From Pseudomonadota bacterium (GTDB taxonomy: Bacteria > Pseudomonadota > Alphaproteobacteria > Rhizobiales > JAKPQE01), in contig JAKPQE010000005.1 in NCBI GenBank assembly GCA_029572955.1, positions 1-42,558 of the forward strand: a DNA stretch of 42,558 bases. The letters run 5' to 3'. Below are positions 1 to 42,558 of this stretch, piece by piece. Each line of letters opens with the position of its first letter. Positions within the stretch are counted from its first letter, which is position 1. The notes under the pieces were generated by a model. It did not search any database, was not told where the DNA came from, and saw only the letters and a program-made list of their open reading frames with translations. The translations under genes were made by a program, and so were the position numbers.

Positions 1-1026
<1,026 letters not shown>

Positions 1027-1142
1027 CTGAAATCTCCTTCCCGCCCGCGCCCCCGACCCGTCTCCGGCATCGCTGGCGCGTCGATGATGCACGCGGCCGT
1101 CCGGCCGCGAAATACCTCGCGCCCCCGATCCGAGCGGCAGGC

Positions 1143-1163
1143 GCAACACGAATATGGTGTTGC
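1143..1163. repeat. 7-bp inverted repeat upstream of clpB
   Basis: GCAACAC at 1143-1149 and GTGTTGC at 1157-1163 form a perfect inverted repeat with a 7-base spacer, about 120 bases upstream of the clpB start. On the plus strand it is followed by TTTTT, so it resembles a terminator, but no plus-strand gene precedes it. It could instead be an operator in the clpB control region. The arm sequence is not that of the CIRCE element (TTAGCACTC-N9-GAGTGCTAA). Confidence 0.4.
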
Positions 1164-1218
1164 TTTTTCGCAACGGAAGAGGCGACGGAACGCCGCGACC
1201 GGCCTTTTCGCCGCCAAC

Positions 1219-1246
1219 GAAAAAGGCGGCCACGAGGACCGCCTTC
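1219..1246 (-). terminator. Intrinsic terminator after the DUF4167 gene
   Basis: Read on the minus strand this is AAGGCGG, a 9-base loop, CCGCCTT and a run of T. It is a 7-bp GC-rich stem followed by a U-tract, 28 bases past the stop codon of the DUF4167 gene and before clpB. It should separate the two transcripts. Confidence 0.75.
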
Positions 1247-1273
1247 CCGAAATCCGTCGCTGGAGCGCGAGGC

Positions 1274-1915
1274 TCAGTCCTCGCCGACCGGTATCGCCAC
1301 CGCGTCCTCGCTCGGCGCGGCGCGGCGGGTGCGCCCGCCGGTACGCGGCCGCTTCTCGCCGGCTTCCTCGGCGGCCGGCTCGGCGCTGCCTTCGGCCTGC
1401 GCCAGCCGCGGGCGCCCGCGTCCACGGCGCCGCGGCCGCGGGGTGGCGTCGTCGCCGGCGTCGATCGCCTCGCCGCCATTGCCGTTGCCGCCGCCATTGA
1501 CGTGCTGCGGCTCGGCGCGCGCCTCGCCCTCGAACTGCTCGCGGAACTCGACCGGCTGCGGTGCGCCGGGCGTCGCCACCGGGTTCATCGCGGCGCGAAC
1601 CGGCATCTCGTCCATCTCGTCGTCGTCGTCGCGATTGTCGTCGTCGCGCACGATCTGCATCTGCTGCGGCATCTGCGCCTGCGCCGCCGCGATGATGCGG
1701 TAATAATGCTCGGCGTGCTGCATGTAGTTTTCCGCCGCCACCGGATCGCCCGACGCTTGCGCATCGCGCGACAGGGCGACGTATTTTTCGGCGATGTGCA
1801 GGGCAGTACCGCGCACCTTCACGTCCGGGCCGTTGCTTTCGTAGGTCCGCGTCAGCGGATTGGGACCCTTGCGGTTACGACCACGCAGGCGCTTGTTCTG
1901 ATGATTCTGCCTCAT
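1274..1915 (-). CDS. DUF4167 domain protein with AT-hook-like motif
   Basis: This 213-residue protein belongs to the DUF4167 family of alphaproteobacteria, whose function is not established. The conserved part is the N-terminal 80 residues: a basic Arg/Asn/Lys-rich start (1-17), then [17 protein letters not shown] and a segment rich in His and Tyr. The rest looks disordered: a very acidic stretch (about 91-103), a Gly/Asn-rich linker, and a basic patch at 160-171. That patch contains RGRGRPR, which matches the AT-hook core GRP flanked by arginines. The composition suggests nucleic-acid binding, but this is inference. The start chosen is the ATG at 1915 because the family begins with [17 protein letters not shown]; an in-frame ATG at 1987 would add 24 unrelated residues. 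An AAAAGAAG ribosome site lies just upstream. The nearest upstream gene on the same strand, prmC, ends 440 bases away. Confidence 0.85.
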
Positions 1916-2355
1916 CGCATCTACTTCTTTTCGCAAGCCACTTCTCGCCTCCGCCATTTCGGCGGGGGATTCCACGATCCTTCGCACGAAACCGATCGTG
2001 GCAATTCAGCGTTGCGGATCCTCGATCTTTTCCGATTCCACGTTGTGCGTGCGGTCGCTCGGAAACCTTCAAGTCCCGGTACCTGCCGCTGCCGGATCGC
2101 CCCGCGCGGCCGCCTCGCCGCACGTCATATCCGTTCCGAGAGCCGTCCCCGTACAAACGGAGCTTCCAGCCAGCAAGCCCGATCACTGCGCCTTCGCGAC
2201 GCCTTCCCGTGACCGAAACCGTTCGCTGCCTTGAAGTCCCTTGGCGCTTTCCGTCCCGAAATAAGCCGGATGCGCATCCCTCGGTGCCGAGACACTAGCC
2301 GCTTCGCGCGGCATTTCCAAGCGCATTTTTGCCCTGCAAAAAGTATCGGAATGGT
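1916..2355. other. 440-base gene-free region between prmC and the DUF4167 gene
   Basis: No open frame here looks like a gene. It is the leader side of the DUF4167 gene and the 3' side of prmC. CCACGATC (1972-1979) and GATCGTGG (1994-2001) form an 8-bp inverted repeat with a 14-base spacer. CCGCC/GGCGG around 1951-1965 forms a small hairpin 36 bases before the DUF4167 start. TTTTTGC (2326-2332) and GCAAAAA (2336-2342) form an AT-rich hairpin just past the prmC stop. No tRNA-like or promoter-consensus sequence was recognised. Confidence 0.5.
2326..2342 (-). terminator. AT-rich hairpin after prmC, possible weak terminator
   Basis: Seven perfectly paired bases (TTTTTGC and GCAAAAA) close a 3-base loop, 14 bases after the prmC stop. 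The stem is too AT-rich to be a classical terminator, though its 3' side supplies an A/U tract on either strand. It may mark the end of the lysC-ptsP-prfA-prmC transcript. Confidence 0.3.
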
Positions 2356-3243
2356 TCATTTGCGCGCACCCGGCCGGCCGAGCACCACCCGCCCGACGCC
2401 GCCGAGGTCGCGCCGCACCTCGATCCCGGCAAAGCCGGCCTCGGCCATCAGCCGGCCGACCTCGCCGGCCTGCCCGAGGCCGACCTCGAAGCAGAGAAGC
2501 CCTTGCGGCTTCAGCATTTCCGGGGCGAGCGCGACGATCCGGCGATAGGCTTCGAGACCGTCCGGGCCGCCATCGAGCGCCAGATGCGGGTCGTGCGCGG
2601 CGACCTCCGGGTCGAGGCCGGCGATGGCCTCCGTTTCGATATAGGGCGGGTTCGAGACGACGACGTCGAATTCGCCGCCGGCCGCGACGGCGAAGTCGCC
2701 GGCAACGAATCGCGTCCGCCCGCCGACACCCGCCGCGTCCGCGTTTCTGCGCGCGATCTCGACCGCCTCGGGCGCGAGGTCGACCCCGACGCCCGTCGCC
2801 CCGGCCAGCGCCGCGACGAGCGAAACGACGATGCAGCCCGTGCCGGTACCGAGATCGGCGATCGCGACCGGCGCCTCGCCGGCACCATCCGCGGCGAGCG
2901 CTTCCAGCACCGCCTCGACGAGGATTTCCGTATCCGGCCGCGGCACCAGCGTCGCCGGGCCGACCGCGAAATCATGGCCGAAGAACTCGCGCCGGCCGAC
3001 GATCCGCGCCACCGGCTCGCGCGCCGCCCGGCGGCTGGCCATCTCGGCGATCCGTCCGGCACCGACCGCGCCGATCGCCATGTCGGGATCGCGCGCGAGG
3101 TCTTCCGCGGTGATGTCGAGCGCGGCACAGACGAGCACCCGGGCGTCGAGGTCCGGCGTTGCGAGGCCGACCGCGCGGAAGGCATCGCGCAGCGCCCGAA
3201 AGGCCGCCGCCCGCCCGCTCTCGGGCGACAGCTCGAGGCTCAC
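2356..3243 (-). CDS. prmC: Release-factor glutamine methyltransferase PrmC
   Basis: PrmC transfers a methyl group from S-adenosylmethionine to the glutamine of the GGQ motif in release factors 1 and 2, which speeds peptide release at stop codons. The 295-residue product has the N-terminal helical domain (1-85), the SAM-binding loop DLGTGTG (130-136) and the substrate-glutamine motif NPPY (198-201). All are where the family places them. It starts with GTG at 3243, overlapping the prfA stop codon in the four bases GTGA (3240-3243), so translation is probably coupled to that of its substrate. The overlap argues for this start over any later one. Identification is secure. Confidence 0.95.
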
Positions 3244-4325
3244 GACCGCCCGTCCTCGTCGAGCGCGGCGAGCTCGCCGGCCTGGTGGTCGGTGATCAGC
3301 GCCGCGACGATCTCGTCGAGCGCTTCGCCGAGCAGCACCTTGTCGAGCTTGTAGAGGGTGAGGCCGATGCGGTGATCGGTCACGCGGCCTTGCGGGAAAT
3401 TATAGGTGCGGATGCGCTCGGAACGGTCGCCGCTGCCGACCTGCGAGCGCCGGCTCGAGGCGCGCTCGGCGTCGCGCTTCAGCCGCTGCTCCTCGTAGAG
3501 GCGGGCGCGCAGCAGCTTCAGCGCCTTCGCCTTGTTCTTGTGCTGCGAGCGCTCGTCCTGGACGGCGACGACGATGCCGCTCGGCACATGGGTGATGCGC
3601 ACCGCCGAGTCGGTCGTGTTGACGTGCTGGCCGCCGGCGCCCGAGGCGCGGTAGACGTCGATCCGGAGATCGCCCTCGTCGATGTCGAAGTCGACGTCCT
3701 CGACCTCCGGCAGGACGGCGACGGTCGCCGCCGAGGTATGGATGCGCCCGCCCGATTCCGTCTCCGGCACGCGCTGCACCCGATGCACGCCGGATTCGAA
3801 CTTCAGCCGCGCGAACACGCCCTTGCCCGAGATCGTCGCGATGACTTCCTTGTAGCCGCCGACCTCGCCCTCGCTCGCCGAGAGGATCGTCACCTTCCAG
3901 CGGTTCAGCTCGGCATAGCGCTGGTACATGCGGAAGAGATCGCCGGCAAAGAGCGCCGCCTCGTCGCCGCCGGTGCCGGCGCGCACCTCGAGGATCGCGT
4001 TCTTCTCGTCGGCCGCGTCCTTGGGCAGGAGCAGGAGGCGGATCGCCATTTCCTGCGCCTCGACGCGCTCCAAGAGCTCGTGCCGCTCGGTGTCGGCGAG
4101 TTCGACCATCTCGGCATCGCTCGACGGATCGGCGATCAGTCCCTCGAGATCGGCGAGTTCCTTCTGGGCAGCCCGCAATACGCCGATCTCGGCGACGATC
4201 GGCTCGAGTTCGGCATATTCGCGCGACAGCCGCACCAGCGTTTCGGGATCCGGGCCGGCGGCCAGCCGTGCCTCCAGATCGGCGGCCCGCGCCACCAGCG
4301 AATTGAGTTTTTCTTCCGGCATCAT
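3240..4325 (-). CDS. prfA: Peptide chain release factor 1
   Basis: RF1 reads UAA and UAG stop codons in the ribosomal A site and triggers hydrolysis of the finished peptide. With the start at 4325 it has 361 residues, normal for the family. The codon-recognition loop is PET (187-189, the family PxT motif) within [18 protein letters not shown]. The catalytic loop GGQ is at 231-233, and its glutamine is the site PrmC methylates. Two ATG codons stand in tandem (4325 and 4322); an upstream in-frame ATG at 4373 would add 16 residues not found in RF1. An AGAGG sequence lies about 13 bases upstream, a little far, so the start is probable rather than certain. prmC follows with a 4-base overlap, and ptsP precedes by 91 bases. 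Confidence 0.96.
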
Positions 4326-4416
4326 GGCCGTGGGTCTGCCTCTTGTCGCGGACGGGAAATGACGAGCCGGCACCAGCGCCGGGCCGGCGCGATCGCGCCG
4401 TCACCCGCAAGGCCGG

Positions 4417-6681
4417 CTAATGCGGAATGCCTTCCGCGTCGGCGAAATCGGTGAGCGCCTGCCGGATATCGGTGGCCGCGCCGCCGTTTTCCAGAAGCGG
4501 GTCGAGCACGCCCTTCAGCTTTTCGACCGAAAGGCCGTGCACCATCGCCTTGACCGGGCCGACCGCCGAGGGCGCCATCGACAGGTAGCGATAGCCGAGG
4601 CCGACGAGGGCCATCGCCTCGAGCGGCTTGCCGGCCATCTCGCCGCACACCGTGACCGGCTTTCCGGCCGCATCGGCGTGATCGATGATCGACTTCATCG
4701 CCCGGAGGAAACTGGCGCTGAGGGCGTCGAAACGGTTGGCGAGGCGGGTGTTGCCGCGATCGCTCGCCATCATGAACTGATGCAGGTCGTTGGAGCCGAT
4801 CGAGGCGAAATCGACCCGCGCGAACAGCTCGTCGAGCTGGTAGAGCAGCGCCGGCACCTCGATCATCGCGCCGACCCGGATGCTCCTCGGCAGCGAATGG
4901 TCGTGCCGTTCGAGATGCGCGATCTCGCGCTCGAGCAGCACCTTGGCCCGGTCGAACTCGCCGACCTCGGTGATCATCGGGAACATCAGTGACAGCTCGC
5001 GGCCGCCGGCGGCGTGCAAGAGGGCGCGCAGCTGCGTGCGCAGCAGGCCCGGCCGGTCGAGGCCGAGGCGGATCGCCCGCCAGCCCATCGCCGGGTTCTC
5101 CTCGGCCACCGTGCGGATGTAGGGCAGCACCTTGTCGCCGCCGATGTCGAGCGTGCGGAACACCACCGTCTGGTTGTCGACCATGTCGATGACCCGGCGG
5201 TAAAGGTTCTCCTGCTCGCCGATCCGCGGGAACGACGAGGCGACCATGAACTGCAGCTCGGTGCGGAACAGGCCGATGCCCGTCGCCCCGGCCTCGTTCA
5301 GGTGTTCGAGGTCGACGAGCAGGCCGGCATTGAGCTTCAGCTTGACGTCGATGCCGTCGATGGTGACCGACGGCTTGTCGCGCAGGCGCAGATACTGCTC
5401 CTGCCGCCGCGCCCGGAACCGCACCTTGTCGGCATAGGCGTTCTCGATGTCGCCGGTCGGCCGCAGGTGCACCTGGCCGGCGTCGCCGTCGATGATGATG
5501 GCATCGCCCGCCTCGGCCAGCGAGACGACACCGGGGATCTGGCCGACGGTCGGAATGTCGAGGGCGCGCGCGACGATCGCCACATGGCTCGTCGGTCCGC
5601 CCTCCTCGAGCAGCAGGCCGCGCACCTTGGCGCGGTCGTAGTCGAGGAGTTCGGCCGCACCCATGTTGCGGGCGACGATGATGGCATCCTGCGGCAGGTC
5701 CATGTCGGCGACATGGGGCGCGCCCATCAGGTCGCGCAGCAGCCGGTTGGCGAGATCGTCGAAATCGTGCAGCCGCTCGCGGATGTAGGGATCGGTCTGG
5801 CGCATCAACCGCGCCCGCATGTCCGACTGCACGCGCTCGACCGCCGCCTCGGCGGTCAGGCCGGTCTCGACCGCCTCGTGCATGCGCCGCGCCCAGCCAT
5901 GGTCGTAGGCGAACATGCGATAGGCCTCGAGCACGTCGCGATGCTCGCCGCTCTCGGCGACCTCGCCGCGCGCCAGCATGTCGTCGACCGACAGGCGCAG
6001 GCTGGCGATCGACGCGTCGAGCCGCTCCAACTCGTCATAGACGTTCTCGGCGATGAGATGGGTAACGACGACGCGCGGCTCGTGCAGGATGACGTGGCCG
6101 AGCCCGATGCCCTCGACGAGGCCGGCACCGACGAAATGCATCGGCCGGCCGAGGTCGAGTTCGATGCCGGCCCGGCCGATCGAGGCGATGCCGCCGGCCG
6201 CGATCATCTCGGCCAGCACCATCGCCGTGGTGTGCAGCGCCTCCTCTTCCTCCTCGGTATAGACGCGCCGGGTGCGGTTCTGCACCACCAGCACACCGAG
6301 CGTGCGCCCTGCTCTCAGAATGGGCACGCCGAGGAAGGAGTGATAGATCTCTTCGCCCGTCTCCGGCCGGTAGGCGAAGGCCGGATGGCTCTGGGCGTTG
6401 GACAGGTTGAGCGGCTGCGCCTCGGCCGCGATCAGGCCGACGAGACCCTCGCCGATCTGCAGGCTGGTGTCGTGCACCGCCGCCTTGTTGAGGCCTTCGG
6501 TGGCGTAGAGTTCGAGCACTCCGTCGGCGCGCAGGACATAGATCGAGCACACCTCCGCGACCATGTTCGCGGCGATCAGCGTCACGATCTTGTCGAGCCG
6601 TTCCTGCGCGCTGATCCGTTCCGCCATGGCTTCGCGCAGGCGGCGGAGCAGGACGCGCGGGCCGGCGAGGGAGCCTCGCAT
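4417..6681 (-). CDS. ptsP: Phosphoenolpyruvate-protein phosphotransferase PtsP (EI-Ntr)
   Basis: This is enzyme I of the nitrogen-related phosphotransferase system. It takes phosphate from PEP and passes it to NPr (PtsO), which phosphorylates EIIA-Ntr; the chain regulates rather than transports. The 754 residues carry an N-terminal GAF sensory domain (about 20-165), the enzyme I N-terminal domain, the phospho-histidine site in GGPTSHVAIVARAL (His366), and the PEP-binding TIM barrel at the C-terminus (GLFRTELQF and later motifs). In family members the GAF domain senses glutamine. The ATG at 6681 is preceded by GGGGAAG. It lies 86 bases downstream of lysC and 91 upstream of prfA, probably in the same transcript. 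The lysC-ptsP-prfA-prmC order is familiar in Rhizobiales. Confidence 0.96.
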   Translation of the reverse strand: MRGSLAGPRVLLRRLREAMAERISAQERLDKIVTLIAANMVAEVCSIYVLRADGVLELYATEGLNKAAVHDTSLQIGEGLVGLIAAEAQPLNLSNAQSHPAFAYRPETGEEIYHSFLGVPILRAGRTLGVLVVQNRTRRVYTEEEEEALHTTAMVLAEMIAAGGIASIGRAGIELDLGRPMHFVGAGLVEGIGLGHVILHEPRVVVTHLIAENVYDELERLDASIASLRLSVDDMLARGEVAESGEHRDVLEAYRMFAYDHGWARRMHEAVETGLTAEAAVERVQSDMRARLMRQTDPYIRERLHDFDDLANRLLRDLMGAPHVADMDLPQDAIIVARNMGAAELLDYDRAKVRGLLLEEGGPTSHVAIVARALDIPTVGQIPGVVSLAEAGDAIIIDGDAGQVHLRPTGDIENAYADKVRFRARRQEQYLRLRDKPSVTIDGIDVKLKLNAGLLVDLEHLNEAGATGIGLFRTELQFMVASSFPRIGEQENLYRRVIDMVDNQTVVFRTLDIGGDKVLPYIRTVAEENPAMGWRAIRLGLDRPGLLRTQLRALLHAAGGRELSLMFPMITEVGEFDRAKVLLEREIAHLERHDHSLPRSIRVGAMIEVPALLYQLDELFARVDFASIGSNDLHQFMMASDRGNTRLANRFDALSASFLRAMKSIIDHADAAGKPVTVCGEMAGKPLEAMALVGLGYRYLSMAPSAVGPVKAMVHGLSVEKLKGVLDPLLENGGAATDIRQALTDFADAEGIPH

Positions 6682-6767
6682 GTTCCGCTTCCCCGAAAAC
6701 GCCCCCGGCTGGCCGAGCCGGCGCGTCTGTTCGTTTGAGTCTGGCGGCGTTGCGCCGGGCTGCTCGA

Positions 6768-8030
6768 TTACTGCTTATCGAGCCCGTATACCGAATGCAA
6801 AGTGCGTACCGCAAGTTCGGTATAAGCCGCATCGATGAGGACGCTGACCTTGATCTCGGAGGTCGAGATCAGCTGGATGTTGATTCCGCGCTCGGCGAGG
6901 GCGGAAAACATCTTGGCGGCGACGCCCGCATGGCTGCGCATGCCGATGCCGATCACCGACACCTTGACGACGTCGGTCGAGCCGCTGAGCTCCTCGTATT
7001 CGATGGTCTCCTTGGCACCCTCGATGACCTTCTTGGCGCGCTCGAAGTCGGCGACCGGCACGGTGAAGGTGACGTCGGTGGTGCGACCGTCCTCGGAAAC
7101 GTCCTGGACGATCATGTCGACATTGATGTTGGCCTCGGCCAGCGGGCCGAACACGGCCGCCGCGATGCCCGGCTTGTCGGCGACGCGCCGGAGCGTGATC
7201 TTGGCCTCGTCCTTGGAATAGGCAATACCGCTGACGATGTGCTGTTCCACGATCTCGTCCTCGTCACAAACTAGGGTTCCAGGGCCGGTGAACGGCCCTT
7301 CCAGCGAAGGCTGCGGCCCGTCCGGATCGTCGAAGCTGGAGCGTACCAGCACCGGCACCCGGTGGACCATGGCGAGTTCGACCGATCGCGTCTGCAGCAC
7401 CTTGGCGCCGAGCGATGCGGATTCGAGCATCTCCTCGTAGGAAATGCGATCGAGGCGACGGGCCTTTTCCTTCACGATCCGGGGATCGGTCGTATAGACG
7501 CCGTCGACGTCGGTGTAGATGTCGCAGCGGTCCGCCTTGACGGCGGCGGCGACGGCAACGGCGCTCGTGTCCGACCCGCCGCGCCCGAGCGTCGTGATGC
7601 GGTTGTCGGGCCCGAGGCCCTGGAAGCCGGCGATGACCGCCACCTGACCCTGCTCGAGACGCTCGATGAGATGGGCGCCGTCGATGTTCTGGATGCGCGC
7701 CGAGCCGTGCACGCCCGAGGTCATGATCGGCACCTGCCAGCCGCACCAGGAGCGCGCGTCGACACCCATCGACTGCAGCACGATGGCGAGAAGGCCGACC
7801 GTCACCTGTTCACCCGAGGCGACGACCACGTCGTATTCGCGCGCGTCGTGCATCGGCGCGGCTTCCTTGCACCAGGCGACGAGCTCGTTGGTCTTGCCGG
7901 CCATGGCCGAGAGCACGACCGCCACCTGATGGCCGGCGTCGACCTCGCGCTTCACATGGCGCGCCACATTGCGGATGCGGTCCACGTCCGCAACGGAGGT
8001 TCCACCGAACTTGAGCACCAGGCGGGCCAT
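6768..8030 (-). CDS. lysC: Aspartate kinase
   Basis: Aspartokinase phosphorylates aspartate with ATP in the first step towards lysine, threonine, methionine and diaminopimelate. The 420-residue protein has the kinase domain with KFGGTSV (7-13), the GRGGSDTSAVA loop and the YTDVDGVYTTDPR segment. Two C-terminal ACT domains (about 265-420) normally bind lysine or threonine for feedback inhibition. The ATG at 8030 gives the standard MARLVLKFGG start with a purine-rich AGAAGAGA upstream; the same frame stays open further upstream on this strand but that part has no similarity to the family. It is divergent from ubiG across a 237-base gap that should hold both promoters. Confidence 0.97.
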   Translation of the reverse strand: MARLVLKFGGTSVADVDRIRNVARHVKREVDAGHQVAVVLSAMAGKTNELVAWCKEAAPMHDAREYDVVVASGEQVTVGLLAIVLQSMGVDARSWCGWQVPIMTSGVHGSARIQNIDGAHLIERLEQGQVAVIAGFQGLGPDNRITTLGRGGSDTSAVAVAAAVKADRCDIYTDVDGVYTTDPRIVKEKARRLDRISYEEMLESASLGAKVLQTRSVELAMVHRVPVLVRSSFDDPDGPQPSLEGPFTGPGTLVCDEDEIVEQHIVSGIAYSKDEAKITLRRVADKPGIAAAVFGPLAEANINVDMIVQDVSEDGRTTDVTFTVPVADFERAKKVIEGAKETIEYEELSGSTDVVKVSVIGIGMRSHAGVAAKMFSALAERGINIQLISTSEIKVSVLIDAAYTELAVRTLHSVYGLDKQ

Positions 8031-8267
8031 CGATCGTCGTCTCTTCTCTGCTCTTTCAAGGATTCTGTCCGCTCGCGGCATCGCTCCGCGGCGGCGGCGC
8101 CGTGGTGTCCGGCGCCGAAGGCGGCGTATTGATACAGACAAGGCGGCCCGCCCGCAACTCCGACAAGACCTCGGTGATGTCGCGGTCTTGACATTCCCCC
8201 TGTCGCGCCCGACACCCAACGGGAAGCCCGCCGCAAGGTGCCCGCCAGCAGGCCAAGGAGAACGACA

Positions 8268-9020
8268 ATGAGCGCAGCGCCCGACGCCACCGGCACCGTC
8301 GATCCCGCCGAGGTCGCGCGGTTTTCCGCCATGGCCGCGGAATGGTGGGACCCGGTCGGCAAGTTCCGGCCGCTCCACCTGCTCAACCCGGTCCGCCTCG
8401 CCTATGTCAAGGAGCGCATCTGCACCCACTACGACCGCGACGAGATGTCGACCGACGCCCTGCGCGGTCTTTCGATCGTCGACATCGGCTGCGGCGGCGG
8501 CTTGATTTCCGAGCCGGTCTCGCGCCTCGGCGCCTCCGTCGTCGGCATCGACCCCTCGCCGACCAATATCGAGATCGCCCGCCTCCATGCCGAGCGCAGC
8601 GGCGCGACCGTCGACTACCGCGCCACCACCGCCGAGGACCTCGTCGAGACCGGCGCCCGCTTCGACGTCGTCCTCGCCCTCGAGGTCGTCGAGCACGTTG
8701 CCGATCTCGATCTCTTCCTGAAGGCCTGCGGCGAACTCCTGAAGCCCGGCGGCATCGCCTTCTTCGCCACCCTCAACCGGACCATGAAGGCTTTCGCGCT
8801 CGCCATCGTCGGCGCCGAATACATCCTGCGCTGGCTGCCGCCCGGCACCCACCAGTGGTCGAAATTCGTCACGCCGGACGAACTCGCCCGCTCGATCACC
8901 GGCGCCGGCCTCCAGCTCTCCGACGAGACCGGCATCGTCTACGACCCGTTCGCCGACGTCTGGAAGCGCTCGCCCGACATGGACGTCAACTACATGATGG
9001 CGGCGATCCGGCGCAGTTGA
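8268..9020 (+). CDS. ubiG: Ubiquinone biosynthesis O-methyltransferase UbiG
   Basis: UbiG performs both O-methylations of ubiquinone synthesis using S-adenosylmethionine. The 250 residues include the family's conserved FSAMAAEWWDPVGKFRPLHLLNP region near the N-terminus, the SAM loop VDIGCGGGLI (71-80), LALEVVEHV and a C-terminal end in VNYMMAAIRR. The ATG at 8268 is preceded by AAGGAG with 7-base spacing, which decides the start over an in-frame ATG 30 bases earlier. A consensus -35 hexamer TTGACA lies at 8188-8193 but no clear -10 follows, so the promoter is unresolved. ubiG faces away from lysC; the chemoreceptor gene follows 134 bases later and is probably separate. Confidence 0.96.
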   Translation: MSAAPDATGTVDPAEVARFSAMAAEWWDPVGKFRPLHLLNPVRLAYVKERICTHYDRDEMSTDALRGLSIVDIGCGGGLISEPVSRLGASVVGIDPSPTNIEIARLHAERSGATVDYRATTAEDLVETGARFDVVLALEVVEHVADLDLFLKACGELLKPGGIAFFATLNRTMKAFALAIVGAEYILRWLPPGTHQWSKFVTPDELARSITGAGLQLSDETGIVYDPFADVWKRSPDMDVNYMMAAIRRS

Positions 9021-9154
9021 GGCGCCTGCCGCGTCGCCCCCCCCGTGCGACAAATTAGGCGACGGAGTTTTGGACCGAGCAACCATTAATTGGATAATTA
9101 CCATGCCGTCGAACCATTGCGGGAAATTGAGGCTTTCCCGGACAATGTGACGAC

Positions 9155-11113
9155 ATGAACCTTCGCATCCGCAGCATCATCACGATCGCCGTCGCCGGCG
9201 TGTCCTTCGGCATGCTCGCCCTCTCGGGCACGCTGAGCTTCATCCACACCGGTGAACTCGTCGAGAGCGCGATCACCCAGCGCCTGGAGAGCCTGTCGAC
9301 CGGCATCAAGGCCGAGATCGAGGCCGAGAGCCATCGGGCGCTTTCGCTTGCCGCCGCCATCGCCGGCCAGCCCGACATCCAGGCTGCCTTCGCCGCCCGC
9401 GACCGCGACCGTCTCGCCGCCATGATCGTTCCGGGCTTCGCGGACATGAAGCGCGACCACGGCGTCTCGCAGTACCAGTTCCACGAAGCGCCGGCGATCT
9501 CGTTCCTGCGCGTCCACAAGCCGGAGAAATTCGGTGACGATCTTTCCGGATTCCGCCACACCGTGGTCGAGGTGAACACGACGAAGAAGCCGGTGTTCGG
9601 CCTCGAGAAAGGCGTCGCCGGCCTCGGCCTGCGCGGTGTCGTTCCGGTGTTCCATGCCGGCGAGCATGTCGGCTCGGTCGAGTACGGCCTCTCCTTCGGT
9701 CCGTCCTTCTTCGACAAGTTCACCGAACGCTTCCACACCCCGGCCGCTCTCTTCGTCGACGGCGCCGACGGCTGGAAACAGTTCGCCACCACCTTTACGG
9801 CCGATCCCGGCCTTTCCGCCGAGGCGATCGCCGCCGGCGGCAAGGCGCGGATCTACGACTTCTCGCGCGAGGTCGGCGGTGTCCAGATGGCACTGTCGAT
9901 CGAGCCCGTCACCGACTATTCCGGCAAGCCGATCGGCGCCCTCGTCATCGGCATCGACCGCTCGGCCTTCGATGCCGCGACGACGTCCGGCCTCGTCAAG
10001 ACCGGCCTTCTCGCCATTCTCGCCCTCGTCATCGCCCTCGTCGTCGCGCTGCTGCTCGACCGCCGCCTCGGCGCCCGCATCCGCGATCTCACCGCGCGGA
10101 TGACCCGCATCGCCAGGGACGACATCGCCGTCGAGCTTCCCGGTGGCGACAAGGACGACGAGATCGGCGCGATGGTGCGCGCCGTCAGCGTGTTCCGCGA
10201 CAACATCGCCGACCGCAAGCGCCTCGAGGGCGAAGCCGCCGCGCAGCAGGACCAGCAGTTCCGCCGCCAGCGCACCATCGACGCGCTGATCGAGGAATTC
10301 CGCAGCTCCGCCAGCGCCTCCCTCGACGAGGTGCGGCGCAATGCCGACGACCTCGGCGAGACGGCCCGCGGCCTCATCGAGATCGCCGGCGAGACCGCCA
10401 ACCGGACCGAAAGCTCCGGCCACGCGTCCGAATCGGCCTCGACCAACGTCCAGACGGTCGCCTCCGCCGCCGAGGAACTCGCCGCCTCGATCGACGAGAT
10501 CCGCCGCCAGATCGGCGACAGCTCGGCCGGCATCGAGAAGACGGCACGCGAGGCGAGCGTCGCCAACGAGCGCGTCGCCGGCCTTGCCTCGGCCGCCGAG
10601 AAGATCGGCGACGTCGTCTCGCTGATCCAGGACATCGCCGAACAGACCAACCTCCTCGCCCTCAACGCCACCATCGAGGCGGCCCGTGCCGGCGAGATGG
10701 GCAAGGGCTTCGCGGTCGTCGCTTCCGAGGTCAAGTCGCTCGCCAGCCAGACCGCCAAGGCGACCGAGGAAATTGGCACCCAGATCGCGACCATCCAGGA
10801 ATCGACCCGCAACGCCGTCGGCGCCATCGAGGCGATCGCCGAGCGCATGTCCGAGGTCGAGCGCAACACCCATCAGGTCGCCGCCGCCGTCGAGCAGCAG
10901 AATGCCGCGACGATGGAAATCTCCTCGAGCATCCAGCAGGCCGCGATGGGCACCTCCGAGGTGGTCGACAACATCGCCGCCGTCAGCGTCGCGGTGACCG
11001 ACACCAACCGCGCCGCCGACCGCGTGCTCGCCGCCTCGAGCGACGTCACCGGCCGCGTCGTGGCGCTCGACGGGATCGTCGACGATTTCCTGAAGAAGGT
11101 CGCCGCCGCCTGA
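9155..11113 (+). CDS. Methyl-accepting chemotaxis protein with periplasmic Cache-type sensor
   Basis: This 652-residue transmembrane chemoreceptor signals to CheA and CheW. It has a first membrane helix (about 7-30), a large periplasmic domain (about 31-280) and a second membrane helix (about 282-303). A HAMP linker (about 304-360) and the coiled-coil signalling domain follow, with the conserved hairpin tip ([19 protein letters not shown]) near residues 495-515. The periplasmic sequence, with [19 protein letters not shown] and [15 protein letters not shown], resembles the double-Cache class dCache_3; the ligand cannot be told from sequence. There is no CheR/CheB-binding pentapeptide at the C-terminus. 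No che or flagellar gene is in the window, so it is an orphan receptor here. The ATG at 9155 has only a weak ribosome site. Confidence 0.93.
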
Positions 11114-11143
11114 GCGCGGCGTCGAAGCCGGACGGGACGGCGA

Positions 11144-11602
11144 TCAGTTGCGCTCGTCCGGCAGGATCGGCAGCGGGTGGAACTCGATGCCTTCCTCGAT
11201 GAGGCCGCGCGCCTCTTCGGCCGTCGCCTCGCCATAGATGCCGCGCGCCGGCGCCTCGTCGTAGTGGATACGCCGTGCCTCTTCGGCGAAATGGTCGCCG
11301 ACATAGTCGGCGCTGGCGACGAGCTGGCGCTTCAGTTCGCGGATCGCCGAAAGCACCTCGGCCGGCGGCCCCTCGGCCGTCTCGGCAAGCGCCGGCACCG
11401 GCGTCTCGTCGCCCGCCCCGGTCTCCTCGCCGTGCCGCGGTCCACCGACCGCCGGCGTCATCAGCGCCTTCGTCAGGGCCGTCGAGCCGCAATGCGGGCA
11501 GGACACCTCGCCCGCCGCGACCTGCGCCTCGAATGCGTCGGCGCGCCCGAACCAGCCGTCGAACTCATGTCCGTTTTCGCAAATGAGCGAATAGCGGATC
11601 AC
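11144..11602 (-). CDS. DUF1178 zinc-ribbon family protein
   Basis: This 152-residue protein belongs to the DUF1178 family, which is common in alphaproteobacteria and has no known function. The start [14 protein letters not shown] (Cys8, His12) and the CPHCG motif (Cys35, Cys38) make a putative zinc ribbon like that of FmdB-type proteins. The middle (about 55-80) is low-complexity and acidic. The C-terminus (about 85-152) is the conserved family block ending in GIEFHPLPILPDERN. It starts with GTG at 11602, overlapping the stop of the nitrilase gene in GTGA (11599-11602), so the two are probably translated together. Glutaredoxin 3, nitrilase and DUF1178 genes in this order recur in Rhizobiales, which hints at a shared redox or thiol role (inference). 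Confidence 0.88.
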   Translation of the reverse strand: MIRYSLICENGHEFDGWFGRADAFEAQVAAGEVSCPHCGSTALTKALMTPAVGGPRHGEETGAGDETPVPALAETAEGPPAEVLSAIRELKRQLVASADYVGDHFAEEARRIHYDEAPARGIYGEATAEEARGLIEEGIEFHPLPILPDERN

Positions 11603-12447
11603 GCGCCGTCCTCCGCGACGGAAAGGGTGATCTCGCGATCGTGGGTGAGCGCCGGTACCCGGCCGCGCGCCTCGGCGACGAGCCCGGTGTCGATGTCGGC
11701 GACGATCACGCAGGGATCCGTGCCGGCCTCGGCGATGATCCGGCCCCAGGGATCGACGATCATCGAATGGCCGAAGGTGTCGCGGCCGTTCTCGTGATGC
11801 CCGCCCTGCGCCGCGGCGAAGACGAAGCAGCCGGTCTCGATCGCCCGCGCCCGCTGCAGCACGTGCCAGTGCGCCTCGCCGGTCTGCCTGGTGAAGGCCG
11901 CCGGCGTCGTCAGGAAATGCGCGCCGGCCTGGGCCAGCCGGCGATAGAGATAGGCGAACCGCAAATCGTAGCAGATCGAGAAGCCGAGCCGGCCCCACGG
12001 CAGGTCGGCGACCACCGCCTTGTCGCCCGCCCGGTAGGTGCGCGACTCGCGATAGTTCTCGCCGCCCGGCAGGTCGACGTCGAACATGTGGATCTTGTCG
12101 TAGCGTGCGGCGATCTGCCCGTCCGGCGCGATGAGGAACGACCGGTTCGCCGCCTTGTCGGGACCGACCTTCACCGCCACCGAGCCGATATGGATGTGGA
12201 TGCCGAGTTCGCCGGCGAGCGGCCGCATGCGGGCGAGCGTCGGATCCTCGGCTTCCTCGGTGATGCCGGCAAAGAGCGCCTCGCGCTCGAGCTCCATCAG
12301 TGCCGTCTGCTCGGGCGTCAGCACGTAGTCGGCGCCCTCGGCGGCCGCTTCGCGCACCAGCGCCACCGCCGCCTCGATATTGTCCGGCACCGAGCGCCCG
12401 GTGCGCAGCTGCACGCATGCCGCCCGAAACTTGGCCGTATCGCTCAT
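11599..12447 (-). CDS. Carbon-nitrogen hydrolase (nitrilase superfamily amidase, NIT1/NIT2-like)
   Basis: The nitrilase-superfamily fold hydrolyses C-N bonds with a Glu-Lys-Cys triad. All three are visible: Glu46 in LTPEQTALM, Lys118 in YDKIHMFD and Cys159 in FSICYDLRF. The 282-residue length and the [20 protein letters not shown] block match the NIT1/NIT2 branch. Characterised members act as deaminated-glutathione amidase or omega-amidase. A glutathione-linked substrate would fit the glutaredoxin gene just upstream (111 bases), but substrate assignment is inference. The ATG at 12447 has GGAGAGG about 8 bases upstream. The stop codon overlaps the DUF1178 start. Confidence 0.92.
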
Positions 12448-12558
12448 CGGCGCCTCTCCGCTCTGCCGTACCGGGTCGCGGGCGCCGGCAAAAGCCAGGC
12501 CCGCCTGTCTCTCGAATACTCCCCGGCCGCCGGCCCGGCAAGCGCCGCCGGCGACAGG

Positions 12559-12816
12559 TCAGGAGGCGAGCAGGGCGTCGAGCTCGCCGTCCATGTCGAG
12601 TTCGAAAAGATCGTCGCAGCCGCCGACATGGCGCTCGCCGATGAAGATCTGCGGCACCGTGTGCCGGCCGTTCGCCCGTTCGCGCATCGCCTGACGCAGC
12701 GCCGGATCGCCGCCGACGTCGATCTCCTCGTAGGAAACGCCCTTCTTGTCGAGCAGGCGCTTGGCCCGGAAGCAGTACGGGCAGATGCTCGTGGTGTAGA
12801 TGGTGACCGAAGCCAT
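12559..12816 (-). CDS. grxC: Glutaredoxin 3
   Basis: A small (85-residue) cytoplasmic dithiol glutaredoxin that reduces disulfides and glutathionylated proteins using glutathione. The active site CPYC is at 12-15. The glutathione-binding TVPQIFIG (cis-proline) and GGCDDL motifs follow at the expected distances. The ATG at 12816 has GGAAGGA about 8 bases upstream. An in-frame ATG slightly further upstream is not supported by a ribosome site. comF ends 83 bases upstream on the same strand, and the nitrilase gene begins 111 bases downstream. Confidence 0.95.
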   Translation of the reverse strand: MASVTIYTTSICPYCFRAKRLLDKKGVSYEEIDVGGDPALRQAMRERANGRHTVPQIFIGERHVGGCDDLFELDMDGELDALLAS

Positions 12817-12899
12817 GATCGACGTCCTTCCCCCCGATTTCATCGCGGCCAGCGCCTTGCGCGGGTCCGCCGGATTCCCCTCGAAATCCTTGGAACGCC

Positions 12900-13694
12900 T
12901 TATAATGCAGCGGCCTCGGCGCCGACAACCCTGGCAAAGACGAGGACATCGATGCGCGCCGCGCCGGCCCGCCTGAGGGCCCGTGTCGCTGCCGCGACCG
13001 TCGCCCCCGAGGTCAGCACGTCGTCGACGAGAACGATGTTGCGCCCCTGGATCATGATCCGCCGCTCGGCCGGCACGACGAAGGCACCGCGCACATTCGC
13101 CGCCCGGTCGCGCGCCGACAGCCCGACCTGCTGGCGTGTCCGCTTGATGCGCACCAGCGCATCGACCGACATCGCGACCCCGCTCGCCCGCCCGATCGCG
13201 CTGGCGACGAGGGCCGACTGGTTGTAGCGCCGCTCGAACAGGCGCCGGCGATGCAGCGGCACCGGCACGAGGAGATCGGCATCGGCGAGGAGCTCGGCCC
13301 CGGCCCGCGCCATCCAGCGCCCCATGGCGACGGCGAGCTCGCCCCGGTCGCGATATTTGAGATCGTGGACGAGCTGGCGCGCCACGTCGTCGAAGACCGC
13401 GACCGCCCGCGCCCGGTCGAAGGCCGGCGGCTCGGTGATCGCCGCGGTGGAGATGGCGCCGGGCCCCGGATCGTAGGGAAAGGGCGTGCCGAGCCGCTCG
13501 CAATAAGGCCGCTCGATCAGCCGCAGCCGCGACCAGCACTTCGGGCAGAGCGCATGCGCCTCGCCGACCGGCGCATTGCAGCAAAGGCAGCGCGGCGGCA
13601 CCACGAGGTCGAGCAGGCGGCGCCCCGCCGCCGCGATGCGCGCGCCGGCTTTCCGCGCAGGCCCTCTCTCGACCTCGATCGCCATCTCGTCCAT
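12900..13694 (-). CDS. ComF family protein (phosphoribosyltransferase-like)
   Basis: ComF proteins join an N-terminal zinc ribbon to a type I phosphoribosyltransferase fold; in competent bacteria they help take up single-stranded DNA, but in most species the role is unclear. The 264-residue product has paired CxxC motifs (Cys36/Cys39 and Cys50/Cys53), the VPVPLHRRRLFERRYNQS block, and the PRPP-binding loop IVLVDDVLTSGAT (about 216-229). Start is uncertain between ATG at 13694 and ATG at 13685; neither has a strong ribosome site. It diverges from the methyltransferase gene at 13803 with about 108 bases between, and grxC follows on the same strand. Confidence 0.9.
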   Translation of the reverse strand: MDEMAIEVERGPARKAGARIAAAGRRLLDLVVPPRCLCCNAPVGEAHALCPKCWSRLRLIERPYCERLGTPFPYDPGPGAISTAAITEPPAFDRARAVAVFDDVARQLVHDLKYRDRGELAVAMGRWMARAGAELLADADLLVPVPLHRRRLFERRYNQSALVASAIGRASGVAMSVDALVRIKRTRQQVGLSARDRAANVRGAFVVPAERRIMIQGRNIVLVDDVLTSGATVAAATRALRRAGAARIDVLVFARVVGAEAAAL

Positions 13695-13802
13695 GGCTTG
13701 CGAGCATGGCACGACGGCCGGCCGCCGCACAGCCGTCCTTTTTGACCGCGGCCCGCCGGCAGTCCATATAGCGACCTTCAGCCTGCCTGCCGGAGCCCGC
13801 CG

Positions 13803-14684
13803 ATGACCCCTCGCGTATTCGATCGCGCCTTGCTTGCCCGGCGCCGCGCCCGCGCCGCCGCCGATCCCGTGCCCGGGATCGACTTCCTGCTCGAGCGCGT
13901 CGTCGAGGACATGGCCGACCGCCTCGCCGCGGTCGAGCGCCGTTTCCCGCTCGCCCTCGACCTCATGGGCCACACCGGGCTCGTCGCCGACATGCTCGCC
14001 GCGAGCGGCAAGGTCGATCGGGTCGTCCGCCTCGAGCGCGAGCCGCGTCTGCTGCGGCCCGGCGACGTCGCCGTCATCGCCGAGGAGGAGGCCCTGCCCT
14101 TCGCCGAGGAAAGCCTCGACCTCGTCGCCTCGGCGCTCTCGCTGCAATTCGTCAACGACCTGCCCGGCGCCCTCGTCCAGATCCGCCGCGCCCTGAAGCC
14201 GGACGGGCTCTTCCTCGCCGTGATGGCCGGCGGCAACACCCTCGCCGAACTGCGCGAGGCGACGATGGCCGCCGAGATCGAGCTGACCGGCGGCGCCAGC
14301 CCGCGCGTCGCCCCCTTCGCCGACGTCCGCGCCGTCGGCTCGCTGTTGCAGCGGGCCGGCTTCGCCCTGCCCGTCGTCGACCGCGACGTCGTCACCGTGC
14401 GCTACGAATCGCCGCTCGCGCTGCTCTACGAGCTGCGCGCCATGGGCGCCGGCAACGTGCTCGTCGAGCGCGATCGCGAGCCGATGCCGCGCCAGCTGCT
14501 GATGCGGATCTGCGAGGTCTATGTCGAGCGTTTCGCGGAAGACGACGGCCGCATTCCGGCGACCTTCGAATTCGTCTCGATGTCGGGCTGGGCACCGCAC
14601 GAAAGCCAGCCGAAGCCGCTGGCGCCGGGTTCGGCCAGGATCAGCCTCGCCGATGCGCTGAAGCGACCGGGCGAGGACGCCTGA
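13803..14684 (+). CDS. SAM-dependent methyltransferase-fold protein, NDUFAF5-like
   Basis: The 293-residue protein matches the class I methyltransferase family that includes mitochondrial complex I assembly factor NDUFAF5, common in alphaproteobacteria. Recognisable parts are the N-terminal MTPRVFDRALLARRRARAA and the block LPFAEESLDLVASALSLQFVNDLPGALVQIRRALKPDG. Next come AVMAGGNTLAELREA and a C-terminal FEFVSMSGW. The SAM loop is degenerate (LDLMGHTG, about 53-58, not the usual DxGxGxG), which is usual for this branch; NDUFAF5 itself is reported to hydroxylate an arginine rather than methylate. The reaction here is therefore unknown. The ATG at 13803 has GGAG 7 bases upstream. It converges on the pilin-like gene, with 13 bases between the stops. 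Confidence 0.88.
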   Translation: MTPRVFDRALLARRRARAAADPVPGIDFLLERVVEDMADRLAAVERRFPLALDLMGHTGLVADMLAASGKVDRVVRLEREPRLLRPGDVAVIAEEEALPFAEESLDLVASALSLQFVNDLPGALVQIRRALKPDGLFLAVMAGGNTLAELREATMAAEIELTGGASPRVAPFADVRAVGSLLQRAGFALPVVDRDVVTVRYESPLALLYELRAMGAGNVLVERDREPMPRQLLMRICEVYVERFAEDDGRIPATFEFVSMSGWAPHESQPKPLAPGSARISLADALKRPGEDA

Positions 14685-14697
14685 GCGGCAGGACGGT

Positions 14698-15138
14698 CTA
14701 TTCGCTCGACGTGCCGTCGCCGGGCGTGATCGTGCCGGCGAGCTTGGGATCGATGACGTCGCGGACATTGCCGTCGCGGTCGAACATCATCAATCGGCCG
14801 AGATGGTCGGTGGCGACGCCGAAGCTGGCGCCGGTGCCGATCACGGCGCCGAGGGCGGATCTGGCGTCCGAGCGCGGCCCGCCGATCGAGCCGGTGACGA
14901 TCTCGTCGTCGGCCCGCGGCGCGCTCGCCACGACGGCCGGTTCGGCGTCGCGGATGGCGGTCTCGGCGAAATGGGTGTTGCGGTCGATACCGTCGCCGAC
15001 GCCGCCGATGAACAGCCCGTAGCCGACAACCATGGCAAGTCCGGCCGCGACCAGCGCGTATTCGAGAACGGCATCGCCCTCGGCCGAGTCGGTGGCCTCG
15101 CCATGCGCGGCAACCATGCGGCGGACAAAGTCAAACAT
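14698..15138 (-). CDS. Small membrane protein with Flp/type IVb-pilin-like segment
   Basis: I do not recognise this 146-residue protein as a named family. Residues 1-25 are mildly charged, then EGDAVLEYALVAAGLAMVVG (20-39) runs into a single hydrophobic helix. That pattern resembles Flp/type IVb pilins, where a Gly-cleavage site is followed by a helix with a conserved Glu-Tyr (here Glu26-Tyr27). Unlike Flp pilins, usually 50-70 residues, it has about 95 polar residues after the helix, ending in a block that reads like a short beta hairpin (HLGRLMMFDRDGNVRDVI). No tad/cpa genes are nearby. The ATG at 15138 has GGGAG 6 bases upstream; the longer in-frame form from 15210 lacks such a site. Function unknown. 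Confidence 0.72.
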   Translation of the reverse strand: MFDFVRRMVAAHGEATDSAEGDAVLEYALVAAGLAMVVGYGLFIGGVGDGIDRNTHFAETAIRDAEPAVVASAPRADDEIVTGSIGGPRSDARSALGAVIGTGASFGVATDHLGRLMMFDRDGNVRDVIDPKLAGTITPGDGTSSE

Positions 15139-15235
15139 GGCGTTCTCCCGTCCCGGCACCGGTCGAATCTGCCGCGAATCACGCGGCGGTTCTCGACCGG
15201 ATGGCCCCATTGGCGGGAGTGTTCGCCCCTATCGG

Positions 15236-15649
15236 TTAAGACCCCGTTAGCAATAGATCGACGAGGTGCGGGATCAGCGGCTCGTCGGCGGGCGGCATCG
15301 GGTAGTCGCGCAGCCGGTTGGCCTTCACCCATTTGATCGCCTGGCCCTCGCGGCCGACGACCGTTCCCTCCCAGCGCCGGCAGATCCACAGCGGCATCAG
15401 CAGCTGGAAATCCTCGTAGGCGTGGCTGGCGAAGGTCAGCGGCGCCAGGCACGGTTCCTTGACCGTGATGCCGAGTTCCTCGTCGAGCTCGCGGATGAGG
15501 CTGATCTCGGGCCGCTCGCCCGGCTCGACCTTGCCGCCGGGAAACTCCCACAGGCCGGCGAGCTGCTTGCCCTCCGGCCGCTGCGAGATGAGCACGCGCC
15601 CGTCCGGATCGACGAGGGCGCAGGCCGCGACGAGCAGGATCCGGGTCAT
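15236..15649 (-). CDS. mutT: 8-oxo-dGTP diphosphatase MutT (Nudix hydrolase)
   Basis: MutT removes oxidised dGTP from the nucleotide pool, preventing A-to-C transversions. The 137-residue length is typical. The Nudix box (GX5EX7REUXEEXGU) is complete at 39-61, with the metal-binding REL-DEELG core at 53-60. The N-terminus [20 protein letters not shown] fits the family. The ATG at 15649 shares one base with the argJ stop codon (TGATG), so translation is probably coupled. An argJ-mutT pair is common in Rhizobiales. Confidence 0.92.
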   Translation of the reverse strand: MTRILLVAACALVDPDGRVLISQRPEGKQLAGLWEFPGGKVEPGERPEISLIRELDEELGITVKEPCLAPLTFASHAYEDFQLLMPLWICRRWEGTVVGREGQAIKWVKANRLRDYPMPPADEPLIPHLVDLLLTGS

Positions 15650-16881
15650 CAGGAGCGGTAGTCGCCGTTGATGGCGACATATTCCTTGGTGAGATCGCAG
15701 GTCCACACCGTGTCGCGCGCCTCGCCGAGACCGATCTCGACCCGGATCTCGATCTCCGGGTTCTGCATGTAGGCCGAGGTCTCGGCCTCGTCATAGGCCG
15801 GGTCGCGCTCGCCGTCGACGGCGACGCGGATGCCGCCGAAATGGATCGCCAGGCGATCGCGGTCGGCCGGCTCGCCGGCCTTGCCGACGGCCATGACGAC
15901 GCGGCCCCAATTGGCGTCCTCGCCGGCGACCGCCGTCTTGACCAGCGGCGAGTTGGCGATCGAACGGGCGATCCGGCGCGCCGACTCCTTGGAGACCGCG
16001 CCCTCGACCGTCACCTTGACGAGCTTGCGGGCGCCCTCGCCGTCGCGCGCCACCTGCACCGCGAGGTCACCGAGCACGGCGGCGAGCGCCGCGCGGAACG
16101 CCGGCACGCGGGCATCATCGAGGCTGTCGATCGGCGCGCCGCCGGCCTTGCCCGTGGCAAAGACGAGCAGCGTGTCGCTGGTCGAGGTATCGCCGTCGAC
16201 GGTCACCGCGTTGAAGCTGTCGACCGTTTCGGTCGCGACGAGCGCCTGCAGCACCGGCGCCGCGATCGCCGCGTCGGTGAAGACGAAGGACAGCATCGTC
16301 GCCATGTCGGGCGCGATCATGCCGGCGCCCTTGGCCATGCCGTTGATGGCGATCCCGGTGCCGCCGAGGTCGGCCGAAGCGGTCGCGACCTTCGGGAAGG
16401 TGTCGGTGGTCATGATCGCCCGCGCCGCGGCAAGCCAGTCGCGACCCTCGGCCCGCGCCGCCGTGGCGCCGAGCACGCCCTCGAACTTCGTCGCATCGAG
16501 CGGCTCGCCGATGACGCCGGTCGAGGCGAGGAACACTTCGCCCGGCGCGCAGCCCGCGGCATGCGCCGCGATCCCGGCCGACAGCGTCACCGCGTCGCGG
16601 CCCTTGCGGCCGGTGAAGGCGTTGGCATTACCCGAATTGACGAGCAGCGCCCGCGCCTTGCCTCCGGCAAGCCGGGCCCGGCACCAGTCGACCGGCGCCG
16701 AGGGACATTTCGAGGTGGTGAAGACGCCGCCGACCGTCGTGCCTTCGTCCATCAGCACGAGCAGCACGTCGGTGCGGCCCTTGTAGCGGATCGCCGCCTC
16801 GGCGGTGGCGAAGCGCACGCCGCCGATCTCCGGCAGGGCCGGATAGGAGGTCGGCGCCAACGGCGAAACAGTCGCACTCAT
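15649..16881 (-). CDS. argJ: Bifunctional ornithine acetyltransferase / N-acetylglutamate synthase ArgJ
   Basis: ArgJ transfers the acetyl group of N-acetylornithine to glutamate, closing the acetyl cycle of arginine synthesis; bifunctional forms also use acetyl-CoA. The 410-residue precursor cleaves itself before a threonine that becomes the nucleophile. The site is visible in [20 protein letters not shown], with Thr195 at the cut. [17 protein letters not shown] (48-64) and the C-terminal [13 protein letters not shown] region also match. The ATG at 16881 has a strong GGAGGAGG site. It follows the parvulin gene by 48 bases and overlaps mutT by one base, forming a three-gene unit. Whether it is mono- or bifunctional cannot be told from sequence. 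Confidence 0.95.
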
Positions 16882-16929
16882 GCTCGTCCTCCTCCGCGTG
16901 CCCGCGGCGATGTCGTTACCAGGAGCCGG

Positions 16930-17841
16930 TCACTTCGCCGGCTCGTCCTTCTTCGGCTCCGCGGCCGGCGCGTCGCCGGCCGGCGCATCGAGGATCTCGA
17001 TCTTCGCCGCGCCCTTCAGGCGTTCCAGCTCGGCGCCGAACTTCTCCTGCATGACGATGCGCTTGATCTGGTCCTTGACCTCGTCGAACTTCGGCAGCTC
17101 CTGCTTGCGCCGATCCTCGACCTTGATCACGTGCCAGCCGAACTCGCTCTCGACCGGCTCGGAGGTCTCGCCGGCCTTCAGCGCGAAGGCCGCCTTGGAG
17201 AATTCCGGCACCATGCCGGCGGCGACGAAATAGCCGAGGTCGCCGCCGTCCGGCGCGGTGCCGGGATCGAGCGACTTCTCTTTCGCGAGCTCGACGAAGT
17301 CCTTGCCGTCCTTCAGCTCCTTGACGACCGTCTTGGCCTCGTCCTCGGTCTTGACGAGGATATGACGGGCGCGGACCTCGTCTTCCGGCTCGATCTTGCC
17401 GACCTCCTCGTCGTAGATCTTCTTCAGCTCCTCGTCGGTGACGGCCGACTCGATCTTGTCCTTGAAATAGGCGTTGCGCAGCGCCCGCGCCTTGAGGAAG
17501 GCGTAGCGGCGCTCGAAGAACGGCGTCTTGTCGAGCCCGGCCTTCTCGGCCTCGGCGGCGAAGAGATGCAGGTCGACGAGCACGTCGATGAGGATCTTCT
17601 GCTGCTGCCCCTCGGGCACCCGCGACAGCTCGGCGGCGAAGTCGCCGGCGGCGAAATCGAGATCCTGCTCGGTGATGTCGATGCCGTTGACCCGGGCCAC
17701 CACCTTGCCGGCGTCGTCGGCCGCCACGGCCGGACCGGCGACGGTCATCGGGCTCGCCAGGAGGACGGCGACACCCGCCGCGGCGAGGGCGCGGCGAAGG
17801 GGCTTCGGTCGACGGTTGTCGGTCTTGGACGAAATCGGCAT
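16930..17841 (-). CDS. Periplasmic parvulin-type peptidyl-prolyl cis-trans isomerase
   Basis: A 303-residue exported foldase of the PrsA/SurA/PpiC type, expected to help fold secreted or outer-membrane proteins. A signal peptide is clear: basic RRPKPLRRA, a hydrophobic run, and AxA before residue 41. An N-terminal helical chaperone region (about 45-150) precedes one parvulin domain (about 155-245) with VRARHILVKTEDEA, FVELAKEKSLDP, GGDLGYF and FGWHVIKVEDRR. The tail is Pro/Ala/Lys-rich. The start at 17841 places the signal peptide correctly; a longer in-frame form from 17940 would bury it. Sitting divergently beside secA fits a shared role in secretion (inference). Confidence 0.93.
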   Translation of the reverse strand: MPISSKTDNRRPKPLRRALAAAGVAVLLASPMTVAGPAVAADDAGKVVARVNGIDITEQDLDFAAGDFAAELSRVPEGQQQKILIDVLVDLHLFAAEAEKAGLDKTPFFERRYAFLKARALRNAYFKDKIESAVTDEELKKIYDEEVGKIEPEDEVRARHILVKTEDEAKTVVKELKDGKDFVELAKEKSLDPGTAPDGGDLGYFVAAGMVPEFSKAAFALKAGETSEPVESEFGWHVIKVEDRRKQELPKFDEVKDQIKRIVMQEKFGAELERLKGAAKIEILDAPAGDAPAAEPKKDEPAK

Positions 17842-18234
17842 GGCGGTGAGAACCTTTGCTGTCTCGAACACGGGTCTCGGGCGGTCGCCGACCCGGGATT
17901 CGGCGACGCTTTTGCCTGAAAGCCGTGCCGTTGACAACACTTCGGGCGGTTCTTATGTGTCGTGGGCCCGCGCGCTCCCGCAATGGTTCGCGCGGCTTCG
18001 ATCGTTGGTGCGCGCTCCTTGTCGAGAATGCCGTCGCCGCCCGGTGACGGCGACTGCCCGCCGAATGACGGGTCCTCAGCCGTTGACAGCGGCCCCCGAA
18101 AGGGGACCGAACGGCCGTTGCGCTGCCGAACGACAAACGGGATCGCCGCTCGCAGGAGCCGCGTTTCCCCGGCGCCGACCGGTCATCCGGGCCAGGCCGG
18201 CGCGCCGCAGCGAATTGACAGAGGGGATACCCCA
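17842..18234. other. 393-base divergent control region and long secA leader
   Basis: No convincing gene lies here. A sigma-70-like promoter for secA is at 17931-17959, which would leave a leader of roughly 270 bases. The leader contains CCCC-GAAA-GGGG (18094-18105, a GNRA tetraloop hairpin) and a perfect 10-base palindrome AACGGCCGTT (18110-18119). The frame of secA stays open back to 17962, but that extension is Pro/Arg-rich and unlike SecA. Confidence 0.5.
17931..17959 (+). promoter_or_regulatory. Probable sigma-70 promoter of secA
   Basis: A perfect -35 hexamer TTGACA (17931-17936) is followed after 17 bases by TATGTG (17954-17959), which shares the leading TAT of the -10 consensus. It points towards secA and lies about 275 bases upstream of its start codon. 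Confidence 0.5.
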
Positions 18235-21018
<2,784 letters not shown>

Positions 21019-21043
21019 TCGGCCGCCACGGCGTCGGAACGAA

Positions 21044-21077
21044 AAAAGGCGGCGGAGCGATGGCTCCGCCGCCTTTT
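21044..21077. terminator. Strong bidirectional terminator between secA and mesaconyl-CoA hydratase gene
   Basis: AAAAGGCGGCGGAGC (21044-21058) pairs perfectly with GCTCCGCCGCCTTTT (21063-21077) around a 4-base loop GATG. This gives a 15-bp stem with T-runs on both strands. It starts 25 bases after the secA stop and ends 20 bases before the stop of the opposing gene, so it can end both transcripts. Confidence 0.92.
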
Positions 21078-21097
21078 CCTTGTCCGGAAACCGCCGC

Positions 21098-22147
21098 TCA
21101 GCGCGGCATCAGCACCCAGTAGTCGAGATCGAGGATCACGCCGGCGGTATATTCGCCCGCCTCGTTGAGCAGCGGAAACTCGTGGCAGGGCAGGTCCTTG
21201 GTGGCGATCGTCCTGAGACGCAGCGCGCCGACATCGTCGCGGCCCGGCAGCTCGACCCGCTCGATGACCTCCGACCAGGCGAACACCGTGTCGCCGGCAA
21301 AGAGCGGCGCGACATGGCGCCCGCCATTGATGCCGGCGACGTGGAAGGCGTTGCCGAGACCGTTGAAGGACAGCGACCGGGCGAGCGAGATGACGTGACC
21401 GCCATAGATCAGCCGGCGGCCGAAGCGGCCCTGGCCCTCGGTGAACTGGTTGAAATGCACCTTGGCGGTGTTCTGGTAGAGCCGCGTCGCGATCTGGTGC
21501 TCGGCCTCCTCGACGGTCATGCCGTCGACATGATCGATCTTCTCGCCGGGATGGTAGTCGCCCCAGCGGTGGCGGCTGCCGGAAAGCGCGTCGTCCCAGG
21601 CATCGGCGTCGATCATCGGGCAGGCGCTGCCAAGCGCGTCGGGCGCGATCACCGAGGCCAGTTCAGGCACGTGCGGCTCGGGCGTCGGCGCCGTGAGGTC
21701 GTGCTTCCGGACCATCACCCAGCGCACATAGTCGAGCACCTCGGTGCCGTCCGACTTGTAGCCGGTCGAGCGGACATAGACGACGCCGGTCTTGCCGTTG
21801 GAATTCTCCTTGAGGCCGATGACCTCGGAGACCGATTCCAGTGTGTCGCCCGGATAGACCGGGGCGAGGAAGCGGCAGCCGGCATAGCCGAGATTGGCGA
21901 CCGCGTTCAGCGAGATGTCGGGCACGGTCTTGCCGAACACGACGTGGAAGACGAGCAGGTCGTCGACCGGCGAGCGCGGATAGTTGATCGCCTTGGCGAA
22001 GGAATCGGCCGACTGCACCGCGAAGCGCGAGCCGTAGAGCGCGGTATAGAGCGCGACGTCGCCGCCGCGCACGGTGCGCGGCGTTGCGTGCTTCAGCACC
22101 TGGCCGACGTGAAAGTCCTCGAAGAAATTGCCCGGATTGGTCTTCAT
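21098..22147 (-). CDS. mch: Mesaconyl-CoA hydratase (beta-methylmalyl-CoA dehydratase)
   Basis: This enzyme interconverts mesaconyl-C1-CoA and beta-methylmalyl-CoA in the ethylmalonyl-CoA pathway, by which many alphaproteobacteria assimilate acetyl-CoA without isocitrate lyase. The 349-residue protein is a tandem MaoC-like hot-dog protein. MKTNPGNFFEDFHVGQ at the start, FHVVFGKTVPDISLNAVANL, and RFGRRLIYGGHVISLARSLS at about 240 closely match what I recall of the Rhodobacter Mch sequence. The last of these carries the second hydratase site. The ATG at 22147 gives the conserved start. It stands alone rather than beside mcl1. MeaB in the same window (36673-37692) supports the pathway. Confidence 0.93.
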   Translation of the reverse strand: MKTNPGNFFEDFHVGQVLKHATPRTVRGGDVALYTALYGSRFAVQSADSFAKAINYPRSPVDDLLVFHVVFGKTVPDISLNAVANLGYAGCRFLAPVYPGDTLESVSEVIGLKENSNGKTGVVYVRSTGYKSDGTEVLDYVRWVMVRKHDLTAPTPEPHVPELASVIAPDALGSACPMIDADAWDDALSGSRHRWGDYHPGEKIDHVDGMTVEEAEHQIATRLYQNTAKVHFNQFTEGQGRFGRRLIYGGHVISLARSLSFNGLGNAFHVAGINGGRHVAPLFAGDTVFAWSEVIERVELPGRDDVGALRLRTIATKDLPCHEFPLLNEAGEYTAGVILDLDYWVLMPR

Positions 22148-22228
22148 GTCCCCCTGCCTCTCGCACTGGCGCGACGCGCCCGGCTATCCCGTTGTTTTTG
22201 CGGGAAATATGCGTGCTCTCAGGACCGC

Positions 22229-22257
22229 ACTTTTGGCAACGGCGCGACCCTTGTCAA
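22229..22257 (-). promoter_or_regulatory. Possible promoter of the mesaconyl-CoA hydratase gene
   Basis: On the minus strand TTGACA (22252-22257) is followed after 17 bases by AAAAGT (22229-22234). The -35 is perfect, the -10 poor. The position, about 82 bases before the start codon, is reasonable. Confidence 0.3.
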
Positions 22258-22276
22258 TCGGCCGATCGGTGAAGCG

Positions 22277-22924
22277 TCAGACCGGCGCCGCCTCGCGCCC
22301 GCCGCGCCGCGCCCGATAATAGGCCCAGAACAGGCAGGCCGCGACGCCGCGCCACGGGCTCCAGCACGCCGCCAGCCCCTCGAGTTCCGCCGTCGAGGGC
22401 TGGCCGGCGAGCGCCAGGGCCTCGGCGACCGCGTTCTTCAGGGCAAGGTCGCCGGCCGGGAAGATATCGGCATGGCCGAGGCCGAAGAGGAGGAAGATGT
22501 CGGCCGTCCACGGGCCGATACCGCTGACCTTGGTCAGCGCCGCCCGGGCCGCCTCCGGGTCGTCGGCGCCGAGGCCGGCGAAATCGAGGGCGCCGGAAAG
22601 CTCGGCCTCGGCGAGCGCCCGCAGGGTGCGGATCTTCGGCCGCGACAGGCCGCAGGCGCGCAACGCCGCCTCCTCCGCCGCGGCGAGCCCCGCCGCCGTC
22701 ATCGGATCGACGAGCGCGACGAGCCGGCCGTGGATCGCATCGGCGCTCGCGACCGAAAGCTGCTGGGCGACGACGATTGCGGCAAGGCCGGCAAAGCCCG
22801 GCTGGCTGCGCCTGAGCCGTACCTTGCCGGCGATCTCGAGAACCGGCACGAGGCGCCGATCGAGCGCCAGCAGCGCATCGACGCCTTCGGCGACATCGGC
22901 CTCGCTTGCAAGGATGCGCGCCAT
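22277..22924 (-). CDS. DNA-3-methyladenine glycosylase II-type (AlkA-like, HhH-GPD)
   Basis: A 215-residue helix-hairpin-helix base-excision glycosylase that should remove alkylated purines from DNA. The HhH segment TKVSGIGPWTADIFLLFGLG (about 131-150) is followed by FPAGDLAL with the catalytic aspartate at 159, the standard spacing. VAQQLSVASADAIHGR (52-67) is the family's N-terminal helix block. It lacks the extra N-terminal domain of E. coli AlkA and resembles the short form common in Rhizobiales. The ATG at 22924 has a GGGAG-containing site upstream; a longer in-frame form from 22999 adds unrelated residues. It begins 22 bases after the threonine dehydratase stop, so the two are probably one transcript. 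Confidence 0.92.
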   Translation of the reverse strand: MARILASEADVAEGVDALLALDRRLVPVLEIAGKVRLRRSQPGFAGLAAIVVAQQLSVASADAIHGRLVALVDPMTAAGLAAAEEAALRACGLSRPKIRTLRALAEAELSGALDFAGLGADDPEAARAALTKVSGIGPWTADIFLLFGLGHADIFPAGDLALKNAVAEALALAGQPSTAELEGLAACWSPWRGVAACLFWAYYRARRGGREAAPV

Positions 22925-22946
22925 CTTTCCCGCTCCCCGATCGTCG

Positions 22947-23918
22947 TCAGCCGAGACTCGGCGTACCGCCGGCGAGCACCGTCGCGAACCACGGTGCATC
23001 GATGTTCTGGCCGGTCAGCACGACGGCGATACGGCGGCCCCGCTGGCGCTCGCGCTCCTTGCCGAGCGCGGCGAGCGCCGCCGCCCCGGCGCCCTCGGCG
23101 ACCGAATGGGTGGCGCGGTAGACGAGGCGCATCGCCTCGGCGACGTCGTCCTCGCCGACCCGGACGACGCGGGCCGCGCCGCGCCGGATGATCTCGAGCG
23201 CTTGCGGGTCGGGCACCCGCACCGCCATGCCGTCGGCGAAGGTCGCCGCGCTGTCCGAGCCGATCACCCGCCCGGCGGCGAATGAATCGGCATAGGCCGG
23301 CGCCTTCTCGGAGACAACGCCGACGATCTCGGTCGACATGCCGAGGAGGTCGCGCACCATGATCGTCGCGCAAATGCCCGAACCGAGGCCGATCGGCACA
23401 TAGACCGTGTCGATGTCGGCGACGGCGCGGAAGAGCTCGAACGGATAGGTCGCGACGCCCTTGACGAGATCGACCGCGAAGGACGGCGCGAACTCGAAGC
23501 CGCGCGCCTCGGCGATTTCGGCGGCGTGCGCCTTGGCCGCGTCGAAATCGACCCCGTGAACGACGAGATCGGCGCCGAGCGCCCGCATCGCCGCGTTCTT
23601 CTCGACCGAATTGCCCTCCGGCACGACGATCGTCACCGGCACGCCGAACTGGCGCCCGGCATAGGCGAGGCTCTGGCCGTGATTGCCGCGCGTCGCGCTG
23701 ACGACGCCGGAAACCTCGGGCCGCTCGCGCTTCAGCCGTTCCATGTAGACGAGGCCGCCACGCACCTTGAAGGCGCCGGTCGGCGTGTGGTTCTCGTGCT
23801 TGACGACGAGCTCGGCGCCGGTCGCCTCGGCAAGGAGCGGCCAGGCATATTGCGGCGTCGCCGGCATGAAGCGGCGCACCAGCGCCTCGGCCGCCTCGAG
23901 TTCGGAAAGGCTGAACAT
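22947..23918 (-). CDS. Threonine/serine dehydratase, PLP fold type II, no regulatory domain
   Basis: A PLP enzyme that deaminates threonine (or a hydroxylated relative) to a 2-oxo acid. The PLP lysine is Lys51 in PTGAFKVRGG. The glycine-rich phosphate loop GLGSG and the SATRGNHGQSLAY motif are present. At 323 residues it lacks the C-terminal ACT-like regulatory domain of biosynthetic IlvA. It therefore belongs to the catabolic or EutB-like (hydroxyectoine-use) branch; no ectoine genes are nearby, so the substrate is open. The ATG at 23918 has GGAG 7 bases upstream. The glycosylase gene follows after 22 bases. Confidence 0.9.
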   Translation of the reverse strand: MFSLSELEAAEALVRRFMPATPQYAWPLLAEATGAELVVKHENHTPTGAFKVRGGLVYMERLKRERPEVSGVVSATRGNHGQSLAYAGRQFGVPVTIVVPEGNSVEKNAAMRALGADLVVHGVDFDAAKAHAAEIAEARGFEFAPSFAVDLVKGVATYPFELFRAVADIDTVYVPIGLGSGICATIMVRDLLGMSTEIVGVVSEKAPAYADSFAAGRVIGSDSAATFADGMAVRVPDPQALEIIRRGAARVVRVGEDDVAEAMRLVYRATHSVAEGAGAAALAALGKERERQRGRRIAVVLTGQNIDAPWFATVLAGGTPSLG

Positions 23919-24027
23919 CCTCTGGCTCCTTTCGGGTCCGGTCGCGTCGGCAGCTAACGGCGCCCGGCGCGCCGGGTCAAGCGCGCCCGCGCCGGACGCG
24001 ACCATCGGCCGGCACCCGGGCGGGCGC

Positions 24028-24867
24028 TCAGCCGGCGCCGTCGATCGCCGGCCGATAGCCTTCGGCGCCCCACCGGCGCATGCGGCCGCGCTCCGGCCCC
24101 TCGGCCATCGGCGAGAGGCCGTAGTGCCCGGCAAGGCGGGCAAGGGCAAGGCCGAGCACCACCTTGGCCGAGCGCGCCGGCCAGCCACGCTCGCGTTCGA
24201 CCTCCTCGAGGCCCTTGAGGAAACAGCAGACGTCGACGAGCACGCCGGACAGCTCCGGCCCGACGCTGCCGAGCGCTTTTTCGACACGGGCCCGCGCCGC
24301 GACGACCGCGTCGGTCAGCTCGGCCATGCCGCCGCGCCCGCCGCTCCGTCGCGCCCCGCTCGCCGCCGCGTCCCAGGCCGCCGTCACCCGCGGCATCAGC
24401 CCGCCGCGCGTATAGTCGGCGCGCAACCGTTCGCCGGCCATGAACTCGGCATCACCGACGAGCGGCCGGCCATCGCGACCGCGCCGGCGCCTGAGCCAGG
24501 AAAGCGGGCTTTCGGCCTCGTCGACGAGTACCGTGTCCGCCGCCTCGCCCGCCGCCTCGAAGGTGCGCAGCGCCCGCGCCTGATGCTGCGCCCGGAAGGG
24601 ATCCGCGTCCTGCGCCGCCGCCCGGCGCACGAAACCCGCCGCCGCCGGGCTCGCGACGAGGCTTGCCCCGTCGCCGGCAACGACCAGCCCGGCCGCGCGC
24701 AGGGCCTCGCCGAGCCGGGCCGGGAACCGCACCGGGCGATTGCCGCCGACCGTGCGGTAGCCGTGTTCGCCGGCGGCGATTGCCCGCGCGCCCGCGCCGA
24801 GAAGCGCCGTCAGCACGCGCACCGCCTGACGGCGGTCGAAATCGCCGCTCGCCGCCGCCGCGCTCAT
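24028..24867 (-). CDS. DUF6456 domain protein
   Basis: A 279-residue protein whose C-terminal half is the DUF6456 domain: [42 protein letters not shown], and the signature ELSGVLVDVCCFLKGLEEVE followed by WPARSAKVVLGLALARLAGHYGL. The N-terminal third (1-90) reads like a winged-helix fold with VRFPARLGEALRAAGLV, so a DNA-binding role is plausible but unproven. It starts with ATG at 24867, overlapping the stop of the DnaA-like gene in ATGA (24864-24867). Translational coupling suggests that the two proteins act together. The family occurs across Rhizobiales and Rhodobacterales without an assigned function. Confidence 0.85.
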   Translation of the reverse strand: MSAAAASGDFDRRQAVRVLTALLGAGARAIAAGEHGYRTVGGNRPVRFPARLGEALRAAGLVVAGDGASLVASPAAAGFVRRAAAQDADPFRAQHQARALRTFEAAGEAADTVLVDEAESPLSWLRRRRGRDGRPLVGDAEFMAGERLRADYTRGGLMPRVTAAWDAAASGARRSGGRGGMAELTDAVVAARARVEKALGSVGPELSGVLVDVCCFLKGLEEVERERGWPARSAKVVLGLALARLAGHYGLSPMAEGPERGRMRRWGAEGYRPAIDGAG

Positions 24868-25244
24868 GCCGGGATATCCGCTTCGGACGCCTCGAGCGCG
24901 CGCTCCAGCTCCTGCACCAGGCGATCGAACGCGGCTTCGTCGCGCCGGTCCTCGACGACCCGGCAGGCATGCGAGACGGTGGTGCGGTCGCGGCCGAAAT
25001 GGTCGCCGATCTCGGCCAGCGTCAGGCCGAGCACCACGTGGCAGAGGTACATGGCGACCTGGCGGGCGAGCGCGATCCGGGCAAGGCAGCGGGTCGGCGC
25101 CCGCAGCGCCGTGACCGGCAGGCGGAAGGCGTCGGCCACCGCCCGCTCCACCGCCCGACAGCGCGGCGACCCGATGATCACGGTCACCGGGAGGACCTGC
25201 CTCTCCGGCCGGTTCGACCCCTGAATATTACGCTCGCACAACAT
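24864..25244 (-). CDS. Stand-alone DnaA domain-IV-like helix-turn-helix protein
   Basis: This 126-residue protein has the DNA-binding domain of the replication initiator DnaA without the AAA+ ATPase. Residues 58-100 read as ALARQVAMYL, then LTLAEIGDHFGRDRTTVSHA, then a final helix. That matches the DnaA domain IV signature, in which RDHTTVLHA contacts the DnaA box; here His is replaced by Arg. The first 25 residues are unrelated and probably flexible. The ATG at 25244 has AAGGAG with 8-base spacing, which decides against an in-frame ATG at 25295. It is the first gene of an operon with DUF6456 and lies next to a cluster of inverted repeats. It could compete for DnaA boxes or act as a transcription factor; nothing here decides. 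Confidence 0.85.
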   Translation of the reverse strand: MLCERNIQGSNRPERQVLPVTVIIGSPRCRAVERAVADAFRLPVTALRAPTRCLARIALARQVAMYLCHVVLGLTLAEIGDHFGRDRTTVSHACRVVEDRRDEAAFDRLVQELERALEASEADIPA

Positions 25245-25273
25245 GATCCCGGCTCCTTCGCGGCTTAAGCGTG

Positions 25274-25291
25274 ATAGGATTAATTTCCTAT
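25274..25291. repeat. Inverted repeat ATAGGA-N6-TCCTAT upstream of the DnaA-like gene
   Basis: A perfect 6-bp inverted repeat with a 6-base AT spacer, centred 38 bases upstream of the DnaA-like start codon. The position is right for an operator overlapping the promoter, for example for autoregulation (inference). Confidence 0.45.
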
Positions 25292-25316
25292 ACACTCTAG
25301 TGAGCAGGCACCGCGA

Positions 25317-25403
25317 GGGGACAAGTTTCAGATTCGCCCCCTGAAATCTAAGGGGGCGTTACACGCAGTAGATAATCTTTGGTTGTATCGACGACTTGTC
25401 CCC
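25317..25403. repeat. Nested inverted repeats with pseudoknot potential
   Basis: The outer arms GGGGACAAGT (25317-25326) and ACTTGTCCCC (25394-25403) are a perfect 10-bp inverted repeat. Inside, TTTCAG (25326-25331) pairs with CTGAAA (25341-25346). CGCCCCC (25335-25341), mostly in that loop, can pair with GGGGGCG (25352-25358), an H-type pseudoknot geometry. The region is less GC-rich than its surroundings. It lies between the divergent DnaA-like gene and the small gene at 25471. Whether it acts as DNA (operators) or RNA (leader) is unknown. Confidence 0.6.
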
Positions 25404-25470
25404 GTTCTGCCCGCCCGGTCCCGGCCGGCCGACACTTCGGCGCCTGGAAAGAACGCCGGAGCCGATCACC

Positions 25471-25812
25471 ATGACCATCGACCGATCCCGCCGCGGGCGC
25501 ACCGGACCCTCCGGTCCGGCCGTCGCCTTGTGCAACTGTCTCTGCGCCGATGCCGCCGTCCTGCCCGCCTATGACCGCCGGGCGATGCTGCCGCGCCTGC
25601 TGCCGCTCGCCCCGGCCGATCTCGCCGAGGACTGGCCGGCTCTCACCCGCCGCCTCGTCGCCCGTCTCGCCCGCGCCCTTCGCGCCGAGCGCCGCCGTGG
25701 CCGGGCGGGCCTTGCCGGCTACGACATCGGCCGGCATCTCGCCCTTGCCCGGGTGCTGCGGGCGGAACGGCAGCGCCTCGACGGCAAGGGCGAGGAGCCA
25801 ACCATTCGTTAA
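25471..25812 (+). CDS. Small Arg/Ala-rich protein of unknown function
   Basis: I do not recognise this 113-residue protein with confidence. It has a basic N-terminus, a short Cys-containing stretch (CNCLCAD, about 21-27), then an arginine-rich helical region. It ends in YDIGRHLALARVLRAERQRL, which weakly resembles the DUF6477-type small proteins of alphaproteobacteria. No signal peptide or membrane helix is visible. The ATG at 25471 has GGAG about 9 bases upstream, and codon use looks like that of real genes here. It is divergent from the DnaA-like gene across the inverted-repeat region and could share its regulation. Confidence 0.6.
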   Translation: MTIDRSRRGRTGPSGPAVALCNCLCADAAVLPAYDRRAMLPRLLPLAPADLAEDWPALTRRLVARLARALRAERRRGRAGLAGYDIGRHLALARVLRAERQRLDGKGEEPTIR

Positions 25813-26011
25813 CCGAACGGCGACGACTGATCGCTCAACATCTGCGCGACGGCGCGGCACGGCCGCCATCGACGGGCCGTGGCCGGGTGTCGCAACCGGC
25901 CTCGCGGCTCGGCGCGCGGTGCGTTTCGTGCTATCGGAGCAACAGCCGCAGGCAATCCCGCGTGCCGCGCGGCGACTTGCAAGAAGGGATTTGGCGACCC
26001 CATATCGGTTG

Positions 26012-26104
26012 GGATATGGACAAGCGTTTGCCGCAGTTCTGGCTGAAAACGGCAATGATTCGAGAGACGGCCCGCCCGGTGCTTCCGGCCCCGGCGGGCT
26101 TTTG
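26012..26104 (+). ncRNA. Candidate small RNA or attenuator leader
   Basis: Downstream of the promoter-like sequence at 25977-26006 are two hairpins. TTGCCG (26028-26033) pairs with CGGCAA (26050-26055) and also encloses CAG/CTG. GCCCGCC (26070-26076) pairs with GGCGGGC (26093-26099), followed by TTTT. A roughly 90-base RNA ending in an intrinsic terminator is the simplest reading. It could be an independent small RNA or an attenuated leader of the M48 gene, which starts 24 bases later. The RNA ends are estimates; no known RNA family was recognised. Confidence 0.35.
26070..26103 (+). terminator. Intrinsic terminator upstream of the M48 gene
   Basis: A 7-bp GC stem (GCCCGCC/GGCGGGC), extended inside by CCGG/CCGG pairing, is followed by TTTT. 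It points towards the M48 gene, which begins 24 bases after the T-run. It ends whatever is transcribed from 25813-26069. Confidence 0.65.
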
Positions 26105-26127
26105 AGCGACGACGGATAAAACGGTCG

Positions 26128-27591
26128 ATGGTCGAGACCTTGCCGACGACGAGGACGATGGCGCAGCGGGTGATGCTCGCGGCGGGCCTTGCGCTCGTCT
26201 TCGGTCTCGGCGGCTGCAAGCTCTCCAACGACGAGCGCATCTACGTCGACCCGATCCGCCCGGCCGCCGCGACCCGCACCGGCGATGCCGAGATCGGCGA
26301 GCGCGAGCACCCCAAGATCGTCACCACCTATGGCGGGATCTACGAGAACCGCGCCGTCGAGAAGCGTCTCGGCCAGGTGGTCAGCAAGCTCGTCGCCGCG
26401 TCCGACGATCCGAGCCAGCCCTATCGCGTGACCATTCTCAATTCGCCGACGGTCAACGCCTTCGCCCTGCCCGGCGGCTATCTCTACGTGACCCGCGGCC
26501 TGCTCGAACTCGCCAGCGACACCTCCGAGGTCGCCGCCGTGCTCGCCCACGAGATCGCCCACGTCACGAGCCGCCACGCCATCGAGCGCGAGGACCGCGC
26601 CCAGGCCGCCGCGGTCGCCAGCCAGGTCGTCGCCGACGTCCTCAACGACGAGCAGAAGGCGCGCCAGACACTGGCCGCGAGCGAGCTGGAGCTCGCCTCC
26701 TTCTCGCGCGCCCAGGAGTTGCAGGCCGACGCCATCGGCGTGCGCACCATCGCCCGTGCCGGCTTCGACCCCTATGCCGCCGCCCGTTTCCTGAAGGCGA
26801 TGGATCGCTACGCCGATCTCGCCCGCGCCGGCTCCGACAACAATCCCGACTTCCTCTCGTCGCATCCCTCGACCCCGGAGCGGGTCGAGCGCGCCGTCGA
26901 GCAGGCCCGGCAACACGGCGCGCCGGGCAGCGGCGTCGTCGATCGCGACGGTTATCTCGACAGCCTCGACGGCATGCTCTACGGCGACGATCCCGGCGAG
27001 GGCTATATCCGCGGCTCGACCTTCGTGCATCCCGGCCTCGGCATCACCTTCACCGCGAGCAAGGACTACAGCCTGCAGAACACCGCCAAGGCGGTGCTCG
27101 GCACGGCCGCCGACGACACCGCCCTGCGCTTCGACAGCATCGACGTGCCGGCGGGCCAGCCGCTCGCCACCTATCTCGCCTCCGGCTGGATGAGCGGCCT
27201 CGAGGAAAGCTCGGTCAACCCGACCACCATCAACGGCCTCGAGGCGGCGACCGCGATCGCCCGGTCCGACGGCTGGACCTTCCGCGTCGCCGTGGTGCGC
27301 AGCGGCAGCGAGACCTACCGCTTCATCTTCGCCGCCCGCAATCTGACGGCGACGGTCGATTCGCGCGCCTTGGGGACGATCGACAGCTTCCGCCGCCTGA
27401 CCGCCACCGAGGCGGCCCGCATCCGGCCGCTGCGCGTGCGCGCCGTCACCGTCGGCGCCGGCGATACCACGCAGTCGCTGTCGGCCCGCATGGCGACCGC
27501 CAACCGCTACGCGACCTTCCTCGTGCTGAACGGGCTCGAACCCGGCACCGATCCGGAGCCGGGCACCAAGGTCAAGATCATTTCCTACTGA
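26128..27591 (+). CDS. M48 family metalloprotease, lipoprotein (BepA/LoiP-like)
   Basis: A zinc protease expected at the periplasmic side of the envelope, where M48 relatives such as BepA and LoiP degrade misassembled outer-membrane proteins. The 487 residues begin with a signal peptide ending in a lipobox, GLGGC, with the lipidated Cys at 30. The zinc site is HEIAH (His141, Glu142, His145) with the third ligand Glu197 in RAQELQAD. The DFLSSHPSTPERV motif follows. The C-terminal 45 residues (VGAGDTTQSLSARMA to PGTKVKIISY) look like a LysM-type domain. The start is either 26128 or the ATG at 26158, which has a GAGG closer upstream; both leave the signal peptide intact. It converges on gluQ. 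Confidence 0.92.
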   Translation: MVETLPTTRTMAQRVMLAAGLALVFGLGGCKLSNDERIYVDPIRPAAATRTGDAEIGEREHPKIVTTYGGIYENRAVEKRLGQVVSKLVAASDDPSQPYRVTILNSPTVNAFALPGGYLYVTRGLLELASDTSEVAAVLAHEIAHVTSRHAIEREDRAQAAAVASQVVADVLNDEQKARQTLAASELELASFSRAQELQADAIGVRTIARAGFDPYAAARFLKAMDRYADLARAGSDNNPDFLSSHPSTPERVERAVEQARQHGAPGSGVVDRDGYLDSLDGMLYGDDPGEGYIRGSTFVHPGLGITFTASKDYSLQNTAKAVLGTAADDTALRFDSIDVPAGQPLATYLASGWMSGLEESSVNPTTINGLEAATAIARSDGWTFRVAVVRSGSETYRFIFAARNLTATVDSRALGTIDSFRRLTATEAARIRPLRVRAVTVGAGDTTQSLSARMATANRYATFLVLNGLEPGTDPEPGTKVKIISY

Positions 27592-27598
27592 GAGCGGC

Positions 27599-27614
27599 GA
27601 CCCGCCGGCGGGTC
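27599..27614. repeat. 16-base perfect palindrome between the M48 gene and gluQ
   Basis: GACCCGCC directly followed by GGCGGGTC, overlapping the gluQ stop codon. The two genes converge, so it probably works as a terminator stem on both strands, although no T-run follows. Confidence 0.45.
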
Positions 27615-28488
27615 AGAGGCCGACCATGCGGCGGATGTCCGCCGCGCTCGCGCCGGCGGCGCGCAATTCGGCAAGGCCGGTGTCGCCGGCACTCTTCGAC
27701 AGCTTGCGACCCTCGTCGTCGAGGATCAGGCGATGGTGCCGGTAGACCGGCGCCGGCAGGCCGAGCAGCCGCTGCAGCAGCCGGTGCACCGAGGTCGCCT
27801 GGACGAGATCGTGGCCGCGCACCACATGGGTCACGCCCTGCAGCGCGTCGTCGACGACGACCGAAAGATGATAGCTCGTCGGCGTTTCCTTGCGGGCGAG
27901 GACGACGTCGCCCCAGGCCGCCGGATCGGCCGCGATCTCGCCGCCCGTCCGGTCCGGACCCATGCCGAGTTCGAGCCAGAACAGCGGCCCGGCGAGCGCC
28001 GTCGCCCGCGCCATGTCGAGCCGCAGCGCATGCGGCTCGCCCGCCGCAAAGCGACGCTCCTCCTCGGCCGCGCCGAGCACCTTGCCGCGACCGGGATAGA
28101 GCGGCGCACCGTCTGGGTCGCGCCGTACCGGCCGGCCTTCCGCCGCCGCCAGCGCCTCGACCGCCCGGCCGATTTCCTGCCGGCTCGCCGAGCAGCGGTA
28201 GACGAGGTCCGCGGCCGAGAGTTCGTCGAGCGCCGCACGATAGTCGGCGAGATGGTCCGACTGGCGCCTGACCGGCGTCTCGAAGGCGATGCCGAGGAAA
28301 GCCAGATCGTCGAGGATCGCCGCCTCGAATTCCGGCCGGCAGCGGATCGCATCGATGTCCTCGATACGCAGCAAAAACCGCCCGCCGAGGCGGCGGGCGG
28401 TCTCAGAGGCGACGAGCGCCGAGAATGCGTGGCCGAGATGCAGCGGCCCGTTCGGGCTGGGCGCGAAGCGCACGACGGGGCCGCTCAT
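27613..28488 (-). CDS. gluQ: Glutamyl-Q tRNA(Asp) synthetase
   Basis: GluQRS activates glutamate and attaches it to the queuosine base in the anticodon of tRNA(Asp), not to the tRNA end. The 291-residue protein is a truncated GluRS catalytic core. The HIGH-type motif is PNGPLHLGHA near the N-terminus and the KMSKS-type motif is KLSKS near residue 260; there is no anticodon-binding domain. The zinc site of E. coli GluQRS (CxC plus HC) is not conserved: only YRCSAS remains here. The ATG at 28488 has GAGG 5 bases upstream. It follows the DsrC-like gene by 34 bases on the same strand, so the two are probably co-transcribed. Confidence 0.93.
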   Translation of the reverse strand: MSGPVVRFAPSPNGPLHLGHAFSALVASETARRLGGRFLLRIEDIDAIRCRPEFEAAILDDLAFLGIAFETPVRRQSDHLADYRAALDELSAADLVYRCSASRQEIGRAVEALAAAEGRPVRRDPDGAPLYPGRGKVLGAAEEERRFAAGEPHALRLDMARATALAGPLFWLELGMGPDRTGGEIAADPAAWGDVVLARKETPTSYHLSVVVDDALQGVTHVVRGHDLVQATSVHRLLQRLLGLPAPVYRHHRLILDDEGRKLSKSAGDTGLAELRAAGASAADIRRMVGL

Positions 28489-28522
28489 GCCGGCCTCGCC
28501 GTCCGCCCTGCCCGCCGACGGC

Positions 28523-28861
28523 TCAGTAGCCGCCCTTGCGCCGGCTCTCCGGCAGGCCGGCGATGCGACCGCCCTGCTTGGACGGATCGCCCGGGAAGAG
28601 ATCGTAGAGATCCTTCTGGGACGGCTTGTCGCCCCACTTGTCGGACATCGCCTTGATGATCGTGCGCGTGTTCGGCTGGGTCTGATTGTTGTTGATGTAC
28701 TCGTCGCGCAGGTAGTTGATCAGATCCCAGTGCCGCTCGCCGAGCGTGATGTTCTCGGCCGCCGCGACCTGCGTCGCGAGATCCTCGCTCCAGTCTTCCA
28801 TGTTGACCAGATAGCCGCTGGCGGTCGTCTCGATGCTCTTGCCGTTGAAGTCGATAGCCAT
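28523..28861 (-). CDS. TusE/DsrC family protein lacking all cysteines
   Basis: The 112-residue protein clearly has the DsrC/TusE fold: IDFNGKSIETTASGYL, MEDWSEDLA, LGERHWDLINYLRDEY, KWGDKPSQKDLYDLFPG and the C-terminal GGRIAGLPE. In DsrC and TusE the flexible tail ends in a catalytic Cys that carries sulfur. Here the tail is PESRRKGGY and the whole protein has no Cys, so it cannot relay sulfur that way. Cys-free homologues have been grouped as RspA-like, with a proposed regulatory role. The ATG at 28861 has GGGAGGAGGGG upstream. gluQ follows 34 bases later. A palindrome at 28941-28963 lies upstream. Confidence 0.88.
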   Translation of the reverse strand: MAIDFNGKSIETTASGYLVNMEDWSEDLATQVAAAENITLGERHWDLINYLRDEYINNNQTQPNTRTIIKAMSDKWGDKPSQKDLYDLFPGDPSKQGGRIAGLPESRRKGGY

Positions 28862-28940
28862 GTCCCCTCCTCCCAAGAAGTCGATTGTTGCGGGCGCCGG
28901 CCGAACGTCGCGGATCGGCGCCGATGCGAAAACGCCATGC

Positions 28941-28963
28941 TATATTGAGAATATCCTAATATA
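28941..28963. promoter_or_regulatory. AT-rich palindrome between divergent genes, possible operator
   Basis: TATATT-N2-GA-N3-TC-N2-AATATA, a 23-base imperfect palindrome in an otherwise GC-rich region. It sits 80 bases before the DsrC-like start and 52 before the small gene on the other strand. The arms also resemble -10 elements in both directions. AT-rich palindromes of this kind are bound by ArsR-type repressors such as BigR/SqrR, but the regulator here is unknown. Confidence 0.5.
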
Positions 28964-29014
28964 CGGCAAGAGGGTGAAGCGGCTTTTGCGCCCGAAACCG
29001 ACGAGGAACCGCCG

Positions 29015-29233
29015 ATGAACGACGCCAGCGACGGCGAACGGACGCTCGTTCCCTGGGACGACATTGCCGAAGACGAGAAGACCCGCCTGCTCGTCGAGCA
29101 TCAGCGCTGGCTCGACGGCCAGCCGCCGACCTGTTCGCTGATCGTCAAGACCGACCGCTTCATCCGCTGGCTCGCCGAACGCGGCATCGCCTTCGATCCC
29201 GACTTCGCCTCGAAGCGCCCGGCGCGCCGCTGA
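29015..29233 (+). CDS. Small acidic protein of unknown function (72 aa)
   Basis: I do not recognise this family. The protein is soluble, has one Cys (about 40), and contains PWDDIAEDEKTRLLVEHQRWL followed by TDRFIRWLAERGIAFDPDF. The ATG at 29015 has GAGGA 7 bases upstream, and the palindrome at 28941-28963 lies in its promoter region. It is divergent from the DsrC-like gene and converges on the 97-residue gene. It is probably real because of its ribosome site and position, with no functional clue beyond its neighbours. Confidence 0.65.
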   Translation: MNDASDGERTLVPWDDIAEDEKTRLLVEHQRWLDGQPPTCSLIVKTDRFIRWLAERGIAFDPDFASKRPARR

Positions 29234-29260
29234 TCTCGACCAACCCCGGAACGGCGCGGC

Positions 29261-29554
29261 TCAGCCGGCCGGCCACAGCGCCGCGACGAGTTCGCGCCGC
29301 TCGTCCTCGAGGTCGAGACGCGAATGCGGACGGCCGGCACGGCCATACCAGTAGCCGGCGTTCCACTCGTCCCCCTCGATGCGGTGGAGATGGGCATGCA
29401 CCCAGGCCGCCGCCGCCGACGAATCGTCCTGCACGATCCGATGCGCCCTGTCCCAGTCGCCGCGCGCCAGATGCCAGAGCGCCGCGACGGACGGGCTCGC
29501 CCCTGTCGGCGGCACCTTGTCGCTGAGCGTCTTTTCGAATTCGGCAAAGGTCAT
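29261..29554 (-). CDS. Conserved hypothetical protein (97 aa)
   Basis: A small soluble protein carrying the pattern ALWHLARGDWDRAHRIVQ, AWVHAHLHRIEGDEWNAGYW and YGRAGRP. I recall this as a widespread conserved hypothetical family with helical-repeat character; its function is unknown. The Trp/His-rich core and helix-turn-helix spacing look like a single TPR-like unit. The ATG at 29554 has no strong ribosome site but gives the usual family start region. It is divergent from sdhC with 172 bases between. Confidence 0.75.
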   Translation of the reverse strand: MTFAEFEKTLSDKVPPTGASPSVAALWHLARGDWDRAHRIVQDDSSAAAAWVHAHLHRIEGDEWNAGYWYGRAGRPHSRLDLEDERRELVAALWPAG

Positions 29555-29608
29555 TGCATATTAGCTTTTTCGCTGATCCCAGAGGCGGTTACGGCCAACT
29601 CTCCGACC

Positions 29609-29637
29609 TTGGACTATTTTGACGCACCGCGGAATAG
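29609..29637 (+). promoter_or_regulatory. Possible promoter of sdhCDAB
   Basis: TTGGAC (29609-29614), a 17-base spacer, and GAATAG (29632-29637) form a moderate sigma-70-like pair about 90 bases before sdhC. Downstream, AAGTCG (29645-29650) and CGACTT (29656-29661) form a 6-bp hairpin in the leader. An overlapping alternative is TTTGAC at 29618-29623. The exact start of transcription is uncertain. Confidence 0.3.
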
Positions 29638-29726
29638 AGAGTAGAAGTCGGAAAACGACTTTTCGCCGCACCGCCCAACCCCCTTCGGGCGGTGTCGATT
29701 CTGCTTCGAGCGAGGCCCCAAGCGTT

Positions 29727-30125
29727 ATGTCGGACGCCCCCAGCAAGGCCGAACGGCCGCTTTCCCCACATCTGCAGATCTACAAGCCGTCGATCACGAT
29801 GGTCATGTCGGTGGCCCACCGCGTCACCGGCGCGGCCCTCTATTTCGGCACCTTCCTGATGGCCTGGTGGCTGATGTCGCTGGCCGGCGGCGAGCACTAT
29901 TACGAGTTCACCCGCGCCGTGTTCGGCTCCTGGATCGGCCGCCTCGTGCTGTTCGGCTACACCTGGGCGCTGATCCACCACATGCTCGGCGGCATCCGCC
30001 ATTTCATCTGGGACACCGGCGCCCAGTTCGAGCGGGCCGAGCGCGATCGCCTCGCGGTCCTCACCATCGCCGGATCGGTCGCGCTGACGCTGCTGGTCTG
30101 GATCATCGGCTACGCCGTGCGCTGA
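29727..30125 (+). CDS. sdhC: Succinate dehydrogenase cytochrome b556 subunit
   Basis: SdhC is one of the two membrane anchors of complex II; it binds heme b and ubiquinone. The 132-residue protein starts with SPHLQIYKP and SxxHRxTG (MSVAHRVTG), the family signature near the quinone site. It has three membrane helices, with the heme-ligand region in [15 protein letters not shown]. The ATG at 29727 gives the standard length; the frame is open further upstream but that part is not SdhC-like. First gene of sdhCDAB; sdhD begins 11 bases after its stop. Confidence 0.95.
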
Positions 30126-30136
30126 GGGAGAAGAAG

Positions 30137-30517
30137 ATGTCCATGAAGACCCCTCTCGGCCGCGTTCGCGGCCTCGGCTCGGCCAAGGACGGCACCGGCC
30201 ATTTCTGGGACCAGCGCCTGACCGGCATCGCCCTCGTGCCGCTGACCCTCATCTTCGTGCTGGTCGTCATCACGCTATCGAACGCCAGCCACGCCGACGC
30301 CGTCCGCGTGATCGGCTCGCCGATCGTCGCCACGCTCGTGCTGCTCTTCGTGCTCTCGGGCATCTACCACATGAAGCTCGGCATGCAGGTGATCATCGAG
30401 GACTACATCCACTCGGAAGGCCTCAAGGTCGCGGCGCTCGTCGCCAACCTGTTCTTCGCCGTGTTCTTCGGCGCCGCGTCCGTCTTCGCCGTTTTCAAGA
30501 TCGCCTTCGGAGGCTGA
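30137..30517 (+). CDS. sdhD: Succinate dehydrogenase membrane anchor subunit
   Basis: SdhD (126 residues) pairs with SdhC to hold SdhAB to the membrane. It has [21 protein letters not shown] and [10 protein letters not shown] at the N-terminus. Three hydrophobic helices follow, with the heme/quinone-side motif [16 protein letters not shown] between the second and third. The ATG at 30137 has GGGAG about 9 bases upstream. sdhA follows only 4 bases after the stop, and its GGAGG ribosome site overlaps the end of sdhD. Confidence 0.95.
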
Positions 30518-30521
30518 ACCA

Positions 30522-32351
30522 ATGACACTGACGAACGGCACTGACGCACCCTCCGTGCGGCGCGGCAGCTATTCGATCACCGACCACGCCTTCGACGTCG
30601 TCGTCGTCGGCGCCGGCGGCGCCGGCCTGCGCGCCACCCTCGGCGCCTCCGAGGCCGGCCTCAAGACCGCCTGCATCACCAAGGTCTTCCCGACCCGCTC
30701 GCATACCGTCGCGGCGCAGGGCGGCATCGCCGCCTCGCTCGGCAACATGGGGCCGGACGACTGGCGCTGGCATATGTACGACACCGTCAAGGGCTCAGAC
30801 TGGCTCGGCGACCAGGACGCCATCGAATATCTGTGCCGCGAGGCCCCGGCCGCGGTCTACGAGCTCGACCACTACGGCGTGCCCTTCTCGCGCACCGAGG
30901 ACGGCCGCATCTACCAGCGCCCGTTCGGCGGCCACATGCAGAACATGGGCGCCGGCCCGGCCGTGCAGCGCACCTGCGCCGCCGCCGACCGCACCGGCCA
31001 TGCCATCCTGCACACGCTTTACGGCCAGTCGCTGAACCACAAGGCCGAGTTCTTCGTCGAGTATTTCGCCCTCGACCTGATCATGCAGGACGGCGTGTGC
31101 TACGGCGTCATGGCGATGTCGATGGAAGACGGCTCGATCCACCGCTTCCGCTCCCACAAGACCATCCTCGCCACCGGCGGCTATGGCCGCGCCTACTTCT
31201 CCTGCACCTCGGCCCACACCTGCACCGGCGACGGCAACGCCATGGTGCTGCGCGCCGGCCTGCCGCTGCAGGACATGGAGTTCGTGCAGTTCCACCCGAC
31301 CGGCATCTACGGCGCCGGCTGCCTGATCACCGAGGGTGCCCGCGGCGAGGGCGGCTATCTCGTCAATGCCGAGGGCGAGCGCTTCATGGAGCGCTATGCG
31401 CCGTCGGCCAAGGACCTCGCCTCGCGCGACGTCGTCTCGCGCGCCATGACGATCGAGATCCGCGAAGGCCGTGGCGTCGGCAAGAACCGCGACCACATCT
31501 TCCTGCATCTCGACCATCTCGATCCGGCCGTGCTCGCCGAGCGCCTGCCCGGCATTTCCGAGTCGGCCAAGATCTTCTCCGGCGTCGACGTCACCAGGGA
31601 GCCGATCCCGGTGCTGCCGACCGTCCACTACAACATGGGCGGCATCCCGACGAACTTCTTCGGCGAGGTGCTGTGCCCGAAGGACGGCGATCCCGACGCC
31701 ATCGTTCCCGGCCTGATGGCCGTCGGCGAGGCGGCCTGCGCCTCGGTGCACGGCGCCAACCGGCTCGGCTCCAACTCGCTGATCGATCTCGTGGTGTTCG
31801 GCCGCGCCGCCGGCCTGCGCTGCGCCGAGACGGTGGAGAGCGGCTCCAAGCATCGCCCGCTGGCCAAGGATGCCGGCGAATTCGCCATCGACCGCCTCGA
31901 TCGCCTGCGCTACGCCGCCGGCGGCACCCCGACCGCCGAGGCGCGCCTCGCCATGCAGCGCGTCATGCAGTCGAACTGCGCCGTGTTCCGCACCGGCGAG
32001 GTCCTCGAGGAGGGTCGCGGCCTGATCAAGGACGTCTGGGCGCAGACCGGCGACGTCAAGGTCTACGACCAGTCGCTGGTCTGGAACTCCGATCTCATCG
32101 AGACGCTGGAACTGGAGAACCTCATCCTCCAGGCCGTCGTCACCATGGAATCGGCCGCCGCCCGCGCCGAGAGCCGCGGCGCCCATGCCCGCGAGGACTT
32201 CAAGGACCGCGACGACGGCAACTGGATGAAACACACCCTGGCCTGGGCCGACGGCGCCGACCGCAGCGTCGAGCTCGACTACCGGCCGGTGCACAGCTAC
32301 ACGCTGACCGACGAGATCGACTACATCGAGCCCAAGGCTCGCGTGTACTGA
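30522..32351 (+). CDS. sdhA: Succinate dehydrogenase flavoprotein subunit
   Basis: SdhA oxidises succinate to fumarate and holds covalently bound FAD. The 609-residue protein has the dinucleotide loop VVGAGGAGL (about 29-36). The FAD-attachment histidine is His61 in [13 protein letters not shown]. Other marks are [22 protein letters not shown]-type substrate loops, and [18 protein letters not shown] near residue 410. The C-terminal block [18 protein letters not shown] is standard. The ATG at 30522 has GGAGG 8 bases upstream. sdhB follows 13 bases after the stop. Confidence 0.98.
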
Positions 32352-32364
32352 GGAGACGGGTTCG

Positions 32365-33144
32365 ATGGTCGAATTCACCCTACCGAAGAATTCCAAGCTC
32401 ACCGAAGGCAAGGTCTGGCCGAAGCCTGCCGGCGCGACCAACCTGCGCGAGTTCCGCGTCTATCGCTGGAACCCGGACGACGGCCGCAATCCCCGCGTCG
32501 ACACCTTCTTCGTCGACCTCGACGACTGCGGCCCGATGGTTCTCGACGCACTGCTGTGGATCAAGAACACGATCGATCCGACGCTGACGCTGCGCCGCTC
32601 CTGCCGCGAGGGCGTCTGCGGCTCCTGCGCCATGAACATCGACGGTCTCAACACCCTCGCCTGCACCAAGGGCATGGACGAGATCAAGGGGCCGGTGAAG
32701 GTCTATCCGCTGCCGCACCTGCCGGTGATCAAGGACCTCGTCCCGGACCTCACCAACTTCTACGCCCAGCACCGCTCGATCGAGCCCTGGCTGAAGACCT
32801 CGACCCCGACGCCGCAGAAGGAATGGCGCCAGAGCCGCGAGGACCGCGCCAAGCTCGACGGCCTCTACGAGTGCATCCTGTGTGCCTCGTGCTCGACCTC
32901 GTGCCCGAGCTACTGGTGGAACGACCAGCGCTATCTCGGCCCGGCCGTGCTGCTGCAGGCCTATCGCTGGCTGATCGACAGCCGCGACGAGGCGACCGGC
33001 GAGCGCCTCGACGAGCTCGAGGACCCGTTCCGCCTCTATCGCTGCCACACCATCATGAACTGCTCGAACACCTGCCCGAAGCATCTGAACCCGGCCAAGG
33101 CGATCGCCGAGATCAAGAAGATGCTGGTCGAGCGCCGGATGTGA
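32365..33144 (+). CDS. sdhB: Succinate dehydrogenase iron-sulfur subunit
   Basis: SdhB passes electrons from FAD to ubiquinone through three Fe-S clusters. The 259 residues contain the [2Fe-2S] ligands Cys80, Cys85, Cys88 and Cys100 ([11 protein letters not shown] and LAC). The [4Fe-4S] and [3Fe-4S] ligands are in [16 protein letters not shown] and [11 protein letters not shown]. All ligands are present. The ATG at 32365 is preceded by AGGAGA. It is the last gene of sdhCDAB and is followed by a terminator. Confidence 0.98.
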
Positions 33145-33164
33145 CGCAAACCTCGACGAACAGC

Positions 33165-33195
33165 AAAAAGGCCGCGGTTTCCGTGGCCTTTTTTG
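33165..33195 (+). terminator. Intrinsic terminator of sdhCDAB
   Basis: AAAAGGCCGCGG, TTT loop, CCGTGGCCTTTTTT: a 12-bp stem with one G-T pair and a T6 tail, about 20 bases after the sdhB stop. The A-run on its other side lets it also serve the converging lipoprotein gene. Confidence 0.88.
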
Positions 33196-33230
33196 TTGCT
33201 TGGCGATACCGGTTCGGCCGGCCTGCGGCG

Positions 33231-34637
33231 CTACTGCGCCGCCGGCTTGGGCTGCGGTTCGGCTGGCGCGTCCGCGGCCGCCGCGTCCTCCGCCGGGGCA
33301 TCCGAGCCGCCGGTCAGCTTGCCGAAGACGCCGCCGATCCGCCCGACGACGCCGCGCGACTTCGGCTCGGCCGGTGTCGCGACGACGGAACTCTTCGGCG
33401 TCGGCATCGGCGTGCCGTCGCTCGCCTCGGCCTTGGCCTCGCCGGTCGGCGCCGCCTCGCCGGCGGGAACGGCCTCGGCTGCCGGGGCGCTCGCCGCGGG
33501 CTTCTGTTCTTCCTCGCCGAAAAGCCGTGAGAACATCGACTTGCCGGCCTCTTCCGAGGGGCTGGCGGCACCCGGTGCCTGCGATCCGGTATAGGCGATC
33601 GCCGCGCCCGAGGACGGATTGGGGGTCGGGATCGGCGCATTGGCGATCGCCGTCTCGCCGGCCGCCGCGTCGGCCGCCGGCTCGCCCTCGGCCGGCTTGT
33701 CCTTCGACCCGCCGAAGACATTGGCCAGCATCGACGGTTCGGCCTCGCGCCGCGCGCGGTCTTCCATCTTGGCGACGATGCTGCGCACCGCCTGGTCGTC
33801 CTTCTGCTCCTTGCTCGCCACCGCCGTGGCGATCGCGTCGGGCACGGTGAACTGCGGGCACTTGCCGGTCGGATCGAACCGCGACACGCCTGCCGGCAGC
33901 TCGGCGTTGAACACGTAGCGCCGGTCGCAGACGTTGATCTTCGGGATCTGCCTCGTCACCTCGAAGTGGTCGTAGCCTTCCTTGAGGTTCTTCCAGAACG
34001 CCATGTTCGGATTGCCGCGGAACGCCGCGAGGTTGTCCGGCGTCATGCGGAACGGAAAGGCATGCACCTGGAAGTCGCGCTGGCCGCCGTCGAAGGCGTC
34101 GCGCGCCACCGAATAGATGTCCTGGATCTGCTCGTCGTTCATCGAATAGCAGCCGGCCGACGAACAGGCGCCGTGCACCATCAGGAACTTGCCGGTGCGG
34201 CCGTGGGCGCGGTCGAAGGTGTTCGGGAAGCCGAGATTGAACGACAGATAGTAATTGGAGTTCGGGTTCATCTGCGCCGGCGTAATGACGTAGAAGCCTT
34301 CCGGCGCCTGCCGGTCGCCTTCCTTGACCTTCGGGCCGAGTTCACCCGACCAGGCGCAGATCTTGTAGGTCTTGAGAAGGGCGAACTTGCCCTCCTTCGT
34401 CTGCTTCCAGATCTCGAGGTCCGATTCCTTCTTGAAGATGCGCACGATGATCGGGTCGAACTTGCGCATGCCCATCTTGTCCATGCGTGCCTGGGTCTCG
34501 GGCGAGATCGGACGCAGATGCTTGGGCGCGTAGGAATCGGTGTTGCAGCCGGAAAGGAACAGCGTCGCGGCGACGCCTGCGGCGACCGCTCCGGTGCGCA
34601 GGGTCCTCAGCGTCAGCGAGAATGCAGCATGAATCAT
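33231..34637 (-). CDS. YafK/DpaA-type L,D-transpeptidase-fold lipoprotein with long Pro/Ala tail
   Basis: The 468-residue protein has a lipoprotein signal (LFLSGC, Cys31) and a YkuD-fold domain (about 60-300) that follows E. coli YafK (DpaA/LdtF) closely. Matching blocks are IVRIFKKESDLEIW, YKICAWSGELGPKVKEGD, SFNLGFPNTFDRAHGRTGKFLMVHG and SSAGCYSM with catalytic Cys163 and His155. YafK is reported to cut the bond between Braun lipoprotein and peptidoglycan. By analogy this protein may release envelope proteins from the wall (inference; alphaproteobacteria attach outer-membrane beta-barrels instead). Residues about 340-468 are a disordered Pro/Ala/Glu tail absent from YafK. The start at 34637 places the signal peptide correctly, with only a weak ribosome site. 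Confidence 0.9.
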   Translation of the reverse strand: MIHAAFSLTLRTLRTGAVAAGVAATLFLSGCNTDSYAPKHLRPISPETQARMDKMGMRKFDPIIVRIFKKESDLEIWKQTKEGKFALLKTYKICAWSGELGPKVKEGDRQAPEGFYVITPAQMNPNSNYYLSFNLGFPNTFDRAHGRTGKFLMVHGACSSAGCYSMNDEQIQDIYSVARDAFDGGQRDFQVHAFPFRMTPDNLAAFRGNPNMAFWKNLKEGYDHFEVTRQIPKINVCDRRYVFNAELPAGVSRFDPTGKCPQFTVPDAIATAVASKEQKDDQAVRSIVAKMEDRARREAEPSMLANVFGGSKDKPAEGEPAADAAAGETAIANAPIPTPNPSSGAAIAYTGSQAPGAASPSEEAGKSMFSRLFGEEEQKPAASAPAAEAVPAGEAAPTGEAKAEASDGTPMPTPKSSVVATPAEPKSRGVVGRIGGVFGKLTGGSDAPAEDAAAADAPAEPQPKPAAQ

Positions 34638-34649
34638 GGCCGTGCCCGA

Positions 34650-34681
34650 CGAGTACAAGAGCTCGAGTACAAGAGATCGAG
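34650..34681. repeat. Tandem 14-base repeat upstream of the YafK-like gene
   Basis: CGAGTACAAGAGCT (34650-34663) and CGAGTACAAGAGAT (34664-34677), followed by a partial third unit CGAG. The copies differ at one base and start 13 bases upstream of the YafK-like start codon, so they lie in its leader. They may be an operator or only a small duplication. Confidence 0.6.
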
Positions 34682-34791
34682 GCGTCCCGATCGCTCGGGC
34701 GTCCAGTCGATCATGAACGGTTATCCTTGACGCCCCGTTATCGCAAGCCGGCCGCCCGGCACGGACCCGCAGGAAGCCTATAACTCCTCGC

Positions 34792-34806
34792 CTTTTGCGG
34801 CAAAAG
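34792..34806. repeat. 15-base palindrome CTTTTGC-G-GCAAAAG
   Basis: A perfect inverted repeat of 7 bases around a single G, mid-way between the divergent YafK-like and OsmC genes. It has the size of a dimeric regulator site. No matching regulator was identified. Confidence 0.45.
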
Positions 34807-34970
34807 CATGACGCGAGGCCGCCGCGCCCTCGCGCAATGCCGGCGCGATCGAACACACCCCGGGGCTATGGCTATCGCTTCGCTCGCGGTGCTAACGTCG
34901 GCACGACCGAAGCAATCGGCCCGCGCCCGACGCCGCGCCGGCCATCGACACCGGAAGGAACGGACCACAG

Positions 34971-35396
34971 ATGAAGGCAACCATCGACTGGGGCGGCAAC
35001 GTCAAATTCTCGGCCCTCACCGAGACCGGCCACACCATCGTCATGGACGGCGCCCCCAAGCATGGCGGCAACAACGAGGGCGCCCGCCCGATGGAGCTCC
35101 TGCTCGTCGGCATGGGCGGCTGCACCGGCTTCGACGTCGTCGGCATCCTGAAGAAGGCGCGCGCCGAACTCGACTCGCTGCAGATCCAGCTCGAGGCCGA
35201 GCGCGCCGACGCGACGCCCGCCGTCTTCACCACGATCCACGTGCATTTCGTGCTGACCGGCAAGGGCCTGAAGACGGAACTCGTCGAGCGGGCGATCAAC
35301 CTGTCGGCCGAGAAATACTGCTCGGCCTCGATCATGCTCGGCCAGACCGCCGACATCACCCACAGCTTCGAGATCGTCGAGGCGGACGCCGCCTGA
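34971..35396 (+). CDS. OsmC family protein (YhfA-like)
   Basis: OsmC/Ohr proteins are small thiol peroxidases that reduce organic hydroperoxides with two cysteines. This 141-residue member has Cys51 in GMGGCTGFDVVGILKK and Cys117 in EKYCSAS, the usual spacing. It lacks the Ohr-type N-terminal pattern and is closest to the YhfA branch, whose substrate is not known. The ATG at 34971 is preceded by AAGGAA about 9 bases away. It converges on accA and is probably transcribed alone. Confidence 0.92.
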   Translation: MKATIDWGGNVKFSALTETGHTIVMDGAPKHGGNNEGARPMELLLVGMGGCTGFDVVGILKKARAELDSLQIQLEAERADATPAVFTTIHVHFVLTGKGLKTELVERAINLSAEKYCSASIMLGQTADITHSFEIVEADAA

Positions 35397-35415
35397 CCCG
35401 GACGATCGGCGCCGG

Positions 35416-35439
35416 CGGCCGTGGCGATTGCCGCGGCCG
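35416..35439. terminator. Hairpin between osmC-type gene and accA, probable terminator stem
   Basis: CGGCCGTGGC (35416-35425) pairs with GCCGCGGCCG (35430-35439), with one G-T pair and the loop GATT. It is a 10-bp stem lying between two converging genes. There is no T-run, so termination efficiency is uncertain. Confidence 0.4.
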
Positions 35440-35498
35440 GTGGCCCGGTTGGAACCGGTGATCTGGTCGCAAAATGACGGGAACCGGCGCCCGGCCGG

Positions 35499-36452
35499 TC
35501 AGAGGGTCCGGCCGATCGCGAGGAACTTCTCGCGCCGCATCCGCTTGATCTCGGCGATCGACTTGCCGGCGAGCTCCTCGAGCGCCTTCTCGATGGCGTC
35601 GCCCGCCTGCTCCATCGCCTCCTTCGGGGCGCGATGGGCGCCGCCCACCGGTTCCTCGACGATGCGGTCGATCACGCCGAACTTGAACAGATCCTGCGCG
35701 GTGATCTTCATGTTGGTCGCCGCGTCCTGCGCCCGGGTCGAATCGTGCCAGAGGATCGAGGCCGCGCCTTCCGGCGAGATCACGCTGTAGATCGCGTGTT
35801 CGAGCATCAGCACGCGGTTCGCCGTGGCGATCGCGATCGCGCCGCCCGAGCCACCCTCGCCGATGATGATGGCGACGTTCGGCACGCCGAGCGACAGGCA
35901 GCGGTCCGTCGAGCGGGCGATCGCCTCGGCCTGGCCGCGCTCCTCGGCGCCGATGCCCGGATAGGCACCCGCCGTGTCGACGAAGGTGACGAGCGGCAGG
36001 CCGAAGCGCTCGGCGAGCGTCATCACCCGCACCGCCTTGCGGTAGCCCTCGGGCCGCGCCATGCCGAAATTGTGCTTGAGGCGGCTCTGCGTGTCCGAGC
36101 CCTTCTCGTTGCCGATCACCGCGATCGCCCGGCCGCGAAAGCGCCCGAGGCCGGCGACGATCGCCGCATCCTCGGCATAGCCGCGATCGCCGGCGAGCGG
36201 CGTGAAATCCTCGACGAGCGTGCTGATGTATTCGAGCGCGTGCGGCCGGTCGGGATGTCGGGCGATCTGCGTGCGCTGCCAGGGCGTCAGCTTGGCGTAG
36301 ATGTCGGCGAGAGCCTGGCTGGCCTTGGCCTCGAGCTTGGCGATCTCCTCGCCGATGGCCACCGCGTCGCCTTCCTTGGAGAGCGCGCGAAGCTCCTGGA
36401 CCTTGCCTTCAAGTTCGGCGACGGGGCGTTCGAATTCGAGATAGCTACGCAT
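35499..36452 (-). CDS. accA: Acetyl-CoA carboxylase carboxyltransferase subunit alpha
   Basis: AccA and AccD form the carboxyltransferase that makes malonyl-CoA for fatty-acid synthesis. The 317-residue length is standard. Recognisable blocks are the N-terminal MRSYLEFERPVAELEGKV, RHPDRPHALEYI, IGNEKG, NFGMARPEGYRKAVRVM, FVDTAGAYPG and GEGGSGGAIAIA. YSVISPEGAASILW and ITAQDLFKFGVIDRIVEEP follow. The start at 36452 gives the conserved N-terminus; the frame is open upstream to 36623 but that part is not AccA-like. It is divergent from meaB, with 220 bases between. Confidence 0.97.
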   Translation of the reverse strand: MRSYLEFERPVAELEGKVQELRALSKEGDAVAIGEEIAKLEAKASQALADIYAKLTPWQRTQIARHPDRPHALEYISTLVEDFTPLAGDRGYAEDAAIVAGLGRFRGRAIAVIGNEKGSDTQSRLKHNFGMARPEGYRKAVRVMTLAERFGLPLVTFVDTAGAYPGIGAEERGQAEAIARSTDRCLSLGVPNVAIIIGEGGSGGAIAIATANRVLMLEHAIYSVISPEGAASILWHDSTRAQDAATNMKITAQDLFKFGVIDRIVEEPVGGAHRAPKEAMEQAGDAIEKALEELAGKSIAEIKRMRREKFLAIGRTL

Positions 36453-36672
36453 TCGGTCCGGTCGGTTCCCGACAACAACGAAATGGGCCGCAAACCACGG
36501 CGGCCGCCGCGCTTGTGGGTCGCGGGCACCTTTGCCTGTCCCCGGATCGCTGTCAAGCGCCGGCGCCGGGGAGGGTTTGCCGCGTTTCGCCGGCGCCCGG
36601 TCACCGTTTCGATGCGGGGACACGACCGCCGTCTAGGGTGACGCCGGCCGCCCTTTCCGCTAATGAGGCGGC

Positions 36673-37692
36673 ATGAGCAAGCACAAGGCCGGGGCGCCCC
36701 ATATCTCCTATGCCGCGACGCCGGACGTCGCCGCGATGGCCGCGCGCCTCGTCGCCGGCGACCGCGCCGCGCTCGCCCGCGCCATTACCCTCGTCGAATC
36801 GAAGAAGGCCGAGCACCGCGCCTTCGCCCGCGCCCTGCTCCAGGAAATCCTGCCGGCGACCGGCCGCGCCCATCGGGTCGGCATCACCGGCGTCCCGGGC
36901 GTCGGCAAGTCGACCACCATCGACACGCTCGGCTCCAACCTCACCGCGAAAGGACATCGTGTCGCGGTGCTGGCGGTCGATCCCTCGTCGCGCCGCACCG
37001 GCGGCTCGATCCTCGGCGACAAGACCCGCATGGTCCGCCTCGCCGCCGACCCGAACGCCTTCATCCGTCCGTCTCCCTCTTCCGGCACGCTCGGCGGCGT
37101 CGCCGCCAAGACCCGCGAGACCATGCTGCTCTGCGAGGCGGCCGGCTTCGACATCATCCTCGTCGAGACCGTCGGCATCGGCCAGTCCGAGACCACCGTC
37201 GCCGACATGGTCGACTTCTTCCTCGTCCTGATGCTGCCCGGCGCCGGCGACGAGCTGCAGGGCATCAAGAAGGGTGTCCTCGAGATCGCCGACATGATCG
37301 CCGTCAACAAGGCCGACGGCGAAGGCTCCATCCGCGCCGGCCAGGCGGCCTCCGAATACCGCGCCGCGCTCAACATCCTCACCCCCGCCTCGCCGACCTG
37401 GTCGCCGCCGGTGATCACCGTTTCCGGCCTTGCCAACCAGGGCCTCGCGGAGATGTGGGCGCAGGTCGAGCTGCATCGCGTCAAGACGACGGCGACCGGC
37501 GAATTCGCCGAAAAGCGCCGCGCCCAGCAGGTCAAATGGATGTGGGACATGCTCGAGGATCGCCTGCTCGCGACGCTGCACGGCAACCGCGCCATCGCCG
37601 ACCGGCTGCGCCAGCTCGAGGCCGGCGTGCGCGACGGCGAGGTCGCTCCCTCGCTCGCCGTCGAGGAGATCGCCGGACTCATTGGCATATAG
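36673..37692 (+). CDS. meaB: Methylmalonyl-CoA mutase-associated GTPase MeaB
   Basis: MeaB is the G-protein chaperone that loads and protects the adenosylcobalamin cofactor of methylmalonyl-CoA mutase. The 339-residue protein has Walker A GVPGVGKST (73-81), VAVLAVDPSSRRTGGSILGD, RPSPSSGTLGGVA, DIILVETVGIGQSE and NKAD, all family marks. The ATG at 36673 has GAGG 5 bases upstream. The mutase gene itself is not in the window. With mesaconyl-CoA hydratase (21098-22147) it supports use of the ethylmalonyl-CoA pathway or propionate. The next gene starts 82 bases later on the same strand. Confidence 0.95.
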   Translation: MSKHKAGAPHISYAATPDVAAMAARLVAGDRAALARAITLVESKKAEHRAFARALLQEILPATGRAHRVGITGVPGVGKSTTIDTLGSNLTAKGHRVAVLAVDPSSRRTGGSILGDKTRMVRLAADPNAFIRPSPSSGTLGGVAAKTRETMLLCEAAGFDIILVETVGIGQSETTVADMVDFFLVLMLPGAGDELQGIKKGVLEIADMIAVNKADGEGSIRAGQAASEYRAALNILTPASPTWSPPVITVSGLANQGLAEMWAQVELHRVKTTATGEFAEKRRAQQVKWMWDMLEDRLLATLHGNRAIADRLRQLEAGVRDGEVAPSLAVEEIAGLIGI

Positions 37693-37774
37693 GGTTTGCG
37701 TCGAGCGTTCGTCGGGTTACAAATTCTGGCGGAAATCCTCGCACTTGCCATTTGTCATTGAGAACGGCCTCAAG

Positions 37775-39250
37775 GTGGAACGCATCCTCTACGTCGCGGC
37801 AGCCATCGCCGCCCTTGCCGCCGCCGGTTTCGGCCTCCTGCTGTGGTCCGACGGCGACCCGCTCGCCAGCGTCCTCGCGGTCGAGATCTGGGCCGCCGGG
37901 CTCATCGGCGGCATCGTCATCGCCGGCCTTGCCCACATCGTCGGCCTGCTCGGTCGCATGGAAGCCGGCATCGCCGCCCTTTCCGGCCGCCCCGCCGCGG
38001 CGCCCTTGCCCCAGGGCAGGGAGCCCGTGGCGATAGCGCGGCCGAAGGCGGCACCGCCGGCGCCCGCCGTGGAAGCCGCACCGGCCCTGCCCGAGCCCGC
38101 GCTCGCCGGCACGGCCGCCGTGACCGGGGCCGCCGCTGCGATCGTCGCGGCCGCGACGGCCAAGGCGCCGGCCGAACCGACACCGCCACCGGCGTCACCG
38201 GCTATGCCGCCGGCGACACCCCCGGCACTGAAGCCCGCGACGCCGGCGCCGAAGCCGGACGAGGCGCCCGTCCCGGTGTTCCCCGAGGACATCCCGGCAC
38301 CGGAGCCGCTCGCCGACATCGACGCCGATGCCGAGCAGGACGCCCTCGCCGACGCCATCGCCCGCGAACTCGCCATCGAGAAAGAGGATCTGGCCGAACC
38401 GGAGATCCCGGCCGCCGCCGCCGCGGAGGACGAAGAACCGGAGATCCCGGCCGGATCGGAGGCGGACGGCCGCGACCGGCTCGCCGAGCTGATCGCCCAA
38501 CTCTCCCTCGACGCCCCCGAATCGAAGCCGATCCCACCCCTCCCGGCAGCCGCGGAACCGGAAGAAGCCGAGGCCGCCGCGCCCGAAGAGCCGGAACCGG
38601 CGGAGGTCGAGAGCGAACCGGACACCGTCGCCGAGCCCCTCGACAGCGAATTCGCCGCCGCGATCGCAGCGATCGAGGGCGCGACCGAGACCGCGCCGGA
38701 ACCGGAGGCCGAAACCACCGAACCGGACGCCGAAACGACCGCGTCCGATACCGCCGGGACGCCGGAAATGCCGGAGATGCCGGAACTGCCGGAACTGCCG
38801 TTCGAGGCCGGCGCGGCACGACCCGCCGCCGAGCCGGCGAAGGGCAACGGCCTGCGCATGCCCGGCTGGCTCTCCGGCCGCAAGACGGCACCGGCGGCGG
38901 CCGAACCGTCGCCCGAACCCGAGCCCGAGCCGGCGATGCCGCCCGCCCCGCCGCCCGTGCCCGAAATGCCCGCTGCCGCGGCGCCGGTGGTCCCGCCGCC
39001 GCTGCCGCCCGCAGCGCAACGCGCCGGGCCGGAAACCATGGAACCGGCCGGTGCGGCCGAGCCTGTCGATACGGAAGCATCCGCGCCGCTGCCGGCGCCC
39101 GCCCATCCGGACCGCAAGCTCGTCAAGCGTGGCCTCTGGCGCGGCAAGGACATCCGCGTCTACGACGACGGCACCGTGGAGCTGATGACCGACGACGGCT
39201 GGCTGGCCTTTTCCTCGATCCGCGCCATGCACCAGGAAATCGACAACTAG
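37775..39250 (+). CDS. Membrane-anchored protein with long Pro/Ala/Glu linker and conserved C-terminal domain
   Basis: The 491-residue product has two hydrophobic helices (about 4-24 and 30-56). About 380 residues of Pro/Ala/Glu-rich low-complexity sequence follow, becoming strongly acidic around 200-380. A compact C-terminal block (about 446-491) contains LVKRGLWRGKDIRVYDDGTV and DDGWLAFSSIRAMHQEI. The C-terminal block looks like a small conserved beta domain found at the end of similar proteins in Rhizobiales; I know no function for it. The architecture is that of a membrane tether presenting a domain at a distance. It starts with GTG at 37775; no ATG precedes the first helix, so the start is probable. 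It follows meaB by 82 bases and precedes the peptidase gene by 10. Confidence 0.75.
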   Translation: MERILYVAAAIAALAAAGFGLLLWSDGDPLASVLAVEIWAAGLIGGIVIAGLAHIVGLLGRMEAGIAALSGRPAAAPLPQGREPVAIARPKAAPPAPAVEAAPALPEPALAGTAAVTGAAAAIVAAATAKAPAEPTPPPASPAMPPATPPALKPATPAPKPDEAPVPVFPEDIPAPEPLADIDADAEQDALADAIARELAIEKEDLAEPEIPAAAAAEDEEPEIPAGSEADGRDRLAELIAQLSLDAPESKPIPPLPAAAEPEEAEAAAPEEPEPAEVESEPDTVAEPLDSEFAAAIAAIEGATETAPEPEAETTEPDAETTASDTAGTPEMPEMPELPELPFEAGAARPAAEPAKGNGLRMPGWLSGRKTAPAAAEPSPEPEPEPAMPPAPPPVPEMPAAAAPVVPPPLPPAAQRAGPETMEPAGAAEPVDTEASAPLPAPAHPDRKLVKRGLWRGKDIRVYDDGTVELMTDDGWLAFSSIRAMHQEIDN

Positions 39251-39260
39251 GACGACGCTC

Positions 39261-39881
39261 TTGGCCGGCGTGCTGATCACCGGCTTCGGCCCCTTCCCCG
39301 GCGCCCCGGTCAACCCGACCGAAGCGCTCGTCGCCGGTCTTGCCCGGCGCGCGACCGCCCGCGGCATTTCGGTGCGGGCCGAGGTGCTGGCGACCGAATA
39401 CGCCGCCGCCGAGACCGCCTTGCCGGCGCTCCTTGCGGCGACCGACCCCGATGTCGTCCTCCATTTCGGCCTCTCGACGCGGGCCCGGACCCTGCGCATC
39501 GAGCGCCGGGCAAGGAACCGCGCCGCCATCGGCCGGCCCGATGCCGCCGGCGCGATGCCCGACCTTGCCACCATCGAGCCCGGCGGCCCGGCGAACCGGT
39601 CGGTCACCCTGCCGGTGGCGCGCGCCCTCGCCGCCCTTGCCCGCGTCGGCCTTGCCGCCGCGCCCTCGCTCGATGCCGGCGACTATCTCTGCAACTACGT
39701 GCTCTATCGCTCGCTCGCCGCCAGCGCCGGCCGGCGCCGCATCGTCGGCTTCGTCCACGTGCCCGCGCCGGTCGAGCGTCACCGCCTCGCCGGTCCCGCG
39801 GCCATGAGCGCCGACGATCTCCTCGCCGGTGGCGCGGTCATCCTCGACGTCGCCCTCGCCGCCTCCCGCGCCGGCCTCTGA
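39261..39881 (+). CDS. pcp: Pyroglutamyl-peptidase I (family C15)
   Basis: A cytoplasmic cysteine peptidase that removes N-terminal pyroglutamate from peptides. The 206-residue protein has LITGFGPFPGAPVNPTEAL at the N-terminus. The catalytic triad is Glu81 (RIERRARN), Cys144 (GDYLCNYVLY) and His166 (GFVHVP), very close to the known C15 positions. The C-terminus is Ala-rich and more divergent. It probably starts at TTG 39261, which has AGGACG 6 bases upstream; a GTG at 39270 is an alternative. It begins 10 bases after the upstream membrane-protein gene, probably in the same transcript. Confidence 0.88.
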   Translation: MAGVLITGFGPFPGAPVNPTEALVAGLARRATARGISVRAEVLATEYAAAETALPALLAATDPDVVLHFGLSTRARTLRIERRARNRAAIGRPDAAGAMPDLATIEPGGPANRSVTLPVARALAALARVGLAAAPSLDAGDYLCNYVLYRSLAASAGRRRIVGFVHVPAPVERHRLAGPAAMSADDLLAGGAVILDVALAASRAGL

Positions 39882-39965
39882 GCGTCGACCGGCCGCCCCG
39901 TCTGTATCGTTTCGGCACGTTCCGTCTGGCACGGCGATTGCGCCGGGGCGGGACGGAGGTGTGCC

Positions 39966-41312
39966 ATGTCCCTTTCCCGCCGATCCTTCCTTGCCGCCGG
40001 CTCGCTCGCCGGCCTTGCCGCGAGCGCCGGGACCGCGCGGGCCGCGAGCGTGATTTTCGACCTGCGCGGCAGCGAGCCCGCCGCCGGCCCCGTCGCACCG
40101 GTCGCGGCCGACGACAGCAGCCGCCGCCTCCAGGCCGCGATCGACAAGGCCGCCGCCTCCGGCAAGCCGCTGCGCCTGCCGCCCGGCCGCTACGTCGTCT
40201 CCAACATCCGCCTCGCGCGCGGCGCCCGCCTCGTCGGCGTGCCCGGCGCGACGATCCTCGCCTATGGCGGCGGTGGCCACTTCCTCCTGGCCGAAAACGC
40301 CGACGGCGTCGCCCTCACCGGCCTCGTGCTCGACGGCGCCAACGCCGCCCTCGACGACTATGCCGAGGCCCTCGTCCATATCGTCGCCAGCCGCAACGTC
40401 GTCATCGAGGATTGCGAGATGATCGGCTCGCGCGCCGGCGCCATCCTCCTCGACCGCGTCGGCGGCCGGGTCTCGCGCAACACCATCGCCGGCGCCTTCG
40501 AAACCGCGATCCAGGCCAACGAATCCGCCGGCCTCGAAATCGCCGGCAACACCATCTCCGACAGCGCCGGCAACGGCATCCGCGTCTGGCGCTGGACCGC
40601 CGGCCCCGACGGCACCCTCGTCTCCGACAATCGCATCGAACGGATCGCTTCCGGCAACACCGGCGGCGGCGACCGCGGCAACGGCATCGACGTCTTCCGT
40701 GCCGGCGGCGTCATCCTCTCGGGCAATCGCATCGCCGACCCTGCCGCCGCGGGCCTGCGCGTGCGCGCCGCCGCCAACGTGCAGATCACCGGCAATGCCG
40801 TCGCCCGCGCCGGCGACACCGGCATCGCGCTGGGTGCCGATTCCGACGGCGCCGTGCTTTCGGCGAACGTCGTCGACGGCGCCGCCAACGGCATCGCCCT
40901 CGGCACCGCCGGCCGTGGCGCCGAGCTGACCGCCTGCACCGGCAACCTCGTGCGCAACGTCAGGAGCACCGCCGCCGCGGCCGACGAAGGCATCGGCATC
41001 GCCGCCGTTTCGGGCGCCGCCATCACCGGCAATGTCGTCGAGAACGCCGAGCGCATCGGCATCCGCCTCGGCTTCGGCGCCGGCCTTCGCGACGTCGTCG
41101 CCAGCGGCAATGTCGTGCGCGGCGCGGCGATCGGCATCGCCGTCTCGGTGGTGCCCGGCTCCGGCGAGGCGGCGATCGCCGCCAACGTCATCTCCGGCGC
41201 GAGCCGCGGCGCCATCCTCGGCATGGAGCGCCATCGGGTGACGACCGGCGAGCTTGCCGGCGCGACCCGCGTGCCGCCGCACCTCGCGATCGACGGCAAC
41301 CGCGTCGGCTGA
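39966..41312 (+). CDS. Tat-exported beta-helix repeat protein (TIGR03808 family)
   Basis: The 448-residue protein begins with a twin-arginine signal, SRRSFLAAG, ending in an AxA cleavage site near residue 26. The rest is a right-handed parallel beta-helix of NosD/pectate-lyase type. PGRYVVSNIRLARGARLVG opens it, followed by many rungs of the form ITGNxVxxAxxxGIxLG. It matches the TIGR03808 family of Tat-translocated repeat proteins found in Rhizobiales and Rhodobacterales, whose function is unknown. Folded export suggests that a cofactor or rapid folding is needed (inference). The ATG at 39966 has GGAGG upstream (GGGACGGAGGTGTGCC region). It follows pcp by 84 bases. Confidence 0.9.
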   Translation: MSLSRRSFLAAGSLAGLAASAGTARAASVIFDLRGSEPAAGPVAPVAADDSSRRLQAAIDKAAASGKPLRLPPGRYVVSNIRLARGARLVGVPGATILAYGGGGHFLLAENADGVALTGLVLDGANAALDDYAEALVHIVASRNVVIEDCEMIGSRAGAILLDRVGGRVSRNTIAGAFETAIQANESAGLEIAGNTISDSAGNGIRVWRWTAGPDGTLVSDNRIERIASGNTGGGDRGNGIDVFRAGGVILSGNRIADPAAAGLRVRAAANVQITGNAVARAGDTGIALGADSDGAVLSANVVDGAANGIALGTAGRGAELTACTGNLVRNVRSTAAAADEGIGIAAVSGAAITGNVVENAERIGIRLGFGAGLRDVVASGNVVRGAAIGIAVSVVPGSGEAAIAANVISGASRGAILGMERHRVTTGELAGATRVPPHLAIDGNRVG

Positions 41313-41409
41313 CCGGCAAGACCGATCCTGGGGCGTTGGAAGGGGAGGTTTTCCGGCGCCGGATGCTCTATATATCTGGGAAAACGCTTATCGATCCGGG
41401 GCGAGCATC

Positions 41410-42558
41410 ATGGCCGAAACCTTCGACCTCATCCTCAAGAACGGCACCGTCGTCAACGAGGACGGCGCCGCGATTCGCGACGTTGCCGTCACGGGCGGCC
41501 GCATCCGCGCCATCGGCAGCTTCGATGCGGCGCAGGCCGGCGAGGTCGTCGACTGCACCGGCCTCCACGTCCTGCCCGGCGTCGTCGACAGCCAGGTCCA
41601 TTTCCGCGAGCCCGGCAACGAGCACAAGGAAGACCTCGAGACCGGTTCGCGCGCCGCGGTGATGGGCGGCGTGACCGCCGTCTTCGAGATGCCCAACACC
41701 AACCCGCAGACGACCACCGGCACCGCCCTTGCCGACAAGGTGGCGCGCGGCCGCGACCGCATGCATTGCGACTTCGCCTTCTGGGTCGGCGCCAGCCACG
41801 ACAACATCGCCGACCTCGGCGAGCTGGAGCGCCTCGAGGGCGTCGCCGGCGTCAAGGTCTTCATGGGCTCCTCGACCGGCACGCTGCTCGTCGAGGACGA
41901 CGAGGGCATCGCCGCGATCCTTGCCGCGATCCGCCGCCGCGCCGCTTTCCATTCCGAGGACGAATACCGGCTGAATGCCCGCATGGACCTGCGCGTCCAT
42001 GGCGACCCGTCGAGCCATCCGGTCTGGCGCGACGAGGAAACCGCCTTTTCCTCGACCCGGCGCCTGGTGCGCCTCGCCCGCGCCGCCGGCAAGTGCATTC
42101 ACATCCTGCATGTGACCACCGCCGAGGAAATCGCCTTCCTCGCCGACCACAAGGACGTCGCCTCGGTCGAGGTGACGCCGAACCATCTGACCCTCTCGGC
42201 CGACGACTATCCGCGCCTCGGCACCTACATGCAGATGAACCCGCCGGTGCGCGATGCCCGCCACCGCACCGCCCTCTGGCACGCCATCGGACAGGGCCTC
42301 GTCGACGTCATCGGCTCCGACCACGCCCCGCACACCCGCGAGGAGAAGGACCGCCACTATCCGGCCTCGCCCTCCGGCATGCCCGGCGTGCAGACGCTGG
42401 TGCCGCTGCTGCTCGACCGTGTCGTTTCCGGCGACCTCGCGCTGTCGCGCTTCGTCGACCTGACCAGCGCCGGTCCGGCCCGCCTCTTCGGCATGTCCGG
42501 CAAGGGCCGTCTCGCGGTCGGCTACGATGCCGACTTCACCGTCGTCGACCTCGCCCGC
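41410..42558 (+). CDS. Dihydroorotase-like amidohydrolase, 5' part (cut by window edge)
   Basis: The 383 visible residues form a class I dihydroorotase-type amidohydrolase, normally closing the third step of pyrimidine synthesis. The metal-site motif reads VDSQVHFREPG, with Gln62 where most dihydroorotases have the first His of HxH; His64 remains. Lys149 (GVKVFMGSSTG, carbamylated in the family), His181 (FHSEDE), His234 (LHVTT) and Asp304 (GSDHAPH) are present. The Gln form is, as I recall, a distinct alphaproteobacterial branch annotated as dihydroorotase; its true substrate is less certain. The frame reaches the window edge without a stop. The ATG at 41410 has GGGGCGAG upstream. No pyr gene is adjacent within the window. 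Confidence 0.88.
   Translation, partial: MAETFDLILKNGTVVNEDGAAIRDVAVTGGRIRAIGSFDAAQAGEVVDCTGLHVLPGVVDSQVHFREPGNEHKEDLETGSRAAVMGGVTAVFEMPNTNPQTTTGTALADKVARGRDRMHCDFAFWVGASHDNIADLGELERLEGVAGVKVFMGSSTGTLLVEDDEGIAAILAAIRRRAAFHSEDEYRLNARMDLRVHGDPSSHPVWRDEETAFSSTRRLVRLARAAGKCIHILHVTTAEEIAFLADHKDVASVEVTPNHLTLSADDYPRLGTYMQMNPPVRDARHRTALWHAIGQGLVDVIGSDHAPHTREEKDRHYPASPSGMPGVQTLVPLLLDRVVSGDLALSRFVDLTSAGPARLFGMSGKGRLAVGYDADFTVVDLAR

Follow-up and report, generated by a model that had tools for sequence, protein, structure and literature searches.

What does a small DnaA-like DNA-binding protein do when its gene overlaps that of a DUF6456 protein? Such a pair is encoded on the minus strand of the window, by which we mean the whole 42,558-nucleotide stretch of DNA that was analysed. 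The first-pass annotation had described a 126-residue DnaA DNA-binding domain without its ATPase, joined by a four-base ATGA overlap to a DUF6456 gene, and had proposed either control of replication by competition at DnaA boxes or a transcription factor with a partner. The description of the genes was borne out. The upstream gene, gafY (24864 to 25244), begins with an ATG at 25244 and ends with a TGA stop at 24866-24864, and its 126-aa product matched the Pfam family Bac_DnaA_C over residues 32-96 (E = 4.5e-19). No ATPase family was among the eight Pfam matches of this product up to E = 1, and the AAA+ ATPase domain III of the DnaA replication initiator was not found in the protein by Pfam. 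A profile of 22 GafY relatives matched the solved DnaA domain IV (PDB 1j1v) with E = 1.8e-16. The downstream gene, gafZ (24028 to 24867), begins with an ATG at 24867 and runs to 24028; its 279-aa product, a GTA activator and presumed anti-terminator (see below), matched Pfam DUF6456 over residues 115-250 (E = 2e-48). The gafY stop and the gafZ start share the bases ATGA at 24864-24867, an overlap that suggests translational coupling of the two genes.

gafZ was the single DUF6456 gene of the genome. Bac_DnaA_C was found in three places, namely DnaA itself (contig C172), gafY, and a 361-aa protein (L003:1444-2529; G000:C132) that ends in this domain and has a degenerate motif, RDCATV. The DNA-contact motif of GafY reads RDRTTV instead of RDHTTV, as had been noticed earlier, and the genome's own DnaA reads GGRDHTTV. 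Asp86, Arg87, and Thr89 (window numbering) were invariant across 22 aligned GafY proteins, and Arg87 aligns with the His before Thr435 of E. coli DnaA (434 by counting). The pair has two neighbors: a PALP-family enzyme gene and, upstream of gafY, a divergent 113-aa ORF (25471 to 25812, plus strand), for which no family was found above the cut-off.

Gene transfer agents (GTAs) are tame, virus-like particles that shuttle host DNA between cells. In Rhodobacter they are activated by GafA, and the pair in the window corresponds to its split form, GafY/GafZ. GafA of Rhodobacter capsulatus was described as having a DnaA-like N-terminal part and a sigma-like C-terminal DNA-binding part (PMC9638019), and Sherlock and Fogg (2022, PMC9638019) reported that it is mostly split into two genes in Hyphomicrobiales, the first being DnaA-like. 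The split genes of Caulobacter are GafY, earlier called HdaB, and GafZ; the two proteins were reported to form a complex and to be necessary and, together, sufficient for GTAs (PMC9632790). The same paper reports that Caulobacter gafYZ is repressed by RogA, that the RogA binding region contains two inverted repeats GGAA-N4-TTCC, and that RogA was enriched at gafYZ and, by the account given there, not at the GTA promoter. Also in Caulobacter, GafY and IHF were reported to activate and GafZ to be an anti-terminator (PMC11150451), and XRE repressors of host and phage act on gafYZ as well (PMC10688885; PMC13236601). The window holds a DUF6456 gene adjacent to and downstream of a DnaA-domain-IV-like gene, as in GafYZ/GafA activators, and it is a well-placed and ordinary representative of the known GafYZ kind that is encoded here. 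Among 14 named control genomes, Caulobacter vibrioides was the only one with a DUF6456 match. Three S24 proteins were found in the genome of the window, one of them LexA-like by reading and none identified as RogA; the two non-LexA candidates keep GDSM, and RogA is said to lack key residues (PMC9632790).

The genome also carries an RcGTA-type gene cluster (contig C150:37836-54595), as judged by the eight GTA-type families looked at. These follow the usual order of terminase, portal, protease, capsid, connector, tail tube, DUF2460, and GTA_TIM; the gene in the small-terminase position before the terminase had no Pfam match. Between capsid and connector lie a zinc-type dehydrogenase gene on the opposite strand (L044:10687-12102, which is G000:C150:43686-45101) and a second foreign gene, encoding DUF1192, and the corresponding gap in the sister genome (G001) is about 100 bases. 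Split by two foreign genes, the genome's own cluster may not work. gafYZ and the cluster are located on different contigs.

We surveyed 249 genomes of the order for both markers. DUF6456 was found in 201 genomes, the GTA_TIM marker in 173, and both in 165, leaving 36 genomes with DUF6456 only, 8 with GTA_TIM only, and 40 with neither (Fisher odds ratio 22.9, p = 1.7e-17, relatedness ignored). Distances from gafZ to the GTA genes were determined for the 110 genomes with both places among the 150 matches listed for each marker. Within these matches, gafZ and a GTA gene were at most 70 kb apart on one contig in 48 genomes, and in 45 of the 110 the GTA gp15 gene was 17.7-59.1 kb downstream of gafZ on the same strand; the remainder were 3 that were near in another arrangement, 7 that were far apart on one contig, and 55 with different contigs. 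A same-strand gafY was directly upstream of gafZ at 83 of 110 gafZ loci, some genomes being represented twice. The other 27 were 1 fused candidate, 25 loci without gafY, and L035, which was flagged as non-adjacent because its ORF starts were over-extended. Likewise, gafY was directly upstream at 88 of 100 further gafZ loci, with 11 lacking it and 1 having it about 1.9 kb upstream. The two genes were therefore linked in most relatives, and the earlier concern that a co-occurrence survey might find them unlinked was not realized. Because DUF6456 tracks GTA genes, these data support the proposed transcription factor with a partner, the pair being GafY/GafZ, and do not support replication control by competition at DnaA boxes; HdaB, too, was re-assigned by the Caulobacter authors from replication to GTA control (PMC9632790).

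Phage carriers of gafYZ were considered and rejected. MW462191 was the only phage-collection record matching gafZ, and it matched gafY too. In this record, deposited as phage (MW462191.1:68052-84600, L157), gafYZ lie near genes for a sulfur acceptor protein and an alkanesulfonate transporter, making a bacterial contig filed in error the probable explanation. GTA terminase and portal genes were found within about 3 kb downstream of GafZ on the same strand in 17 of 21 GafZ-bearing IMG/VR contigs. A gafY match was absent from the examined stretch of L129, L132-L140, L142-L147, and L149, in which a GafZ-like gene precedes terminase and portal. In L148, the one contig inspected among the other four, gafZ precedes a chromosomal dapF-like gene, by eye. 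The 316-aa PHROG family phrog_31864 matched GafY near its start (E = 7.6e-4) and GafZ near its end (E = 7.6e-6), which raises the possibility of a phage-encoded fusion resembling GafA.

Immediately upstream of gafY, the window shows one RogA-type palindrome and two TTGTCCCC boxes in inverted orientation to each other. The palindrome, TAGGAAATTAATCCTA in the minus-strand reading (25275 to 25290), has the form GGAA-N4-ATCC, one letter off GGAA-N4-TTCC; it is conserved in relatives and is a candidate RogA-type operator. A -10-like hexamer, TAGAGT, was noted by eye just upstream of it on the minus strand (25294 to 25299). A consensus scanner found no sigma-70 promoter at the genome's own gafYZ site or its own GTA site. 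We searched 78 non-redundant gafY upstream regions for over-represented 7-mers with no prior motif. Among the most over-represented, ATTCCTA (42 compared to 1.47 expected) and TATTCCT (35 compared to 0.97 expected) are both part of the palindrome TAGGAA-N4-TTCCTA, of which at least 10 of 12 letters were present in 59 of 84 gafY promoters (0.55 expected) and in 55 of 81 held-out gafY promoters (0.5 expected). Held-out regions were taken from other genomes of the same order after removal of those sharing long exact stretches with the first set, and many are still relatives. The core of this putative operator is the RogA operator published for Caulobacter (PMC9632790).

Within the genome itself, a palindrome pattern written from the gafYZ and GTA promoter sequences themselves was found with at most 1 mismatch at 5 places, including both of those promoters (the latter at C150:37629). 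When up to 2 mismatches were allowed, it was not over-represented in this genome (strand counts of 44 and 41 compared to 95 and 95 for the reversed control). Since the pattern was written from the genome's own sequences and was not over-represented, the argument for the palindrome rests on position and conservation. The other places with at most 1 mismatch (G000:C30:62425, G000:C3:22412, and G000:C27:6798) are possible repressor targets or chance. No clear link of the other palindrome-like places to GTA genes was seen in eight regions of the genome, with ORFs read by eye.

A second element was recovered from the same promoters. TATCCCC, another of the most over-represented 7-mers and part of TTATCCCCG, was present in 43 of 78 gafY promoters (1.73 expected), and the form TATCC[AC]C was present in 47 of the 78 and in 52 of 81 held-out promoters (2.8 expected). 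TTATCCCCG lies mostly 26-40 nt upstream of the palindrome, which would place it at about -35 provided that the promoter uses the -10-like hexamer next to the palindrome. The window has no strict TATCC[AC]C box and carries in its place the variant TTGTCCCC twice, inverted. One copy, TTGTCCCCT (25316 to 25324, minus strand; 7/9 to TTATCCCCG), is the GafY-box candidate at about -35, placed by its position among 55 promoters. The other, TTGTCCCCG, is a GafY-box-like site in inverted orientation (25396 to 25404, plus strand), and the pair forms 10-bp inverted arms. In the strict TATCC[AC]C counts of box versus gafY, and in the tree test, the window's own variant was scored as absent. A repeated mobile element was rejected as the source of the inverted repeat, the 111-bp stretch occurring once in the genome. 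A composite pattern of box and palindrome, written from the first promoter set and scanned over the 249 genomes, was found at 10 places, compared to 0 for the reversed control. Eight of the 10, some in first-set genomes, were on the same strand as a DUF6456 domain and preceded it by 0.5-0.8 kb; one was 2.7 kb upstream (G139), and one was in a genome without a DUF6456 match (G066).

Loci with gafZ and no gafY were informative about this box. The 25 in the first set were L008, L025, L033, L034, L062, L064, L067, L069, L070, L073, L078, L080, L085, L086, L090, L092, L095, L097, L103, L105-L107, L113, L115, and L123, and a lenient six-frame search of them found no trace of gafY. TATCC[AC]C was present in 1 of these 25 and in 1 of 10 held-out loci of the same kind. 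The palindrome upstream of gafZ matched at 8-11 of 12 letters in the first set, with at least 9 letters in 20 of 25 (at least 10 in 9 of 25) and in 5 of 10 held-out. Overall, the box was present in 99 of 159 promoters with gafY compared to 2 of 34 without (one duplicate locus omitted; Fisher p = 3.9e-10, a value inflated by dependence between relatives). Co-loss of box and gafY was not significant after correction for phylogeny (sign test on the GafZ tree with 5 and 4 supported independent pairs, underpowered); on average, 2.7 and 2.4 of these pairs went in the same direction and 0.0 and 0.02 in the opposite one. GafZ is kept in gafY-less loci and a Bac_DnaA_C match was present in every genome surveyed, so neither GafZ nor DnaA explains the pattern of the box well. 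Because the box is rare where gafZ occurs without gafY, it is the best candidate for a GafY site, and these counts are best read as GafY recognizing a box of the TTATCCCCG type. Lineages without gafY may run the GTA on GafZ alone.

The DnaA box is TTATCCACA, from which TTATCCCCG departs at positions 7 and 9. The changed contact residue, Arg87, and the changed box positions would fit each other. The early hunch about DnaA boxes finds an echo here, in that the candidate GafY site in gafY's own promoter resembles a DnaA box. ACTATG is part of the GafY site that mutation mapped in Caulobacter (PMC11150451); this site has no plain match to TTATCCCCG, which counts against the GafY box. The 2022 Caulobacter paper states that a GafYZ motif could not be predicted (PMC9632790), and the 2024 paper describes the motif as hard to obtain from ChIP data, with one site defined by truncation and mutation (PMC11150451). 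In the searched text of the GafYZ, GafA, and RogA literature, neither a GafY box nor a RogA-type operator at a GTA promoter was found. As far as the searched literature shows, the predictions of the GafY box and of the GTA-promoter sites are new.

At the GTA promoters, at least 10 of 12 letters of the palindrome were present in 10 of 30 (0.28 expected) and in 19 of 39 held-out (0.45 expected). In 15 of the 19 held-out promoters with the palindrome, it starts exactly 14 nt before the -35 and thus abuts it. The -35 together with an inverted repeat, TTGACAGCGT-N-ACGCT, was matched at 13 or more of 15 letters in 17 of 30 promoters and 28 of 39 held-out (0.0 and 0.05 expected, respectively). This repeat lies between -35 and -10, where Caulobacter is reported to have its GafZ element (PMC11150451). 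The genome's own GTA promoter reads TAGGAAAATATTC-TTGACAGCGTGACGGT-GATCGGT-TAGGTT. We saw no GafY box at the -35 of GTA promoters in 30 regions. TATCC[AC]C was present in 7 of the 30, with an eighth region having it on the opposite strand; where a -35 was found, these matches precede it by about 105-180 nt and fall in apparent coding sequence of the upstream gene. Among held-out promoters, 2 of 39 had TATCC[AC]C. A GafY box in GTA promoters was rejected. An intrinsic terminator in the genome's own GTA leader was also rejected, with one match on the other strand and a mean of 0.5 in shuffles. Many GTA promoters (e.g., L158, L169, L178, and L210) have a similar stretch after the -10, roughly CATCGTCGGACAGTTGCG by eye, possibly serving the anti-terminator as a pause or loading element.

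Taken together, the best overall explanation is that gafY-gafZ is the two-gene GafA activator of GTAs, controlled through a scheme of RogA, GafY, and GafZ sites, and we give this a probability of about 0.88. Genes and gene order, the GTA cluster, and the sites were read directly in the sequence; the protein placed on each site is what we infer. From the comparison of promoters, a RogA-type repressor would sit on the palindrome over the gafYZ start site and also on the similar one that adjoins the -35 in the GTA promoter. Once the repressor leaves, GafY would bind TTATCCCCG at about -35 of its own promoter, giving positive feedback, and GafZ would load at the inverted repeat between the -35 and -10 of the GTA promoter. 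As reported for Caulobacter, GafY, a lone DnaA-type helix-turn-helix, would bind DNA and recruit RNA polymerase, and GafZ would ride along on the polymerase as an anti-terminator, allowing transcription of the entire GTA cluster. A stricter version has roughly even odds of being correct in all of its parts, namely that GafY is a DnaA domain re-tuned to a derived DnaA box, TTATCCCCG, and activates itself from -35; that one Hyphomicrobiales repressor guards both the activator and GTA promoters; that the GafZ site is AGCGT-N-ACGCT right after TTGAC; and that the box disappeared along with gafY in some lineages, whose GTA is now driven by GafZ alone. Two reports count against the scheme. In R. capsulatus, it was the C-terminal, GafZ-like part and not the DnaA-like part that was described as binding the gafA promoter specifically, in the -35 region, and RogA was reported to show no enrichment at the Caulobacter GTA promoter (PMC9632790).

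A role in chromosome replication, through competition at DnaA boxes or an effect on DnaA inactivation, is very improbable. HdaB was reportedly proposed to act on DnaA inactivation, and membership in the DnaA domain IV family, with its profile match, agrees with such a role. When the Caulobacter protein was overexpressed, some loci rose in copy number and division was inhibited; however, the authors ascribe these effects to GTA production (PMC9632790). The partner gene tracks GTA genes, no match to TTATCCACA with 1 mismatch or fewer was found near gafYZ in the window, and GafY has RDRTT where DnaA has RDHTT, with one residue fewer before the motif.

The assignment of the box to GafY is less settled, there being a minor but real chance that TTATCCCCG serves as a -35 element, is bound by DnaA itself, or is recognized by the sigma-like domain of GafZ. 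Its spacing from the palindrome is near that of a -35, its sequence is similar to that of a DnaA box, the GafY site of Caulobacter does not look like it (PMC11150451), the C-terminal GafZ-like part was reported to bind the gafA -35 region in R. capsulatus, and the phylogeny-corrected test was not significant. Yet gafZ is kept and a DnaA match is present everywhere while the box falls from 99/159 with gafY to 2/34 without it, and gafY-less loci keep the palindrome (20/25; 5/10 held-out) more often than the box. It is unlikely that the palindrome of the GTA promoters is an A+T-rich activator site instead of a repressor operator. The lack of RogA enrichment reported for the Caulobacter GTA promoter (PMC9632790) would favor an activator site, but the palindrome resembles the GGAA-N4-TTCC form of the RogA operator given in the same paper. 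It also lies directly against a near-consensus TTGACA, and such a -35 should work without an activator, given that a near-consensus -35 bypassed GafYZ in Caulobacter (PMC11150451). The GTA promoters of gafY-less L200, L203, L213, and L216 have a TAGGAAAATA stretch before TTGACA that matches the palindrome at 8-9 of 12 letters, which is close to chance.

Silencing of GTAs matters, as they move host DNA at the cost of the producing cell. The GafYZ pair is known and its DNA code hardly so; our proposed sites were derived from two sets of gafY promoters, 159 in total, and from 69 GTA promoters, all of one order. If GafY does read a changed DnaA box, it would be a clear case of an initiator DNA-binding domain recruited into a virus-derived switch.

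Among known systems, E. coli DnaA domain IV (PDB 1j1v) shares with GafY the profile and most of the DNA-contact helix, whereas GafY has no ATPase, an Arg for the His before Thr435, and one residue fewer before the motif. R. capsulatus GafA (rcc01865) has the same two domains in the same order but as one fused protein, with autoregulation reported through the C-terminal part and the gafA promoter under CtrA. The split gafA of Hyphomicrobiales (PMC9638019) comes from the same order of bacteria and is split as here; its usual neighbors are given as sufE and a mucR/HTH gene, whereas here they are the PALP-family gene and the 113-aa ORF. Caulobacter crescentus GafY/GafZ (CCNA_01111/01112) is like the pair in the window, by families and order, in having adjacent DnaA-domain-IV and GafA-C-terminal genes, and also in having a promoter palindrome close to GGAA-N4-TTCC and a GTA cluster in the genome. 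The Caulobacter gafYZ promoter is described with two repeats of the GGAA-N4-TTCC type; that of the window has one. The GafY site mapped in the Caulobacter GTA promoter is distant (-123 to -113), on the far upstream side of an IHF site (PMC11150451), and RogA was reported as not found at that promoter (PMC9632790). In contrast, the order studied here has a GafY-box candidate at about -35 of gafYZ, and many of its GTA promoters combine a near-consensus TTGACA with a RogA-type palindrome.
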